Assembly: GCA_905480335.1 (NCBI GenBank)
Contig: CAJQPY010000005.1
Location: 124,001 to 188,000 of the forward strand
Length of the DNA stretch: 64,000 nt
Source: an uncultured Ilumatobacter sp.
GTDB taxonomy: Bacteria; Actinomycetota; Acidimicrobiia; Acidimicrobiales; Ilumatobacteraceae
Direction of reading: 5' to 3'
A program made the position numbers and the translations under genes. A model generated the notes under the pieces. The model was not told where the DNA came from and did not search any database. It was given only the letters and a program-made list of their open reading frames with translations. Shown piece after piece: positions 1 through 64,000 of the stretch (the first letter of the stretch is position 1; every line of letters starts with the position of its first letter).

Positions 1-319
1 CACCGAGCACCCAGTTATGGTTGACGTGCCACTCCACAACGATGGTCCAAGTCCCGCAACGGTGGTAGTTCAGGCATACATCGTCCCGATCGCGCCGCCG
101 GTCGAACGACCGACTCGCGAGCTGAAGGCGTGGGCCAAGACCGTCGTGACCCCCGGTTCGTCAACCGTCGTTCAACTCGCCCTCGGGCCTGCTGCCTTCC
201 ACCATTGGGACGAATCCGCCAACGACTGGACGATCGCACCGGGCGACTACAACATCGTGATCGCCCACTCCTCGGCACCCGATGCCGAGCACACTCGCAC
301 ACGCATAACTCTCATCTAA
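1..319 (+). CDS. GH3 beta-glucosidase, C-terminal fragment (partial at window edge)
   Basis: The open frame runs in from the left edge (phase starts at base 2) to a TAA at 317-319. It reads as the fibronectin-III-like domain that closes family 3 glycoside hydrolases: a beta-sandwich pattern (VDVPLHNDGPSPATVVVQAY), a RELKAWAK strand and the typical ending WTIAPGDYNIVIAHSS. In the family this domain packs on the catalytic part and is not itself catalytic, so substrate cannot be judged. A decayed GH13 gene follows on the same strand, which suggests the remains of a glucoside-use locus. The domain call is fairly safe; the enzyme specificity is unknown. Confidence 0.75.
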   Translation, partial: TEHPVMVDVPLHNDGPSPATVVVQAYIVPIAPPVERPTRELKAWAKTVVTPGSSTVVQLALGPAAFHHWDESANDWTIAPGDYNIVIAHSSAPDAEHTRTRITLI

Positions 320-402
320 TTTTCCAAGACCCCGCACGAAGAAATCACGTCGCCGCTCACATTGGCGCGATGCAACCGCAGCACTGACGGCGCGAGGCCG
401 TT

Positions 403-1140
403 GTGTATCGGGTCCACGTCCGGTCGTTCGTCGACATGAACGGAGACGAAGTCGGCGATCTCGAGGGCATCCGCTCACGAATTTGCCGCTTGGCGACGCT
501 CGGCGTCGACGCCCTGTGGCTAAATACCTTTTACCCGTCACTACGACCTATCCAGGCACCGTGACCAACAACGCGCTCGAATCAAGCGTCGCGAGCATCG
601 ACACTGCGGTCGGGCTCCGTCGATCCCGGGCCATAGACACCCTGGCGCTGGCCATGCCGGGCACGCTGTACCCGTGCATGAGCGAAGAGCTTGAGCAGCC
701 CGAGTACCTAGACATCCCAGTCGACCGCTGAGAAGATCCGGTATTCATCCGGACCGAAAGTCAGCAGATCGGGCGCGACCGATGTGGTATCCCAATTCCG
801 TGGACGGACGATCCGTCCACCTCGTTCAGATTTTCAAGCCTCAAGGACAGCGCATCGGCGCCACAACCGTGGCTCTCCAAGCCCGACTGGTGAGGAACCA
901 TGGCCGTCGATGAACTCGACGAAGACGACAGATCTATCCTTGAGTTGTGTCGAGAAGTCATCACGGCTCGTTGCGAGTTCGCTGTGCTGCAATGGCTCGC
1001 CGGCGCAGTGATTTAACTCGGCGACAGGCTCCTCGCCATCCGCTGCGCAGATCTCGTGGCCATCACAAACATGACTGCAGCACCGATCGCACACGATCTT
1101 GACGGTGTCGTCCGGACTCACCGGACGGCTGTCGCGTTGG
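403..1140 (+). pseudogene. Decayed GH13 alpha-glucosidase
   Basis: Two pieces of an alpha-amylase-family enzyme are visible. At 403-563 one frame reads VYRVHVRSFVDMNGDEVGDL followed by a GVDALWLNTFYPS segment, the classic N-terminal start of the GH13 barrel. From about 560 another frame reads LALAMPGTLYP, EELEQPEYLDIP, EDPVFIRTESQQIGRDRCGI and PIPWTDD, which match the segment after the catalytic residues, then a C-domain-like LGDRLLAIRCADLVAITNM. That second frame carries in-frame stops at 729-731 (TGA), 891-893 (TGA) and 1014-1016 (TAA). The middle of the barrel, with all catalytic acids, is deleted. The gene is dead; no product is expected. Confidence 0.8.
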
Positions 1141-1297
1141 TTCTCGCTGTAGGTGGCGGCTGCGTCAACAATCTGGGCAAGCTAGGCCGCCTTATGGAGA
1201 TTATTTTCGGCCCAATGCTTTAGGACAACCACGCGTTCGCTTTCCGGCACGCCTTCGCCGCAGCGCTCATGATCACGGCGCTCGTCGAGATGCTCCA

Positions 1298-3310
1298 ATG
1301 GCTTCGTCATCGGGAAGCAAAGCAAGAATCGATGGGGTGACCGCCTCCCCGCTCGACAATCGGATCGAACCGATCCTCGCAACTGACGACGAAATCCGAG
1401 AAGCGGTTGCGGGGGCACACCTCTCGAGCTTTCTGCCCGCACTACTCCCGGCGCTCGCCCATGCGCTCGGCGATGATTCGGTTCTTCCCGAGTGGGTGCG
1501 TCCTAATGGCGCGTCGATACGCGATGAGAGTGCCGGGCTCACGCCCGGGCAAGCACGAGAAATCCGGCGCATCGCAATCGAGGCGCTAATCGATGTGCGT
1601 GACGGCAACCGGTTCTTCGACGACGAGGCAACGAAGTCCAACATCTCGAGCGAGCGCCTGCGTCGACTGATGTCGTTCGCAATCGGCGAGACGATCGACG
1701 CCGCGTACGTCCCGTTGATGCGGGAAGAATTGTCGGTCACGGGCAACGACCTGCGGGCACCCACGTGGCACACCGACGACGTGGCCCCCGGTCGCTCGTT
1801 CCCAGTCGCGATCATCGGCGCAGGAATGTCAGGCCTCCTCGCCGGACATCGCCTGAGGCAGGCCGGCGTTGACTTCTTGATCTTTGAAAAGAACGACGAC
1901 GTGGGCGGAACCTGGCTCGAGAACACCTACCCCGGCTGCCGCGTCGACGTGTCGAATCACGTATACAGCTACTCCTTCGCGCAACGAAACGACTGGCCCA
2001 ACTACTTCTCGTCGCAACCAGAACTGCTCGACTATTTTCGGACCTGTGCCGACGAGTTCGGCGTTCGAGAGCACATTCGCTTCGGTCACGAAGTTTCGGC
2101 GATGACGTGGTCGGACGATGACCAACGTTGGACACTCAAGGTCAACGCTCCAAACAGCGAATCGACGCACGTGTGCAGCGCTGTCATCTCTGCGGTTGGT
2201 CAACTAAATCGAGTGAACATGCCGACGATCGCCGGCATGGACGACTTCGCAGGGCCCTCATTTCATTCTGCTCAGTGGGACCACAACATTGACCTCGACG
2301 ACAAGGACGTCGTCGTCATCGGTGCTGGCGCGAGCGCCTCGCAGTTCGTGCCGCACGTCGCTGAACGAACCGCACACTTGTCCGTGCTCCAGAGAACCCC
2401 GAACTGGTTTGTTCCCGTCCCGACGTATCACGAGCCGGTAGCCGACGGATTGCAATGGCTGTTCCGCCATCTGCCGGGGTACGCACAGTGGTACCGATTT
2501 TGGCTGTTCTGGCGATCGTCCGAGGGACTGCTCCCAGCGTGCGCAGTTGACGATGGCTGGGAGGATTTGTCGATGGCGACCGGTGTCGACAATGCCGCCC
2601 TACGCGAACTCCTCGAACAGTGGCTGCGCCTTTGCTACGCCGATCGACCGGATCTACACGACTTGGTCCGTCCGATGTATCCGCCCGCAGCAAAACGGAT
2701 CGTGCTCGACAACGGGTCGTGGTCGACGACGTTGAAACGCGACGACGTGACCCTCGATGCATCGCCCATCATTCGAATCGAAACCAACACGGTCGTCACA
2801 GCAGACGCGGAGGGATCCGAGACCCACCATCCGGCCGACGTGATCATCTATGCAACCGGGTTTCAGGCTTCCAAGTTCCTCACACCGATGAAAGTCGTCG
2901 GCACCGGTGGGCGAGACCTCCACGACATCTGGGACGGCGACGCACGCGCCTACCTCGGCGTTGTGCACCCGGGGTTCCCGAACTTCTTCCTGTGCTACGG
3001 GCCGAACACGAACATCGTTGTCAACGGGTCGATTATCTACTTCTCTGAGTGCGAGGTGCATTATGCGCTCGGCGTGATCGAGATGCTGCTGCGCACCAAC
3101 GCTGCATCGGCCAACTGCCGTCAAGAGGTCCACGATGCCTACAACGAGCGGATCGATGTCGGCAACCTGAGAATGGCGTGGGGTGTGTCGACGGTTAACA
3201 GCTGGTACAAGGCAGAGTCGGGTCGCGTTGCGCAGAACTGGCCATTTAGTCTGCTTGAGTACTGGGAACAGACCCGAACTCCCAACCCTGCCGATTACCA
3301 CTTTGCATAA
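1298..3310 (+). CDS. Flavin-containing monooxygenase, Baeyer-Villiger type (HAPMO-like)
   Basis: A 670-residue class B flavoprotein monooxygenase. It would use FAD and NADPH to insert oxygen next to a carbonyl, or to oxygenate a soft nucleophile. Visible: FAD Rossmann motif IIGAGMSG near residue 172, EKNDDVGGTW after it, the Baeyer-Villiger fingerprint FAGPSFHSAQW near residue 316, and a second dinucleotide motif VVIGAGAS near residue 338 for NADPH. The N-terminal extension of about 160 residues before the first Rossmann fold is a trait of the 4-hydroxyacetophenone monooxygenase group, and the length fits that group. It ends 65 bp before mftD on the same strand. The substrate cannot be predicted. 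Confidence 0.88.
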   Translation: MASSSGSKARIDGVTASPLDNRIEPILATDDEIREAVAGAHLSSFLPALLPALAHALGDDSVLPEWVRPNGASIRDESAGLTPGQAREIRRIAIEALIDVRDGNRFFDDEATKSNISSERLRRLMSFAIGETIDAAYVPLMREELSVTGNDLRAPTWHTDDVAPGRSFPVAIIGAGMSGLLAGHRLRQAGVDFLIFEKNDDVGGTWLENTYPGCRVDVSNHVYSYSFAQRNDWPNYFSSQPELLDYFRTCADEFGVREHIRFGHEVSAMTWSDDDQRWTLKVNAPNSESTHVCSAVISAVGQLNRVNMPTIAGMDDFAGPSFHSAQWDHNIDLDDKDVVVIGAGASASQFVPHVAERTAHLSVLQRTPNWFVPVPTYHEPVADGLQWLFRHLPGYAQWYRFWLFWRSSEGLLPACAVDDGWEDLSMATGVDNAALRELLEQWLRLCYADRPDLHDLVRPMYPPAAKRIVLDNGSWSTTLKRDDVTLDASPIIRIETNTVVTADAEGSETHHPADVIIYATGFQASKFLTPMKVVGTGGRDLHDIWDGDARAYLGVVHPGFPNFFLCYGPNTNIVVNGSIIYFSECEVHYALGVIEMLLRTNAASANCRQEVHDAYNERIDVGNLRMAWGVSTVNSWYKAESGRVAQNWPFSLLEYWEQTRTPNPADYHFA

Positions 3311-3363
3311 TCGGAGGCTGCTGCCCTCCCGATCAGGGATGGGCGGGTGGCGATCGAGACCCG

Positions 3364-3369
3364 TACGCT
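3364..3369 (+). promoter_or_regulatory. -10 box of leaderless promoter for mftD
   Basis: TACGCT (TANNNT form) ends 6 nt before the GTG start at 3376, so the transcript would begin at or near the start codon. The same spacing recurs before several other genes in the window. Confidence 0.55.
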
Positions 3370-3375
3370 GGTGAC

Positions 3376-4569
3376 GTGCAGAATCCTTGGTTCAACCCGT
3401 GGTTCGAGTCGATCGCCATTGCCCAAAAGCGGGCGAAGCGGCGGCTGCCCAAATCGGTGTACGGCGCACTGATCGCAGGTGCTGAGCGCGGCCTGACGCG
3501 CGACGACAACTGCGCAGCATTCGACGACCTCGGCCTACGTCCGCTCACGGCGGGTCAGCCACCGACGCGAGAAATGTCGACGAACGTGATGGGCCAGTCG
3601 ATGTCGATGCCAGTGATAATCAGTCCGACCGGCGTCCAGGCCGTCCACCCTGACGGGGAAGTGGCAGTTGCCCGCGCCTCCGCAGCCCGCGGCGTCGTGA
3701 TGGGCTTGAGTTCGTTCTCGTCAAAGCCGATGGACGAGGTCATCGCCGCGAACCCGCAAACCTTGTTCCAAATTTACTGGGCCGGCGACCGGGACTCAAT
3801 GGTCGGCCGCATGGAGCGAGCGAAGGCGGCCGGTGCAATCGGAATGATCCTCACGCTGGACTGGTCATTCGTGCACTCTCGCGACTGGGGCAGCCCGTCG
3901 ATTCCAGAGGCCATGAACCTTGCGACCATGATCAAGCACGCTCCGGAGGGGCTGCTCCGACCGCGCTGGCTGTACGACTGGCTCCGGTCGGGCTCGATCC
4001 CGCAATTGGGTGTCCCGAACTTCACGGTGTCGAAGAACGATCCCGTTCCTGGATTCTTCGAGGCGTACGGCGTCTGGATGGGCACTCCTCCACCGACCTG
4101 GAAGGACATCGCCTGGCTCCGGTCACAGTGGGAAGGCCCGTTCATGGTCAAGGGCATCAATCGCGCCGACGAAGCCCGAAGAGCGACGGATGCCGGTGCC
4201 ACGGCCATCTCGGTGTCGACGCATGCTGGCAACAACATCGATGGAACACCGGCACCAATCCGGGTCCTGCCCGAGGTGGTTGCAGCGGTCGGCGACCAGA
4301 TCGAAGTCGTGATGGATTCGGGCATACGCCGCGGAAGCGATGTGGTCAAGGCACTTGCCCTCGGCGCGAAAGCTGTGATGATCGGGCGCAGCTACCTGTG
4401 GGGTCTTGCGGCAAACGGCCAGGCGGGCGTCGAGAACGTGCTCGACGTACTGCGAATGGGTATCGATTCGAACATGCTCGGGTTGGGTAAGGCAACGATC
4501 GGTGACCTCTCCCCCAGCGATCTCGTCATCCCTGACGGGTTCTCCCCGCCAGCACGCGACCGACAATGA
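3376..4569 (+). CDS. mftD: Pre-mycofactocin synthase MftD (FMN-dependent)
   Basis: A 397-residue member of the FMN-dependent alpha-hydroxy-acid oxidase fold. In mycofactocin biosynthesis MftD oxidatively deaminates the AHDP intermediate made from the Val-Tyr end of MftA to pre-mycofactocin. Diagnostic stretches: AKRRLPKSVYGALIAG at the N-terminus, MPVIISPTGVQAVHPDGEVA, a TLDWSF strand, MGTPPPTWKDIAWLRSQW and DSGIRRGSDVVKALALGAKA. The catalytic-loop histidine is kept in STHAGNNIDGTPA. The GTG start at 3376 is favoured by the -10 box and by the WFESIAIAQKRAKRRL beginning. Followed by mftE and mftF, the canonical order, but mftA, mftB and mftC are not upstream. Confidence 0.9.
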   Translation: MQNPWFNPWFESIAIAQKRAKRRLPKSVYGALIAGAERGLTRDDNCAAFDDLGLRPLTAGQPPTREMSTNVMGQSMSMPVIISPTGVQAVHPDGEVAVARASAARGVVMGLSSFSSKPMDEVIAANPQTLFQIYWAGDRDSMVGRMERAKAAGAIGMILTLDWSFVHSRDWGSPSIPEAMNLATMIKHAPEGLLRPRWLYDWLRSGSIPQLGVPNFTVSKNDPVPGFFEAYGVWMGTPPPTWKDIAWLRSQWEGPFMVKGINRADEARRATDAGATAISVSTHAGNNIDGTPAPIRVLPEVVAAVGDQIEVVMDSGIRRGSDVVKALALGAKAVMIGRSYLWGLAANGQAGVENVLDVLRMGIDSNMLGLGKATIGDLSPSDLVIPDGFSPPARDRQ

Positions 4570-4646
4570 AATGTTCATTGGTGCTAGGCACCGACGTGTG
4601 TGGTCGCTATTGCCGCACACCGAGAAAATTAGGAGGCTGACCGCCG

Positions 4647-5459
4647 ATGCGACTCGGTGAGGCGACGTGGAACGAGGTCGACGCCGCCGCGCGGCGCATG
4701 GCCGACGACGACGGCACCCGATCCCCAATCATCCTCATTCCCATCGGCTCAACCGAGCAGCACGGCCCACACCTACCGCTCAATACCGACACCCTCGTCG
4801 CCGAGGAGATCGCCGGGCGGGCGCTGCATCGCACGACGGGTCTGATGCTTGGTCCGACCATCTCAATCACTGCGTCGGGAGAGCACGCTGGCTTCGCCGG
4901 CACCCTGTCGATCGGTACCGAGGCCATGGCGCAGGTCGCGATCGAGCTAGGCCGCAGCGCCGAGTGGGCCGCGGGAATCGTATTTGTCAATGGTCACGGC
5001 GGGAACCATGAGGCGCTGGCTCGAGCCGTTGACCTCCTCACAGCCGAAAGCCGGTGCGTCTTGTCGTGGTGGCCGAAGTGGCGCCGGCGCACCGATGGCG
5101 GGCCGCCCGACCTCCATGCCGGACGCATCGAGACCTCATTGATGCTTGCGATCGATCCCGGCCTCGTCCGCTTCGAACTCGCCACCGACGGGCCCGGCCT
5201 CCTGCTGAGTGAACTGCTCCCCCGACTCCGCGCTGACGGTGTGCGCAGCGTGAGCCCGTCTGGCGTGCTCGGCGACCCTGACGGCGCATCGGGTGCCGAG
5301 GGCGAGCGGTTCATCAGCGACTTCGTCGACGACCTCGTACTCACGATCGAACAGTGGCGTCCCATCGATCCGACGCCACATGAGAGCACCCGTCTCGACA
5401 CGGAGGCCGATCCGAACATTGCGTCTCCCGTCGATGCCTCGCCCATGGTCCACGACTAA
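4647..5459 (+). CDS. mftE: Mycofactocin precursor peptidase MftE (creatininase family)
   Basis: A 270-residue creatininase-type metallohydrolase. MftE cuts the modified MftA peptide to release the Val-Tyr-derived AHDP core. Visible metal-site motifs: PIGSTEQHGPHLPLNTD near residues 34-50 with the E and H ligands, FVNGHGGNH near residues 113-121, and a later DLHAGRIET with the family Glu. The start is set by a perfect AGGAGG at 4631-4636, 10 nt before the ATG. It lies 77 bp after mftD and 2 bp before mftF. The gap from mftD contains a small 5-bp hairpin (GGTGC/GCACC) but no other gene. Context makes MftE preferable to a creatinine amidohydrolase. Confidence 0.88.
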   Translation: MRLGEATWNEVDAAARRMADDDGTRSPIILIPIGSTEQHGPHLPLNTDTLVAEEIAGRALHRTTGLMLGPTISITASGEHAGFAGTLSIGTEAMAQVAIELGRSAEWAAGIVFVNGHGGNHEALARAVDLLTAESRCVLSWWPKWRRRTDGGPPDLHAGRIETSLMLAIDPGLVRFELATDGPGLLLSELLPRLRADGVRSVSPSGVLGDPDGASGAEGERFISDFVDDLVLTIEQWRPIDPTPHESTRLDTEADPNIASPVDASPMVHD

Positions 5460-5461
5460 CG

Positions 5462-6724
5462 ATGCGGTTCCGTACGGATTCGACCTGGAATCGGACCGGG
5501 GCAACCGGATCAGTCGTTCTCGCCGGTTCACCCCTGCGCGTGTTCAGACTCAGCGCGACGGGGGCCAACCTGTGCGTCTCGATCGAATCAGGGGACGATG
5601 TCGAATCCTCCACGCTTACCGAACGCCTCCTCGACGCCGGCGCCATCCACCCGCAGCCAGGCATCAGCGAGGCCTCGTGGGGGCGCCACGACGTCACCGT
5701 AATCACGCCGCAACTCGGCGGATTCGCCCGCTCCGACCGTGACATCACCGTCGACGACGGTTCCATGCCGCCGGTCAACGGTGCGATGGTGCGACTCGAT
5801 GAGAATCGAGGCCCCGGCGCCGCCCGCAATGCCGGACGTGCACACGCGTCGACCCCACTGCTTGCATTCGTGGATGCCGACGTCACGGTCCCGAATGAGG
5901 ACTGGCTCATTCGCCTCCTTCCCCACTTCAATGATCCACAGGTCGGGCTCGTGGCTCCGCGGGTCCTCGGCAACTCGACTACATCGTTGGATCTCGGTAC
6001 CGAGCCCGCTCGGATTCGTGCTGGGAGTCGCGTCAGCTACGTGCCCGCCGCTGCGATCGTGATCCGGGCTTCCGCATTCGACGATGTCGGCGGGTTCGAT
6101 GAGCGACTCCGCTTCGGCGAGGACGTCGACTTGGTGTGGCGCCTCGATCAGGCCGGATGGCGGTGTCGCTACGACCCCACCGCTAGCGTCTACCATGCCC
6201 CGCGGCCCAACTGGTCCGGACGGCTTCGGCAGCAGGTCGGCTACGGCTCATCGGCGGCACCGCTCGCGCAGCGGCACCCTGGCTTGTTGTCGCCTCTGCG
6301 ATTGAACAGATGGACGACTGCTGCGGGGGTTGCCATCGGGACCGGGCACCCGGTGGCCGCTGGAGCGCTAGCAATCGCCAACACGGCGACCGTTGCGCGC
6401 AACCTCCCCGATGTCCCCGTGACCGATGTCGTGCGCCTCACGGCGACGAGTTATCTCTTGAGCGCCCGCCAGGTCGCATCGACCGTTCGTCGGCTGTGGT
6501 GGCCGATCGCGATGGTCGCCTGCGTGTTCTCGAGGCAGGCTCGGTGGATCGCGGTGGCTTCGATTGCAGCTGACCCCCGGGCGACTCCGACCGACATCGC
6601 TTATGGCTGGGGAGTCTGGCGCGAGATGCTGCGGCGCCGCGAGTGGGGCCCCGCGATGCCGGTGATCTGCTCGTGGCCACCGTCGAATCGATGTCGAACC
6701 GTCACCACGTCCGGGCCTCGTTAA
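5462..6724 (+). CDS. mftF: Mycofactocin glycosyltransferase MftF
   Basis: A 420-residue GT2-family glycosyltransferase that adds glucose units to the mycofactocin core. It begins RFRTDSTWNRTGATGSVVLA with GSPLRVFRLSATG, the N-terminal domain peculiar to MftF. The GT2 part shows ITVDDGS, ENRGPGAARNAGRAHA, FVDADV (metal-binding DXD) and GGFDERLRFGEDVDLVWRL (the acceptor-side ED motif). The C-terminal third is hydrophobic, as usual for the family. It starts 2 bp after mftE, so the genes are probably co-translated. The segment between the N-domain and the first GT2 strand looks shorter than I expect for the family. After it the gene order switches to the minus strand. Confidence 0.87.
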   Translation: MRFRTDSTWNRTGATGSVVLAGSPLRVFRLSATGANLCVSIESGDDVESSTLTERLLDAGAIHPQPGISEASWGRHDVTVITPQLGGFARSDRDITVDDGSMPPVNGAMVRLDENRGPGAARNAGRAHASTPLLAFVDADVTVPNEDWLIRLLPHFNDPQVGLVAPRVLGNSTTSLDLGTEPARIRAGSRVSYVPAAAIVIRASAFDDVGGFDERLRFGEDVDLVWRLDQAGWRCRYDPTASVYHAPRPNWSGRLRQQVGYGSSAAPLAQRHPGLLSPLRLNRWTTAAGVAIGTGHPVAAGALAIANTATVARNLPDVPVTDVVRLTATSYLLSARQVASTVRRLWWPIAMVACVFSRQARWIAVASIAADPRATPTDIAYGWGVWREMLRRREWGPAMPVICSWPPSNRCRTVTTSGPR

Positions 6725-6802
6725 AGCAAGGCCAGGCGCCGTGCTGCGATTCGGCACCATGGTCCCGGCGTCGGACTCGCAGCTGCATGCGAATTGCTGC
6801 GC

Positions 6803-7951
6803 TCAACCGCCGATGGCGCGGTAGGCCCACTCGGCCGGCCCTCGCGCGTAGCGGCGATGCCACCACGCGCCGAGCACCATTGCGATCACCCAGAATCCAA
6901 ACGCGAAAGTGAGCGCCGTACCTAGCCCAGCGGGCTCCACCCAACCGATCCAATCGACGAACAGATTGAAGAGCAGGATGTGGGCGATGTACAGCGTAAG
7001 CGTCATCTGGCCCGCCTCTCGCAGAACCTCCACCACTACGGCAGCCGGGCCAATTGCCCGATCGGCAAGCCAGGAGATTCCAGCGAACGCGATCAGTGAC
7101 GTACCGAGGGCGCTCGCCACGTACACCACCCCCCGGTCGAACGGATGGCGCGACAGCGCAAGGTCGGTGAAGGCCGTACCGGTCATCGTCGACACGATCG
7201 TCGCAACGCCAAAGAGCACGAGTCCAATCCCACCGCACCACAACTGCCAGTCGGGCGCCTCCAACGTCCGCCCGAGCACGATGCCCGCACAGAGGAACGC
7301 CAGCCAAGGCAGCAACGGGTGCGTGCCATTCACCGTGAGGTCGAACACGTACCGGCGGATCGAGTCAGATGCAGGAGAACGCAACCATGCCACACTGGCA
7401 CCGTCTTCCACCTGCCAAAACGACCACAGAGAAACCCACCAGCCAGCCAGCGCCGCAGCAATTCCGATCATAATTATCCACCGCGTCGCAAGCGTGAATA
7501 GGAGCGACGCGATCGCGAACATCGCTCCGTAATAGATGATAATTGTTCCGGGCCAGATCACATCAAGCAACTGACCGAGGACGTACAGGGCCAAACCGCG
7601 ACGGACGAGACGCCACCTCATCTCGGTAACTGCTTTTGCGGCACCTGCGACCCCGTCGACACGGTCCGCCTCCACCCTGCGGGTCATGAGCGTAATCCCG
7701 ACGCCAGCCGTCAACACGAACGTCGAAGCGAATCGCGTCGACAGTGGCCCCTCAAACGGATCGAAGAACCGGTTAAGGGCGCTGTCAATAACGTCGGTCC
7801 TCAAACTGCGCAGCATCAGGTAGCCGTGATAATTCATGACCACGACGCCGATCAGCGCCACGGCGCGGACAACATCGGGCCCGCAAAGTCGATCATTCGA
7901 CTCAGACAACGGAACGGCCTCGTCGGTCGCCGAGCGGCCTGCGATGCTCAC
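6803..7951 (-). CDS. DUF418-type multipass membrane protein
   Basis: A 382-residue protein with about ten hydrophobic segments. It starts with a cytoplasmic stretch followed by DVVRAVALIGVVVMNYHGYL, the usual first helix of the DUF418/HgSNAT-like acyltransferase group, and ends with LTLYIAHILLFNLF and ARGPAEWAYRAIGG, which is the DUF418 signature (a helix followed by GP-EW-R). Members are thought to be membrane acyltransferases, but the substrate is not known for this branch. It lies 1 bp downstream of the alanine-racemase-like gene on the same strand, so the two are likely co-transcribed. This could link the pair to cell-wall or surface-glycan modification (inference). Confidence 0.75.
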   Translation of the reverse strand: MSIAGRSATDEAVPLSESNDRLCGPDVVRAVALIGVVVMNYHGYLMLRSLRTDVIDSALNRFFDPFEGPLSTRFASTFVLTAGVGITLMTRRVEADRVDGVAGAAKAVTEMRWRLVRRGLALYVLGQLLDVIWPGTIIIYYGAMFAIASLLFTLATRWIIMIGIAAALAGWWVSLWSFWQVEDGASVAWLRSPASDSIRRYVFDLTVNGTHPLLPWLAFLCAGIVLGRTLEAPDWQLWCGGIGLVLFGVATIVSTMTGTAFTDLALSRHPFDRGVVYVASALGTSLIAFAGISWLADRAIGPAAVVVEVLREAGQMTLTLYIAHILLFNLFVDWIGWVEPAGLGTALTFAFGFWVIAMVLGAWWHRRYARGPAEWAYRAIGG

Positions 7952-7952
7952 G

Positions 7953-8870
7953 TCACTTCCAGCGGAACTCGTCGACCGCAGTCATGTGCAGCGGTCGCTG
8001 GACATCAACCTCGTCACCGACATCGGGCACCGAATCACCAGCCGGAACGAAAGCCATAGACGTGTGCATGTGCGGAGCTTCGTGCAACGCCAACCTAGTG
8101 CGCGCAAAGTGAAACGGGCTCAGGTTGTCAGCGAGAGGTGTCACACCATTGGTTGTGCCAGCGCCAATCATCACGAGGTGACCATCGCCGGCAACGGCGG
8201 CCTGGTGGTAACCGGCCGTCATCCCCGCCGAAACGGCGCGCACGTCCAAGACATCGGCGGTGAGGTGCAGTGCGGTCTTCTCGCCGTGCCACAACGAGGT
8301 TCCGACTCGAAGTCGGTAAGAACGGTCCGGTGGAAGCGCGCGGTACGCATCGAGGCCGAGATGACTGAGCCAGACCGTTAGCCGAGGATCAACGTGCGTG
8401 ATCACCGATGTGATTTGCTCGATCCGATCGCCATCGGTTCCGGCGATCGGCGGATGGAGCGACACCCCGACAACCTCGTGTCCGCGCGTGCGGGCGATGT
8501 CGATCAATGAACTTGACCCTCCATATCTTCGGAGGTCGGTTGGAAGCTTGACAAGCACTCGTCCGACCCACGCGTCGAGGGCGTCGAGATGTTCGGGCCT
8601 CCCGACGGTGAGGATGGGATCGCTCGTTGCCGGCGCCTGCAGCGTTGGGGTGAGCACCACTGCGGTCAGCGCATCGGGCAGTCCAGCGAGTTCATGGACT
8701 GTACCGACGGCGACGGTGTCGCAGAACTCGGCAGCTATCTCCGCAAGCCGCAGTCGCCCAAATCCATAGCCATTGCCCTTGACGACTGGGACCAACCCGG
8801 CGGTCGTCGCCGCCATCTGAGCGATCTGGCTCCGCCAGACGGTAGTGCGCACGGTCAAGAAGACGGTCAC
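7953..8870 (-). CDS. Alanine-racemase-like PLP protein
   Basis: A 305-residue protein of the alanine racemase N-terminal (fold type III TIM barrel) family. The PLP-lysine motif is clear as LVPVVKGNGYGFGR near residues 26-39, corresponding to the family AVVKANAYGHG. Other barrel strands are visible (VAVGTVHEL, VLVKLPTDLRRYG, VVGVSLHPP, VWLSHLGLDAY, SYRLRVGTSLWHG). It is shorter than a bona fide alanine racemase (about 370 residues), and the C-terminal beta domain is reduced to about 90 residues, so it may be a divergent amino-acid racemase. It is probably co-transcribed with the DUF418 gene. About 225 bp of DNA without a recognisable gene lies upstream. Confidence 0.7.
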   Translation of the reverse strand: MTVFLTVRTTVWRSQIAQMAATTAGLVPVVKGNGYGFGRLRLAEIAAEFCDTVAVGTVHELAGLPDALTAVVLTPTLQAPATSDPILTVGRPEHLDALDAWVGRVLVKLPTDLRRYGGSSSLIDIARTRGHEVVGVSLHPPIAGTDGDRIEQITSVITHVDPRLTVWLSHLGLDAYRALPPDRSYRLRVGTSLWHGEKTALHLTADVLDVRAVSAGMTAGYHQAAVAGDGHLVMIGAGTTNGVTPLADNLSPFHFARTRLALHEAPHMHTSMAFVPAGDSVPDVGDEVDVQRPLHMTAVDEFRWK

Positions 8871-9095
8871 ATTGGCGACGGTAGCGCCACTGCGGGATCA
8901 GCGGTCGGTCGGATTATCGAGGGCGGCGCAACAATTCGAGACGCTGATCGCGTACCTGACGTCGGCGAACGCGGCGCGCCTGGACGATCCGTGGCCCTAC
9001 TCTCGAGATCGAGACGGCCTCACGTCCGCTGCTGAATGGCCGAATCGCCGTCGACAACCATCATCCTTGACCGGTGCGATCCAACGCCACCGAGC

Positions 9096-10124
9096 TCACG
9101 CGTCGCTGACGGACGGGGTTGGTGCAGTAGGACGCTGGATCTCACCGCCGACACTGCGTCGGGAGCGCCGAAGGCCGCGCCACCCGACTGCTCCGGCGCC
9201 GATCAACGGTCCCGAATCAGCGAGGCGTGACGGCGTGATCCGCGCCCCCCGGCTGTAAGGCATTTTCGCGTGATCGTCGAGTGCGACTTGGGCTGAATGG
9301 AAGAACGTCGCCGCAAATCCAAGCGCAACGCTTCCTCCCACCACGACCAGCGACAGATCCAGGGCATTACACACCGACGCAGCAGCCACGCCCACGAGAT
9401 GACCCGTGCGCTGCATGATCTCATAGGTCGGTTCGGTGGGCGGGCGTCCGGTGATCGATTCAATGGCCAGGCCGGAGGCCTCGGCCTCAAGGCAGCCCTG
9501 GGCACCACAACCGCAGCGCCGACCACCGGGTTCAACAATCACGTGGCCGATGTGGCCGGCGTTACCGCTTGCGCCATCGAGCAACTCGCCGTTGAGGACG
9601 ACCCCGCCACCGACACCGGTCGACACCGTGAGCGCGCAGAAGTTCTGGTGCCCTTGGGCGGCGCCGAGCCAACCTTCGGCGAGCGCAAGCGCCTTGGCGT
9701 CGAGATCGCCGTACACCCGCAGCCGGGTGGTGTCTTGGAGTCGCGCCCGAAGCGGAAACCCGCGCCACGCTGGAATGTTGACCGGTGACACCGTCTCCAG
9801 GTTGCGTGCGACGGGCCCGGCAGCGCCGACACCGACCGCACGAATTCGCACGTGGTGTTGATTACGGGCTCGCTCCATGAGCTCGGTGACCATGCCTGCC
9901 AAAGACGTATAATGCGCTTCGGGAACCACATTGCGTTCAACCTCAACCCGGGCGCGGTCGATGAGCTCACCCTTTACCGTCACCAGCCCGGCTGCGAACT
10001 TCGTACCGCCGATGTCGATCGCCAGGATCACGTCCCGCGGAGGAATTCGGAGCCGTTCCGTCTCATCAGCGTTGGCGGTCAGAAAGGGCGCTTCATCGTC
10101 GTGCTGCGGATCCGACTCGCTCAT
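9096..10124 (-). CDS. ROK-family sugar kinase (glucokinase-like)
   Basis: A 342-residue ROK protein without a DNA-binding domain, so a kinase rather than a repressor. Visible: ATP phosphate motif ILAIDIGGTKFAAGLV near residue 30, the central VGVGAAGPV strand, STGVGGGVVLNGELLDGASG, and the ROK signature with its zinc ligands GNAGHIGHVIVEPGGRRCGC followed by GAQGCLEAEASG. The first 27 residues are an acidic tail. The nearest expected reaction is ATP-dependent 6-phosphorylation of glucose or an N-acetylated hexosamine; the exact sugar cannot be told. The gene stands alone; a TACCGT box lies 9 nt upstream of the start. Confidence 0.85.
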   Translation of the reverse strand: MSESDPQHDDEAPFLTANADETERLRIPPRDVILAIDIGGTKFAAGLVTVKGELIDRARVEVERNVVPEAHYTSLAGMVTELMERARNQHHVRIRAVGVGAAGPVARNLETVSPVNIPAWRGFPLRARLQDTTRLRVYGDLDAKALALAEGWLGAAQGHQNFCALTVSTGVGGGVVLNGELLDGASGNAGHIGHVIVEPGGRRCGCGAQGCLEAEASGLAIESITGRPPTEPTYEIMQRTGHLVGVAAASVCNALDLSLVVVGGSVALGFAATFFHSAQVALDDHAKMPYSRGARITPSRLADSGPLIGAGAVGWRGLRRSRRSVGGEIQRPTAPTPSVSDA

Positions 10125-10555
10125 TGACGTCGGACGGTAGCCGTATCCGTCCCTTTGCGCTCAGCTTCGGTGTAGATCGCCTGTCTCCCCTTCTCGGACA
10201 CCGACCGTAAACCGAGATCCCTACCGCGCTATCTACACGGCATCAGTACCGACACCCCGGAGAACACACATGTCGGCGCCCACTCGCCGCTCGCTCCCAC
10301 ACCGACCATGGGCTCTGGGCCAGTCGCCCCGCTGGCTTTCGACGTCACATTGGAGCCCCGACAGATCAAACACTTCCTCGCCACGCTCGCTACGTCGAAT
10401 CACAGGAGATCTGCTCGCTGCCCCCAAATTGGGCGCAGCTGCCGGCGCCTACCAGGCCGTGAACTCGATCCGGAACGGGTAACGCAGCTACGCGTATGCT
10501 TACCTCACTTGACCCAGCATTCAGGACGAACGATCCGCAAAAGACGTCAATGCGT
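10125..10555. other. Gene-free stretch between ROK kinase and 2OG oxygenase
   Basis: About 430 bp. Short open frames exist on both strands, but none resembles a known protein and codon use is patchy. I see no tRNA, clear hairpin or repeat in it. The ROK promoter should lie at the left edge. Confidence 0.4.
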
Positions 10556-11548
10556 TCAGCCGATCCGACGGGCACCCTCGACCAAATTGATCTCGTAGAG
10601 AACTTCATCGAGCGCATCTGCAGCGCTGATCGCGCTAAACCGCTGGGGAGTGTCAGGCGTGCAGCACGACGGCACGGGTGACAGCATGGTCCACGGCCGA
10701 GGATGACAGAACTGGACCACGCTGTAGCGCTCCCCTTCAAAGCCCGATGCGGCAACGACACGGTGCCAGCCGACCGGAATGCGTCCGTTGGTCAAGCGTT
10801 CCAGCATGATGCCGGTGTTGACGATCACACCGTCGTCGGGCGCCACGGCATCGACCCACTCGTCGTTGACCTTCACCTGTAATCCCGGCGCTGTCGCCCG
10901 TGGCAACGCAGTAATCAAGTTGATATCGCCGTGCGCTGCCGCCCACACGTGGCCCGGCTTGCCATCAAAACCCGGTGTGGTATCGAGTTCGGACATCGCC
11001 GGATAACGAATCGCCCGGGTCAGGGTAGGACCGTCCTGCACCATGTCGTCGAAGAACGTCTCGTGGCACCCGATGCCCTCCGCAATGACCCGCAGGAAGC
11101 GCCGCTGTAGGTCGGCCACCGTGTCGTGGAAGCGGTAGAGAACATCGGTGATCCCCGGAACGATCTGCTCGGGGAGCACCTGGTCCGGGTACGCAGTCGG
11201 GAAGGTTCGCTTCAAAGGGTGCCCGGCCGGAACCGGCGTCGACCAGTTGAGCATCTCCTTCCAGTCCGGCTTGTCACTCGACGCAGCCGTCTCCACGAGC
11301 AGCCCGGTATATCCCGTCTGCCCGTTGGCCCCCGGTACCGCTGCGGCCTGTTTCACCTCGGGGGACTTCTCGAAGAATTCGCGCAACATCCCGTAGGCCG
11401 TGTCGAGCAGGTCGTCGGAGACATCATGGCTCGTATAGACGAACCCTGTGGCAAGACTTCGTGTGACCCCATCGACCACGGCACGGCGCTGGTCCGACGT
11501 TCCGACCTCGAAGGCCAGCAGGTCTACGTCGAGGATCTCGTCGCTCAT
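10556..11548 (-). CDS. 2-oxoglutarate/Fe(II) oxygenase, isopenicillin-N-synthase-like
   Basis: A 330-residue member of the IPNS/2OG-Fe(II) dioxygenase superfamily. Family features: N-terminal DIOX_N-like part with RRAVVDGVTRSLATGFVYTS, a helical middle, then the jelly-roll iron site with HGDINLIT (HxD) near residue 217 and GWHRVVAAS (third His) near residue 270, followed by EGERYSVVQFCHP, where the RxS pair normally binds the 2OG carboxylate. These enzymes hydroxylate or desaturate small metabolites in the cytosol; no substrate is indicated. The ATG at 11548 lies 6 nt after a TACACT box. It sits downstream of the PLP deaminase gene on the same strand with its own promoter. Confidence 0.85.
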   Translation of the reverse strand: MSDEILDVDLLAFEVGTSDQRRAVVDGVTRSLATGFVYTSHDVSDDLLDTAYGMLREFFEKSPEVKQAAAVPGANGQTGYTGLLVETAASSDKPDWKEMLNWSTPVPAGHPLKRTFPTAYPDQVLPEQIVPGITDVLYRFHDTVADLQRRFLRVIAEGIGCHETFFDDMVQDGPTLTRAIRYPAMSELDTTPGFDGKPGHVWAAAHGDINLITALPRATAPGLQVKVNDEWVDAVAPDDGVIVNTGIMLERLTNGRIPVGWHRVVAASGFEGERYSVVQFCHPRPWTMLSPVPSCCTPDTPQRFSAISAADALDEVLYEINLVEGARRIG

Positions 11549-11554
11549 CTCATC

Positions 11555-11560
11555 AGTGTA
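11555..11560 (-). promoter_or_regulatory. -10 box of leaderless promoter for the 2OG oxygenase
   Basis: On the minus strand TACACT ends 6 nt before the ATG at 11548, giving a leaderless transcript. Confidence 0.5.
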
Positions 11561-11601
11561 CGAGTAAGCGCGATTGCTGTCTGCCCATCTGGCCAGTGTC
11601 G

Positions 11602-12600
11602 TCAGGCAAACAGCGCGGGCCAGCCGCCGGAATGAATGAAAACGACCTGGTCATCGCCGTCCCAGCGTTCCTCGTCGATGAGGCCAAGCAGACCTGAGAG
11701 GCCTTTCCCCGAGTACGTGGGATCCATGAGCCACCCCCCGCGCCGAGCTGCCCACTCGATCGCTGCCGTCCCAGCATCCGTCGGCACGGCGTAATCGTCA
11801 CCAATCCACCGCGGGTCCACCTCGATGTCCGCCTGGTCGACACAGGTCTCAACGCGCATCAAGCCGAGGGCCGCATCAGCAAGTTCGGCGACACAGGGGA
11901 CTCCGAGGTTGACGCCCTTCGCGACACCAATGGCGACGATGTCAGGGGCCTCCTCGGCTCGAAGACGACCGTCGGCGATCAGCGCCGCGCGCCCGGCGAG
12001 TAGACCGGCGTGGGTGCCACCACTCGACGATGTGAAAACCACCGCACGGGGCAGGAATCCTTCGCTGCGGCACTGATCGATCAGCTCGACAAATGCCAGG
12101 GCGTAGCCAAGCGCTCCGACAGCGGTGCTGCCACCAATGGGGATCGAACTCGGCGCGAGACCTTGCTCGGCGAGCTCGGCAGTAAGCGACTCGCGGGCGA
12201 TCTCGAGTTCGCCCCAGTGGCTCTCCGCTGCCCCCGTGTGATGCATCTGGGCCCCGAACATCTGAGCGAGCAGCTGGTTTCCAGTTTGGCGTCCACCTTC
12301 GGCTGGAGCATCGCCGGCGAGCACGAGATGCACCTCGACCCCGAGCCTGCTCCCCGCAGCAGCCGTCATCCGGCAGTGGTTCGATTGAGCTGCTCCAACT
12401 GTCACGATCGCGCGCGCGCCGTCGGCGAGGGCCTGGCCACAGAGGAACTCAAGCTTGCGGGCCTTGTTCCCGCCGCCGCCGAGCCCGGTGAGATCATCAC
12501 GCTTGATCCAAAGCCGAGGCCCTGATCCATCGCGACGACTCGCGCCCTCGAGCGCTGTTGGAAGCGTGGCGAGCCTTGCTCGCGGAAGATGATCGAACAC
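11602..12600 (-). CDS. ACC deaminase / D-cysteine desulfhydrase family PLP enzyme
   Basis: A fold-type II PLP enzyme of about 332 residues. The PLP-lysine motif is GGGGNKARKLEFL, preceded by LWIKRDDLTGL, and AAQSNHCRMTAAAGSRLG forms the phosphate-side helix. The VVFTSSSGGTHAGLLAG loop is also typical. In this family a single enzyme may open 1-aminocyclopropane-1-carboxylate or release H2S from D-cysteine; sequence alone does not separate the two, although D-cysteine desulfhydrase is the commoner activity in bacteria. I chose the GTG at 12600 because a TACGAT box ends 6 nt before it and FDHLPRARLATLPT is the usual beginning; an ATG at 12627 is the alternative. Divergent from ung. Confidence 0.8.
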   Translation of the reverse strand: MFDHLPRARLATLPTALEGASRRDGSGPRLWIKRDDLTGLGGGGNKARKLEFLCGQALADGARAIVTVGAAQSNHCRMTAAAGSRLGVEVHLVLAGDAPAEGGRQTGNQLLAQMFGAQMHHTGAAESHWGELEIARESLTAELAEQGLAPSSIPIGGSTAVGALGYALAFVELIDQCRSEGFLPRAVVFTSSSGGTHAGLLAGRAALIADGRLRAEEAPDIVAIGVAKGVNLGVPCVAELADAALGLMRVETCVDQADIEVDPRWIGDDYAVPTDAGTAAIEWAARRGGWLMDPTYSGKGLSGLLGLIDEERWDGDDQVVFIHSGGWPALFA

Positions 12601-12606
12601 CTCTGC

Positions 12607-12612
12607 ATCGTA
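12607..12612 (-). promoter_or_regulatory. -10 box of leaderless promoter for the PLP deaminase
   Basis: TACGAT on the minus strand, 6 nt before the proposed GTG start at 12600. It supports this start over the in-frame ATG at 12627. Confidence 0.45.
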
Positions 12613-12681
12613 CGACGGACCGATCACCGTTCGTCAATGAAGGCAGTTCAAGAACCCGGCACGCTGGTAAAGATAAGAACG

Positions 12682-13374
12682 ATGACCACCACGGACTGGA
12701 ACCCCCTTCTTCGTTCAGAGTTCGACCAACCGTATTGGCGCAACCTCCAGGCCTTCGTGGCTGCAGAGCGACGCCAGCACACCGTGTACCCACCGCAGGA
12801 CGAAGTTTTCGCGGCCCTGCATCTCACGCCCTACTCGCAGCTGAAAGTCGTAATCCTCGGCCAGGATCCGTACCACGGGCCGGGACAGGCGCATGGCCTC
12901 GCATTCTCCGTCCGACCAAAGATTCAAATTCCACCGTCGCTGCGCAACATCCACCAGGAGCTGCACAGTGATCTCGGACTCACGATTCCGGACCACGGGA
13001 GCCTCGCGGCGTGGGCACGACAGGGCGTGTTGTTGTTGAACACATCGCTCACCGTGCGAGCCGGTCAGGCCGGCTCCCACTCGGGGAAGGGCTGGGAAAC
13101 CTTCACCGATCGTGTGATTGATGTCGCCGCTGCTCGGCCCGAGCCGCTGGCGTTTGTCCTCTGGGGGAACCATGCCCGTCGCAAGCGCGACCGCATCGAC
13201 ACCAATCGACATGTCGTTCTCGAGTCACCACATCCGTCTCCATTCTCTGCGCGCAATGGCTTCTTCGGGAGTCGTCCGTTTAGCGCAACGAACGAAGCAC
13301 TCGAACGGCTCGGTTGCCAGCCGGTTGATTGGAGCCTGGTTGAGCCATACGGGTGTACAGCGGGTACACACTAA
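12682..13374 (+). CDS. ung: Uracil-DNA glycosylase (family 1)
   Basis: A 230-residue Ung. It removes uracil from DNA as the first step of base excision repair. Motif A with the catalytic Asp is VVILGQDPYHGPGQAHGLAF near residues 56-75, and the minor-groove loop is ESPHPSPFSARNGFFGSRPF near residues 183-202; QGVLLLNTSLTVRAG and LWGNHARRK are also family signatures. An open frame extends 31 codons upstream, but the ATG at 12682 (MTTTDWNPLL) gives the usual length and leaves room for the promoter shared with the divergent PLP enzyme. The YihY gene begins 3 bp after the stop. Confidence 0.95.
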   Translation: MTTTDWNPLLRSEFDQPYWRNLQAFVAAERRQHTVYPPQDEVFAALHLTPYSQLKVVILGQDPYHGPGQAHGLAFSVRPKIQIPPSLRNIHQELHSDLGLTIPDHGSLAAWARQGVLLLNTSLTVRAGQAGSHSGKGWETFTDRVIDVAAARPEPLAFVLWGNHARRKRDRIDTNRHVVLESPHPSPFSARNGFFGSRPFSATNEALERLGCQPVDWSLVEPYGCTAGTH

Positions 13375-13377
13375 GCC

Positions 13378-14259
13378 GTGGCCTGGACGACCAGTGACAA
13401 GGTGATGGCGCTGCGCGAGCGCTCGTACCCGTTCGACCTTTTCGCCGAGATGATGGACGGGTGGCGGCGCCACCTGGCAGGACGCAATGCATCGCTGCTT
13501 GCGTTCTTCTCGTTCCTGTCGATGTTTCCGTTAATGCTCGCCGCGGTGACGGTTCTCGGGTTCCTGCTCGACGGCAACGAGGAACTGCAACGCAAGGTCA
13601 TCGACGGCGCTGCTTCGGAGATCCCCGTTCTCGGAAAAACACTTGCCGATAACCCGCAGTCGATCGATGGAAGTCTGATCGCACTGGTGATTGGACTCGG
13701 CGGCGCAATGTGGGCCTCAACCAAGGCATTTGTCGGGCTGCAGAGTTCGCTAGACGATTCGTGGGAGGTGGACGTTGATGATCGAGACGGACTACCCGCC
13801 CAGCGCGCAAAAGCGCTGATGGGCCTCACGATTGTTGTGATCTCGCAGATCGGAACTCTCACGCTCTCCGCAATCGTCAGCGCTGCCGACCTACCAGCCT
13901 TCAGTAATCTCGGTATTGTCGGTGCAACGGTCGTGATCAACATCGTGGTGATCGCCGCCATGTATCGGTTCCTCACGTCGTACCCGACCACATGGAGAGA
14001 CGTCTGGCTGGGTGCGGTGTTCGCCGGTCTCGCCTACACAGCTCTGCAGCACTTCGGTACCCTCATCGTCCAGCGACTCGCCGACACCGAAAACGAGGCG
14101 ACGGCGACGATCAACACGATCCTCGGCCTCATCACATGGCTCAGCCTCATCGGAATCACCGTGATCATGTGCGCCGAACTCAACGCCGCCCGCAAACGAC
14201 TTCACGTCAATCGGAACATCGGCTCCGGAAAGAACCTCGACATCGCCATCCGAAACTGA
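13378..14259 (+). CDS. YihY/BrkB-family inner-membrane protein
   Basis: A 293-residue multipass protein of the YihY/virulence factor BrkB family. It opens with a cytoplasmic amphipathic part (FDLFAEMMDGWRRHLAGRNA), then LLAFFSFLSMFPLMLAAVTV and at least five more hydrophobic helices. Family landmarks are SSLDDSWEVD and a late TTWRDVWLGAVFAGLAYTAL, then LGLITWLSLIGITVIMCAEL followed by a basic tail. The biochemical role of the family is not settled. The GTG start lies 3 bp after ung, suggesting one transcript. A decayed gene on the other strand ends right at its stop codon. Confidence 0.83.
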   Translation: MAWTTSDKVMALRERSYPFDLFAEMMDGWRRHLAGRNASLLAFFSFLSMFPLMLAAVTVLGFLLDGNEELQRKVIDGAASEIPVLGKTLADNPQSIDGSLIALVIGLGGAMWASTKAFVGLQSSLDDSWEVDVDDRDGLPAQRAKALMGLTIVVISQIGTLTLSAIVSAADLPAFSNLGIVGATVVINIVVIAAMYRFLTSYPTTWRDVWLGAVFAGLAYTALQHFGTLIVQRLADTENEATATINTILGLITWLSLIGITVIMCAELNAARKRLHVNRNIGSGKNLDIAIRN

Positions 14260-15153
14260 CGGCGCAGGGCCAGTGTCGAAGCCGCCGACTGATTCAGATT
14301 CATCAGCGAGGAACCGACGCCGTCCGACCCCACCTAGTTCAGGAATGGGCCCTGGGTTGTCTTTGCGACGACAAGTGCGTCGAAACGTGCCGTCGCAGGA
14401 CGCCCACTATTTTCACCGCAGATGAAGCGCTGCGCGAATACTGTGATCACCCCAGCGGCAAATTCCGCATAGGCAAGATCGGACAGCAGGTGGTCAGCAA
14501 CGTCGAGCGAGATGAAGCTGTTCGGGTGGCGAGGAGCCACAAAGATCTAGGCAGCGTTGTCGATCCCGGTCGTGTTGTCGGTCGGCGGATACATCACGAG
14601 CACCGCCTTCTTCATGTCCGCAACCCGTGCGGCGATGCGAAGCTGACTCAGGTCGTCGGGGAACTGCTGCTTGATAGTGAACGGCTGCCTGCAAGCCAGA
14701 CACTCGCATCGCCCTGCGCCGTGATTTGTCAGACGATTCGTCGAGCAGCCCGGTGACATACTGAGTATCGGCAGGGGCGCTGAGGGTGACGACCGCCCGC
14801 ACCCCCGGCACGTCACCGGCCACCGACAACACGGCGGCACTACCCAGCGGGTGGTCCACGAGAATCTTGGCAGTGGCATGCTCGTCTTTGAGCCACTCGA
14901 TCGCGGCAATGAGATCGGTGGTGTTCGCCCAGAAACCGGCGCTAGCGAATTCGCCGTCGCTGACGCCGAACCCCGTGAAGTCGAAACGCATCACGCCGAC
15001 ACCAGAATCGGTAAGCGCTGATGCCAACCAGCCAGCTGAACGCAGGTCCCTTCCACAGGTGGAGCAGTGCGAGAAAAGAGCAACGGCACGCCAAGGGCCT
15101 GCTGGGAGGTCGAGACGGGCGGCCCGCAGATGCGTTGGCTGCAGAGCAAAGAC
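14260..15153 (-). pseudogene. Decayed alpha/beta hydrolase-OsmC fusion gene
   Basis: The minus strand still spells the bifunctional alpha/beta-hydrolase/OsmC architecture, in three frames. From 15153: RLDLPAGPWRAVALFSHC, GVGVMRFDFTGFGVSDGEFA and VRAVVTLSAPADTQYVTGLL; the nucleophile elbow, expected as GHSLGG, reads DHPLGSA and has lost the catalytic Ser environment. A frameshift near 14650 leads to PFTIKQQFPDDLSQLRIAAR and a PPTDNTTGIDNAA segment, then a TAG at 14547-14549, after which APRHPNSFISLDVADHLLSD continues. Another stop (TAG, 14334) and shift precede RRFLADESESVGGFDTGPAP, the start of an OsmC domain, cut off at the YihY stop. No clear start codon survives. The gene is dead. Confidence 0.8.
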
Positions 15154-15244
15154 ACCTGTTCAGCGCGAGCCAAATTCATCGACGTCATGCGGTGACGGTA
15201 TCCATCCCTGCACTACCCTGTCCGCGGATGGCGGAGGCTTTCTC

Positions 15245-17092
15245 ATGAACGCAGTCATCTTTGCCGCCGGCGAATCTGCTATCGGCCCAACGCTCGCAAT
15301 GATTGTCGGCGCCGGCATGATCGCCCAGTGGATCGCTTGGCGAACACAACTCCCGTCGATCATTGCGCTGCTCGTGGCCGGCCTCCTGCTCGGACCGGTC
15401 ACAGGAATCCTTGAGCCAGACCAACTGCTCGGCAGCACACTCTTCCCGCTCGTATCGCTGTCCGTCGCGCTGATCCTGTTCGAGGGTGGACTCGACCTTC
15501 CACCCCGCGAGCTGCGCAACACGGGCACGGTCGTCCGCCGCTTAATAACGATCGGTGCAATCGTCACTGGAGTCGTTGGTTGGTACTCCGCCCGCAAGAT
15601 CTTCGGCATCTCCAACGAAGTCGCAATCGTCCTTGCGACGGTACTCGTCGTGACCGGGCCAACTGTCGTGGGCCCGCTCCTCCGATTCGTCCGGCCGGCG
15701 GGTACCACGGGTCCGATTCTGCGTGCTGAGGGGGTACTAATCGACCCGATTGGGGCAACTGCCGCTCTGGTCGCGTTCGAACTGGTGCTCGCCGATGAGA
15801 CCGACGAAGCGGTGCTCAGCTTGTTCGGCATCGTCGGGCTCACCCTCGTCGCTGGCATCGGCCTTGGGCTCGCAACGGCATTCCTGCTTGACACTGCACT
15901 GCGCCGGTTCTTGATTCCGGATCAACTCGCCGTGCCGATGACCTTCGCGTTCGTCGTTGCCAGCTACGTGGCGTCGAATGAAATCCAAGAGGAGTCGGGC
16001 CTTCTCGCCGTAACGGTTGTCGGGATCTACCTTGCTCGACGGGACAGCTCAACGATCCGGCAAGTCCTCGAGTTCAACGAGAGCTTACGAACGCTACTCA
16101 TCTCAGTGCTGTTCATTCTGCTTGCCGCACGGATCGAAGCCGATGCCCTTCGTGACGTTGCACTGCCCGCGCTCGCCTTTCTTGCAACACTGGTGTTCGT
16201 CGCCCGACCGTTGGCAGTGCTCGTCTCGACGATCCGCACCTCGCTCTCGTGGCGTGAGCGCGTATTCCTCACGACTATGGCTCCCCGCGGAATCGTCGCC
16301 GCCGCCGTATCGGCGATCTTCGCCCTCCGACTCGAGGAGGAGGGCGTTGCCGACGCTGACAAGATCGTCCCGATTGTATTCCTCGTCATCATCGGCACCA
16401 TTGTCGTCTACGGGTTCATCGCCGGCCCGGCGGCGCGCCTACTCGACCTGGCCGAGGCGCAAGCAAATGGGGTCTTGATCGTCGGATCGCATGCGAGCGC
16501 TCGCGGGTTGGCAGTACAACTCAAGAACCGTTCGATCAAGACGACGCTTATCGACACAGACCCCTACAACGTCACCCGCGCGATTGCGCTCGGCCTGACG
16601 GCGCGCCGAATGAGCGCTCTCGCCGAGGACGCTACGGAGAGCCTGGACCTACGTGGTATCGGGCGACTCTTCGCTATGACATCGAACGATGAGGTCAACG
16701 CTCTTGCGACCGGTCGTTTTGCTCGCGTCTTCGGTCGACGTGAGGTCTTCCAGTTGGCACCGGGTAAACGTCGCAGCGGTCAAAGTGCAGTACCCGATGA
16801 GTATCTCGGTCGAATTATCGGCGTCGACGGTCTGACCTATACGACACTCGACGAACACTCGCGTCAGGGATGGAAGGTCATCGGTGCGGCGGCAGGGTCG
16901 TTGATCGTCGATGCCTTCGACAATCAACAGTTCATTCCATTGGTCAGGATCGAGGACGGCGAGATGGCGTTCATCTGCCACAATGATCCCCTGCCGGTGA
17001 CCGGCGATGTCATCGGTCTAGCGTCACCGCCCGTATTGAAGTCAGTGGAGGCGCAGCAGGCCTCTGCCGGCGAGACGTCCGAAAAGGTCTGA
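15245..17092 (+). CDS. Cation:proton antiporter (CPA family) with C-terminal RCK/TrkA-N domain
   Basis: A 615-residue transporter. About 12 membrane helices occupy residues 1-400 (for example SIIALLVAGLLLGPVTGIL, VTGPTVVGPLLRFVR with the ion-path region, and a MAPRGIVAAAVSAIFALRL helix). The cytosolic part starts near residue 413 with a TrkA-N-like nucleotide fold (NGVLIVGSHASARGLAVQL, TTLIDTDPYNV) that probably gates the transporter. The expected role is Na+ or K+ for H+ exchange in pH and salt balance. The open frame extends far upstream, but the ATG at 15245 begins the first helix and avoids the decayed gene on the other strand. Monocistronic. Confidence 0.85.
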   Translation: MNAVIFAAGESAIGPTLAMIVGAGMIAQWIAWRTQLPSIIALLVAGLLLGPVTGILEPDQLLGSTLFPLVSLSVALILFEGGLDLPPRELRNTGTVVRRLITIGAIVTGVVGWYSARKIFGISNEVAIVLATVLVVTGPTVVGPLLRFVRPAGTTGPILRAEGVLIDPIGATAALVAFELVLADETDEAVLSLFGIVGLTLVAGIGLGLATAFLLDTALRRFLIPDQLAVPMTFAFVVASYVASNEIQEESGLLAVTVVGIYLARRDSSTIRQVLEFNESLRTLLISVLFILLAARIEADALRDVALPALAFLATLVFVARPLAVLVSTIRTSLSWRERVFLTTMAPRGIVAAAVSAIFALRLEEEGVADADKIVPIVFLVIIGTIVVYGFIAGPAARLLDLAEAQANGVLIVGSHASARGLAVQLKNRSIKTTLIDTDPYNVTRAIALGLTARRMSALAEDATESLDLRGIGRLFAMTSNDEVNALATGRFARVFGRREVFQLAPGKRRSGQSAVPDEYLGRIIGVDGLTYTTLDEHSRQGWKVIGAAAGSLIVDAFDNQQFIPLVRIEDGEMAFICHNDPLPVTGDVIGLASPPVLKSVEAQQASAGETSEKV

Positions 17093-17187
17093 CACCCAAC
17101 CGGCAAGGGCGCTCCACAGACGAAAGCAATTCAAGTGGATCAGAACGTGTTGATGCGGGCAAGTCATGCGAGTCGACGTTGCGCGAG

Positions 17188-17960
17188 TCAGCTAGCGATC
17201 GTTGCTTCGACGACGTCCCACGTCAAACCTGTTTCGGCATCGTTAGCGGCCGCTGGACCGACTACCCCCATCGCCAGCGAAGTCGGCGGCTTGTGACCCG
17301 GACATCCCCAGAACGTCGCGATATCTAGGCCCTCGAACGTCCAGGTGAAGACATTCCATCCGCCAAGGGCAAGGAGCGGGAATGCTGCTGCCGAAGACCC
17401 ATAGTCGGTTTTCGTCTGCGGCCGCCCTCGTCGCAGCCAAGGTACGGATTCGCGCCGTAGTTCTGTGACGCCCCCGTGTTCCGGCTCCACAGCTGACTGT
17501 CGGGATGTTCTTGACGCGACACGTCAAATTCGACGATCGTGTCCGGAAGGTTCACGAAGTCAACGGCAACGGGCGCGCCGCATAACAGCTTGCCGGTGAA
17601 GTGCTGCCTGAGCGTCTCGCTCTGGTGGCCGCACATCTCAGAACTCAAGTAGAGCAAATCCGACACACCGCAGTCGAGGATCCACCCGTCGATTTCGTGC
17701 TCGAAAATAGTAATCAAATTGCAGGACGGGAAGTACAGCACCACTGGGGGAATTCACAGGCAGTGCCGTCTAGCTCATGCGAGATAGGGATCTCGTACGA
17801 TACCTGCGGGCGGGGCCGACGATTCTTGGGATAAACGACCGGCACCACGACTACCCCGGTGTTGCCGTGCCCGACGAGACCCCTCGTTTCGGCGGACCCG
17901 ACGTCTACCGTGTCACCTACCCCACAGATAGGCAAAGTTTTGGCGGCGACTGCGAGCAAC
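17188..17960 (-). pseudogene. Frameshifted remnant of an unrecognised, probably secreted protein
   Basis: Coding-like sequence on the minus strand continues through three frames. The first (17959 to 17714) starts with LLAVAAKTL, like the end of a signal peptide, and runs VGDTVDVGSAETRGLVGHGN. It passes into a frame with GWILDCGVSDLLYLSS, MCGHQSETLRQHFTGKLLCG and VAVDFVNLPDTIVEFDVSRQ. Near 17430 it passes into a third frame, FPLLALGGWNVFTWTFEGLD, which ends VVEATIAS at a TGA (17188-17190). No start codon fits and I recognise no family. The cysteine content and signal-like start suggest an exported protein. The rest of the 17093-18076 gap shows nothing I can identify. Confidence 0.45.
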
Positions 17961-18076
17961 GCGCCAAGCCGTCTTTCGCCTCAATCCAACTCCGACGACC
18001 ATGCCTCGCCATGTCGGTATCCGAATCGTTCTCGAAACCATCTCTCGCAATGCCCGCAGGTAGCTTCGGTCGCATC

Positions 18077-18472
18077 ATGATCGGTGTCAGCCACTTGTTC
18101 GTCTACGGCACGTTGCGGCTCGGCGACGTGCGGTGGCGTTTCCTCGAGCCGTTCGTGGTCGACGAGGGCTGGCCCGACACGATCGATGGCCGTCTTTTCG
18201 ACACCGGACTCGACTACCCCGCCGCCGTGCTCGACGACCGCGCCGAGCCGGGCGGCACGATCACAGGCCACACGTACGCGCTGCTCGATTCGGCGATCGC
18301 CCGTTGCCTCGAGGTGCTGGACGCCGAAGAAGGAACGGTCGACGGGCAATACCGGCGCGTCGTGGTCACAACAGGGCGGGGCATCGCTGCATACGCCTAT
18401 GAGTACGGCACCGGACTCGATCTGCAGCCGATCGAAAGCGGCGACTGGTTCGAGTCCAACGGCCGACGTTGA
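18077..18472 (+). CDS. Gamma-glutamylcyclotransferase-like (AIG2/GGCT) protein
   Basis: A 131-residue GGCT-fold protein. The signature is at the start, HLFVYGTLRLGDVRW, where YGTL binds the gamma-glutamyl group, and the middle carries the acidic pair expected at the active site (LEVLDAEEGTVDGQYRRVVV). The family converts gamma-glutamyl amines or amino acids to 5-oxoproline, but small bacterial members are mostly uncharacterised. A longer frame exists upstream; I chose the ATG at 18077 because the fold begins a few residues later. Downstream, 48 bp away, is an LLM oxidoreductase with its own promoter. Confidence 0.75.
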   Translation: MIGVSHLFVYGTLRLGDVRWRFLEPFVVDEGWPDTIDGRLFDTGLDYPAAVLDDRAEPGGTITGHTYALLDSAIARCLEVLDAEEGTVDGQYRRVVVTTGRGIAAYAYEYGTGLDLQPIESGDWFESNGRR

Positions 18473-18508
18473 CCATGCGCGAGTACCCGCGTCACGGCGA
18501 CGACGATC

Positions 18509-18514
18509 TACGCT
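18509..18514 (+). promoter_or_regulatory. -10 box of leaderless promoter for the LLM oxidoreductase
   Basis: TACGCT ends 6 nt before the ATG at 18521. Confidence 0.55.
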
Positions 18515-18520
18515 CGGGCG

Positions 18521-19405
18521 ATGACAGGACAGGAACATCTTGCCACTCCCGGGGTCTGGTACTTCACCGACGGAATGAGTGCCGGCGAAGCCGCCGACTT
18601 CGCCGGCAACCTCGAATCGCTTGGCTATTCCGCGCTGTGGCTCCCCGACACGATCGGTCGCGATCCGTTTTCCCACATTGCGTGGCTTGCGTCGCAGACC
18701 GCCACACTCACGTTCGCGACCGGAATCGCCAGCATTTTTCATCGACATCCGGGGCCGATGAAGCAGGTTGCCAACACGCTCGGCGAGCAGTCGGGTGGAC
18801 GGTTCATCCTCGGGCTCGGCGTTAGCCACGGACCGATGGTCGCCGGCCTCCGTGGACTCGACTACTCGAAACCGCTCACGCAGATGCGCAAGTATCTAGC
18901 GGCGATGGAGGAGCAGCCGTTTCGTGGACCGTCACCTGCGGAGCCCGTTCCAATCGTCCTCGCCGCTCTCGGACCGAAGATGTTGGAGTTGGCGGCAAGT
19001 GCGAGCCACGGAGCGCATCCCTACTGGACCACTCCCGAGCACACCGCCCGAGCCCGTGAGATCATGGGGGCCGACTCGCTTCTGTGCGTCGAGCAAAAGG
19101 TGTGTCTGAGCACCGACGCCATCGCAGCGCGTCAAGCGGCCCGGGCTGCGATCTCGCTCTACGCCGACCTCCCGAACTACCGAAACAACTGGAAGCGTCT
19201 CGGCTTCACGGACGAGGAAATTGAGCATCGTGATGATCGCTTCATCGACGCAGTTGTCGTGTGGGGCGATGAAGATCGAGTCCGCCAGGGAATCCAGGCG
19301 CACTACGACGCCGGGGCAACCCACGTGTGCATTCAGCCGCTCTCGGTTGAGAGTCCCGTCACGCTGGACCATCACGCACTAACGGTCCTGGCGCCCGGAG
19401 CGTAG
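18521..19405 (+). CDS. LLM-class F420-dependent oxidoreductase
   Basis: A 294-residue protein with the bacterial-luciferase (LLM) TIM barrel. Visible family elements: GVWYFTDGMSAGEAADFAGN at the first strand, LESLGYSALWLPDTIGRDPF, the central ATGIASIFHRHPGPMKQVAN and GRFILGLGVSHGPMV, then IVLAALGPKMLELAA. In actinobacteria this branch (TIGR03620-like) usually uses coenzyme F420 rather than FMN, which is inference here because no F420 genes are in the window. It would transfer hydride to or from an unknown substrate. The start at 18521 is supported by a leaderless promoter. Convergent with the acetyl-CoA synthetase gene. Confidence 0.82.
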   Translation: MTGQEHLATPGVWYFTDGMSAGEAADFAGNLESLGYSALWLPDTIGRDPFSHIAWLASQTATLTFATGIASIFHRHPGPMKQVANTLGEQSGGRFILGLGVSHGPMVAGLRGLDYSKPLTQMRKYLAAMEEQPFRGPSPAEPVPIVLAALGPKMLELAASASHGAHPYWTTPEHTARAREIMGADSLLCVEQKVCLSTDAIAARQAARAAISLYADLPNYRNNWKRLGFTDEEIEHRDDRFIDAVVVWGDEDRVRQGIQAHYDAGATHVCIQPLSVESPVTLDHHALTVLAPGA

Positions 19406-19582
19406 ACACGATCAGCCTCCGAGGCCGACGTCCACAGCGTCGTCGCCCACGACAGAACTGCATGAGATGCCAGCAACCTCTTCGCGTTTGCCCCCTTTGA
19501 CCAAACCCATTCGCTTGTACCGGCAGCCATGGACATGGCCCGTGAAATTTTTGTGATCGCTCAAACGAGCAGCACGACAAGG

Positions 19583-21547
19583 TCAGCCGTCGTTCGACTC
19601 ACTCGCCTTCGCCTGCAACTCATCGACGATCGATGCATCGGCCAGCGTGGTCGTGTCGCCGATGTTGCGTCCTTCGGCGACGTCACGGAGGAGTCGACGC
19701 ATGATCTTTCCCGACCGGGTCTTCGGAAGATCGGGTGTGATGAACACCCGCTTGGGGCGAGCAATCGCACCGATCTCGCCCGTTACGTGCGCCCGAAGTT
19801 CGGCTTCATCCGTTTCGGCCCCACCGCGCAGGATGACGTAGGCGAACACGGCCTGGCCGGTCGTCGCATCATTAGCGCCGACCACCGCAGCCTCGGCCAC
19901 TGACGGATGAGAAACCAGCGCTGACTCAACCTCGGTGGTCGAGATGCGATGCCCGGACACGTTCATCACGTCGTCGACTCGCCCGAGCAGCCAGAGGTAA
20001 CCGTCGTCGTCGAGCTTGGCACCGTCGCCCGCAAAGTATCGGCCGGGAAACCTCGACCAGTACGTCTCCTGGAAGCGGTCCGGATCGCCCCAGATCCCAC
20101 GAAGCATGCCGGGCCATGGACGGGTGAGCGTGAGATAACCGCCGCCCACCGGTACCGGTTGCGCGTCGTCGTCGATCAGTTCGGCCGACACGCCCGGAAG
20201 AGGAAAGGTCGCCGAGCCTGGCTTCGTCGTGGTGGCCCCCGGAATCGGGCTGATCATGATTCCGCCAGTCTCGGTCTGCCACCAGGTGTCGACAATCGGG
20301 CACTGCCCTCCACCGATGTGCTCGTTGTACCACATCCACGCTTCGGGATTGATCGGCTCGCCAACGGTGCCGAGCACTCTTAGCGACGAAAGGTCATGCT
20401 TGGCCGCCTCCTCTGCGCCCCATTTCATGAAGGTGCGGATAGCGGTCGGCGCAGTGTAAAAAATCGTCACGCCGTATTTCTCGACGATCTCCCAGAACCG
20501 GTCGTTGTTGGGGTGATTCGGGACACCCTCGTACATCACCTGGGTGCATCCATTCGACAGCGGTCCGTACACGATGTAGCTGTGGCCGGTGATCCAGCCG
20601 ACATCGGCGGTACACCAGTAAACGTCGGTATCGGGTTGCAGGTCGAAGACGTACTTATGGGTGAAGGTCGTATGTGTGAGATACCCCCCGGTCGTGTGCA
20701 TGATTCCTTTGGGCCTACCGGTAGTGCCTGAGGTGTATAAGAGAAAGAGCAGATGCTCGGCTTCCATCGGCTGAGCCGGGCAGTCGGGCGAGACGTCTTC
20801 CATAAGTTCGTGGTACCAGTGGTCACGTGCCTCAACCATCATGACGTCGTTGCCGCCACGCTTGACCACTACGACGTGCTCGATGCTCGGGGTGGTTTCG
20901 CACGCTTCATCCGCCGCAGGCTTAAGCGGGAACACTTCGCCCCGCCGGTAGCCGCCATCAGCCGTGATCAGCACCTTTGCCTCGGCGTCGTTGATGCGGT
21001 CGCTGAGTGATTGGCTTGAGAATCCACCGAACACGACGCTGTGGACTGCACCGATTCGGGCGCACGCAAGCATCGCCACAACCGCCTCCGGAATCATCGG
21101 CAAGTAGATGTTGATGCGGTCGCCCTTCTGCACGCCCAAGTCCTTCAGGACATTGGAGAAGCGGCATACCTCGTCGAGCAGGTCCTGGTAGGTGATCGTA
21201 CGAGTGTCACCGGGCTCGCCTTCCCAGTGAATCGCAATCTTGTCGCCCCGACCGGCCAGCACATGCCGATCAAGACAGTTGTACGCCACGTTGAGCATTC
21301 CGCCCTCAAACCATTTGGCATACGGCAATTGCCAGTCGAGAACCGTGTCCCACTCGGTGTCCCAGTGGATGAGTTCGGACGCCTGGCGCGCCCAGAAACC
21401 TTCATCGTCGCGAGCGGCCTCGTCGTACAGCTCAGTGCCGGTGATGAGCGCATCAACCTTGAACGCGTCCGACGGCGGAAACCTGCGGTTCTCACTCGCA
21501 AAGGCCTCGATTGCATCGTGGTTTCCGGTCGACTGATCGTCACTCAT
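19583..21547 (-). CDS. acsA: Acetyl-CoA synthetase
   Basis: A 654-residue AMP-forming acetate-CoA ligase of normal length. It makes acetyl-CoA from acetate, ATP and CoA. Visible: N-terminal ACAS part ([20 protein letters not shown]), the P-loop motif [20 protein letters not shown] near residue 255, [20 protein letters not shown], the acetyl-pocket WWQTETGG, and the C-terminal lysine motif [20 protein letters not shown], whose Lys is both catalytic and the usual acetylation switch. The start at 21547 ([10 protein letters not shown]) is favoured over an upstream in-frame codon because a TACCAT box lies 7 nt before it. The gene stands alone. Confidence 0.95.
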
Positions 21548-21554
21548 GCCCCTG

Positions 21555-21560
21555 ATGGTA
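21555..21560 (-). promoter_or_regulatory. -10 box of leaderless promoter for acsA
   Basis: TACCAT on the minus strand, 7 nt before the ATG at 21547. Confidence 0.5.
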
Positions 21561-21598
21561 GGGCACCCGATCGGATCACCTCGGGGGCGGGCCAATCA

Positions 21599-22271
21599 CC
21601 CGTACTTACCGCCACGCGTGCGTGGCCAGCCGCTGGCGCGGTTCGGCCTCCGGCCGGTCGATGCAGTGTTGAATGTGTCGGCCGCGACGTTGCCGTCGCA
21701 GTCACGAACCTTCAGATCGTTCTTGATGAACGCTGCGGCGATGGTGAATGCCGCAACCGGTTCGAAATCAGCGACCTGTCGAACTCGAAGAACGAGTACT
21801 AGATCGCGAGGCCCGGACTTAGGCCGATTATGCAAACTGCGAAACCGGCGTCAACCGGGAACGCCAGCTGCGTTTCGACTCGACCTCCGGTGAAGGTTTC
21901 AACAGCCAAGATGATGCTGTCGCGCTGCAGGAAGACCCGTTGGGCGCCTTCGTCGGACCGCTAGGCGCTTGACGGGAGCATCTCCCAATGCCGCCTTTAA
22001 CGCTTGTGAGCGGGACCCATGCGGTCTCTGCCCCGTTGAGTTCCCAGACAACCTCGACGTCGAGGAGCGCAAAGACACTCCATCCGGTACGAAGCGTGAC
22101 GCCAGGCTCCGTCGTAGCGATCGGCAAGCGGCCCTCCGCTGCTCGGAGCAAATAGCGCACAGCCTTCTCTTCTGCGGAGCCCGGACAAATCAGGAGTTCG
22201 CGCAACAAAGTCTTGCCATCAAAAGCAGCAACCTCAACGTCGATAATCTGTGGAGACAGAACCGTCGTCAC
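21599..22271 (-). pseudogene. Degraded, unrecognised coding sequence
   Basis: The minus strand carries plausible coding sequence in more than one frame. From an ATG at 22271 it reads IDVEVAAFDGKTLLRELLIC and VTLRTGWSVFALLDVEVVWE up to LTSVKGG near 21990. The continuation that makes sense is in another frame (RVFLQRDSIILAVETFTGGR, VETQLAFPVDAGFAVCIIGL, ending near 21800), after a TAG. A third piece lies at 21599-21790 (VADFEPVAAFTIAAAFIKND, then VRDCDGNVAADTFNTAS). GC at third positions is lower than in the neighbours. I recognise no family. Best read as a remnant, possibly of acquired DNA. Confidence 0.4.
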
Positions 22272-22707
22272 CGAGTCGGATTCGCCTCTGTCGCACCCGA
22301 CCGCAGTGACGTGCCGTTAAACATTCGCGATGTCAATGACGATGAAGACGCAGTTTGGAAGCGGCTTACCGACGGTGAGATCGCGCGGTTGAAAGGACCT
22401 GTGGTGACCCGTGCGACTGGGCTGCGAGGTGCAGCGCAGGTCGGTGGGGCGGGCAAGACCGTTCATAGACGTTTGAGCGCCGCCTGGTCGTTGAGCGGCG
22501 TAGGCCGTTCCGCGCCTTGCGGCGTTGCGCCTACGTCGGCCGGTAAGTCACATTTCCCGATAACTGTTCAGAAGCGCGCGGCAGCTCGGCAAGCTGACGA
22601 TCATCAGTCGGCGCTGGATCGATCATGATCGGCACACTGTGCTGAGGTCGCTAAGCGAGCACTGAGGTTCACTCCGAATCCACCCGGTTCGGCGTTCTCA
22701 CCGATGA
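22272..22707. other. Gene-poor stretch with a small inverted repeat
   Basis: No convincing gene. A 7-bp inverted repeat (CGTAGGC at 22499-22505, GCCTACG at 22529-22535) encloses a GC-rich loop and could form a hairpin downstream of the degraded gene or of the MidA gene. Short open frames on both strands show no family. Confidence 0.35.
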
Positions 22708-23703
22708 TCAGATGCGCCATTCGGCGACGATGAACCCCCCAAGACCGACCGGGTCGAGGAGTGCCTCGGACTCGCTGATCCGGCTCCGCATCCGCACCGC
22801 GTCGAGTCCCGGCCGAGCTGCGTGTTCGTCCCAGAACTGCCGACCTTCCTCGACGAGGTCGCTGATGCCCAACAGTTGCAGGTACTGCCCCTGTGACCGC
22901 ACGGAGTCGGGCTCCGGCAATTGATCAAACGGAATGTCAACGGTGATGTCTTGCGATCCGGGTGCGTGCAGGTAGTGCTCGCCGCGCTCGTTGCCGCGGA
23001 AGGTGCGAAGCCACTGTCTCCACGGGCGAGCCGCCAATTCTCTTGTTCGAGATACGCCGTAGTCGACGACAAGCACCGATCCGCGCTCAAGCCGCGATCT
23101 AGCGTCGTCGACCCAACGAGCAGCCTGATCGACAAGCGGGGCTCGGGCCCCGTGACTGGCAGCCGATGGGAGCACGAGCGGGACAGGATCAAACGGTGCC
23201 GAGAGCCGCTCAACCACGGTGCCCGTTCGGTCGACGTCGACAAATGCCTCACGCCAGCCATCATCGAACACCGCCAGGCGGAACGGAAGATTGTCGAGCA
23301 ACTCGTTCGCCACGATCACACCCTCGAACGGGCCATCAGGCATTTCCGACCGAGACTCGACTCCGTCGGGGTGACGAGCCCGTTGCGCATCAGAGACCTC
23401 AACGGCGACGTAACGCATCACGGCAGCGCATTGCGGCGCGGCTGCGACCACCGATCGAGCGAGCGTGCCGGGCCCAGCCCCGGCATCAATCACGGTGAAC
23501 GGGTCGGGCCGACCAAGGCGCTTCCATTCGCGGTCCAACGCACGGGCAAGGACCGCTCCGAACAGCGGCCCAACTTCGGGTGAGGTCAAAAAATCCCCCC
23601 GACGTCCAGCGCTGCCCCCGTCGGGCCGCGTGTAGAAACCCTCAGGGCCGTATAGCGCACGCTCCATAAACTGTTCGAAAGGAATCGGCCCACTCGTCAT
23701 CAC
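22708..23703 (-). CDS. SAM-dependent methyltransferase, MidA/NDUFAF7 family
   Basis: A 331-residue class I methyltransferase of the MidA group. The first part IPFEQFMERALYGPEGFYTR and GRRGDFLTSPEVGPLFGAVL is the family signature; the SAM-binding motif is TVIDAGAGPGTLARSVV near residue 70, followed by VAVEVSDAQR and VIVANELLDNLPFRL. In mitochondria the relative NDUFAF7 methylates an arginine of complex I subunit NDUFS2 (NuoD), and a complex I operon lies about 7 kb away, but I have no direct evidence of the target in bacteria. The start at 23703 overlaps nothing; the upstream 190 bp holds a tRNA-like fragment that does not fold. Confidence 0.82.
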   Translation of the reverse strand: MMTSGPIPFEQFMERALYGPEGFYTRPDGGSAGRRGDFLTSPEVGPLFGAVLARALDREWKRLGRPDPFTVIDAGAGPGTLARSVVAAAPQCAAVMRYVAVEVSDAQRARHPDGVESRSEMPDGPFEGVIVANELLDNLPFRLAVFDDGWREAFVDVDRTGTVVERLSAPFDPVPLVLPSAASHGARAPLVDQAARWVDDARSRLERGSVLVVDYGVSRTRELAARPWRQWLRTFRGNERGEHYLHAPGSQDITVDIPFDQLPEPDSVRSQGQYLQLLGISDLVEEGRQFWDEHAARPGLDAVRMRSRISESEALLDPVGLGGFIVAEWRI

Positions 23704-23892
23704 CCGGCCAGGCTTGCATCATCTCGGTGTACCGTCCCACTCGGGTCGCACCCACCCGCACCGCTTCATCGCTGATTGGGAGATGCGGCAGTCGGGACGA
23801 CTGCAAAATCAGCGCAAACCTTGGGGGTAACAGAAGTCGGCGGCTCAAGCCCGTCCCTCGTAACGTGAATGCAAACACAGAAGAATTTCCTT

Positions 23893-24999
23893 ATGAGTGA
23901 CGCCGACAGCACCGCCGAGAATGACATGGCGATTACGAACGCCGCACGCATTGCGGACAACGAGCTGTTCCCCTGCGCTCAGGACATCGACCGTGCCGAC
24001 ATCGTGCCGCGCTCGCGGTTCAACGTGCTTTCGGAGGTTGGACTGTTTGGGGTTGCCGGACCGGCACAACGCGGATTTCTTGACCTTGAACCGCGTTCAG
24101 CACGCCGAGTGATCGCATCAATCGGTGGCGGTTGTGGTGCAACGTTCTTCTCATGGGTCCAGCATCACGGTGTGGTGCGCGCACTTCGTGCATCGCGCAA
24201 CATTGAGCTGAACAACTCGCTGCTGCCGGCGCTCTGCTCGGGGGACACTATTGCAGGCGTCGCCTTCGCCCACCTCCGCCGCACAGATCAGCAAGCGATC
24301 ACTGCGACTCGCGTCAAGGGCGGCTGGCGATTCGACGGCCACGCTCCCTGGGCCACGTCGTGGGGCATTGCGGACCTCTTTGCGGTTGCCGCCGAGAGCA
24401 AAGCAGGCGAAGTGGTCTGGGGGTTGATCCCCGGCACTGCGTCAGGAAGTGTTCGTCCGACATCACTCCCGCTGCCGGTGTTCTCGGCCACCGGAACCGT
24501 CGCACTCGATTTCGACGGTTGCGTCGTCGCTGACGAAAAAGTCATCGGCGTTGAGCAACTCAACGCGTGGCGTCTCACTGACCAGCGCCGAGCATCGATT
24601 GGCCAGCCAGCTGTCTTGGGGGTGGCCGAGCGAGCGATCCGATTGCTCCGAGCGGCCCAACACGACGAGCACGATCCGGCCGGGCCGACCGCAGACGCGT
24701 TGTCCGACGAACTTGCCTCGACCTGGGAGCAAGACGACGCCGTGTTGACTGCCCTGTCCGATCCGTCGTCGACCTCTGTCGCGCTCGGCGCAGCAAGTGC
24801 GCACCGTGCGTCCTGCCTAGCGCTTGCGCATCGCTCAACCACCGCCCTGCTGGCTGCCGTCGGCGGCGGCGGAATGGACCTGTCCCATCCCGCCCAACGG
24901 CTAGCCCGCGAGGCGATGTTCTATGTGATCCAGGCGCAAACGGCTGACGGCCGAAACGCCGTTCTGCAAGCTGCGACGCACGCGAGCAAGGATGCCTGA
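23893..24999 (+). CDS. Acyl-CoA dehydrogenase-like flavoprotein
   Basis: A 368-residue (from 23893) protein with the acyl-CoA dehydrogenase plan: N-terminal helical domain (NVLSEVGLFGVAGPAQRGFL), middle beta domain (GVAFAHLRRTDQQAITATRV, WRFDGHAPWATSWGIADLFA) and a C-terminal helical bundle. The C-terminal part is short and the catalytic Glu cannot be placed with certainty, so it may act on an atypical acyl-CoA or as a two-component monooxygenase-like member. An in-frame ATG 24 nt upstream (23869) is possible. The stop overlaps the next gene, a P450, by 8 nt, so the two are probably translated together. Confidence 0.7.
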   Translation: MSDADSTAENDMAITNAARIADNELFPCAQDIDRADIVPRSRFNVLSEVGLFGVAGPAQRGFLDLEPRSARRVIASIGGGCGATFFSWVQHHGVVRALRASRNIELNNSLLPALCSGDTIAGVAFAHLRRTDQQAITATRVKGGWRFDGHAPWATSWGIADLFAVAAESKAGEVVWGLIPGTASGSVRPTSLPLPVFSATGTVALDFDGCVVADEKVIGVEQLNAWRLTDQRRASIGQPAVLGVAERAIRLLRAAQHDEHDPAGPTADALSDELASTWEQDDAVLTALSDPSSTSVALGAASAHRASCLALAHRSTTALLAAVGGGGMDLSHPAQRLAREAMFYVIQAQTADGRNAVLQAATHASKDA

Positions 25000-26554
25000 C
25001 GCTCCAACGAAATCGGGCCGACCGGAGAGCGATACGGTCAGCGTTGGTCCGGAATCAAGGGGGCGACGTGTGACAAATCCATTTAAGGCCGTGCTCGGCA
25101 CGGTAGTTGACATTGAACCGGCCGGCGCTCGACGCAAGTTCGTACCGCTGCCGGTCGGCGAACCAGCCGACATGGGGAACGCTCCCGACGGCGTCCCACT
25201 AATCGACCCGCGCATCTTTGACTCTGGCGAGTTCGCCCGAAACCCATACCCCTACTACCGGATAATGCGGGATCACTATCCGGTATTCCACGACCAGTTG
25301 CACAACTGCTACTACGTCACCCGCTACGACGACATCACCGCCTGCTACTTCGACGAGGTCGGCTTCAACACGATTCCGAAGGGGTCATCGTCGGGCGTTC
25401 TCGGCAACACGCAGCTCGAACTGAGCGGGATTGAGCACCGCCGCCGGCGCAACATCTACGGGCGTCACCTCGTCGGCGCCGCCCTCACCAAGCGCCTCCA
25501 CGCGTTGCGTGAGATCGCTGACGAACTAATCGCCGAGTGGTGGGACCCCGACAACCCCAAGAACCAAGCCATGGCTGATCAACCCGCCCGAATCGAGATC
25601 GATCGGGAGTCGGGAACAGCGCTGATCGAGCTCGGTGCATGTTTCGCCAATGAGTTCCCGATCAGCGTGGTTGCGCAGGTACTCGGCATTCCTCAGGATG
25701 CCCGACAGCAGTTCACGTGGTGGTACGACGCGATGATGTCCGGTCTGGGTGGCAGTGACACCCACCATGCCGGGTTGGTCGCCCGGCAAGATTTGGAGGA
25801 CTTTGTCGAGTCACTCGTCGAGGATCGGCGGGCGACTCCGACGTACCTCCACGACGAGACGGGCAACAAGATCTGCCTCGACATCATCTCCGAACTCTGT
25901 ACATCCGAGATCGACGGCGACGTAATGTCGACCGAGGAGATCACCTCGTTCGTCGCGCTGATCGTCGGTGGCGGCGGCGAGACGACCCGTGGCGCCATCA
26001 TGAACCTCTGGTACCTCCTGCTCCAACACCCGGCCCAGTTCGAAGCGGTCCAGAACGACCCATCGCTATGGACCGCCGCCTTTCACGAAATGCTTCGGCA
26101 CTCGACGTCGATCGGCGGTCAGCCACGCCATAACACGTTCGACATCGAGTTGCACGGCGTGACGATTCCGGCGGGCTCACTGATCCACATGGTCGACGTG
26201 TCGGCGAACCACGACGATCGGGTGTTCACCGACCCAGAATGCTTCGATATCTTTCGCACGGATCTCTACACCGGCAAGATCCTTCGATCGGGGCACGACG
26301 GTTCGGGACCTGACGGCGATGGGCGATCCAGCCACATGGCATTCGGTGTAGGCCCACACCTCTGTCCTGGCGCCTGGATCTCGCACCAGGAGGCGGCGAT
26401 CGGCTCGGAACTACTTGCGCCCACCTTGCGCAACGTTCGGATCGCCACCGACCGCATGCCAAAGAACCCCACTGCCAACATCGACGGCATCGAATTGGCG
26501 CCGATCGGGCTCGGTGCGATCCGGCAGCTATGGCTCCGGTTCGACCTCCCATGA
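24992..26554 (+). CDS. Cytochrome P450 (complete heme site)
   Basis: A 520-residue soluble P450. It inserts one oxygen atom into a substrate using electrons from a ferredoxin system. Visible: substrate-side N-terminus FARNPYPYYRIMRDHYPVFH, the I-helix oxygen-activation motif ALIVGGGGETTRG, the ExxR motif as HEMLRHS, the later HGVTIPAGSLIHMVDVSANH, and the heme loop MAFGVGPHLCPGAW with Cys458 as the axial ligand. It is about 100 residues longer than a typical bacterial P450, through an N-terminal extension and a loop before the heme motif. It overlaps the upstream acyl-CoA-dehydrogenase-like gene by 8 nt and the downstream P450-like gene by 4 nt. Substrate unknown. Confidence 0.9.
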   Translation: MPDAPTKSGRPESDTVSVGPESRGRRVTNPFKAVLGTVVDIEPAGARRKFVPLPVGEPADMGNAPDGVPLIDPRIFDSGEFARNPYPYYRIMRDHYPVFHDQLHNCYYVTRYDDITACYFDEVGFNTIPKGSSSGVLGNTQLELSGIEHRRRRNIYGRHLVGAALTKRLHALREIADELIAEWWDPDNPKNQAMADQPARIEIDRESGTALIELGACFANEFPISVVAQVLGIPQDARQQFTWWYDAMMSGLGGSDTHHAGLVARQDLEDFVESLVEDRRATPTYLHDETGNKICLDIISELCTSEIDGDVMSTEEITSFVALIVGGGGETTRGAIMNLWYLLLQHPAQFEAVQNDPSLWTAAFHEMLRHSTSIGGQPRHNTFDIELHGVTIPAGSLIHMVDVSANHDDRVFTDPECFDIFRTDLYTGKILRSGHDGSGPDGDGRSSHMAFGVGPHLCPGAWISHQEAAIGSELLAPTLRNVRIATDRMPKNPTANIDGIELAPIGLGAIRQLWLRFDLP

Positions 26555-27849
26555 CCTCCGCGTACGAGATCGGTGACGCTGACGAACTGCTGCCAGCCTC
26601 TGGCTATCGCACCTACGAAGTGTTTCAGCGCGAGCGGGTGGGCGAGACGACCAACCTCTTGTCGCCACGCGAGTTGATCGGCGACGACATGCTCACCGAT
26701 CCCCACCGGCTCCTCTCCATCCTCCGTGAGCAGTACCCCTGCTACCGGGACTGGAAGGGCAACCGCTTCTGGATCACCCGCTACGACGATGTGACGTCAA
26801 TATTTGTTGATGACGCGAACTTCGAGACCCGGTCGAAGCGATGGCGATTCGGCGACGAGAGCCTTGGCCGCAGCCTGTGGGGCCATGTCCCGGTGCTGAC
26901 GGCACGCGCAACACGCATCGACGGCGCGCTAACCGGGATCGTCGAAGGAGCGATCGCCGATCTGACCGGGGCCGGGGCCGATCTGTCAGCCGGGTTCGCC
27001 GCCCGCATTCCGCTCGAACTCTGGGGCGCGGTCCTCGATCTTCCTGCCGATGACCTTCCCCTCTTTGCCCAACGGTACTGGCGGATGCAACGGGGCGCGG
27101 GATGGGACATGACCGATCGTCTCGGTGGGCTCGCGGCCTTCGCCGAACTCGAAGCCGACATCGCACCACTGCTCCAGCGACGTCGCGTCGACCCCGCCGA
27201 CGACCTGATCAGTGCAATCGCCCAGCTCGACCTCGACGATGCGCCCGCCACCGCCGCCGACGTCGTGGCCACCGTGCTCGAAGCAGACCATGAAACGCTG
27301 CATGGCGGACTCGCGAACCTCTGGTGCAACCTCCTCACCCAACCCGATCAGTTCGACGTCGTGAGATCTGATCGGCGCCAGATGAAGTTCGCTTGGCTCG
27401 AGACGCTGCGGCACAGCCCACCCGTCCACGCCGTCCAACGCTTCGCGCGTCACGAGGTCGAGCGCTTCGGCCGTCTGCTCCCCGATGGCGCGATGCTCGA
27501 ACTCTCCGCGGCCGCCGCCAACCGCGACCCACGGGCCTTCGACAACCCGAACGAATTCGTCGTCGGGCGTCAGGACTTGTGCCAGCGCGAACCGCGCGGT
27601 CAGTACCGCGCCGACGGCTTGCCGTCGGGCATCGCCTTCGGGATGGGCAAGCCGTCGGTCCACCCGGCGGTACCGAAAGAACGCCCTCGGTCGATCTACG
27701 CGATCACGAGCGACGTGGCGGTCACCGCCTCGACGATGCTGCTCGACGCGTTCCCGGACATGCGGCTGACCGACGATGCCGAGCCGACGATCAGCAGCCT
27801 CCACCTCGGCGAGATGCACACCTGCTGGCACCTCCCCGTCGCCATCTGA
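26551..27849 (+). CDS. P450-like protein lacking the heme-ligand cysteine
   Basis: A 432-residue protein with a P450 plan: LTDPHRLLSILREQYPCYRD at the N-terminus, an I-helix with ADHETLHGG in place of the usual AGxxTT, ExxR kept as LETLRHS, and DGAMLELSAAAANRDPRAFD before the heme region. The heme loop, expected as FGxGxHxCxG, reads FGMGKPSVHPAVPKERPRS. The position of the thiolate Cys is Val, so normal P450 chemistry is unlikely; the adjacent His could be an alternative ligand. The frame is intact with good codon use, so this is not simple decay. The ATG overlaps the stop of the complete P450 (ATGA), which suggests a paired product, perhaps regulatory or substrate-binding (inference). Confidence 0.75.
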   Translation: MTSAYEIGDADELLPASGYRTYEVFQRERVGETTNLLSPRELIGDDMLTDPHRLLSILREQYPCYRDWKGNRFWITRYDDVTSIFVDDANFETRSKRWRFGDESLGRSLWGHVPVLTARATRIDGALTGIVEGAIADLTGAGADLSAGFAARIPLELWGAVLDLPADDLPLFAQRYWRMQRGAGWDMTDRLGGLAAFAELEADIAPLLQRRRVDPADDLISAIAQLDLDDAPATAADVVATVLEADHETLHGGLANLWCNLLTQPDQFDVVRSDRRQMKFAWLETLRHSPPVHAVQRFARHEVERFGRLLPDGAMLELSAAAANRDPRAFDNPNEFVVGRQDLCQREPRGQYRADGLPSGIAFGMGKPSVHPAVPKERPRSIYAITSDVAVTASTMLLDAFPDMRLTDDAEPTISSLHLGEMHTCWHLPVAI

Positions 27850-27865
27850 CCCCGCAGCGCGGCGG

Positions 27866-28615
27866 CTACTCGGGGTCGGGCAGCACGCAGGGGTACCCGG
27901 CATAGAGGCCGACGCTGTTCGCCGTGCGACCGGCGGGGCCCTCGTCGATCAACTCCACGATGATCTGTGCGATCTGGGCCGGCGTCATCCATGTCGCCAG
28001 GTACTCAGGGTCGGGGTCTCGGCCGAGGAAGCCGCGGAGCATCTCGGTGTCGGTCGCACCCATACAGATGTTGTTCACCCGGATCTGGTGTTTCGCCAAC
28101 GACTTCGCCCAGTCGAAGGTTAAGCCGTTGAGCGCCCACTTCGATGCGTTGTAGAGGTCCATGACCCCGTGGCCGTGGTGCCGGTCGCAGTCCGGGCACG
28201 GCTTGACATGGTCGGTCGAGACGTTGACGATGTTGCCACCACCACCGTCGATCATGATCGGCGCCACCGCCCGCCCGAACAGGAACGCTCCCTTCGTGTT
28301 GGAGCCGAAGAAGCGGTCGAAGTCGGCGTCCGCCTGCTCCCACGGATCGTTGGGGCCTGTGGGTGCGACCTCACCGGCATTGTTGACCAGAACGTCGATC
28401 CCGCCATGCGCTACGGCCGCGCTGTCGACCACGAACCGTACGTGCTGAGGGTCAGCAACGTCACCGACGTGGCCGGTGGCGCCGATCGCCGCCGCGACGT
28501 CGAGGATCGTCGAGCGACGATCGGTGATCACGACGTCATGTCCGTCAGCGACGAAGCGCTCGGCGATGCCGCGGCCAATGCCCTGCGCTGCCCCGGTGAT
28601 GATGGCGACGCTCAC
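27866..28615 (-). CDS. SDR-family oxidoreductase with a Cys/His-rich insert
   Basis: A 249-residue short-chain dehydrogenase/reductase. The cofactor motif is ITGAAQGIGRGIAERF at residues 6-21 (GxxxGxG), NNAG is at residues 78-81, and the catalytic set is S-T-D in NIVNVSTDH and YNASK. Between the catalytic Ser and Tyr there is an insert rich in Cys and His (PCPDCDRHHGHG), not usual in classical SDRs, which may bind metal or form a lid. Residue DRR after the second strand suggests NAD(H) preference. The start overlaps the stop of the upstream P450 (ATGA), so the P450 and this SDR are a translation-coupled pair: hydroxylation followed by alcohol oxidation is a reasonable inference. Confidence 0.83.
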   Translation of the reverse strand: MSVAIITGAAQGIGRGIAERFVADGHDVVITDRRSTILDVAAAIGATGHVGDVADPQHVRFVVDSAAVAHGGIDVLVNNAGEVAPTGPNDPWEQADADFDRFFGSNTKGAFLFGRAVAPIMIDGGGGNIVNVSTDHVKPCPDCDRHHGHGVMDLYNASKWALNGLTFDWAKSLAKHQIRVNNICMGATDTEMLRGFLGRDPDPEYLATWMTPAQIAQIIVELIDEGPAGRTANSVGLYAGYPCVLPDPE

Positions 28616-29850
28616 GGCTGCTCACCCCACGCGATGGGAAGCGTTCGCCGCCCCCACAGGAGGAACGTCGGGATCCGGGTGGTCGGGCCGTCGAGCCGCA
28701 GGTCGGGGACACGATCGAGTACGCGTCGGAGCATGATGCGAGCCTCCAGTCGGGAGAGATGGGCACCGGGGCAGAAATGGCGCCCGAGGCCGAACGCGAG
28801 ATGGGTACGGCGCAGGAGATCGAAGTCGCGGTCGAGACGGAACGTGTCGGGATCATCGAAGACCTCGGGATCACGATTGGCCGCTCCGTAGGTTGCCATC
28901 GCCTTGGTCGTCTCGGGGATCGTGACTCCATGGAGCTCGAGTTCTCGAGTGTTCGTCCGGTACAACCCGAGTACCGGAGCATCGAAGCGCAAGCTCTCCT
29001 CCACGGCGACCGCGTCGAGGTTGGGACGGTCACGAAGTTCGTCGTACAGCTCGGGACGTTCGAGGATCCGCCAGAACAGGTTCGTGATGAGCGACGTCGT
29101 GGTCTCGTTGCCACCGACGAGGAGCTGCTGGAGAATGTTGAGCAGTTCGGGGTCGGTGAGCCGACGACCGTCGGCCGACGCGACGAGCAGGCCCGACATC
29201 ACGTCGTCCGAGATCACGTCGCCGAGCACCTGCTCGGACCAGTCGTCGGGGGACAACCCAGCAGTGACGAGCAGGTCGCGACGCTCGTCGAGTTGATCCA
29301 CGAAGAACGCGTCGATCTGCGCCCGATTCTCGGCGGCGGCATCAGGATCCTGGCTCCCCATGGCCTCGACCTGGCGATCGGACCACTCCTTGAATTGTGC
29401 GATCTGTGACGTCGGGACCCCGAGCACGTTCGCGATCACGAGGACGGGGAGCGGGCATGCGAGGTCGTCGTGCAGATCGGCTCGCCGTTCGGGTCGAACC
29501 AGCATCGCGTCGATCAACTCATCGGTCAGCCGGACGATGTCGCCCTCCATCCGCTCGACGACGCGAGGCGTGAAGCCCTGCTGGACGAGACGACGGTACA
29601 TCGTGTGGTCCGGCGGGTCGCTGAACAGGCACCCGGCCACCGAGAAGCGTGGCGACTGGCCGTAATGGCTCGACCACGTGTGCCAGTCCCGCAACATGGC
29701 GGCGACATCGGCGTGGCGGGTCACGGTGACGAACGGAGGATCGAACTCATCGAAGCGATGCACCGGGCACGCCGACCGCAGCTCGGCGTATACAGGGAAG
29801 GGGTCGGCCAGGACTTCACTCCCAAACGGGTTGTACTCCACTTCTCCCAC
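28612..29850 (-). CDS. Cytochrome P450
   Basis: A 412-residue bacterial class I P450 with all key motifs: YNPFGSEVLADPFPVYAELR at the N-terminus, LFSDPPDHTMYRRLVQQGFT (C-helix region), I-helix LLVGGNETTTSLITNL, ExxR as EESLRFD, and heme loop LAFGLGRHFCPGAHLSRLEA with the Cys ligand. An open frame reaches further upstream, but the GTG at 29850 (MGEVEYNPFG) gives the standard N-terminus and leaves 39 bp to the divergent gene at 29890. It is coupled by a 4-nt overlap to the SDR downstream. Redox partner genes are not adjacent. Confidence 0.9.
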   Translation of the reverse strand: MGEVEYNPFGSEVLADPFPVYAELRSACPVHRFDEFDPPFVTVTRHADVAAMLRDWHTWSSHYGQSPRFSVAGCLFSDPPDHTMYRRLVQQGFTPRVVERMEGDIVRLTDELIDAMLVRPERRADLHDDLACPLPVLVIANVLGVPTSQIAQFKEWSDRQVEAMGSQDPDAAAENRAQIDAFFVDQLDERRDLLVTAGLSPDDWSEQVLGDVISDDVMSGLLVASADGRRLTDPELLNILQQLLVGGNETTTSLITNLFWRILERPELYDELRDRPNLDAVAVEESLRFDAPVLGLYRTNTRELELHGVTIPETTKAMATYGAANRDPEVFDDPDTFRLDRDFDLLRRTHLAFGLGRHFCPGAHLSRLEARIMLRRVLDRVPDLRLDGPTTRIPTFLLWGRRTLPIAWGEQP

Positions 29851-29877
29851 GCTGCGAACGTACCCAACGGCAGCTCC

Positions 29878-29883
29878 TACGAT
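29878..29883 (+). promoter_or_regulatory. -10 box of leaderless promoter for the AhpD-like gene pair
   Basis: TACGAT ends 6 nt before the GTG at 29890 and would drive both AhpD-like genes. Confidence 0.5.
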
Positions 29884-29889
29884 CGATGC

Positions 29890-30285
29890 GTGGAACTCGC
29901 TTCCTTTTTGGCCGACACCGGCGCCCTCGTCGCGCTCGACGCTGCACACGACGCCGCCTGGGATGCAACCGATGCGCCGCTCCTCACGATCTGTCGGGAT
30001 CGTGTGGGCATGTTATTGCGCCACGATCCGACCATCGATGCCATGTCGGCGGTCGACCGAGACGCCCTCAGCAACTGGACGACGTGTGACCGGTTCTCGC
30101 CTCGTGACCGAACGGCACTCGCTTTCACCGAGCAGTACATCATCGACGTCGCATCGCTGACCGACTCCCAGGCACGCGCGCTCCGGGAGCATCTCGGTGA
30201 TGACGGTCTCGCCAGCTTCGTCAACGCACTCCTGGTGATCGAGCAACGAATGACCCTAGAGCTCGCTCTCGGTGGGGTGCTGTGA
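29890..30285 (+). CDS. Carboxymuconolactone-decarboxylase/AhpD-like protein (no CxxC)
   Basis: A 131-residue, all-helical protein resembling the CMD/AhpD fold. The helix equivalent to the active site reads PLLTICRDRVGMLLRHDP, with a Cys but no CxxC pair, and later parts have FTEQYIIDVASLTDSQARAL and LALGGVL, typical of the dimer-forming C-terminal helices. It begins with a GTG supported by the TACGAT box and ends 1 nt before the selenoprotein candidate. The pair probably forms a heteromer or a substrate/redox partner set; without the redox motif this member may be structural. An enzymatic role is not proven. Confidence 0.65.
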   Translation: MELASFLADTGALVALDAAHDAAWDATDAPLLTICRDRVGMLLRHDPTIDAMSAVDRDALSNWTTCDRFSPRDRTALAFTEQYIIDVASLTDSQARALREHLGDDGLASFVNALLVIEQRMTLELALGGVL

Positions 30286-30286
30286 C

Positions 30287-30793
30287 ATGACCGAGCAGCG
30301 CACCGCCAGGGTCGCACCGGGCACCAAGGGTGACCGGGCACTCAGCGGTGCGCTCATGCAGTTTGCGGCGGCTGCTGTGCGCAATGACCTGGTGGATCCA
30401 GTGACGACCGAGCTGGTCCGACTCACCTGCGCGTCATACCACGACTGCCACACTTGACTATCTTTGCGCTCGGCAGTTGCCAAGCAGCACGGACTCGACG
30501 AGCGCCTGGTGGGTCAGCTCAGTGCGACCGACCCCGACCTGACCGACGCTCAGATCGCTGCGATCGATTTCGCAACCGCCCTGATGACCGATCCGGCGGG
30601 CATCTCGGCCGACCTGCGCGCCCGCCTGCACCGTCACTATTCGCGGGAGCAGCTCATCGAGCTGGCGCTCGATGTCATGAAGTGGAGCTATCAGAAGGTG
30701 CCGGTCGCCCTCGGCGTCGACAGCGAGGTGAATCCGGGCCGGCTCACCGACCTCGTCTTCGACGACGACGGCAACTGGGTCCGCCCAACCTGA
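30287..30793 (+). CDS. AhpD-like selenoprotein (in-frame TGA read as Sec57)
   Basis: A 168-residue CMD/AhpD-family protein when the TGA at 30455-30457 is read through. Before it: LVDPVTTELVRLTCASYHDC ending in Cys54-His55-Thr56; after it, in the same frame: LSLRSAVAKQHGLDERLV and the C-terminal helices ending VNPGRLTDLVFDDDGNW. In this family the motif is HDCxxC, so the TGA takes the place of the second redox Cys and gives CHTU, the CxxU form known in AhpD-like selenoproteins. A hairpin with loop AGUU starts 7 nt after the TGA. The rest of the frame is undamaged. Expected role: peroxide or disulfide reduction. Alternative: a recent nonsense mutation, less likely given the hairpin. Confidence 0.8.
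30458..30489 (+). promoter_or_regulatory. Bacterial SECIS-like hairpin after TGA 30455-30457
   Basis: Pairs by eye: 30465-30467 with 30487-30489, 30468-30470 with 30483-30485 (A486 bulged), one C-A mismatch, then GGC 30472-30474 with GCC 30479-30481. The apical loop AGUU (30475-30478) has a G in its second position and starts 17 nt after the TGA, within the 16-37 nt range reported for bacterial SECIS elements, the SelB binding sites. Confidence 0.7.
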
Positions 30794-30816
30794 GCCAGCC
30801 CCGGACAGTCAGATCG

Positions 30817-30869
30817 GCAAATCCTGGCGGATCGTGACGGTGACCGTCTCGATCCGCCCGAATATTTGC
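30817..30869. repeat. Long palindromic element, copy 1 of 2
   Basis: A strong stem: GCAAAT (30817-30822) with ATTTGC (30864-30869), GGCGGATCG (30826-30834) with CGATCCGCC (30850-30858), GACGG with CCGTC, loop TGA. Its core GGCGGATCGTGAC-N12-GATCCGCCCGAATAT recurs at 46109-46148. It lies between the convergent selenoprotein and nuoN genes, where it could terminate transcription in both directions. Confidence 0.7.
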
Positions 30870-30878
30870 TGATCGCGG

Positions 30879-30909
30879 GTCTCATCCGGTGCCTGACACC
30901 GGATGAGAC
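30879..30909. terminator. Perfect 13-bp hairpin between convergent genes
   Basis: GTCTCATCCGGTG (30879-30891), loop CCTGA, CACCGGATGAGAC (30897-30909). It is 15 bp after the nuoN stop on the minus strand and 86 bp after the selenoprotein stop. There is no clear U-run, so it is a hairpin-type terminator or mRNA-stabilising end. Confidence 0.55.
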
Positions 30910-30923
30910 AGCTGGTGACCGCG

Positions 30924-32450
30924 TCAGATGGGCAGTGCGCCGGTGAGATCCTGGATGTTGCCGAAGCCGGCCACGAGGCGGGGGTACACACCGATGGCGA
31001 TGGTGCCAATGACCGTGATCGCAAGCGCCGCGATGATCGGCGACGGCGGGTTGATCGGCGCCGTGTTGCCGTCGGGCACGTCGTCGACCCACACGGTGCG
31101 CAGCACCTTGAAGTAGTAGGCCGCCGAGATGACCGTGTTGACCGCAGCGATGCAGGCAAGCACATACGCCGACGTGGTGTCGGCGTCGAGCACGGCCTTG
31201 AAGGCGTTGAACTTCGCGAACCATCCGCCGAGCGGCGGGATTCCGGCGAGCGATGCCATGAACACGGTGAGCGCAACCGCCATCCCGGGTGCGTAACTGA
31301 ACAATCCGCCGAACGACGAGATCTCGCCGGAGTTCGTTTTGCGCGTCACGGCGATCACCACGGCGAATGCACCGAGGTTCATGAACGCGTAGACCAGCAG
31401 ATAGACCACGACGGCGTTGAGTGCCGAACCGCCCGCATCGGGATCACCGGCGAAGGCGAGCGGCATCAGGATAAACCCGCCCTGGCTCACCGATGAATAG
31501 GCAAGCATGCGGACAATGTTGGTCTGACGGAGTGCAACCACGTTGCCGACCGTCATGGTCAGTGCAGCCATCACCCAGAGCAGCGGCCCGTAGACGTCGC
31601 TCGCGTCCGGGAAGGCCACGAAGATCAGCGTCATCAACGCCACGAAACCTGCGGCCTTGGACGCAACGGACAAGAAGGCGGTGACGGGCGTGGGTGCCCC
31701 CTCGTAGGTGTCGGGCGCCCAACTGTGGAACGGCACCGCCGACACCTTGAACGCAAAGCCGACGATCACGAACACCACACCGACAACTTCAAGTCCGAGG
31801 AGGTCGCCGTCGGTCAACGATGCGCCGATCTCGGTGAGCTTCGTGGTCGACGTGGTGCCGTACAGGTACGACATGCCGAAGAGCATGATCGCCGAGGCGA
31901 ACACACCGAGCAGGTAGTACTTCACACCCGCCTCGTTAGAGACCGACGAGCGCTTGCGCCACGCCGCCATCATGTAGGCAGGAATCGAGAGCAACTCGAG
32001 TGCGACGAAGATCGAGACCAAATCACGGGCCGACGTCATCATGACCATGCCGAGCACCGAGCAGAGCATCAGCACGTAGAACTCACCCTGGTAGTAGCCG
32101 CCATCTTCGAGCTCGTTCTGGCTCATGAGCACAACGACGTAACCGACCAGCAGGAACAGTGCCTTGAGGACGAGCGCGTACTCATCGATCACGTATCGGC
32201 CGTCGAACAGTTCTCGCGGGACACCGTCGAGTTCGAGGCCCAGCGTGACGACCGGGATGAACGCGGCAAGCATGACGAAGCCGGTCAACGTGGCAATCAT
32301 CCACTTCTTGGTCTCATCGATGTTCAGGTCGATGAACAACACGACGTTGATACCGATCACGAGGATCAGCTCAGGCGCGATTGCGTGCCAATCGATCGCA
32401 GGCGCAGTCCATTCGGCCTGCGCCAGAAGGGACGAGACGAGGCCGATCAT
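30924..32450 (-). CDS. nuoN: NADH-quinone oxidoreductase subunit N
   Basis: A 508-residue antiporter-like membrane subunit of complex I with about 14 helices; it carries one proton pathway. The family pattern is seen in KYYLLGVFASAIMLFGMSYL, FKVSAVPFHSWAPDTYEGAP (the conserved Lys and the SWAPDTYEG motif) and MLAYSSVSQGGFILMPLAFA. Last gene of the nuoA-N operon; it overlaps the nuoM stop by 4 nt and is followed by a strong hairpin. The C-terminus has no extra domain. Confidence 0.95.
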   Translation of the reverse strand: MIGLVSSLLAQAEWTAPAIDWHAIAPELILVIGINVVLFIDLNIDETKKWMIATLTGFVMLAAFIPVVTLGLELDGVPRELFDGRYVIDEYALVLKALFLLVGYVVVLMSQNELEDGGYYQGEFYVLMLCSVLGMVMMTSARDLVSIFVALELLSIPAYMMAAWRKRSSVSNEAGVKYYLLGVFASAIMLFGMSYLYGTTSTTKLTEIGASLTDGDLLGLEVVGVVFVIVGFAFKVSAVPFHSWAPDTYEGAPTPVTAFLSVASKAAGFVALMTLIFVAFPDASDVYGPLLWVMAALTMTVGNVVALRQTNIVRMLAYSSVSQGGFILMPLAFAGDPDAGGSALNAVVVYLLVYAFMNLGAFAVVIAVTRKTNSGEISSFGGLFSYAPGMAVALTVFMASLAGIPPLGGWFAKFNAFKAVLDADTTSAYVLACIAAVNTVISAAYYFKVLRTVWVDDVPDGNTAPINPPSPIIAALAITVIGTIAIGVYPRLVAGFGNIQDLTGALPI

Positions 32451-34078
32451 TGCGGGATGCCGGCGGAGATGGTCTTGACGAGTTCGGTGACGGCCGGATC
32501 AAGCACCTTGAACATCAGTTGCGGGTAGACGCCAAACACGACGATCGCAATGAGGAACGGCGTCCACGCGATCCACTCGGTCGGCTGCACGTCGTGGATC
32601 TCGTCGTGATGCTCATCGGTGTTTGCTGCAGAGCTGAGCGAATGGGCGACACCGTGGCCGTCGTGGCCGGCTGCTTCGTGTTCGGCGTCGGACTGGCCGG
32701 CGAACTCCTCGGTGGGCTCACCGAATGCCGTGCGCTGGTAGAGCCACAACAGGTAGGCGGCAGCGAGCACGGTTCCAACAGCTGCGATGACCATGAGCGT
32801 GCGGAACAGCGCCTCATTCAGCGAGGGATGGGGGCTGTACGCCGAGAGGATGGCCGGGAATTCGCCCCAGAACCCGGCGAGTCCGGGCAGTCCCAGCGAC
32901 GCCATCGCAGCGAAGCCGAGGATCCAGCCCATCTTCGGCATCTGGAGGAGCATGCCGCTGAGCCGCTTGATCTCGAGCGTGTGGTAACGGTGCTTGATCG
33001 AGCCGGCGACGAAGAAGAGCATGCCGGTGATCAGGCCGTGGGCGACCATTCCGAAGAGCGCCGCGTTGATGCCGAAGGTGGTGAGCGTCGAAATGCCGAG
33101 CATGACGAAGCCCATGTGGGCGACCGACGAGAACGCGATCAGCCGCTTCATGTCGGTCTGGGCGAGGCATCCGAGCGCACCGTAGATGATGCCGATGACG
33201 GCGAGGATGCCGATGACCGGCGCCCAGGCCTGAGCTCCCTGCGGGAGCATCGGCAGCGCAATCCGAACGAAGCCGTACGTACCGAGCTTGAGCAAGATCG
33301 CTGCCAAGATGACCGAGCCTTGCGTGGGCGCCTGGGTGTGCGCGTCCGGCAGCCACGTGTGGAACGGAAACATCGGGACCTTGACCGCGAACCCGAGGAA
33401 CATGCCGGCGAAGATCCAGATCTGGACATCACGATCGATGCCGGCCCCCATCTCGTACAGCCACGCGAAGCTGAAACTCTCTGCGCCAGTCTGGAAGAAG
33501 AGGGCAAGGAAGGCCACGAGCATGAATGCCGAGCCGAACATCGTGTAGAGGAAGAACTTCAGCGACGCGTACTTGCGGTCTGCGCCGCCCCACACGCCGA
33601 TCATGAAGTACATCGGGAGCAGCACGACTTCGAAGAACACGAAGAACAGGATCAGGTCCTGAGCGATGAAGGTGCCCGCCATGCCCGTCTGGAGGATCAA
33701 CATCAGCGAGTAGAACGCCTTGGGATTCCCGGCCTCGGGCATGTTGTCCCAGGAGTAGATCATGACGAGGAACGTGACCGCCATCGACAGGAAATACAGC
33801 GGCAGGCTGATTCCGTCGAGGCCGATCGTGTAGCCGGACGAGATCACCTCAATCCACTCGGCGTCGACGAAGAATTGTAGATTCTGGGCCTGGTCGTAGT
33901 CGAACAGCACCAGCGTGGCGATGCCGACCGCCAAGGTCAAACCCGCAGTGAGGATGCCGATGATCTTCGGTGTGCGTTCATCGTCCTTGCTCGTGCCGAA
34001 CATGATGGCGAGCGCGCCGAGCAGCGGCAGGAAGGTGCCGAGGCTCAGGATCCAGTTGTTGTCGGTGAGGTTGTTCAT
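32447..34078 (-). CDS. nuoM: NADH-quinone oxidoreductase subunit M
   Basis: A 543-residue proton-pumping antiporter-like subunit. Seen: LYFLSMAVTFLVMIYSWDNM, FVFFEVVLLPMYFMIGVWGG (with the conserved Glu), FLYTMFGSAFMLVAFLALFF, and VKVPMFPFHTWLPDAHTQAP, the family signature for the pumping Lys helix. The loop before the last helix is unusually rich in His and acidic residues (EHEAAGHDGHGVAHSL, NTDEHHDEIHD). It overlaps nuoN by 4 nt and lies 60 bp after nuoL. Confidence 0.95.
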   Translation of the reverse strand: MNNLTDNNWILSLGTFLPLLGALAIMFGTSKDDERTPKIIGILTAGLTLAVGIATLVLFDYDQAQNLQFFVDAEWIEVISSGYTIGLDGISLPLYFLSMAVTFLVMIYSWDNMPEAGNPKAFYSLMLILQTGMAGTFIAQDLILFFVFFEVVLLPMYFMIGVWGGADRKYASLKFFLYTMFGSAFMLVAFLALFFQTGAESFSFAWLYEMGAGIDRDVQIWIFAGMFLGFAVKVPMFPFHTWLPDAHTQAPTQGSVILAAILLKLGTYGFVRIALPMLPQGAQAWAPVIGILAVIGIIYGALGCLAQTDMKRLIAFSSVAHMGFVMLGISTLTTFGINAALFGMVAHGLITGMLFFVAGSIKHRYHTLEIKRLSGMLLQMPKMGWILGFAAMASLGLPGLAGFWGEFPAILSAYSPHPSLNEALFRTLMVIAAVGTVLAAAYLLWLYQRTAFGEPTEEFAGQSDAEHEAAGHDGHGVAHSLSSAANTDEHHDEIHDVQPTEWIAWTPFLIAIVVFGVYPQLMFKVLDPAVTELVKTISAGIPQ

Positions 34079-34138
34079 GTGTCTCGGTTTCCTGTGATTC
34101 GCATGCGTTCTTCGGGGCCGTCGGAGATGGCGTGTCGA

Positions 34139-36697
34139 TCAGCCGACGTTGATGATGACGAGGACGATGGCGCCGACCGCAGCAGCGCCGAAGATCAGCG
34201 CGCCGTACTGGTTGACTTTGCCGGATTGGGTGCTCTGGAGCCCGCGACCGGTTTCGGAAGCCACGGCGCCCGAGGTGTTAACGGCACCGTCGACGATCTT
34301 CTGGTCGACATTGTCGTAGATCCACTGACCGGACCGCTTGCCACCTTCACCCACGGCGTCGACGGTGGCATCGAGGACGTGCTGGTTGAACCAGTAGGCA
34401 GCGGCCGAGATCGGATGCGCAACCGCTCGAACGATCACGTTCTCGTAGAGGTAGTCGAGGTAGTACTTGTTGACGATGAACTTGTAGCCGGCGTTAGCCA
34501 ACCTGCTCCGCTCCGTCAGTCCGACGAGACGTGAGTCGCGCCGCTTGTAGAACGCCAGGCAGAAACCGATTGCGAAGGTGTATCCGACAGCGACGACGGC
34601 GAGCGACAAGAGGATCTTGCCCAGCTCGGGGACCGCGTGTTTCACCTTCGGGAAGAAGCAGACGGCACCGTCCGGTGGCGTGGTTCGACCGCACCCGCTC
34701 GCGTAGGCATCCTTTCCGCCCTCGCCTTCCTCGGCGAACTGGGGAACGAACGGCGTCAACGATTCGCCCGGACCTCCGGGTGTCACGGCATCGAGCGCAA
34801 CCGGCTCGTGCCCCGGCTCGACGTACTTCTTGATCAGCTCGACGCCTTCGCCGAGGTTGAAGCCCAGTGCATCGCCGGCGAGCGGCGTGGGGTTCGCGAA
34901 GCCCGCAGTGAGTGCGAAGAACGCCAGGATGACGATCGGAATCGTGATCAGCTTGCCCGACTCGTGCGGTCCGTGGTCGTCGTGATGACCGCCGTGGGCG
35001 TTGGCTGCAGCACCGAGCGACTTCGGTGCACCGCCATCGGCGTGGTCACTGCCGAGGGGGGCGCCGACCGTCGCCAATTCGAGTTCGTGCTCCTCGAGCG
35101 TGAGATCGTGCTCGTCGCCATGGCCACCATGGTCGTCGTCGTGATGACCGCCGGCGGCCGCTCCACGGGCCTCACCGAAGAAGGTGAGGTAGGTCGCTCG
35201 GGTCATGTACATCGCCGTGAGCGCCGCACCGCCGAGCCCAACCCAGAACAGGAACGTGTAGCCATTGTTACCGACGTTGTCGATGATCTCGTCCTTCGAC
35301 CAGAAGCCCGCGAACGGAATCACTCCGGTGAGTGCGAGCGTCGAAACGATCCAGGACCAGAACGTGATCGGCATGTGCTTACGCAGCCCGCCCATGTCCT
35401 TCTTCATGTCGAAGCTGTGGTGCGAGCCCGAGTGGCTGATTGAGCCGGCGCACAGGAAGAGGCAGCACTTGAAGAAGGCGTGGGTGAAGATGTGGAACAC
35501 AGCCGGCAGCCAGGCGCCGGTGCCGAGCCCCAACATCATGTAGCCGAGCTGGCTCACTGTCGAGTAGGCCAACACTTTCTTGATGTCGTCTTGCACGAAC
35601 GCCAGGAGCGCGGCGATCACGATGGTGATCGCCCCGATCATCGCGATGAAGCTCAACCCGCCGTTGGCGATGTTGAAGCCTTCCCAGAAGACCGGGTAGA
35701 TGCGGGCAACGAGGAACACGCCGGCCACGACCATTGTCGACGAGTGCAGGAGCGACGACACCGGCGTTGGTCCCGCCATGGCGTCGGGGAGCCACGTGTG
35801 CAACGGGAACTGGCCGGACTTGCCGATGCACGCGATGAACAGCGCAGTTGCGGCGACAAGAATCGCGGCGCCGCTGGCTGACGAGTCACCCGACAACGCC
35901 CACGCCTGGATGGCGTCGATGTCGAATCCCGATTTGCCGGGCAGGTTCACCGCGATCCAGTCGCTCGACGCGAAGTAGATTATGGCGGTACCGACGAGCA
36001 GGCCCACGTCACCGACGCGGACTGTGAAGAAGGCCTTCAGCGCCGCCTTCGAATTCTCGTGGTCCTCCCACCAGTGCCCGATCAGCATGAACGAGCAGAG
36101 ACCCATGATCTCCCAGCCGAGGATCAGCTGGATCATGTTCGGCGCCATGACCATGACCAACATGCCCGCCGAGAACAACGTGAGCGCACCGAAGAACTGG
36201 GTGTAGCGGCGGTCGTCGCGGACGTAGTCCAGGCTGAAGATCTGGACGAGGAGTGAGATGAATGCAACGAGCCAGAGCAGCAGGATCGCCAAACCGTCGC
36301 CCAAGGAGCCGATTCCGAACTCGAGGCCGGAGTTCTGCCACCAGACCCATGTGGTGAGCACCGGTTCAATGAACGGTGCGGCTTCGGCACCTTCCGCCGC
36401 ACGCGGGACCGAACGACCGAAGGTCTGGAGCAGGCCGATCGCCTCGTCGCCGCCGTGACCCGCCTCCTCCGCCGAATCGACACGGTTCATCCACTGGAGA
36501 CCCGCACCGGTCGCCACGACCAGGGAGGCGACCATCGAGGCGAGTCCGAACTCGGAGCCGCCGTTCGGCATCTTCTTGCCGAACCCCATGATCAGCGCAA
36601 AGCCGATCGCCGGGATCAGCCCGACGAGCCACAGGTTGTCGAGGAACCAGCCGGAGCTGAGGTTGAGGGCTTCTTGGATTTCTTCTGCCGCGAGCAC
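34139..36697 (-). CDS. nuoL: NADH-quinone oxidoreductase subunit L
   Basis: An 852-residue version of the largest antiporter-like subunit, well above the about 610-650 residues of typical NuoL. The pumping core is normal: LGWEIMGLCSFMLIGHWWED, GKSGQFPLHTWLPDAMAGPT with the pathway Lys region, LLHSSTMVVAGVFLVARIYP. The extra length comes from a loop near residues 510-600 rich in His and Asp (HHDDDHGGHGDEHD, NAHGGHHDDHGPHE) and from an extended region before the lateral helix. Starts with GTG, 4 nt after the nuoK stop. The His-rich loops may bind metals or be spacer sequence. Confidence 0.94.
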   Translation of the reverse strand: MLAAEEIQEALNLSSGWFLDNLWLVGLIPAIGFALIMGFGKKMPNGGSEFGLASMVASLVVATGAGLQWMNRVDSAEEAGHGGDEAIGLLQTFGRSVPRAAEGAEAAPFIEPVLTTWVWWQNSGLEFGIGSLGDGLAILLLWLVAFISLLVQIFSLDYVRDDRRYTQFFGALTLFSAGMLVMVMAPNMIQLILGWEIMGLCSFMLIGHWWEDHENSKAALKAFFTVRVGDVGLLVGTAIIYFASSDWIAVNLPGKSGFDIDAIQAWALSGDSSASGAAILVAATALFIACIGKSGQFPLHTWLPDAMAGPTPVSSLLHSSTMVVAGVFLVARIYPVFWEGFNIANGGLSFIAMIGAITIVIAALLAFVQDDIKKVLAYSTVSQLGYMMLGLGTGAWLPAVFHIFTHAFFKCCLFLCAGSISHSGSHHSFDMKKDMGGLRKHMPITFWSWIVSTLALTGVIPFAGFWSKDEIIDNVGNNGYTFLFWVGLGGAALTAMYMTRATYLTFFGEARGAAAGGHHDDDHGGHGDEHDLTLEEHELELATVGAPLGSDHADGGAPKSLGAAANAHGGHHDDHGPHESGKLITIPIVILAFFALTAGFANPTPLAGDALGFNLGEGVELIKKYVEPGHEPVALDAVTPGGPGESLTPFVPQFAEEGEGGKDAYASGCGRTTPPDGAVCFFPKVKHAVPELGKILLSLAVVAVGYTFAIGFCLAFYKRRDSRLVGLTERSRLANAGYKFIVNKYYLDYLYENVIVRAVAHPISAAAYWFNQHVLDATVDAVGEGGKRSGQWIYDNVDQKIVDGAVNTSGAVASETGRGLQSTQSGKVNQYGALIFGAAAVGAIVLVIINVG

Positions 36698-36701
36698 CGG
36701 G

Positions 36702-37001
36702 TCAGCCCTTCAGTTCCGAGAGTTCGTCGAGCGAGATCGACTGGCGATTGCGGTAAATCAGCAGGACCATCGCGAGTCCGACACCGACTTCGGCAGCCGC
36801 GATTGCGATGACGAACAGCGCGAACACCTGCCCATCGACATCGTCGTTCATGAGCGCGAACGCGATCAGGTTCAGGTTCACCGAGCTGAGTACCAGTTCA
36901 ATCGACATCAGCACCATGACTGCGTTGCGACGCGCGATCACACCGAAGACGCCAATGCAGAACAGGAGTGCAGCGAGCAGGAGGAAGTTGGCAGCGAGCA
37001 T
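36702..37001 (-). CDS. nuoK: NADH-quinone oxidoreductase subunit K
   Basis: A 99-residue, three-helix membrane subunit, exactly the family length. MLAANFLLLAALLFCIGVFG, then MVLMSIELVLSSVNLNLIAF with the conserved Glu in SIELVL, and FVIAIAAAEVGVGLAMVLLI with the second Glu. Both Glu are needed for proton transfer. A longer frame reads upstream, but the ATG at 37001 gives the standard protein, 8 nt after the nuoJ stop. Confidence 0.95.
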   Translation of the reverse strand: MLAANFLLLAALLFCIGVFGVIARRNAVMVLMSIELVLSSVNLNLIAFALMNDDVDGQVFALFVIAIAAAEVGVGLAMVLLIYRNRQSISLDELSELKG

Positions 37002-37009
37002 CAGTGGCC

Positions 37010-37549
37010 TCAGTCTTTCCGGGCCAGGACAATGGCGCCGATTGCGGCGGCGAGGAGCACGAATGTCATCCCGAAGAACGGGGCGAGGTACGGCGAGAGC
37101 ACACGGTCGGCGATCTCGAGCGTCGCCTCGTTGTTCGCGCCGGTCAGCTCGACTTCGGCGATCGTGCTGTCCTCGACCGCATCGAGGACGACGTAGGCGA
37201 GCAGGCCGAACAGAACTACTGCGACCGGGATGCCGACGGCCCACGACTTGTTGTTCAGCCCGGTTTCGGACCCGATCTGAGCACGGGTGAGCATGATCCC
37301 GAACAGAAAGAGCACCATGACGGCACCGATGTAGACCATCACCTGTGAAACGGCGACGAATTCGGCGGCCGCCAGGATGTACTGCGCCGCCATGCCGGCA
37401 AGCACCATGGCGAGCCAAAGCGCCGCATGGACGACGTTCTTGGTCGTGACGACAGCCAGCGCAGCGAAGATCATGACGGCGGCGATGATGCCGAATCCGA
37501 CGTTCTGCGCGACGTTCACCCCGTCGGCCGCAAGGATCACGGAGTTCAT
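37010..37549 (-). CDS. nuoJ: NADH-quinone oxidoreductase subunit J
   Basis: A 179-residue membrane subunit with five hydrophobic helices. The family motif is VVHAALWLAMVLAGMAAQYI followed by AEFVAVSQVMVYIGAVMVLF, the latter holding the pi-bulge region of helix 3 that works in proton coupling. The C-terminal helix (FGMTFVLLAAAIGAIVLARK) is also standard. The gene directly abuts nuoI. Confidence 0.94.
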   Translation of the reverse strand: MNSVILAADGVNVAQNVGFGIIAAVMIFAALAVVTTKNVVHAALWLAMVLAGMAAQYILAAAEFVAVSQVMVYIGAVMVLFLFGIMLTRAQIGSETGLNNKSWAVGIPVAVVLFGLLAYVVLDAVEDSTIAEVELTGANNEATLEIADRVLSPYLAPFFGMTFVLLAAAIGAIVLARKD

Positions 37550-38035
37550 CTACTTACCGGCTCCTGCTTCGAGCTCGGGGGCTTCGGGCACGGTCTCCAT
37601 CCACTCACCGAGCTTCTCCTTGTCGTGCAAGAGGTCGGCGATCTTCGGCTCCGAGTACTCGTACTCGGGGCTCCAGAACAGCGCGTCGAAGGGGCACACC
37701 TCGACGCAGATGCCGCAGTACATGCACAGCGCGTAGTCGATGTCGAAGCGGTCGAGATGGTTCACCTGCCGCGGCTTGCCGCCGGCGCGACGGGGCGGAG
37801 CGAGCTGCTTGTGGCCCTCGATGTAGATGCACCAGTCGGGGCAGCTGCGCGAGCACAGCATGCAGGCCGTGCAGTTGTCCTCGTGCAGCGCGATCACGCC
37901 ACGAGCACGGACCGGCGGGGATTCCTTCTCGTGCGGGTACTGCACGGTGTTCGCGCCGTCCTTGACGGTGCGGCCGAGCGTGCGGGCCGTGACGCCGAGG
38001 CCTTTGATCAGGCCGGGAACCTTGGGCTTGGGCAT
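37550..38035 (-). CDS. nuoI: NADH-quinone oxidoreductase subunit I (2x[4Fe-4S])
   Basis: A 161-residue iron-sulfur subunit carrying clusters N6a and N6b, on the electron path to NuoB. Both motifs are complete: [15 protein letters not shown] and [35 protein letters not shown] matches the family entry to the first cluster. The start at 38035 overlaps the nuoH stop (ATGA), and the stop is directly before nuoJ. Confidence 0.95.
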
Positions 38036-39090
38036 CAGATCGCAACTTTCAGGATCGCCGTGACGGCGATGTTGGCCAGCGAGATGGGGATGAGGAACTT
38101 CCAGGCAAAGGTCTGCAGCTGGTCCTCACGGAAGCGGGGATAGCTGAATCGAACCCACATGATGATGCCCACCAGGGCAAACATCTTGGTGGCCAGAATC
38201 ACCGGGCCGACGAGGTTCATCCACCAGTCGACGTCGTCGATGTTGCTCCATCCGAACCAGTCGAAGGGGACACCCCAGCCGCCGAGGAAGAGCACCGAGG
38301 CGATGAACGCGAACACGCCGGCTGTGGCGAATTCGGCGATGAAGAAGATCAGGAATCGGAAGCCGGTGTACTCGGTCATGTAGCCGGACACGAGCTCGGA
38401 CTCGGCGATTGGCATGTCGAAGGGCGCCTGGGTGAGTTCGGCCTGGACGGCGATCATGAAGATTAGGAAGCCGACGAACTGGGTCAGGATGAACGGGTTG
38501 CCGAGACCACCGAAGCCGAAGATTTCACCGGTGTTCTGGACCTCGATGATGCGGTTGAGGTTCATCGACTCGGCCTGGATCACGACGCCGAGGGTCGCGA
38601 GCACCATCGGCAGCTCGTAGGCGATCAACTGGCCGGCTGCGCGGAGGCCGCCGAGCAGGGAGTACTTGTTCGCGCTCGACCAGCCGGCGATGAGGATGCC
38701 GAGCACGCTGATCGAGCCGACAGCGAGGAAGTAGAAGACGCCGGTATCGAAGTCGGCGAAGACTGCGTCGGGACCGAATGGCACGACGACGATCAACAGG
38801 AATGTCGACAGGAGGACGACGAGCGGCGCGATCTTGAAGATCGCCTTGTCGGCGTTGTCCGGAGCGATGTCCTCCTTCTGCATCCACTTGCCGACTTCGG
38901 CAAGCAGCTGCATCGAGCCATAGGGGCCCGCTTCCATCGGGCCGAGACGGCTCTGCATGAACGACATCATCTTGAACAGGAAGAGATAGACGATGCCGCC
39001 CGCTGGCAGAAGGACCGCTACGAGTCCACCGATTACTCGGAAGATCGACTGACCCCAGTATGGGATCTCTACGGCGAGGGCACTGATCAT
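38035..39090 (-). CDS. nuoH: NADH-quinone oxidoreductase subunit H
   Basis: A 351-residue membrane subunit (eight helices) that forms the quinone chamber with NuoB and NuoD. Signature: [34 protein letters not shown] in the form [21 protein letters not shown], and [20 protein letters not shown]. The first helix starts at once, which fits the ATG at 39090, overlapping the nuoD stop. Directly joined to nuoD without nuoE, nuoF and nuoG between them. Confidence 0.95.
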
Positions 39091-40259
39091 CGGTCGATGT
39101 CTCCGAGGATGAAGTAGAGCGACGCGAGGATCGTGATGATGTCGGGAACGTAGACGCCCTTCAGCACCCATGGGGTGATGCTGATGTTGTTGAAGCTCGC
39201 CGAGCGAATCTTGACGCGGAACGGCCCGAGGTCGCCCTTCGAGACGACGTAGTAGCCCATTTCGCCGAGGGGGTTCTCGGTCGAGACGTAGGCCTCGCCC
39301 TCGGGCACCTTGATGATTCGGGGCACCTTAGTCATGACGGGTCCAGCGGGGATCTGCTCGATCAACTGCTGCACGATCTTGCACGACTCACGCGTCTCTT
39401 GCAGCCGAATCCAGCAGCGCGCCCACGAATCGCCGTCGGGGTGGGTCCAGACCTTGAAATCGGCCTTGTCGTAGGAGAGTGCGATGTCTTGATCGCGACG
39501 CAGGTCGTAGTCGACCCCCGACGCACGCAGGTTGGCGCCCGAGAGGCCGTACTCCTTGGCGATCTCGGCCGGGATCACGCCGATCCCGCGCATCCGGCTC
39601 TGGAATATCTCGTTGCCGAACAGCAGATCTTCGATCTCGTCGCAGAAGCCGATCAGCTTCTTCATGACTTGCTGGGTCTCGTCGATCCAGCCTTTCGGCA
39701 GATCGTCCTTGAGTCCACCGATCCGGTCGAAGTTCGGGTGGAATCGTCCACCTGTCGCTCCCTCGATCAGGTTAAGCACGTACTCACGGTCGCGGAAGGC
39801 AAGAAACACCGGGGTGATAGCGCCCATCTGCACTCCGAGGTCACCGAGAAATAGCGAGACGTTCGCGATCCGCGACAATTCGAAGAGAATCGTACGGATG
39901 ACCTGGGCGCGCGGTGGCGCCTCGATCTCCATCAGCTTCTCGGCCGCAAGGATGAACGGCACCTCGTTGGCGAAGCTGCCGAGCCAGTCGATTCGGTTGA
40001 TGAGGCTGGTGACCTGCGGGAAGGTGCGGACCTCGGTCAGCTTTTCGTAGCCTCGGTGCATGTAGCCGGCGGATGGCTCAGCCCAGATGACCTGCTCGCC
40101 ATCGAGGCGGGCAATGATCCGCAGCGTGCCGTGCGTGGCCGGATGCTGCGGACCGATGTTGAGGGTCATGCCCTCGGTCTCGAGCTCGACGTTCAGTCGC
40201 GCGTCGGCGGCCTGAGAGGCGATGTAACTCAGCTGTTGACGATCGGACATCATCGTCAT
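39087..40259 (-). CDS. nuoD: NADH-quinone oxidoreductase subunit D
   Basis: A 390-residue quinone-binding subunit related to [NiFe]-hydrogenase large subunits. Seen: [20 protein letters not shown] (quinone-site His), [40 protein letters not shown], and the C-terminal [16 protein letters not shown] with [20 protein letters not shown]. The ATG at 40259 is favoured by the ATGA overlap with the nuoC stop; an earlier frame exists but is antisense-like. It overlaps nuoH by 4 nt. Confidence 0.95.
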
Positions 40260-40942
40260 GAGTCGCCACCTTCCTCTTCCTCGTCCTGGACAGGCATCGG
40301 CTCGACGTCGACGATGCCGGGCCACGGCTTGACCATGCGAGCCAGCAGTGGGAAGTCCTTCTTCAGCGGATGGCCCTCGAAGTCGCCAGGCAGGTACATG
40401 TTGCGGAGGTCGGGATGGCCGTTGAAGCCGATGCCGAACATCTCGTGACACTCACGCTCATGCCAGTTGGCGCCGGCAAACGTGCCCGTCCACGAATCGA
40501 CGACCGGCGCAGCACCACCTACCGGCTCGGGTACGTCTGCCTTGACCGTGATGCCGACGTGACGATCAAGGTCGGTCAGGCGAACAAAGACCTGCATCCG
40601 GGTTTCGCCGCCGCAGACGCCCTGCTTGATCGTCATGTCGATCGGCTCCTTGTCAACCGTCGGATCCTCCTCGCCCTTGCCGTAGGGCGAGGGCATCCAG
40701 TCGATCGCTGACAGGAAGGAAAACCACGAGAACCCTGCCGCCTTCAGCGCTGCGCCGGTTTCGGCCCACGAATCGGTGGCAACACGGACAAACAGGTCGT
40801 CGTTGGGAACGATGTGGAACTCGAGCAACGCATCGCCGATGCGGTGCCGGAGGTCGTCGACGATGCCCTCGCGCAAACCGTCACCGGGAAGCGCCTGGGG
40901 CGCGTCCGCGTCGTTGTCCGGAGTGGTCTCGGTGTCACTCAA
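40256..40942 (-). CDS. nuoC: NADH-quinone oxidoreductase subunit C
   Basis: A 228-residue (from 40942) 30-kDa-type subunit. The family motif is [20 protein letters not shown] followed by [17 protein letters not shown]. The N-terminus is acidic and poorly conserved. I chose a TTG at 40942 (then [10 protein letters not shown]) because GGCGGTGG lies just upstream and it overlaps the nuoB stop by 8 nt; in-frame GTG codons at 40951 and 40981 are alternatives. The acidic tail DEEEEGGDS is unusual but short. Confidence 0.92.
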
Positions 40943-41579
40943 TGGGGCCACCGCCCACGACGATCGGTTCAGGCCGGTCACGATCGGGGATCGGCTGTGG
41001 GTCGGTCGAGATGTCGTGCGTCGTCTGACCGGTCGGCTCCCCCGCGCTCAACTCGCCACGCTCGGCGGCTCGAGTCGCCTGGAGCGTCGTGAACTCGTCG
41101 CCCTTCCACTTGGCCTGCATGTCCTCGTTCTTGATCCGCTGCTGGAGCAGCACGATTCCTTCGAGCAAGGCTTCGGGTCGGGGCGGGCAGCCGGGCACGT
41201 AGACATCGATCGGAATGATCTGGTCGACGCCCTTCGTGACCGAGTAGCTGTCCCAGTAGGGACCGCCACAGTTGGCACACGAACCCATCGAAATCGCGTA
41301 CTTCGGTTCGGGCATTTGCTCCCACAACCGCTTCACAGCGGGCGCCATCTTGTCGGTGACGGTGCCAGAAACGCAGACGAAGTCGGCTTGGCGCGGGCTA
41401 GCCGGCAACGGGATCACGCCGAGGCGCATCACGTCGTACCGCGGCGACCCGAACGCGGCACCCATCTCGATCGCACAACACGCGAGACCCCACTGGTACA
41501 CCCAGAGGCTGTACGAGCGACTCATGTTGAACAACTTGGTGAGCGGGGCCGGCATCCGGCCCTTGTCGACGAGACCCAT
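40935..41579 (-). CDS. nuoB: NADH-quinone oxidoreductase subunit B ([4Fe-4S] N2)
   Basis: A 214-residue subunit holding the terminal cluster N2. Cys ligands are visible in [20 protein letters not shown], in [18 protein letters not shown] and in [15 protein letters not shown]. It begins normally ([20 protein letters not shown]) and has a longer C-terminal tail than E. coli NuoB, ending near the nuoC start. A 69-bp gap separates it from nuoA. Confidence 0.95.
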
Positions 41580-41648
41580 GTCAGTGCACTCCTTGTCGAA
41601 TCGTTTCGTTCATCATCACGGCAATCTCAATCGGCGGCAGCATCTGGG

Positions 41649-42014
41649 TCACACCCAACGGAGCAGCCCACGCTTCCAGGCGTAGAACAGCCCGTCGAGG
41701 AGCAACACGATGAACACCAGCATCACCACGAGGCCGAAGGTCCCGTAGCGCTCGATGTTGGCCGCCCAGGGAAACAGGAACACCGCTTCAACGTCGAAGA
41801 TGACGAAGAGTAGCGCGAACACGTAGTAGCGGATCTGGCTCTGGGACCAGCCCATACCGACCGGGTCGACGCCCGACTCGTACGCTATGTACTTCTCGGC
41901 GGAAGGGAAGGTGGGACGAACGGCCGCTGCAAGTCCGAGCAGCAACCCACCGATGGCGAGGGCGGCCGCTCCGAACCAGACGACGTTCAGATAGTCGCGA
42001 AGGAAATCCGACAT
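41649..42014 (-). CDS. nuoA: NADH-quinone oxidoreductase subunit A
   Basis: A 121-residue membrane subunit with three helices: FLRDYLNVVWFGAAALAIGG, then after the quinone-side loop KYIAYESGVDPVGMGWSQSQ, and VFALLFVIFDVEAVFLFPWA with the conserved Asp and Glu. It is the first gene of the operon. The ATG at 42014 starts the usual N-terminus; the frame is open further upstream but this is not coding. The 266 bp between it and the IclR gene should contain the operon promoter, but I see no clear box. Confidence 0.94.
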   Translation of the reverse strand: MSDFLRDYLNVVWFGAAALAIGGLLLGLAAAVRPTFPSAEKYIAYESGVDPVGMGWSQSQIRYYVFALLFVIFDVEAVFLFPWAANIERYGTFGLVVMLVFIVLLLDGLFYAWKRGLLRWV

Positions 42015-42280
42015 ACGGGCCTCGAAGATACCAGGGCTCGTGAATTCCTTCCCAAACTCTGTGTTCCCGATTTGTCGCCGCATGTCACGTTGGAATTCGA
42101 CGTCGCCACGGTCCGGGTCACCGGACCCCACCAGCGACGACCGAACCCTGCGCTGGTCGACGACAGCGTGGGAGGTCGCTCGACGCGTCGACATGATCCG
42201 AAACACGCTCGAGTCGAGCCGCAACCCGCGGCATCATGGTCGGTTGTGAGCGAGCGCGCCGCGAGGATCTGACAGCGGGT

Positions 42281-43033
42281 TCAGCGACCGACGAGTTGCT
42301 CGGACAATTCCACTGCCGCCTCCGACACGAGCTTGACGACACGCTGTTCGTCGCCGTCGTCGGGAAAGCGGAACGACGGACCCTGCACGTAGATCGCACC
42401 GTCCCAGTCGCCTCCGGGACCGCGGAACGCCACGGCGATCGCATTGACCCCCGGATCGAACTCCTCGAGCGACAGCACCACACCATCCGAGCGAACGCTG
42501 ACGAGCCGCTGACGGAGCACGTCGGGGTCATCCGGCACGGTGTCTTCATCGTCGGATGAAGACACCTCCAGGTAGCGGTCGAGTTCCGCTTCCGAGAATG
42601 TCGCCAACATTGCCAATCCGGTGGGCACGAGGTGCAACGGGAACGACTGCCCAGTTTGATCGGCCAGCGTGACCATTTCGTCGGCGTCATCGACGTCGTC
42701 GACCCAGTACGCCCGATCGCCATCACGGAGGCTGAAGCCGGAGCTTCCGCCGGTCGACAGCGCAAGCTCCTCGATGAAGGGGCGCACCACCGATCGCAGG
42801 CTGGCCGTGGGGCTCGCTGCCTCGCCGAGCGTGGCGAGCGTCGATCCGATTGAATACCCACCGCCGGCTTCGGTTTGCACCACTGCGCCTTCGTCCTCAA
42901 GCGCAGCAAGCAGGCGCGAAACCGTCGACTTGGGCAATTCGGTGCGTTCCGCAATGTCGGTCACGCCGAGGGCGCCGCGAGACAGGACACGCAAGATTGC
43001 GAATGCTCGTTCGATCGATTGCACTCCTGACAT
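42281..43033 (-). CDS. IclR-family transcriptional regulator
   Basis: A 250-residue regulator: an N-terminal winged helix (SIERAFAILRVLSRGALGVT, IAERTELPKSTVSRLLAALE) and a C-terminal IclR effector domain (LRSVVRPFIEELALSTGGSS to the FDPGVNAIAVAFRGPGG strand, which lines the ligand pocket). It is divergent from the corrinoid cluster, and palindromic operators lie in the shared 183-bp region, so it is the probable local regulator, and of its own gene as well. The same palindrome occurs before the MttB gene. The ligand may be the methylated substrate or its product (inference). Confidence 0.87.
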   Translation of the reverse strand: MSGVQSIERAFAILRVLSRGALGVTDIAERTELPKSTVSRLLAALEDEGAVVQTEAGGGYSIGSTLATLGEAASPTASLRSVVRPFIEELALSTGGSSGFSLRDGDRAYWVDDVDDADEMVTLADQTGQSFPLHLVPTGLAMLATFSEAELDRYLEVSSSDDEDTVPDDPDVLRQRLVSVRSDGVVLSLEEFDPGVNAIAVAFRGPGGDWDGAIYVQGPSFRFPDDGDEQRVVKLVSEAAVELSEQLVGR

Positions 43034-43103
43034 GTCACGACCTCCTGATCGCCGGTATCGTGCGGTGACGCCGCTCAGAGGAGTCGGCCCAGAGGGGCCT
43101 GGC

Positions 43104-43163
43104 GTACTGTTTCACCATACGGTACTGTTTCACTATACGGTACTGTTCCGCAATACGGAACAG
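43104..43163. promoter_or_regulatory. Tandem 18-bp operator array of the IclR regulator
   Basis: Three units of 18 bp follow each other: GTACTGTTTCACCATACG (43104-43121), GTACTGTTTCACTATACG (43122-43139) and GTACTGTTCCGCAATACG (43140-43157), then GAACAG. The last unit forms a perfect palindrome, CTGTTCCG-CAATA-CGGAACAG (43143-43163). A near-copy, also with an 18-bp partner, lies at 48338-48374 before the MttB gene. Confidence 0.75.
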
Positions 43164-43216
43164 CTGCGTTGTTCCGCTCGGGGCAGCGAGCCCACTCCAC
43201 CTCTGGGGGTCATAAC

Positions 43217-43963
<747 letters not shown>

Positions 43964-43965
43964 CC

Positions 43966-44667
43966 ATGAATGCGTCACGCACGCTCGTGATCGCGTGCGG
44001 TGCGCTCGCTCACGAGTTGAAGGCGATCACCGAGATCAACCATCTCGGCAACGTCACCGTCGAGTGCCTTCCGGCGGCACTGCACAACCGGCCGAACGAG
44101 ATTCCCGACGCCGTGCGGGCCCGTGTCCGACGCGCCCGAGCGGGTGGCGGCACGCGGGACGCTGCCGATGATCTGGCCGCTGCCGACTTGGTCGACAGCG
44201 AAGTGCGGGTCACACGCGCCGCCGGCTCGGTCGGCGCTTCGCACTTCGACCAGATCTTCGTCGGGTATGCCGACTGCGGGACCGGTGGCCGGCTCGCACA
44301 GGTGTGCGCCGAGGAAGGCGTCGAGATGCTGTCCGGTGCGCACTGCTACCAATTCTTCGCGACCGCACCCCGCTTCGCCGAGATCCAGGACCACGAGATC
44401 GGTTCCTTCTATCTCACCGATTTTCTCGTGAAGCACTTCGACCGGCTGGTCTGGCAGGGACTCGGCATCGAGCGACACCCAGAGTTGCTGCCGATGTACT
44501 TCGGCAACTACACCCGACTCGTCTATCTCGCGCAGACCGATAATCCCGGCCTGGTCGAACACGCGGAAGCAGCTGCGACGCGGCTCGGGCTGTCGATGAT
44601 CGTTGAACGCACCGGGTACGGAGAACTCGAGACCACATTGGTCGAGATCACAGGAGGCCCCTCATGA
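43966..44667 (+). CDS. DUF1638 domain protein
   Basis: A 233-residue cytosolic protein of the DUF1638 family, regularly found in corrinoid methyltransferase clusters but without a proven function. Typical segments: LVIACGALAHELKAITEINH, VECLPAALHNRPNEIPDAV, IFVGYADCGTGGRLAQVC, SGAHCYQFFATAPRFAE and GSFYLTDFLVKHFDRLVWQG. The several Cys and His could bind a metal. The start is 2 bp after the corrinoid protein gene and the stop overlaps the next gene by 4 nt. I suspect a role in cofactor or iron-sulfur handling for the system, which is speculation. Confidence 0.82.
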   Translation: MNASRTLVIACGALAHELKAITEINHLGNVTVECLPAALHNRPNEIPDAVRARVRRARAGGGTRDAADDLAAADLVDSEVRVTRAAGSVGASHFDQIFVGYADCGTGGRLAQVCAEEGVEMLSGAHCYQFFATAPRFAEIQDHEIGSFYLTDFLVKHFDRLVWQGLGIERHPELLPMYFGNYTRLVYLAQTDNPGLVEHAEAAATRLGLSMIVERTGYGELETTLVEITGGPS

Positions 44668-45140
44668 ACGACGACATCACCGAACCAGGACCAGCGCTCG
44701 GCCCCGATCAGGGCGAAGTGCGCGAGCGCCAGTCGACGCGGCGCGGCGGACGACGTCGCGGTGGACCCACGCTGTCGACGATCTGGTGGCGCGACATCCC
44801 CGCCCAGCTCACCGGCCGTGTCGGCGACGACCAACACAAGGTCCTGCTCCACGCTCGGTACCAGCACGCGATCGATCGTGCCGCCGCGGTCGCCGGGTTG
44901 ACGTCGACACACGACTACGTTCAGCAGTGGCGGACCTCGTCCAGCCCGCTCGGCGACGGCAACGTCCAGGCACAACTTGATCAGCGATGCGCCGGAATCG
45001 ACGATCAGTATCCGCGTGACCGACTCGAAGCCCTAGTCGCCAATGGTGGCCTCGAGCCGTCCGCCGGCGACGGCCGCGCACAACCTGACGAAGCTCCAGA
45101 ATCCTCGATCACCAAACCCTCCGAAAGCGACCAGCCATGA
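44664..45140 (+). CDS. Small Virulence_fact-domain protein of the corrinoid cluster
   Basis: A 158-residue protein. The middle part LSTIWWRDIPAQLTGRVGDD and HARYQHAIDRAAAVAGLTST with DYVQQWRT matches the small Virulence_fact domain (PF13769-like) that recurs beside MttB/DUF1638 genes. The N- and C-termini are low-complexity (an RRGGRRRGG run and an acidic Pro/Ser-rich tail). Function is unknown; its fixed place between DUF1638 and the THF methyltransferase argues for a part in the same pathway. It overlaps both neighbours by 4 nt. Confidence 0.7.
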   Translation: MNDDITEPGPALGPDQGEVRERQSTRRGGRRRGGPTLSTIWWRDIPAQLTGRVGDDQHKVLLHARYQHAIDRAAAVAGLTSTHDYVQQWRTSSSPLGDGNVQAQLDQRCAGIDDQYPRDRLEALVANGGLEPSAGDGRAQPDEAPESSITKPSESDQP

Positions 45141-46060
45141 CCGACACCATCATCAGCTCTGCAACCAAAGAAGTCGTGATCGGCTTCGACCGGCCCTTCG
45201 TGATGATCGGTGAGCGGATCAACCCGACGGGTCGCAAGCTGCTCGCAGCCGAGATGAAAGAAGGCAACTTCGACCGCGTCTCGGCTGACGCCATTGCGCA
45301 GGTCGCCGGTGGCGCCCAGATGCTCGACGTCAACGCCGGGATCCCACTGGCCGACGAACCGGCGCTGCTCGCGCAGGCAATCCAACTCGTCCAGTCGGTC
45401 ACCGATGTGCCGCTGTCCATCGACTCCTCGATCATCGAGGCGCTCGAGGCCGGCTGCGCCGTGTACCAGGGCAAGCCACTGATCAACTCCGTCACGGGCG
45501 AAGACGAACAGATGGAACGGGTGCTACCGCTCGTCAAGAAGTACGGCGCCGCGGTCGTGGCGATCTCGAACGACGAGACCGGCATCTCGGAAGATCCCGA
45601 CGTGCGCTTCGAAGTCGCCCGCAAGATCGTCAACCGGGCGGCTGACTACGGCATCCCGTCATCGGACGTCGTGGTCGACCCACTGGTGATGCCGATCGGC
45701 GCCGTGGGCCAAGCCGGACAACAGGTGTTCCGGCTGCTGCGCCGGCTCCAGACCGAGCTTAAAGTGAACACGACGTGCGGGGCATCGAACGTCAGCTTTG
45801 GGCTCCCAGAACGGAACTGGATCACCGGCACATTCCTTGCGATGGCGATCAGCAACGGCATGACCTCGGCCATCATGAACCCGCTGCACGACGAGGTAAA
45901 GCGAATCGTCAAGGCCGCCGACGTGCTCGCCGGCCACGATCAGGACTGCGGCGCCTGGATCGCGGCCCAACGTGCGGGCGGCGACGCGACCGGCGCCGGC
46001 GAGTCCGGCGGGGCACCGCGCCGACGCGGTGGACGCCGCTCCCGCGTCGAAGGCTCATGA
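45137..46060 (+). CDS. Methyltetrahydrofolate:corrinoid methyltransferase (pterin-binding)
   Basis: A 307-residue pterin-binding TIM-barrel enzyme of the MetH-MeTr/AcsE type. It takes the methyl group from the corrinoid protein to tetrahydrofolate (or the reverse). Seen: FVMIGERINPTGRKLLAAEM (pterin motif), AQMLDVNAGIPLADEP with the conserved Asp, PLSIDSSIIEALEAGCAVYQ, LINSVTGE, AISNDETGISED and NTTCGASNVSFGLPER, all in barrel order. The C-terminal tail RRRGGRRSRVEGS is basic and low-complexity, similar to the N-terminal tails of the neighbours. Overlaps the previous gene by 4 nt. Confidence 0.9.
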   Translation: MTDTIISSATKEVVIGFDRPFVMIGERINPTGRKLLAAEMKEGNFDRVSADAIAQVAGGAQMLDVNAGIPLADEPALLAQAIQLVQSVTDVPLSIDSSIIEALEAGCAVYQGKPLINSVTGEDEQMERVLPLVKKYGAAVVAISNDETGISEDPDVRFEVARKIVNRAADYGIPSSDVVVDPLVMPIGAVGQAGQQVFRLLRRLQTELKVNTTCGASNVSFGLPERNWITGTFLAMAISNGMTSAIMNPLHDEVKRIVKAADVLAGHDQDCGAWIAAQRAGGDATGAGESGGAPRRRGGRRSRVEGS

Positions 46061-46103
46061 CCCAGGCGATCACACCTCCTCGAGCGACCCACCCATCCCG
46101 CAA

Positions 46104-46148
46104 TTTCCGGCGGATCGTGACAGCAGGCGTTCTGATCCGCCCGAATAT
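46104..46148. repeat. Long palindromic element, copy 2 of 2
   Basis: GGCGGATC (46109-46116) pairs with GATCCGCC (46134-46141). It shares GGCGGATCGTGAC and GATCCGCCCGAATAT with the copy at 30817-30869, with the same 12-nt spacing. It lies in the 106-bp gap between the THF methyltransferase and the reactivator gene, where it could weaken read-through. Confidence 0.65.
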
Positions 46149-46166
46149 GGACCTGGGGGTGGTGGG

Positions 46167-48209
46167 GTGAGCGGAAATCAGACATCGTACCGCGTTGTCT
46201 TCGCGCCCTCCGGGCTGACCGCTCAGGTGGAAGACGGCACGACGCTGCTCGACGCGGCACGAACCGTCGGCGCCGACCTCGATTCGACGTGCGGCGGGCG
46301 CGGGCTGTGCGGACGCTGCCAGGTGATCCCCACGCCGGGTTCGTTCCCGAAGTGGCAGATCGAGTCGGATGCCGCGTCACTGACCGGGTGGACCTCGACC
46401 GAGGACAGCTACACCGGTCGACGGCCGATCAGCGACGGACAACGCCTCGGCTGTGCGGCGCAGGTATGCGGCGACGTGGTCGTCGAGATTCCCGCAACGA
46501 GCCAGGTGCATCGCCAGGTCGTGCGCAAGTCGGTCGACCTCGGCGACCTCCAGGTCGACCCGATGATCCGGTTGCACTACGTCGAACTGCCAACGCCCGA
46601 ACTCGGTGCTGAGGTCGGCGGGCTCCGCGAGCAGACCGTCGACGCGCTCGCCCGCGACTTCGACGTCACGCCGGGCAAGATCGACGCCTGCGTGCTCCCC
46701 CTGCTCGCCCCGGCAGCAAAGGATGGCGACAACGCGGTCACCGTGGCCGTGCGCAACGGCACCACCATCTGCGCGGTGTACCCCGGCTACGCCGATCGTG
46801 CCACGGGTGTCGCTGTCGACGTCGGCTCGACGACCATCGCCGCCCACCTGGTCGACCTTGCGAGCGGCGAGATCCTCGCGACGAACGGGATCATGAACCC
46901 GCAGATCAGATTCGGCGACGACCTGATGTCTCGGGTGTCGTACGTGATGATGAATCCCGGCGGCGACATCGAACTCACACGCGCGGTGCGCACCGCGCTC
47001 GACACCATGATCGGTGAACTCGTCGACGAGGTGGCGCTCAAACGCGACGCCGTGCTCGACATGTCGATCGTGGCGAATCCGATCATGCACCACGTATTGC
47101 TAGGCATCGACCCAACGCCACTGGGCCAGGCCCCGTTCACGCTTGCCACCGATGGACCCGTCACCACGCGGGCAGCCGACCTCGACCTCGATGCGCGATT
47201 CGCGGAGGCGTATCTCCTCCCCTGCATCGCAGGACACGTCGGGGCCGATACCGCCGGAGCGATCCTCGCCGAAGGCCCGCACCGCGGACACGGGCGACAA
47301 CTCCTCGTCGACGTCGGGACCAATGCCGAAATCGTCTTCGGCAACGCCGATCACATCCTCGCTGCGTCGAGCCCAACGGGGCCGGCATTCGAAGGCGCAC
47401 AGATCTCGGCCGGCATGCGCGCTACTGCGGGCGCGATCGAACGAGTGCGGATCGACCGCGAAACGCTCGATCCGCGCGTGAAGGTGATCGGGTCCGACGT
47501 GTGGTCGAACGATCCGCTGTTCGACATGCAGACGACCACACTCGACATCTCCGGCATCTGCGGGTCGGGCATCATCGAGGTGATGGGCGAGTTGTATCTC
47601 GCCGGACTGATCGACGTCGACGGCACCATCCGAGCCGACGGCCCGTCGAAGACCGACCGCGTGTTCGCCGACGGGCGCACGTTCTCGTACCGACTTTTCG
47701 GAGATTCCGACGACACCCGCGAGAACATCAACGTGACCCAGGACGACGTGCGTGCAATCCAGCTCGCGAAGGCGGCGCTCCGGGCGGGCATTGATCTGCT
47801 GTGCGAACATGCGGGCGTAACCGACCCGGACGACATCGGTTCGGTTCGGTTGGCCGGTGCCTTCGGCGCCCACATCGACCCGCTCTACGCCAAGGTGCTC
47901 GGACTCGTTCCCGACGTGCCCGTCGCCAGAGTGGCCTCGGTGGGCAACGCTGCCGGCGCCGGCGCCGTGCGAGCGCTGCTGTCGCGACCGCAGCGCGACG
48001 AGATCGAAGCGACGGTCTGCCGCGTCGAGAAGATCGAGACAGCAACCGAACCCCGCTTCCAGGAACTGTTCGTCAACGCGATGGGCTTCCCGCACACCAG
48101 CGACACCACGCCGAACCTGGCAGTCGAGATCGCGCTGCCCCCCGCCCAAGAGCGCGCTGCGTCAGCGGGATCTCGTCAGCGCACCGGTCGACGCCGCCCG
48201 AGAACCTGA
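46167..48209 (+). CDS. Corrinoid reactivator, [2Fe-2S]/ASKHA protein (RamA/RACo-like)
   Basis: A 680-residue protein that reduces an oxidised, inactive corrinoid back to Co(I) with ATP. The N-terminal ferredoxin domain binds a 2Fe-2S cluster: DSTCGGRGLCGRCQVIP plus a later LGCAAQVCG. The long C-terminal part is the ASKHA ATPase-like reactivation domain (TGVAVDVGSTTIAAHLVDLA with the phosphate motif, FGDDLMSRVSYVM, LLVDVGTNAEIVFGN, ASSPTGPAFEGAQISAGMRA). The GTG at 46167 after a GGGGGTGG ribosome site is the best start. It belongs to the same strand unit, but an operator and promoter for MttB follow it. Confidence 0.9.
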   Translation: MSGNQTSYRVVFAPSGLTAQVEDGTTLLDAARTVGADLDSTCGGRGLCGRCQVIPTPGSFPKWQIESDAASLTGWTSTEDSYTGRRPISDGQRLGCAAQVCGDVVVEIPATSQVHRQVVRKSVDLGDLQVDPMIRLHYVELPTPELGAEVGGLREQTVDALARDFDVTPGKIDACVLPLLAPAAKDGDNAVTVAVRNGTTICAVYPGYADRATGVAVDVGSTTIAAHLVDLASGEILATNGIMNPQIRFGDDLMSRVSYVMMNPGGDIELTRAVRTALDTMIGELVDEVALKRDAVLDMSIVANPIMHHVLLGIDPTPLGQAPFTLATDGPVTTRAADLDLDARFAEAYLLPCIAGHVGADTAGAILAEGPHRGHGRQLLVDVGTNAEIVFGNADHILAASSPTGPAFEGAQISAGMRATAGAIERVRIDRETLDPRVKVIGSDVWSNDPLFDMQTTTLDISGICGSGIIEVMGELYLAGLIDVDGTIRADGPSKTDRVFADGRTFSYRLFGDSDDTRENINVTQDDVRAIQLAKAALRAGIDLLCEHAGVTDPDDIGSVRLAGAFGAHIDPLYAKVLGLVPDVPVARVASVGNAAGAGAVRALLSRPQRDEIEATVCRVEKIETATEPRFQELFVNAMGFPHTSDTTPNLAVEIALPPAQERAASAGSRQRTGRRRPRT

Positions 48210-48337
48210 GTCGCCGAACCGTCGTGCCGTCCGTTCGCCCGCGGATTTGGGTAACCGAACGCTGCACTCGGCGCCGCACTCACCCACACGTATGCCGGGG
48301 ACGCAAAACATCACGCAACGCGTGACGTCGGGCATTT

Positions 48338-48374
48338 CTGTTCTGTAATATGGAACAGTTCCGGATGGCGGAAC
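48338..48374. promoter_or_regulatory. Paired IclR-type operators before the MttB gene
   Basis: CTGTTCTG-TAATA-TGGAACAG (48338-48358) matches the palindrome at 43143-43163 at 18 of 21 bases. The next palindrome GTTCCG-GATGG-CGGAAC (48358-48374) is centred 18 bp further on, the same spacing as in the other array. They end 20 bp before the ATG. Confidence 0.72.
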
Positions 48375-48393
48375 GCTGGACTGGGGGGTCGAG

Positions 48394-49950
48394 ATGAGTG
48401 ACGAACGACGGGGCGGACGCCGTTCCGGTGGCCGCGCGGGACGTGCGGCAACGCGGGCGGCATCAGCAGCACCGACTCCGAAGTACCTGCACCGGCAGAT
48501 CCGACCGTACGAGCTCGTCACCGACGAACAGCTCGAACTCATCGAGCAGAATGCCGACACCATTCTCGAACAGGTCGGCGTCGAATTTCGGGGCTACCCG
48601 ACGGCACTCGAGCGGTGGAAGGCCGCCGGTGCCGAGGTCGACGGCATCCGCGTCCGCTTCCCACGCGGGCTGTGTCGAAAGATCGTGCAGGACTCGGCAC
48701 CGCGTCAGTACACGCAGCACGCCCGCAACCCGGCGAACAACGTAGAGATCGGTGGCGACAACACCGTCTTCGCACCGAACTACGGGTCCCCGTTCGTTTA
48801 CGACCAGGACGCCGGGCGTCGCTACGCCACGATCGGTGACTTCGAGAACATCGTCAAGCTCACCTACATGTCGCCACACCTGCACCACTCGGGCGGTACC
48901 GTGTGCGAGCCCGTCGACATCCCGGTCAACAAGCGCCACCTCGACATGGTGTACGCCCACCTCAAGTACAGCGACAAACCATTCATGGGGTCGGTCACCG
49001 CCGGCGAGCGAGCGACGGACTCGATCGAAATGGCACGAATCGGTTTCGGGGCCGATCTGCGCGACGAATTCGGTGTCGAACGCACCGTGATGTCATCATT
49101 GATCAACGCCTCGTCACCCCTGGTGTGGGACGACACGATGCTCGCCGCCGCCGAAACCTATGCGGCAGCAAACCAGGCATGCATCATCTCGCCGTTCATC
49201 CTGGCCGGGGCGATGGCGCCGACGACCGCCGCCGCAGTTGCTGCACAGACCCTTGCCGAAGCACTCGCCGGCATGGCTTTCTGCCAGCTTGTCCGACCGG
49301 GTGCTCCTGTCATCTTCGGGTCGTTCGCATCGTCGATGTCGATGGCCACCGGTGCGCCGACCTTCGGCACGCCGGAACCGGCGATCGTGCTCTATACCGT
49401 GGCGGCGCTCGCACGTCGACTCGGTGTGCCGTTCCGCTCCGGTGGTTCGATGACCGCGTCGAAGGTCCCGGACGCGCAAGCGGCCTACGAGTCGACATCG
49501 ACGATCATCCCCACCGTGATGGCGGGCGTAAATTTCGTCCTGCACGCCGCCGGCTGGATGGAAGGTGGCCTGGCCTTCGGCTACGAAAAGTTCATGATGG
49601 ACGCGGATCAGCTCGGCATGATGATGAAGTTCGGCAGTGGGCTCGACATGAGCGAGAACGGGCAAGGCGTCGATGCATTCCTTGCCCACACCCCCGGCGA
49701 ACACTTCCTCGGAACGGCTCACACACTCGCCAACTTCGAGACTGCGTTCTACCGCTCCGCCATCGCCGACAACTCGAGCTTCGAACAATGGACCGAAGAC
49801 GGCGGGACGTCGGCCGCTGACCGGGCGAACAGCGCGTGGAAGTACGCGTTGGCGACCTACGAGGCGCCGCCGTTCGATGATGCCATCGACGCGGAGTTAC
49901 TCGACTACGTGGGTCGCCGCAAGGCCGAGATGCCCGACGAGATCGGCTGA
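48394..49950 (+). CDS. MttB-family methyltransferase, pyrrolysine-free
   Basis: A 518-residue member of the trimethylamine methyltransferase (MttB) superfamily. The frame is open throughout with no in-frame TAG, so it belongs to the non-pyrrolysine branch, which includes glycine betaine:corrinoid methyltransferase (MtgB). Seen: TDEQLELIEQNADTILEQVG, NYGSPFVYDQDAGRRYATIG, GGTVCEPVDIPVNKRHLDMV and FGYEKFMMDADQLGMMMKFG. It would move a methyl group from a quaternary or tertiary amine (glycine betaine is the best guess) to the corrinoid protein. The N-terminus is basic and low-complexity. It has its own operator-containing promoter and a GGGGGG ribosome site. Confidence 0.88.
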   Translation: MSDERRGGRRSGGRAGRAATRAASAAPTPKYLHRQIRPYELVTDEQLELIEQNADTILEQVGVEFRGYPTALERWKAAGAEVDGIRVRFPRGLCRKIVQDSAPRQYTQHARNPANNVEIGGDNTVFAPNYGSPFVYDQDAGRRYATIGDFENIVKLTYMSPHLHHSGGTVCEPVDIPVNKRHLDMVYAHLKYSDKPFMGSVTAGERATDSIEMARIGFGADLRDEFGVERTVMSSLINASSPLVWDDTMLAAAETYAAANQACIISPFILAGAMAPTTAAAVAAQTLAEALAGMAFCQLVRPGAPVIFGSFASSMSMATGAPTFGTPEPAIVLYTVAALARRLGVPFRSGGSMTASKVPDAQAAYESTSTIIPTVMAGVNFVLHAAGWMEGGLAFGYEKFMMDADQLGMMMKFGSGLDMSENGQGVDAFLAHTPGEHFLGTAHTLANFETAFYRSAIADNSSFEQWTEDGGTSAADRANSAWKYALATYEAPPFDDAIDAELLDYVGRRKAEMPDEIG

Positions 49951-49955
49951 ACTCG

Positions 49956-51158
49956 TCAGTGGCGGGTCGAGCGGAAGAGCGCCGCAAGTCCGACTCCTCC
50001 GAACACGAGGCCACCAACCAGCATTGGCGTCACGGTCGACCCGATCCTGGAATCGATGATCGCTGCGAGCACCGACCCGAGCCCCAGTTGCGACACGCCG
50101 AGGATCGCGCTGGCCGTTCCCGCCTTGTCGGCCATCGGCTCCATCGCCAACGCCGAAGCCATCGGGCCGATCACCATCGTCATCGCATTGGTCACGATCG
50201 CCCACGCGAACCAGAGCCACACCGACGGGACCCCATCGGCAGCGAACACGACGATGAGCGCCGACGCGGTGATCACGACGTGGACGAGTGCCGCCGAACG
50301 CAACATCAACCGTGTGCCGAAGCGGTCGATCAGCCGATTGTTGAGCAGCAGCGCGACTGCCATACCGACCCCCGACAGTCCGAAGAACACGGTGAACTGG
50401 CTGTCGCGGTCGTACACGCCGTCTAGGATCGGCTGCGAGCTGCCGAGCCAGACGAAGAACGAGGCGGTGAACAGTGTCGATCCGACCAACGCCCCGAACG
50501 TGACGGGAGTCCGGAGGACCGACGAGAAGGCCTCGACGAAGGGGCGGAGCCGAATCGGGCGCCGATGTTCGACCGCCATGGTCTCGCCGAACCGCAGCGT
50601 CCAGACAAAGGCGACGACGGCGAGCAAGACCCCGACGAGGAACACGGTTCGCCATGACCCGACCAGCAGGATCGCCTCGCCGACGAACGGTACGAAGATC
50701 GGCCCGATCAGGAACACGGCGGTGAACGTTGCGACGACGCGCGCCATCCGGTCGCCTTCGTACAGGTCACGAGCGATCGCGAAGCGGAGCACTGATGGTG
50801 CGGATGCGCCGAGCCCCCACACGAACCGAGCAACCAGCAGCAGCTCCAAGCTGGGAGCCGCCGCACTGGCCACCGCTCCCAGCCCGTAGAGAACGAGTCC
50901 AGCGGCGAGCACGCTGCGTCGGCCGAACCGATCGGCGAGCACGCCACACATCAGCTGACCGATCGCCATTCCCGCGAAGTACAGGGTGCCGGTGATCGCG
51001 GGGCTGACGCCGCGGGCATTGAGGTCGAAGTCGGTGCGGAGTTCGTCGAACGCCGGAAGCGCAGCGTCGATCCCGAACGCCATCAGAATCCCGATGAACG
51101 CCAAGAAGGCGATGACCGCCCGATCGCTGCGCGGCGTTGCGCCCCGGTCGGTCGTCAT
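49956..51158 (-). CDS. MFS drug-resistance-type transporter (Bcr/CflA-like)
   Basis: A 400-residue major facilitator with 12 helices. Between helices 2 and 3 it has GQLMCGVLADRFGRRSVLAA, the MFS motif A, and motif C-like GLGASAPSVLRFAIARDLYE marks a drug:H+ antiporter. FGIDAALPAFDELRTDFDL after helix 1 resembles the Bcr/CflA loop. It probably exports a small organic compound; the specific substrate is unknown. The ATG at 51158 opens at helix 1. Its stop is 5 bp from the MttB stop, tail to tail. Confidence 0.85.
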   Translation of the reverse strand: MTTDRGATPRSDRAVIAFLAFIGILMAFGIDAALPAFDELRTDFDLNARGVSPAITGTLYFAGMAIGQLMCGVLADRFGRRSVLAAGLVLYGLGAVASAAAPSLELLLVARFVWGLGASAPSVLRFAIARDLYEGDRMARVVATFTAVFLIGPIFVPFVGEAILLVGSWRTVFLVGVLLAVVAFVWTLRFGETMAVEHRRPIRLRPFVEAFSSVLRTPVTFGALVGSTLFTASFFVWLGSSQPILDGVYDRDSQFTVFFGLSGVGMAVALLLNNRLIDRFGTRLMLRSAALVHVVITASALIVVFAADGVPSVWLWFAWAIVTNAMTMVIGPMASALAMEPMADKAGTASAILGVSQLGLGSVLAAIIDSRIGSTVTPMLVGGLVFGGVGLAALFRSTRH

Positions 51159-51214
51159 GATCACCGGCGCACCATAACGACGTTTAGGAGTGCCCGGCAC
51201 CGACGCGCATGGGT

Positions 51215-51220
51215 TACGGT
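51215..51220 (+). promoter_or_regulatory. -10 box of leaderless promoter for the redoxin gene
   Basis: TACGGT ends 6 nt before the ATG at 51227 and favours this start over the ATG at 51209. Confidence 0.5.
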
Positions 51221-51226
51221 CGCCCG

Positions 51227-52255
51227 ATGACCGACGCACAGATCGCCCTACTGGAGACGGGTCCGCTCGTCGATGCCGGATCACTGCCCGAGCTCATCGG
51301 CTGGGAACTGAAGCCCGAGGGGCTGTGCCGCGACGAGCAGTGCGTGATCGTCACCGACCGCGAGGCGCTCGGCTCCGACGGCCAGATCGACCTCCGCGAG
51401 GTCGCTGGATTGCTCGACCGACCCGTCGCCATCGACAGCGACGCCGGCCTCGTCGCAGTCGGAGCTGCGCGAGCGGGGCGGCGCGGGGCACTCAACGACC
51501 TGCGGGCGCCCGACTTCACGCTCCCGGGCCTCGACGGGACGTTCCACTCACTTGCCGACCATCGCTCCAAGAAGAAGCTGCTCGTCGCCTTTTCAAGTTG
51601 GTGAGGTTGCCTTTTCGATCTGCCAGGTTGGCAGGTACTCCATGACGAACTGGCCGAACACGGCTTCCAGGTGATCGCCGTCGCCATCGACGAAGCGGCC
51701 GACGCGCTCCGCGACTACATCCGTGACCACACCGACGGCATCACCTACCCCGTGCTGATGGACAGCGACCATCTCCTCACGGAGCTGTATGCGATCTCGA
51801 ACGTCCCAACCGTCCTGTTGATCGATGAGAGCGACACGATCGTCCAGCCCAACTGGAACGCATACGCGACCGACACGTTCAAGGACTTCACAGGTATCGA
51901 CTCAGGTGATCAACTCGACGCGATCCGTCGCTGGGTGATCGACGGCGAGACACTGATGACCGCCGACGACGCCCGTGGTGCCGTCGACGACCTCACCGAC
52001 GAGGAGGAACAGGCGCGGCTCCACTTCCGACTCGCCGTCCACCTGCGCAACGCCGGCGACACCACCGGATCGGAACGCAACTTTGACCGCGCCTGCCAAC
52101 TCGCACCAAACGATTGGACGATCCGCCGCGCCTCGCTTCCACTCCGCGGCGGCGACCCGTTCGGGCCCGAGTTCTTCGAACTCCTCGCCGAGTTCGACGA
52201 AGCTGGGCGCCCATACCACGGCGTCAACCACTCCGGGCTCCCCACCGCACCCTGA
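51227..52255 (+). CDS. Redoxin-like selenoprotein (in-frame TGA read as Sec126)
   Basis: A 342-residue protein when the TGA at 51602-51604 is read through. Residues 1-95 form an N-terminal domain with LIGWELKPEGLCRDEQCVIV; a redoxin/AhpC-TSA domain follows: LRAPDFTLPGLDGTFHSLAD, KKLLVAFSSW, then TGA126-Gly-Cys128, then LFDLPGWQVLHDELAEHGFQ, VIAVAIDEAADALRDYIRDH and ISNVPTVLLIDESDTIV. The expected residue after SSW is the catalytic Cys, so Sec replaces it and gives UGC. The C-terminal part is helical (HLRNAGDTTGSERNFDRACQ), TPR-like. The hairpin with loop AGGUU just downstream supports Sec insertion. Likely a thiol peroxidase or disulfide reductase. Confidence 0.8.
51605..51636 (+). promoter_or_regulatory. 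Bacterial SECIS-like hairpin after TGA 51602-51604
   Basis: CTGCC (51620-51624) pairs with GGCAG (51630-51634), extended by U-G and A-U below. The loop AGGUU (51625-51629) starts 20 nt after the TGA and resembles the AGGUCU loop of the E. coli fdhF SECIS as I recall it. Confidence 0.72.
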
Positions 52256-52275
52256 CCCCGAGCGCGTCGGGTTGC

Positions 52276-52281
52276 TACCGT
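52276..52281 (+). promoter_or_regulatory. -10 box of leaderless promoter for udp
   Basis: TACCGT ends 7 nt before the ATG at 52289. Confidence 0.55.
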
Positions 52282-52288
52282 CGCAGGT

Positions 52289-53053
52289 ATGTCAGATGTC
52301 TTTCATCTCGGGTTGACCAAGAGCGACGTTGCAGGAGCAACGTTGGCGATCGTGCCCGGAGATCCCGAGCGCGTCACACGCATCGCCGAGCTTCTCGACA
52401 ACCCGGTCCCCCTCGCATCAACCCGTGAGTTCACGTCGGCTCACGGCACTGTGGGCGGCGCCGGCGTGATCGTGTGCTCCACCGGGATCGGCGGACCGTC
52501 GACATCGATTGCGGTCGAGGAACTTGCACAGCTCGGCGTCGACACCTTCCTTCGCGTCGGGACCACCGGCGCCATCCAAACCCACATCGAGCCGGGTGAC
52601 GTCATCGTGACCACGGGAGCGGTACGTCTCGACGGCGCGAGCCATCACTTTGCACCACCGGAGTTTCCGGCCGTGCCGGCCTTCGCATGCACCACCGCAC
52701 TCGTCGATGCAGGACGCGCCGCAGACGTGGAGCTCCACATCGGGGTCACTGCGTCGTCCGACACGTTCTACCCCGGCCAAGAACGCTACGACACGGTGTC
52801 CGGCCGGGTCACCCGACGCTTCCGCGGAAGCCTTCAAGAGTGGCAGGACCTCGGCGTCCTCAACTACGAGATGGAAGCGGCAACGCTCTTCACCATGAGT
52901 GCCGCACTCGGGCTCCGCGCCGGATGCGTGGCCGGTGTCTTGGTGAACCGGACTCGCAACGAAACCCCGACTGACGACGCTGCCGAGCGAGTCGAAGCCG
53001 TCACGATCGGCATCGTGGTCGATGCCGCCCGCCGACTCCTCACCTCCGATTGA
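52289..53053 (+). CDS. udp: Uridine phosphorylase
   Basis: A 254-residue nucleoside phosphorylase that splits uridine to uracil and ribose-1-phosphate. From memory, the sequence follows E. coli Udp closely along its whole length: [107 protein letters not shown] and [20 protein letters not shown]. Phosphate-binding Arg and the ExE substrate residues (NYEMEAA) are present. Such closeness to a gammaproteobacterial enzyme is odd for an actinobacterial context. A 6-7 nt leaderless promoter precedes it. Convergent with the FHA gene. Confidence 0.93.
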
Positions 53054-53178
53054 CCCAGGTCGCCATCGAGGGCAAACATCTCGGATATTGCACCGCGATC
53101 GGACCGAGAACGCGTCTGATCGTCATCTTGTTGCCGGACCACACAGCGATGTCGACATCACTCACGTCGTCGACCGAT

Positions 53179-53991
53179 TCAACCGGCGGTCTCGAAGGTG
53201 CAGTGGAGTTCGTCGCCAAAATCGATCAGCGTGCTCGGGACCACGACGACCGGCTCTCCACCGCGCAGCCGCCGCCGCTGCTGTCCGGGAAGCTGGATCT
53301 CGGTGCCGTTGGTCGACTGCAGGTCCTCGAGCAGCAGCGCGCCGTTCTCGACTCGAACCTCGGCGTGCGTTCGTGACAGCCCCTGGCCCAGCCCATCGAA
53401 CTTCATGATGTGCGGCAAGCCCCCCGCGACTGCGCCGGCGACCTTTGGGTTCCGCCCAATCAGGACGTTGCGGTCGACGCCGATGCGCTCGCCATTCGAG
53501 AAGGCGAGCACGCCGTGGATCTGTGGTGCGGCGGGTGCTTCGGTGTCACCGAGATCGGCTGCCGCCGCGCCGATACCAGGGGCACTCGTGAAGTCGTCCG
53601 ATGGAAAACTGGGGTCGATCGGATCCGCGACCACTTCGTCGTCGAAGATCGAGCTCACCGGGCCCCGCACCGGGCCGTCGTTCGCACCCACGACGACGGT
53701 CGACTCGGGCAGCGCTCCACCGGTTCCAGGACCTGACGGTTGCCCGGATGGTTGCGGGCTCGCTGGCTGCGGGTCAGCGGGCTGGGGGCTGGCCGGTTCC
53801 GCTTCGAACAGAATCTGAGGCCGGGATGGGACCTCGGCCTCGGGCGCATCCGCGACTTCGTCGGCGAACCAGGAGTCACCGGCATCGTCGACGATCGGCT
53901 CGAGCACGTCCAACTCGGTCGCCTCGGCCGGCTCGACCTCTCCGGCTGGTTCGGGTTCTGGCGCACTCACCGGAGCGATCGCCGGTCCCAA
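53179..53991 (-). CDS. FHA-domain protein
   Basis: A 270-residue protein. Residues 1-165 are acidic, Pro- and Ala-rich and likely disordered (a PQPADPQPASPQPSGQPSG stretch). The C-terminal FHA domain is complete: GERIGVDRNVLIGRNPK, then GLSRTHAEVRVENGALLLED and LQSTNGTEIQL, with the Arg, Ser and Asn phosphothreonine-binding residues. FHA proteins bind targets of Ser/Thr kinases. The start is uncertain: only a TTG is found at 53991 and no ATG in the open frame, which runs on to about 54085 inside the decayed phosphatase gene. A truncated N-terminus is possible. Confidence 0.75.
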   Translation of the reverse strand: MGPAIAPVSAPEPEPAGEVEPAEATELDVLEPIVDDAGDSWFADEVADAPEAEVPSRPQILFEAEPASPQPADPQPASPQPSGQPSGPGTGGALPESTVVVGANDGPVRGPVSSIFDDEVVADPIDPSFPSDDFTSAPGIGAAAADLGDTEAPAAPQIHGVLAFSNGERIGVDRNVLIGRNPKVAGAVAGGLPHIMKFDGLGQGLSRTHAEVRVENGALLLEDLQSTNGTEIQLPGQQRRRLRGGEPVVVVPSTLIDFGDELHCTFETAG

Positions 53992-54016
53992 GTCCTCGAC
54001 GCGGTCGACCGCTGGG

Positions 54017-54301
54017 TCACCCGGCGTCGCGGTCCTGCCGACGATCGCTGCCGTTCTCAGCTCCTTTGCTGAGAACGGCAGCGTTCAACGTCGAGACAAA
54101 TCGCTGCATCTCGGTGACGTCGAATCGTCGCGCAGCGAACACCTCCGAGACGAGCTAGGTCACCAGCTGACTTGCCACCTCACCCGCCTCGTGGCCACCT
54201 TTCTCGTCGGCGACAACGCAGACGTCGTCGCTCACATAAAACGCATCCTCGTTGTGACTGCGCACGCCACCGACGTGCGTCGTCGCCGCCAGGTGAAGGT
54301 C
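54017..54301 (-). pseudogene. Decayed PP2C-type Ser/Thr phosphatase (N-terminal remnant)
   Basis: The minus strand reads LHLAATTHVGGVRSHNEDAF, YVSDDVCVVADEKGGHEAGE and VASQLVT, then a TAG at 54155-54157, then in the same frame FDVTEMQRFVSTLNAAVLSK up to a TGA at 54017. This is the start of a PP2C phosphatase: the NNEDA metal motif is SHNEDA, but VADGMGGH has become VADEKGGH. Everything after the first quarter of the domain is missing and there is no start codon before the first residues. It lies next to an FHA gene, and in actinobacteria such phosphatases and FHA proteins work together, so this was probably a phosphosignalling pair. Confidence 0.75.
54046..54083. repeat. Perfect 16-bp inverted repeat
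   Basis: CGCTGCCGTTCTCAGC (54046-54061) and GCTGAGAACGGCAGCG (54068-54083) with loop TCCTTT. It lies inside the phosphatase remnant, 55 bp upstream of the proposed FHA start. It can form a strong hairpin, which may now act as a terminator or attenuator before the FHA gene. Confidence 0.6.
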
Positions 54302-54344
54302 GGACCCGCGGCTGATTCGAACGTTCCGGCGTGAGCGCCCTCTA

Positions 54345-54800
54345 TCAGAAGAAGCGGGGGATCGACCCGTCGACGAGACGTGCAATCCAAATCCCGGTGA
54401 TCAGCACGACGTTCACGATGCCGAGTACGACAAGGACCCGGTTCCAGTCGACGGTTCGACCGATCCGCCGAACGACGCCGTACACCGACCCGGCGACGAT
54501 GACCTGAGCCGCCGCGAGCACCAGGAACGGGTGGTCCTGCCATGCCGAACCGATCTGCCCGCGCGTGAGGTGTCGGGCGGAGCGGGTCATCCCACACCCG
54601 GGGCAGTACCCGCCGGTGCAACGCCGAAAGACGCACACGCCCGGGCCGTCATCGGTCCCTCCGGCATCGACGACGAGCACGGCAGCGACGACCAAGAGCG
54701 CGATCCGCACGGGAGACGCGCTCAGCCACCGAAACCCACTCGGTCGCGGCTGCGCCGAGACCTGGTGGTCGTGTCGGGCGTCAGGGTCGGTGATGGTCAT
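54345..54800 (-). CDS. DUF2752 membrane protein
   Basis: A 151-residue protein with three to four hydrophobic helices. The family motif is GGYCPGCGMTRSARHLTRGQ, with two Cys in CPGCG and the following TR, near residues 63-82; VFRRCTGG precedes it. DUF2752 has no proven function. N-terminal part polar. It ends about 45 bp before the phosphatase remnant begins and may have been co-transcribed with it. Upstream about 105 bp away is the DUF2510/DUF4190 gene on the same strand. Confidence 0.78.
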   Translation of the reverse strand: MTITDPDARHDHQVSAQPRPSGFRWLSASPVRIALLVVAAVLVVDAGGTDDGPGVCVFRRCTGGYCPGCGMTRSARHLTRGQIGSAWQDHPFLVLAAAQVIVAGSVYGVVRRIGRTVDWNRVLVVLGIVNVVLITGIWIARLVDGSIPRFF

Positions 54801-54906
54801 GCAGTTCTACCGGACGGTGGTGTCCCCGGCGATCGGGGTGGCTGATGCGGAGCATAGGGCACACCAGCGATGGGCCCCCGACGACGCCTGGCGTCTGCCG
54901 CCCACG

Positions 54907-55425
54907 TCAGGTCTCGCCAACCGCGACGGCGACAACCCAGAGGGCCAAGAGTGCAGCGAACAGCGCCAGGCCCACGATGCCCACGATGAACGCCGCCTTT
55001 GCGGTACCGCGAGACGCAGGGTCGCGCTCACCTCGGTCAATGGCCTTCATCTGGGTCCAACCCATGATCGTCCCGGGGATCGACAACAGGAAGCCTCCAC
55101 AGCAACTGAGTACGAGACCTGCGATCGACAAACCGAGCGCCCATCCGGCGACGGCGCTCTTCGGGTAGTTCGAACCCGTCGCGGCGAACGTTTGATAACC
55201 AGGTGGCGATCCGAAGGCGGGAGGCCCAGAGGCCTGTGGCACTGCGCCAGGCTGCTGATATCCCTGTGGTGCGCCGAATTCCTGAGGAGCCCCGTACTGC
55301 GGCGGTTGCGGGCCTCCCGGCCGCCGATCCTCGGTCCAGGCCGAGCCGTTCCAGTACCGCTCACCTCCGGGCCGCTCGACATCGGGATACCACCCTGCCG
55401 GTGTGACGCCTGCACCCATGTTCAT
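54907..55425 (-). CDS. DUF2510-DUF4190 membrane protein
   Basis: A 172-residue actinobacterial-type protein. It starts with the DUF2510 motif TPAGWYPDVERPGGERYWNG and SAWTEDRRPGG, then a Gln/Pro/Gly-rich linker (QEFGAPQGYQQPGAVPQ), then a DUF4190-like pair of helices (VAGWALGLSIAGLVLSCCGG and TAKAAFIVGIVGLALFAALL) separated by GTIMGWTQMKAIDRGERDP. These proteins are common at the actinobacterial membrane; the function is unknown. The ATG at 55425 follows an AAGGGG ribosome site; the open frame goes on upstream but is not coding there. Confidence 0.78.
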   Translation of the reverse strand: MNMGAGVTPAGWYPDVERPGGERYWNGSAWTEDRRPGGPQPPQYGAPQEFGAPQGYQQPGAVPQASGPPAFGSPPGYQTFAATGSNYPKSAVAGWALGLSIAGLVLSCCGGFLLSIPGTIMGWTQMKAIDRGERDPASRGTAKAAFIVGIVGLALFAALLALWVVAVAVGET

Positions 55426-55568
55426 GTCCCCTTCGGCCCCGATGGCAGCGGTTGCCACCCAGCAGGAGTCTGCTCGGTCGTCCGGGCGAGCGCAACCATC
55501 CGTGCCGTCGTGGCCGATCGCAGCGGCCCACGACACGACTCGCTGACCCGCTAACCCAGTCCACATGC

Positions 55569-56540
55569 CTACATCGTGACGACGACTTTCCCGTGGGTCT
55601 TGCGGTCGGCGAGATCCTGGAGCGCCGCAGCCCCGTTCTCGAAGGCGTACGGCGGGAACAGCGGCGGATCGATCGTTCCCTCGGCCGCCATCCCGAGCAG
55701 CGTCGTCATCTGCTGTCCAAGCGAGTCGGGGAACTTGCCGAGCGACGCTCCCCAGTGGACCCCGACGATCGAGTAACTCTTGAGCAGGGCGTGATTCGTC
55801 TTGACCTCCGGGATCCCAGCGACGAATCCGATGACCAGCAGCCGACTGTCCCAACCCATGCAGCGACGGACCTGATGGAACGTGTCGCCGCCCACCGGGT
55901 CATAGGCGACGTCGACACCGCCGCCTGACGCTTTGCGGACAGCGTCGACCCAGTCGGGTGTCTCACGATGGTCGATGACGACATCGGCACCGATGTCGCG
56001 GACCAGGTCGACTTTCGTCTGTCCGCCGGCAATCGCGATCGTCCGGGCGCCCGCAGCTTTTGCGAGTTGGATCGCAGCGGTCCCGGTGCCACCTGCTGCG
56101 CCGGTGATCAGCACGGTCTCGCCGGCCTGCAGGTGGGCCCGGTCGTGCAGCGCGTAGAGCGTCGTGCAGTAGTTGATCGGGATCGCCGCCGCGGTTTCGG
56201 CGGACACACCGTCAGGCACCACGAACACTCCTGCCGCCGGATGGGTCACCTGCTCGGCGAGTCCACCGCTGCCGAGGAACGCAACACGCTGGCCCACCTC
56301 GACCCCGGTCACCCCGTCGCCCAGCGCAACGACGCTGCCGCACGATTCGCCACCAGGCGTGTAGCCGGGGCCGGTCTTGACCTGGTACTGACCGCGACAC
56401 TGCAACACATCAGGGAACGCCAGGCCCACCGCTTCGACGTCGATCAACACCTCGCCGGGCCCCGGCGACGGCGCGTCTTCGTCGACCAGCCGAAGCTGCT
56501 CTGCAGGGTCACCGAGTTCATGGAGTCGCCAGATGCGCAT
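55569..56540 (-). CDS. NADPH:quinone oxidoreductase family (MDR) protein
   Basis: A 323-residue zinc-free medium-chain reductase. GroES-like N-terminal part (GPGEVLIDVEAVGLAFPDVL, GYTPGGESCGSVVALGDGVT) and a Rossmann part (GETVLITGAAGGTGTAAIQL near residue 140, VIDHRETPDWVDAVRKASGG, DVAYDPVGGDTFHQVRRCMG). It would reduce a quinone or an alpha,beta-unsaturated carbonyl with NADPH. ATG at 56540 begins the standard N-terminus (MRIWRLHELG); the upstream frame is non-coding. Divergent from the kinase gene, with 57 bp between. Confidence 0.86.
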   Translation of the reverse strand: MRIWRLHELGDPAEQLRLVDEDAPSPGPGEVLIDVEAVGLAFPDVLQCRGQYQVKTGPGYTPGGESCGSVVALGDGVTGVEVGQRVAFLGSGGLAEQVTHPAAGVFVVPDGVSAETAAAIPINYCTTLYALHDRAHLQAGETVLITGAAGGTGTAAIQLAKAAGARTIAIAGGQTKVDLVRDIGADVVIDHRETPDWVDAVRKASGGGVDVAYDPVGGDTFHQVRRCMGWDSRLLVIGFVAGIPEVKTNHALLKSYSIVGVHWGASLGKFPDSLGQQMTTLLGMAAEGTIDPPLFPPYAFENGAAALQDLADRKTHGKVVVTM

Positions 56541-56584
56541 TGCTCCAACGTATTCGCAGTGGGCACACCGGACGAAGTGCGCCG

Positions 56585-56590
56585 TATCGT
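56585..56590 (+). promoter_or_regulatory. -10 box of leaderless promoter for the kinase gene
   Basis: TATCGT ends 7 nt before the GTG at 56598 and decides this start. Confidence 0.45.
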
Positions 56591-56597
56591 CATCCTG

Positions 56598-57194
56598 GTG
56601 ACCATCGTGGCGATCGACGGGCCGACCGGCGTCGGCAAGAGCACCACCTCCCGGGCGATCGCCGAACGCGTCGGCGCCCCGCTGTTGCTCGACCCCGTCT
56701 CGGTCAACCCGCTCCTCGACGACTATTACACCGGCGAGGCGACTCCATCGGCAGGACTCGACACAGAACTCGCCTTCCTCCGGGGGCGAGCAGAACTGCT
56801 TGCATCGGCCGACCGCGATCAGCTCGTGGTCGCAGACTTCACCGTGCTCCGGACGGCCCCGTTCAGCGAGTTCCTCGCAGACCCCGACGATCGGCGTCGC
56901 GTCCTCGACGAGATGCGTCGACTGGTGGCGGACGGCCCGCGCATCGACGTACTCGTGCTCCTTCGTGCTGAGCCCGATGTGCTCCTCGAACGTGTCCGCA
57001 CTCGCGATCGCCGAGCCGAAGTCGATCTCACGATCGAACACCTCGTCGAACTCTGCCGCCACTTCGCCACGTGGCGCAACGAGTTGCTGGCACATGCCGC
57101 GATGGCGATCGAGATCGACACGGCGGCATGGGACCCACGACGACGTGATGACCTCGACGGTCTCATGACCCGGATCGCCGAGTCGTTGCAATGA
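56598..57194 (+). CDS. P-loop nucleoside/nucleotide kinase-like protein
   Basis: A 198-residue kinase with the Walker A motif IDGPTGVGKSTTSRAIAER near residues 5-23. The Asp-rich segment VVADFTVLRTAPF and a lid with VRTRDRRAEVDLTIEHLVEL follow, resembling deoxynucleoside kinases (dNK type) more than thymidylate kinase. It would phosphorylate a nucleoside or nucleotide with ATP. The GTG at 56598 is favoured by the TATCGT box and by starting at the P-loop strand. The stop overlaps the next gene (ATGA). Confidence 0.68.
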   Translation: MTIVAIDGPTGVGKSTTSRAIAERVGAPLLLDPVSVNPLLDDYYTGEATPSAGLDTELAFLRGRAELLASADRDQLVVADFTVLRTAPFSEFLADPDDRRRVLDEMRRLVADGPRIDVLVLLRAEPDVLLERVRTRDRRAEVDLTIEHLVELCRHFATWRNELLAHAAMAIEIDTAAWDPRRRDDLDGLMTRIAESLQ

Positions 57195-57709
57195 CCAACG
57201 TCAACCTCATCGGCAGTCTGCACGCCGGGTCGGCCAACGGTGCCCTCACCCGGGCCGCCACCGGCATCCTGCCGGAACACGTTTCGTTGTCGCTGCACAA
57301 TGTGAGCTGACTTCCGTTGCACAACGGCGGCGACGAGACGGCGGGACCTCCTGCCAACGTCATCACTCTGCATGCTGCGGCTCCTGATGCCGACGGGATC
57401 GTGCTGTTCTCCCGCAAGTACAACAGTTCGCTCTCCGCTGTCACGAAGAACGTGATCGACTGGCTGTCACGCGGCTCGCAGGCGTGGGAGGGCACCGGGA
57501 TCACGATGTCGCCCGGCGGTCGCGCTGGGCTCGGCGCCCGCGAACATCTCAGTGCGATCATGCAACGCCAGGCCACTCGACTGTTCGAGACGATCGGCTT
57601 CGGCACCCACGGCCACCGCCTTGATGCGGATGGTGACGTGACCGACCCTGCAACGCTCGCCGAACTCGCGGACTTCCTCGCGCGCTACGCCGAGCACTGC
57701 CGCGGCTGA
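57191..57709 (+). pseudogene. NADPH-dependent FMN reductase interrupted by TGA (codon 40)
   Basis: A flavodoxin-like reductase of 172 codons, start ATG overlapping the kinase stop. It reads VNLIGSLHAGSANGALTRAA and LSLHNVS, then TGA at 57308-57310, then in the same frame LPLHNGGDETAGPPANV, IVLFSRKYNSSLSAVTKNVI and DWLSRGSQAWEGTGITMSPG. In relatives this position is usually Asp, Gly or Ser, not Cys. I see no SECIS-like hairpin with a G in the loop at the right distance, although a CCGTTG/CAACGG hairpin starts 4 nt after the TGA. A nonsense mutation (for example GGA to TGA) or a sequencing error is the simplest reading; Sec is a weak alternative. Confidence 0.6.
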
Positions 57710-57756
57710 TCTGAATCCGCGTCGAGCCGGGCAAGGCCTCCCGGTCACAGCTCCCC

Positions 57757-57762
57757 TACGCT
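57757..57762 (+). promoter_or_regulatory. -10 box of leaderless promoter for the lipoprotein hydrolase
   Basis: TACGCT ends 6 nt before the ATG at 57769. Confidence 0.5.
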
Positions 57763-57768
57763 CGAGAG

Positions 57769-59004
57769 ATGCGTCGACTGCTTCCGATCATCCTGACCGC
57801 CACGATCGTGGCCGCTTCATGCGCATCGGGTTCGGACGACGAGGCTGCTCCGGCAACAGCGACTCCAGCGGATTCGACTCTGGTAACAGACGCCCCACCG
57901 GCAACCGGCCCACCGTCGACCGACGCGACACCGGAGACTCCGCCTCCGACCGACGCGCCGACCACCGTCGCCCCCACGACAACCGCGACACCCGAACCTG
58001 CGGTGACGCCGGCCGAACTTGCCGCACAGGGCCCGCACGCCGTCGGCGTGACCACCCGGGCACTCCCGGAGGGCAACCTCGTGGAAGTGTGGTATCCGGC
58101 CGACGACTCCACGAGCGGCGGGACCGTCGAGTATCAGGTGCGCAGCTTCCTGCCGCCCGCCGTCGGAGATCTTGTTCCTGACACCGTCGACGACGCCCGC
58201 TCCATTGACGCGACCCGCGACGCCGCTCCCGCCACCACCGGCCCCTTCCCGATCGTGTTGTTCAGCCACGGATCGACGTCGTTCCGGCTCCAGTCGAGCG
58301 TGTTGGCACAGCACCTGGCTTCGTGGGGCATCGTCACCGCGTCGACCGATCATCCCTCGCGTGACCTCCTGAACGTGATCGGTGGGACCGCCGAAGGCCA
58401 GCCACCCTCGATCGACGACTTCCGATCGATGCGGACCTATCTCACGACACTCGGTGACGACGAGATCCTCGGCGGCGTGCTCGACAACAACCGAATCGCG
58501 CTCGGCGGGCACTCTGCGGGCGGCGGCACCATCGTGCAAATGGCCAGCGACGACGGGATCCTCGGCTACGTGTCGTACGCGTCGGGCCTCGGCGACGGAG
58601 CACCCGACGTGCCGTCTCTGTTCATGGCGGGCGAACTCGACATGATCGTCGACCCGGTCGAACGGACTGCTGCCGCCTTCGAGCGGGCGCCGTCACCGTC
58701 ATGGCTGTGGTCGTTTGCCGATTCCGGCCACCTTGCATTCTCGGACTTGTGTGCCGTCGGCAGCGACGGCGCCACGCTGATCGACCTTGCCGAGGCCGCT
58801 GGGCTCGGCGCGCTCGTCGACGATCGTCTCCGGTCGCTCGGCACCGACGGCTGCAATGATCCGAACCGGCCGGTAGAAGAGGTCTGGCCCGGCGTCCACC
58901 AGTCGGCGACCGGTTTCTACCGGTGGGTGTTCGGCGTCGACGCCGACCCGATCGGGCTCGACGAGTCAGTCGTCACCGATGGGGTCACCGTCACCGCCAA
59001 GTAG
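57769..59004 (+). CDS. Secreted alpha/beta-hydrolase lipoprotein (PAF-acetylhydrolase/polyester-hydrolase-like)
   Basis: A 411-residue exported enzyme. MRRLLPIILTATIVAASC is a lipoprotein signal peptide with the Cys of the lipobox at residue 18; a Thr/Pro-rich linker (residues 22-80) follows. The hydrolase fold has the oxyanion region IVLFSHGSTS, the nucleophile elbow IALGGHSAGGGT, LFMAGELDMIVDP with the acid and SWLWSFADSGHLAFSDLC with the catalytic His. The elbow GHSAGG and the layout match PAF-acetylhydrolase-like and dienelactone-type secreted esterases. It probably acts on esters or lipids outside the cell. Confidence 0.78.
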   Translation: MRRLLPIILTATIVAASCASGSDDEAAPATATPADSTLVTDAPPATGPPSTDATPETPPPTDAPTTVAPTTTATPEPAVTPAELAAQGPHAVGVTTRALPEGNLVEVWYPADDSTSGGTVEYQVRSFLPPAVGDLVPDTVDDARSIDATRDAAPATTGPFPIVLFSHGSTSFRLQSSVLAQHLASWGIVTASTDHPSRDLLNVIGGTAEGQPPSIDDFRSMRTYLTTLGDDEILGGVLDNNRIALGGHSAGGGTIVQMASDDGILGYVSYASGLGDGAPDVPSLFMAGELDMIVDPVERTAAAFERAPSPSWLWSFADSGHLAFSDLCAVGSDGATLIDLAEAAGLGALVDDRLRSLGTDGCNDPNRPVEEVWPGVHQSATGFYRWVFGVDADPIGLDESVVTDGVTVTAK

Positions 59005-59065
59005 CGCCCGGGAACGGCAGTGCTCGGGTCCGCCTCGCACCACCCCGACCCGCGAGACTTGCGCG

Positions 59066-59830
59066 ATGGATCTCGGATTGAACGGAACCCGCGCCATCGT
59101 GACCGGCGGGTCACGCGGCATCGGACGGACCATTGCGGAAACGTTGATCGCCGAGGGAGGCCATGTCGCGATCTGCGGACGGAACGAGGAGACGCTCGAC
59201 GCCACCGTCGCCTCCCTGGGATCACGCGCCACCGGCAGAGTGGTCGACGTGTCCGATCACGAGGCGCTCACCGCCTGGGTCGATGCGTCGGCCGAGGCCA
59301 TGGGCGGGCTCGACATCGTGATTTCCAATGCATCCGCGCTCGGCGGGCCACCCGACACGCCCGACAAGTGGCGAACCGTGTTCGAGACCGACGTACTCTC
59401 GACCGTTTCCCTCGTCGACGCAGCGACACCGCACCTCGAAGCGAGCGGCATCGGCAGCATCGTGCAACTCGGCACCATCACCGCGGTCGAGTACCACGGT
59501 TACCCGGGTGGCACCCGCAGCTATGGCGCACTGAAGGCAGCGCTGCTCAATTACACGAGCCAGTTGGCATTCGAACTCGGCCCGAAGAAGATTCGGGCGA
59601 ACTCGGTGTCGCCGGGTCCGATCTACATTGCGGACGGATCGTGGGGCTTCATCGAGACCGCGGCACCTGACTACTTCGGTGAGAACGTCGAACATCATCC
59701 GCAGCAGCGACTCGGCACACCCGAGGAAGTCGCCCGTGTCGTCGCGTTCCTCGCGAGTCCGGCCGCCTCGTGGGTCACCGGCGACAACGTCGTCGTCGAC
59801 GGTGGTTTCACCCGCCGCCACGCCTTCTGA
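59066..59830 (+). CDS. SDR-family oxidoreductase
   Basis: A 254-residue short-chain dehydrogenase. Cofactor motif AIVTGGSRGIGRTIAETLIA at residues 10-29, ICGRNEET after strand 2 (the Arg suggests NADP), NASALGG in place of NNAG, and catalytic YGALK. The usual catalytic Ser segment reads VQLGTITAVE, with Thr in place of Ser, so activity may be altered. The C-terminal AASWVTGDNVVVDGGFTRRH is standard. The ATG at 59066 begins the fold; an earlier start is unlikely. Downstream, on the other strand, lies the glutamate-dehydrogenase remnant. Confidence 0.82.
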   Translation: MDLGLNGTRAIVTGGSRGIGRTIAETLIAEGGHVAICGRNEETLDATVASLGSRATGRVVDVSDHEALTAWVDASAEAMGGLDIVISNASALGGPPDTPDKWRTVFETDVLSTVSLVDAATPHLEASGIGSIVQLGTITAVEYHGYPGGTRSYGALKAALLNYTSQLAFELGPKKIRANSVSPGPIYIADGSWGFIETAAPDYFGENVEHHPQQRLGTPEEVARVVAFLASPAASWVTGDNVVVDGGFTRRHAF

Positions 59831-59859
59831 GGCCAGGCCCTCGCCGAACAGACGTCGCG

Positions 59860-60129
59860 TCAGCCTCCTGCGGAAATCGTCAGATTGCGAAGTTGGCGCA
59901 GCGCCACAGACAGTATCGTGAGGTCGAAGCTCTCGGCGCGGCGGATCTCCTGGTGCATCGCGATGGTGCGATCGACCGAGCGTTGGTGTGCCGCGATCCA
60001 CTCGACCGGCGAGCCGTGGGCCGAACGCATCACACTTCGTGTCAGCTCGGCCATCACGTTCATCAGGTCGTCACGCATCGACGATCGAGCCTGGGTCTGC
60101 CAGCGATCAGAACGTGGCAGCGCACCGAT
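59860..60129 (-). pseudogene. C-terminal remnant of NAD-specific glutamate dehydrogenase
   Basis: On the minus strand ALPRSDRWQTQARSSMRDDL, MNVMAELTRSVMRSA and ESFDLTILSVALRQLRNL match, as I recall them, the last about 90 residues of the very large (180-kDa class) NAD-GDH: the DRW-ARxxLRDDL helix and the closing LSVALRxLRxL. The remaining 1500 residues are absent: the coding pattern stops at about 60130 and DNA upstream is occupied by other genes on the plus strand. An isolated tail cannot have activity, so this is the stump of a deleted gene or a recombination scar. Confidence 0.65.
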
Positions 60130-60372
60130 GCCGGTCCGCCTCGGCGTTGAACCTCGACGGCCGGACGGACCAGAATCCGAGTCGAGCGGGGACGTTCGAC
60201 TCACCCGGGCGCAGTGGGGCCATGTCCACGTCAGGCCCGATCTGAGGTCCCATCGGCGCGAGCCTGTCCAAACTGAATTGACCGGGCGATCAATTCAGGG
60301 ACATTCGGCCCTGCTGCGCAACCCGATCCGTCTGTCAAGTTGAAACGATTCGCCGAGACAGCGGGGGCAACC

Positions 60373-60636
60373 ATGCGACAACGACGCCATGCATTGAGTG
60401 GGGCGCTCTACGACGGGAACGTCGACGTCACGTCGAGAGAGGGAGTGACGGGAACGTTCACCGTCGACGGAGAGTGGATCAGTGGCGATCTGCGCCACGC
60501 CGACCCGCATCTGTGCGGGTGGCTCGCCGGGCCACAACTGCCGCCACGACTCGCAGTCCTCCCCCGCTTCCGGTCCACCGACGGGGCCGCCCCCGACACC
60601 ACTAGCACGACCAGCGACACAGAGGACGCTCGATGA
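60373..60636 (+). CDS. Small protein preceding the Rieske oxygenase
   Basis: An 87-residue protein (87 from the ATG at 60373, 98 from 60340). MRQRRHALSGALYDGNVDVT, then GVTGTFTVDGEWISGDLRHA and DPHLCGWLAGPQLP look like a small beta-rich fold, followed by a Thr/Ser/Asp-rich tail. I do not recognise a family. GGGGG at -8 supports the start at 60373. The stop overlaps the Rieske ATG by 4 nt, so it is translationally coupled to the oxygenase and may be an accessory. Confidence 0.6.
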   Translation: MRQRRHALSGALYDGNVDVTSREGVTGTFTVDGEWISGDLRHADPHLCGWLAGPQLPPRLAVLPRFRSTDGAAPDTTSTTSDTEDAR

Positions 60637-61973
60637 GCATCGACTACAACCAACGCCCCACGGTGACGTACCAAGAGCTGCTCGACACCGACAGCCACGA
60701 GGTGCCCAAGGTGCTGCGCTGGTTCTCCCCGATGCCTCCGAGCGAAGCCGACGTTCCGGTCGAGCGGTACACAAGCGCCGAATTCCACAAGCTCGAAGTC
60801 GACAAGATGTGGATGAAGGCGTGGCAGATGGCCTGCCGCGAGGAGGACATCCCCGAGCCGGGCGATCACCTGTCGTACGACATCGTCGGCCGTTCGATCC
60901 TCGTTGCCCGCACCGAGTCCGGTGAGATCAATGCCTTCCACAACGTGTGCCCACATCGCGGAAGGAAGTTGAAGGAATCGCGAGGCCGCGACACCGAGCT
61001 GCGCTGCGCCTTCCACGGATTCGCCTGGGAGCTCGGAGGATGTTTGAAGCAGGTGCCGTGTCAATGGGACTTCCCGCGGCTCGAGTCCGCTGAGTGGGCG
61101 CTCACCGACGTCCGAGTCGGAACCTGGGGCGGCTTCGTGTTCATCAACATGGATCCTGACTGCGAACCGTTGGAGGACTTCCTCGGCGACCTCGATTCCC
61201 ACTTCGATCGCTGGCCATTGGAGGACCGCTACAAGGAGGCCCACGTCGCGAAGGTCATGAACTGCAACTGGAAGATCGCCCAGGAGGCGTTCATGGAGGC
61301 GTTCCATGTGGTCGCCACCCATCCGCAGTTACTTCCGAGCCTCGGCGACGCAATCAGCCAGTACGACGTGTTCGGCAACTTCTCTAGAGCGATCTCACCG
61401 AACGGTGTTCCGAGCCCACACGTCACCTGGGAGCCGTCGCAGCAGGACATCTTCGATGCGATGAGCGACCGCAACCTCGACGAGGAACCGAAGGCGGTGG
61501 TTCCGGACGGCGAGACCGCCCGTCATCTCGCTGCCGAGTCGGCTCGGGAATCGCTCCGACCAGCGATCGGTGACCGGGCCGACGAACTCTGCGACGCCGA
61601 GCTGACCGAAAGCATTTATTACACCGTCTTTCCGAATTTTCACCCGTGGGCGGCGTACAACCGGATCGTGTATCGCTTCCGACCGTACGGCAACGACCAC
61701 CGGCGGTCCATTATGGAGTGCATGTTCCTCTCACCCTTCGTCGGCGAACGTCCACCCGCCGCTCCGATCCACTGGCTGACCGACGATGACGACTGGACGG
61801 TCGCCACGGAACTCGGAATGCTCGGGCGCGTCTTCAACCAGGACGTCTACAACGTGCCCGAGGTTCAAGCGGGTCTCAAGGCGATGGTCAAACCGGGCGT
61901 CACGTTCGCCGATTACCAGGAGACCAAGCCGCGTCACTTCCACGCGATCCTCGACGAGTGGATCGCACGATGA
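60633..61973 (+). CDS. Rieske [2Fe-2S] ring-hydroxylating oxygenase, large subunit
   Basis: A 446-residue oxygenase alpha subunit. The Rieske motif is C106-P-H108 and C125-A-F-H128 (NVCPHRGRKLKESRGRDTE, then LRCAFHGFAW), holding a 2Fe-2S cluster. The catalytic iron site is in NWKIAQEAFMEAFHVVATHP (near residues 211-230), with the two His and the bridging Asp position. There is no small (beta) subunit gene or reductase beside it; the substrate may be a steroid, terpenoid or carnitine-like compound. It overlaps the small protein and the P450 by 4 nt each, forming one translated unit. Confidence 0.88.
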   Translation: MSIDYNQRPTVTYQELLDTDSHEVPKVLRWFSPMPPSEADVPVERYTSAEFHKLEVDKMWMKAWQMACREEDIPEPGDHLSYDIVGRSILVARTESGEINAFHNVCPHRGRKLKESRGRDTELRCAFHGFAWELGGCLKQVPCQWDFPRLESAEWALTDVRVGTWGGFVFINMDPDCEPLEDFLGDLDSHFDRWPLEDRYKEAHVAKVMNCNWKIAQEAFMEAFHVVATHPQLLPSLGDAISQYDVFGNFSRAISPNGVPSPHVTWEPSQQDIFDAMSDRNLDEEPKAVVPDGETARHLAAESARESLRPAIGDRADELCDAELTESIYYTVFPNFHPWAAYNRIVYRFRPYGNDHRRSIMECMFLSPFVGERPPAAPIHWLTDDDDWTVATELGMLGRVFNQDVYNVPEVQAGLKAMVKPGVTFADYQETKPRHFHAILDEWIAR

Positions 61974-63241
61974 CCGACACCGTTTCCTTCAACGCCACCG
62001 ATGACGACGTGGTTCAATGCCCCTACCCGCACTACCGAAAGATGCGCGACGAGGCCCCGGTCCTCGAGCTCGACGGCAACTTGCTTGGGCGCGGCAACGA
62101 ACGGGTCTTTGCCGTGTCTCGTCACGAGGACGTCAAGCGCATCCTCCACGACACGGCGACGTTCTCGTCCGAGTTCGGTGGTTCCGGGGCGAAGGCCTCG
62201 CCCGAGCTCCGCGCTCGGCTCAAAGAGGTCTACGCCGATGCGTGGCCGAACGTGTCGACGATGCTCACCGAAGACCCGCCGTCCCACACTCGATACCGGC
62301 GACTGGTGTCCATGGCATTCACCCCGCGGCGCGTGGCCCGCCTTGAGCCCGAACTTCGCCGCATCTGCGAAGAACTGGTGGATGGTTTCGAGAACGCATC
62401 CCGCATCGACTTCCACAACAAATTCTCCGTGCCGCTTCCCGTCGCCGCAGTGGCGACGATCCTCGAGGTTCCCGACACACGTCGAGCCGACTTCAAGAAG
62501 TGGGCGGACTCATCAGTCGTCTCGATCGGACGGATCATCAGCGACGACGAGCGCGTCGCGGCTGAACGAGACATCGTCGAGCAACAGCACTACTTCGTCA
62601 GCGAGCTCGAAGCTCGCCGAGCCGACTCTCGTGATGACTTCCTGACCGACCTGCTCAACGCCGAGTTGCAACCCGACGATGAGGTCGAAGGCGGGCCGCT
62701 CGACATCCCCGAGATGCTCTCGATCATCCGCCAGATCCAGGTTGCCGGAAGCGAGACCACGGCCAGCCTGCTCTCCGACCTGATCGTGCAACTGGGCAAG
62801 CATCCCGACGAATGGGAGAAGCTCAAGGCAGACCCGAGTCGCGCGGCCAAAGTGGTCGAGGAGGGTTTGCGCTGGGCCAGCCCGAACCAAGGGCTGTTCC
62901 GCATCGTCCGGGCGGACACCGAAGTGGCCGGAACACCGATTCCGAAGGGATCGACGATCTGGGTGATGTACGGATCAGCCGACCACGACGACCGCGTGTT
63001 CGATGACCCCGAAGCATTCGATCCCGACCGCGAACGACTCAACAGCCACATCGCGTTCGGTCACGGCATTCACTTCTGCCTCGGTGCTGCGCTCGCCCGG
63101 CTCGAGGCCGTGGTCGCGCTCAAGGTACTGGCGGAACGTATCAACTCGATCGGCGTCGTCGAACCCGATACTCTGCGCTACGGACCGAGCTTCATCCTGC
63201 GCGGTCTCGAAGGTGTCCAAGTCGACCTCACCTACCGGTAG
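61970..63241 (+). CDS. Cytochrome P450
   Basis: A 423-residue P450 with complete motifs: DDVVQCPYPHYRKMRDEAPV, TEDPPSHTRYRRLVSMAFTP, I-helix QIQVAGSETTASLLSDL, ExxR as EEGLRWAS, and heme loop IAFGHGIHFCLGAALARLEA. It starts with ATG at 61970, overlapping the Rieske stop (ATGA). The three-gene unit (small protein, Rieske oxygenase, P450) suggests two successive oxygenations of one substrate, which is inference. Redox partners must come from elsewhere. Confidence 0.9.
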   Translation: MTDTVSFNATDDDVVQCPYPHYRKMRDEAPVLELDGNLLGRGNERVFAVSRHEDVKRILHDTATFSSEFGGSGAKASPELRARLKEVYADAWPNVSTMLTEDPPSHTRYRRLVSMAFTPRRVARLEPELRRICEELVDGFENASRIDFHNKFSVPLPVAAVATILEVPDTRRADFKKWADSSVVSIGRIISDDERVAAERDIVEQQHYFVSELEARRADSRDDFLTDLLNAELQPDDEVEGGPLDIPEMLSIIRQIQVAGSETTASLLSDLIVQLGKHPDEWEKLKADPSRAAKVVEEGLRWASPNQGLFRIVRADTEVAGTPIPKGSTIWVMYGSADHDDRVFDDPEAFDPDRERLNSHIAFGHGIHFCLGAALARLEAVVALKVLAERINSIGVVEPDTLRYGPSFILRGLEGVQVDLTYR

Positions 63242-63319
63242 GTCGCGCGTCGCGTCGCTGTCCTTCCTCGGCACACGGGCAAAAACTCCACCGGACGAAA
63301 GCGGTGAACGCGGAGTGCC

Positions 63320-63700
63320 TCAATCGGTCGCGCTGGCGGCGGCCTGCTCTTTGGCGATCTCGGCGCGGACCTCATCCATGTCGAGCGCTTTCACCTGCTC
63401 GACGATGTCTTCGAGGGCATGCGCTGGAAGCGCGCCGGGCTGCGAGAACAACTGCACGCCGTCGCGGAAGATCATCAGCGTCGGGATCGAGCGAATCTCG
63501 AGCGCCCCGGCGATCTGCTGCTCCGCCTCGGTGTCGATCTTCGTGAATGAAATGTCGGGATGCTGTTCCGACGCCGCTTCGAAGACCGGCGCAAACGACT
63601 TGCACGGTCCGCACCATTCGGCCCAGAAGTCGACGAGGACGATGCCGTCGCTGAGCACGGTTTCCTCGAATGCGTCGGAGGTCAGATCAATCGTTGCCAT
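63320..63700 (-). CDS. trxA: Thioredoxin
   Basis: A 126-residue thioredoxin. The active site WCGPC (residues 29-33) lies in LVDFWAEWCGPCKSFAPVFE, followed by the cis-Pro loop IRSIPTLMIFRDG. The fold ends about residue 105; a helical tail (MDEVRAEIAKEQAAASATD) follows. It reduces protein disulfides in the cytosol, and here the active-site Cys are ordinary TGT/TGC codons, not TGA. The ATG at 63700 has an AGGG ribosome site a few nt upstream. Confidence 0.88.
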   Translation of the reverse strand: MATIDLTSDAFEETVLSDGIVLVDFWAEWCGPCKSFAPVFEAASEQHPDISFTKIDTEAEQQIAGALEIRSIPTLMIFRDGVQLFSQPGALPAHALEDIVEQVKALDMDEVRAEIAKEQAAASATD

Positions 63701-63834
63701 GCCCTGTCGAACCAGCGACAACAGCGGACTATTCCGCTCGCCGCTCGCGCCCCTTCTTCGTTCTGGGTCGGATTCGGCCCGGTTGCCGGGCCAGTTCCGA
63801 CCCGGAACGAAGGCAGTGGTGGCGCGACGACCCC

Positions 63835-64000
63835 TCAGGCGGGGCGGATCGGGTTTTTGTAGGTGTCGAGGTAGGTGATCTCGGCGACATCGTCGCGCTT
63901 CGCCGGCTTGAAGTCGGTGCCCTTCGTGTACGCCACGGGGATCAAGCCGGCCTGCGTCAGGTGATCTGGAATCCCGAGGATTTCGGCGGCTTCCTGCTCC
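63835..64000 (-). CDS. Nitroreductase family protein, C-terminal part (runs out of window)
   Basis: On the minus strand the frame enters from the right edge as EQEAAEILGIPDHLTQAGLI, then PVAYTKGTDFKPAKRDDVAE and ITYLDTYKNPIRPA to a TGA at 63835-63837. The AEILGIPDH and PVAYTKGTDFKPAKR pattern is the usual end of FMN nitroreductases. Only the last 54 residues are visible, so the cofactor motifs are not seen. Confidence 0.68.
   Translation of the reverse strand, partial: EQEAAEILGIPDHLTQAGLIPVAYTKGTDFKPAKRDDVAEITYLDTYKNPIRPA

Follow-up and report, generated by a model that had tools for sequence, protein, structure and literature searches.

We find that the gene at positions 51227-52255 (+) of the window, by which we mean the whole stretch of 64,000 nucleotides analysed here, almost certainly encodes a selenoprotein, with an in-frame TGA at residue 126 that is predicted to be read as selenocysteine (Sec). 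The product, here called the UGC redoxin, has a predicted length of 342 residues and is probably a cytoplasmic ResA/TlpA-like thiol-disulfide oxidoreductase, in which Sec126 would be the attacking residue and Cys128 its partner. A redoxin selenoprotein with a UGC active site had been proposed in the preliminary description of this locus, and the proposal is borne out by a conserved TGA with Cys counterparts in homologs, co-occurrence of the TGA form with the Sec machinery, a constrained and covarying SECIS hairpin, and purifying selection that extends downstream of the TGA.

The reading frame, supported by translation, homologs and dN/dS, contains only one internal TGA (51602-51604), which is codon 126 when numbered from the ATG at 51227, and terminates at the stop TGA 52253-52255. 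Translation confirms that the internal TGA directly follows AFSSW and precedes Gly-Cys, as had been described. The frame also continues as stated there, although the 217 further codons that had been counted comprise 216 sense codons and the stop. Cys128 (51608-51610), the presumed resolving partner of Sec126, is invariant in both protein alignments (A1 and A2). On either side of the TGA the sequence has similar coding properties: GC3 is 0.83 upstream and 0.81 downstream, the codon-usage score is positive in both parts, and dN/dS is 0.18-0.26 upstream and 0.12-0.18 downstream. The codons flanking TGA 126 on either side are under purifying selection and, as judged from the sequence, the segment 3' of the TGA is translated. 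Automatic annotation would split or truncate this gene at the TGA.

The window comes from a genome of 2.95 Mb that is 94% complete. The nearest named relatives of the gene are found in metagenome genomes of Ilumatobacter and other Acidimicrobiales, with 64-72% identity. No conserved operon was found in the gene neighbourhood; the function of the UGC redoxin is not readable from its context because the neighbouring genes are shared with very close relatives alone.

To compare codon 126 across homologs, we used a set obtained by searching the phylum, the class and the genome collection, in which 81 distinct homologs were readable at this codon. We observed TGA in 63 homologs, TGC in 14 and TGT in four. 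A residue other than Cys at this position, which the preliminary description had named as grounds for rejection, was found in none of them, as all 81 carry either Sec (TGA) or Cys. In a tree of the UGC redoxin homologs, at least nine changes between Sec and Cys are required, five of which are forced by well supported branches. Furthermore, 33 positions are invariant in 23 homologs, and most of these are located at or downstream of TGA 126.

The form of the enzyme follows the presence of the Sec machinery. SelA was found in 33 of the 34 tested genomes with a TGA form (27 with the UGC redoxin subfamily and seven with only a paralog of the NF041054 type) compared to one of the 17 genomes with a Cys form, whose Cys codons were all read directly (Fisher p = 4e-11; the Fisher and binomial p-values given here overstate independence and are indicative only, because the homologs and genomes are related by descent). 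The exception among the TGA-form genomes is one that is 79% complete (G546), where no SelA was seen. The enzyme has switched repeatedly between its Sec and Cys versions, and the Cys versions accompany the absence of the Sec machinery. The sole tested genome that combines SelA with a Cys-form enzyme (G520) has a SelA score of 602.9 bits, which is very unlike the scores of the others; this may reflect a recent swap between Sec and Cys or a mixed bin.

Some members of the homolog set deserve separate mention. In one homolog (L093), two listed TGAs suggested a second Sec; this was rejected, as the translation has one internal TGA followed by the stop. A short distant relative (L035, at 1600) has SSW-U-T-C instead of U-G-C and retains a SECIS-like hairpin with a CGUGU loop. 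Lastly, a match on a Streptomyces plasmid (L114, NZ_CP107820.1 14400-16000) is an unannotated, frameshifted remnant of the UGC redoxin family in which the active site cannot be recognised.

The Sec machinery (SelA, SelB, SelD and tRNA-Sec) is complete in the source genome; its absence would likewise have spoken against the original proposal. The selC tRNA, for which a look had been recommended, is present as a tRNA-Sec with 66.5 bits and the anticodon tca. The selA gene (398.8 bits, cut-off 267.9) adjoins selB (275.4 bits, cut-off 242), and SelD scores 365.7 bits, above its cut-off, and has an in-frame TGA of its own. The encoded SelB protein has a C-terminal SelB-wing_3 domain, the domain that contacts the SECIS in known SelB proteins.

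Downstream of the TGA, we found the hairpin with an AGGUU loop that had been reported previously. This predicted bacterial SECIS, CUGCC-A-GG-U-U-GGCAG, is located at 51620-51634 (+), and its 5-nt loop (51625-51629) starts 20 nt downstream of TGA 126, with an N1-N2 pair between 51625 and 51628 and an unpaired U at 51629. The 21-nt hairpin segment has a folding energy of -10.6 kcal/mol (z = -3.4 compared to shuffles), and the base of the stem is a U-G wobble in this gene whereas it is C-G in most relatives. All six hairpin pairs are standard in 63 of 63 TGA forms compared to 6 of 18 Cys forms (p = 3e-10, again indicative only). Over the whole hairpin, 100% of the cells are paired and there are 22 changes on both sides after collapsing identical rows; these changes fall in three pairs, none of 500 shuffles scored as high, and slid controls were far lower.

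The stem is formed by the codons of Leu132-Pro133 paired with those of Trp135-Gln136, which means that the protein motif D-L-P-x-W-Q by itself accounts for part of the stem, and codon usage alone makes the hairpin in those 6 of 18 Cys forms. We therefore examined positions that the protein does not constrain. The third base of the Leu132 codon is G in all 62 TGA forms with Leu, compared to about 41% of the other Leu codons of these genes. Gly134 is encoded by GGC in 0 of 45 TGA forms but in five of seven Cys forms, and GGC is used in 50% of cases elsewhere. Codons 133 and 134 have complementary third bases in every TGA form (C-G 44, A-U 12 and G-C 7; 63 in total) compared to seven of the 18 Cys forms. 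In addition, among the nine closest homologs no stretch of the gene is more conserved at synonymous sites than codons 131-136. We conclude that the hairpin is under selection as an RNA.

An Rfam scan of the window revealed no selenium-related RNA. The published model of the bacterial SECIS has a loop N1-G-[G/U]-N2 in which N1 and N2 are paired (PMC13188914, Fig. 2), and the likeness to a classical bacterial SECIS loop that was noted earlier holds against this model. The loop has the form N-G-[G/U]-N'-U with complementary N and N' in 63 of 63 TGA forms; the 20-nt spacing, the stem of 5-6 bp and an energy below -7.5 kcal/mol all fit, and no feature of the hairpin conflicts with the model (PMC13188914). 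Since this pattern is already published, the hairpin is a known element and not a new one. The homolog data also put the N1-N2 pairing of this loop model to a strong test in nature.

Two readings without Sec have to be weighed against these observations. TGA 126 might be a genuine stop, so that the locus would be a pseudogene or a gene in two pieces whose second part starts from GTG 51671; the open reading frames of the standard code do terminate at 51604 and resume at 51671. We consider this extremely improbable, as the TGA is conserved across the phylum in 63 distinct homologs, exchanges with Cys alone and is accompanied by SECIS covariation, which computationally contradicts a stop, whereas dN/dS is low downstream and a start at 51671 would lose the first helix together with the active site. 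Alternatively, an ordinary suppressor or an altered genetic code that reads UGA as Trp might decode codon 126. We found no point in support of such decoding and give it hardly any credence: the 18 homologs of 18 without TGA have Cys at this position and never Trp, TGA forms co-occur with SelA, and TGA terminates ordinary genes in the window as well as the UGC redoxin gene itself.

Turning to the protein, we distinguish three parts. The N-terminal domain (about residues 14-92, 51266-51502) includes Cys34 (codon 51326-51328) and Cys39 (codon 51341-51343) in a GLC-x4-CV motif (51326-51343), a pair with a putative redox role. Both are invariant in 32 of 32 aligned proteins, including the paralog of the NF041054 type, and they lie on adjacent strands in the AlphaFold2 model (mean pLDDT 92.8). 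For this domain, Pfam gave no match, sequence matches in the PDB were at chance level only, and Foldseek returned none below E 1; a suspected resemblance to the stalk domain of copper amine oxidase was supported by none of these searches and was rejected. The second part is a ResA/TlpA-like redoxin domain (about residues 88/92-240, 51500-51946), as detected by Pfam and structure matches. The third is a helical, TPR-like C-terminal part (about residues 257-325, 51995-52201), whose helices have a pLDDT of about 90 or more in the model and whose TPR_2 match of 19.0 bits is under the Pfam cut-off of 27. By inspection of the N-terminus, without a predictor, no signal peptide is evident, and the protein is thus likely cytoplasmic.

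Is the enzyme then a ResA/TlpA-type disulfide oxidoreductase or a selenoprotein acting as a peroxiredoxin-type peroxidase? A peroxidase would agree with the top ranks of AhpC-TSA (54.6 bits) and Redoxin (46.1 bits) in Pfam, with the name 'Prx-like' given to the family in the literature (PMC2398784) and with peroxiredoxin structures that also align, at Z of about 11.7. Structures of the ResA type score higher, aligning over about 136-146 residues with Z of 13-15 (3gl3 14.8, 4nmu 14.2, 1st9 13.7) and with 77 bits for 1st9 by profile. Furthermore, Sec126 is at the position of the first Cys in the ResA C-x-x-C, and the T-x-x-U/C peroxidatic motif of Sec peroxiredoxins, taken from a literature table, is missing, with S-S-W-U-G-C in its place. 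Peroxidase activity is therefore a serious but rather doubtful alternative. The site had been described as 'peroxidatic or nucleophilic': it is indeed a Cys position in homologs, whereas 'peroxidatic' is not established because the fold is closest to thiol-disulfide oxidoreductases of the ResA/TlpA type.

For a ResA/TlpA-like selenoenzyme, we propose that SelB carrying Sec-tRNA(Sec) would bind the hairpin just 3' of UGA 126, upon which Sec would be inserted. Sec126, which takes the place of the first Cys in the C-x-x-C of ResA, would attack a disulfide or peroxide (a direction of reaction that we infer), Cys128 would resolve this attack by a Se-S bond and complete the cycle, and a reductant would then reset the Sec126-Cys128 centre. 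The Cys34/Cys39 pair may relay electrons. A more elaborate scheme, which we regard as speculative and unlikely as a whole, is a self-contained cytoplasmic selenoenzyme of a separate subfamily, where the C-x4-C pair would relay electrons to or from Sec126-Cys128 and the TPR-like tail would pick a partner protein. If true, the protein would have a redox-relay domain of a fold unmatched among the solved structures searched.

The window likely contains a second selenoprotein gene. An AhpD/CMD-like protein with C-H-T-U (CxxU) is encoded at 30287-30793 (+), with a TGA at 30455-30457, a Pfam CMD score of 23.6 bits (cut-off 23) and a GGC-AGUU-GCC hairpin downstream of the TGA. We found this gene independently, and it is probably the second recoded redox gene mentioned in the preliminary description; CxxU CMD-like selenoproteins are already recorded in the literature. 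Outside the window, a further CMD-domain gene (L119, G000:C40:37301-37549) also has an internal TGA, and the source genome thus probably holds several selenoproteins. Separately, Rfam PYLIS_3 matches at 49446-49549 (+) with 40 bits (cut-off 38), within an MttB-like gene of 518 codons and no internal stop; this match probably reflects shared coding sequence.

When comparing the UGC redoxin to known families, we find that the gene is real and well supported but not new in kind, as its family has been predicted since 2008. The Global Ocean Sampling study of that year described 'Prx-like (UGC-containing)' proteins with 46 selenoproteins and 855 Cys homologs (PMC2398784); in later reviews the UGC family is still predicted, the latest name being 'UGC-containing TlpA disulfide reductase family protein' (PMC9312934, PMC13188914). 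With these entries the UGC redoxin shares the UGC motif, the AhpC-TSA/TlpA-like fold and a basis in computational prediction only, and it has the U-G-C motif within a pfam00578/cd02966 domain by which the literature defines UGC selenoproteins. What has been published on these entries covers the motif and the domain but not the three-part layout, and the comparison made here is with these descriptions. Literature searches on NF041054/WAxxUGC and on selenoproteins in Acidimicrobiia found nothing. The gene is a clean, testable example of Sec use in Acidimicrobiia and other Actinomycetota.

The closest curated family is NCBIfam NF041054 (WAxxUGC_long), a 'ResA-like WAxxUGC motif-containing protein' whose profile spans the N-terminal part, the redoxin domain and the UGC motif. 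The UGC redoxin matches it over residues 15-216 with 196.9 bits, whereas the curated cut-off is 300, and only weakly in the C-terminal part; the search of the genome gave 165.4 and 23.3 bits. Instead of WAxxUGC it has F-S-S-W-U-G-C, and among its relatives some have W-A-S-W-U-G-C and others F-A-T-W-U-G-C. A true member with 409 bits, an in-frame TGA and a WAPYUGC motif is encoded by a paralog on the same contig (G000:C5:75886-76998; L038, L058), about 98 kb away and outside the window. From these scores we conclude that the UGC redoxin belongs to a sister subfamily within the predicted family. Compared to ResA/TlpA proteins (PDB 1st9, 4nmu, 1jfu), it shares the redoxin fold with the ResA topology and aligns Sec126 with the first active-site Cys, whereas C-x-x-C is replaced by U-G-C with the second Cys one residue early in the profile alignment, neither a membrane anchor nor a signal peptide is evident, and additional N- and C-terminal parts are present.
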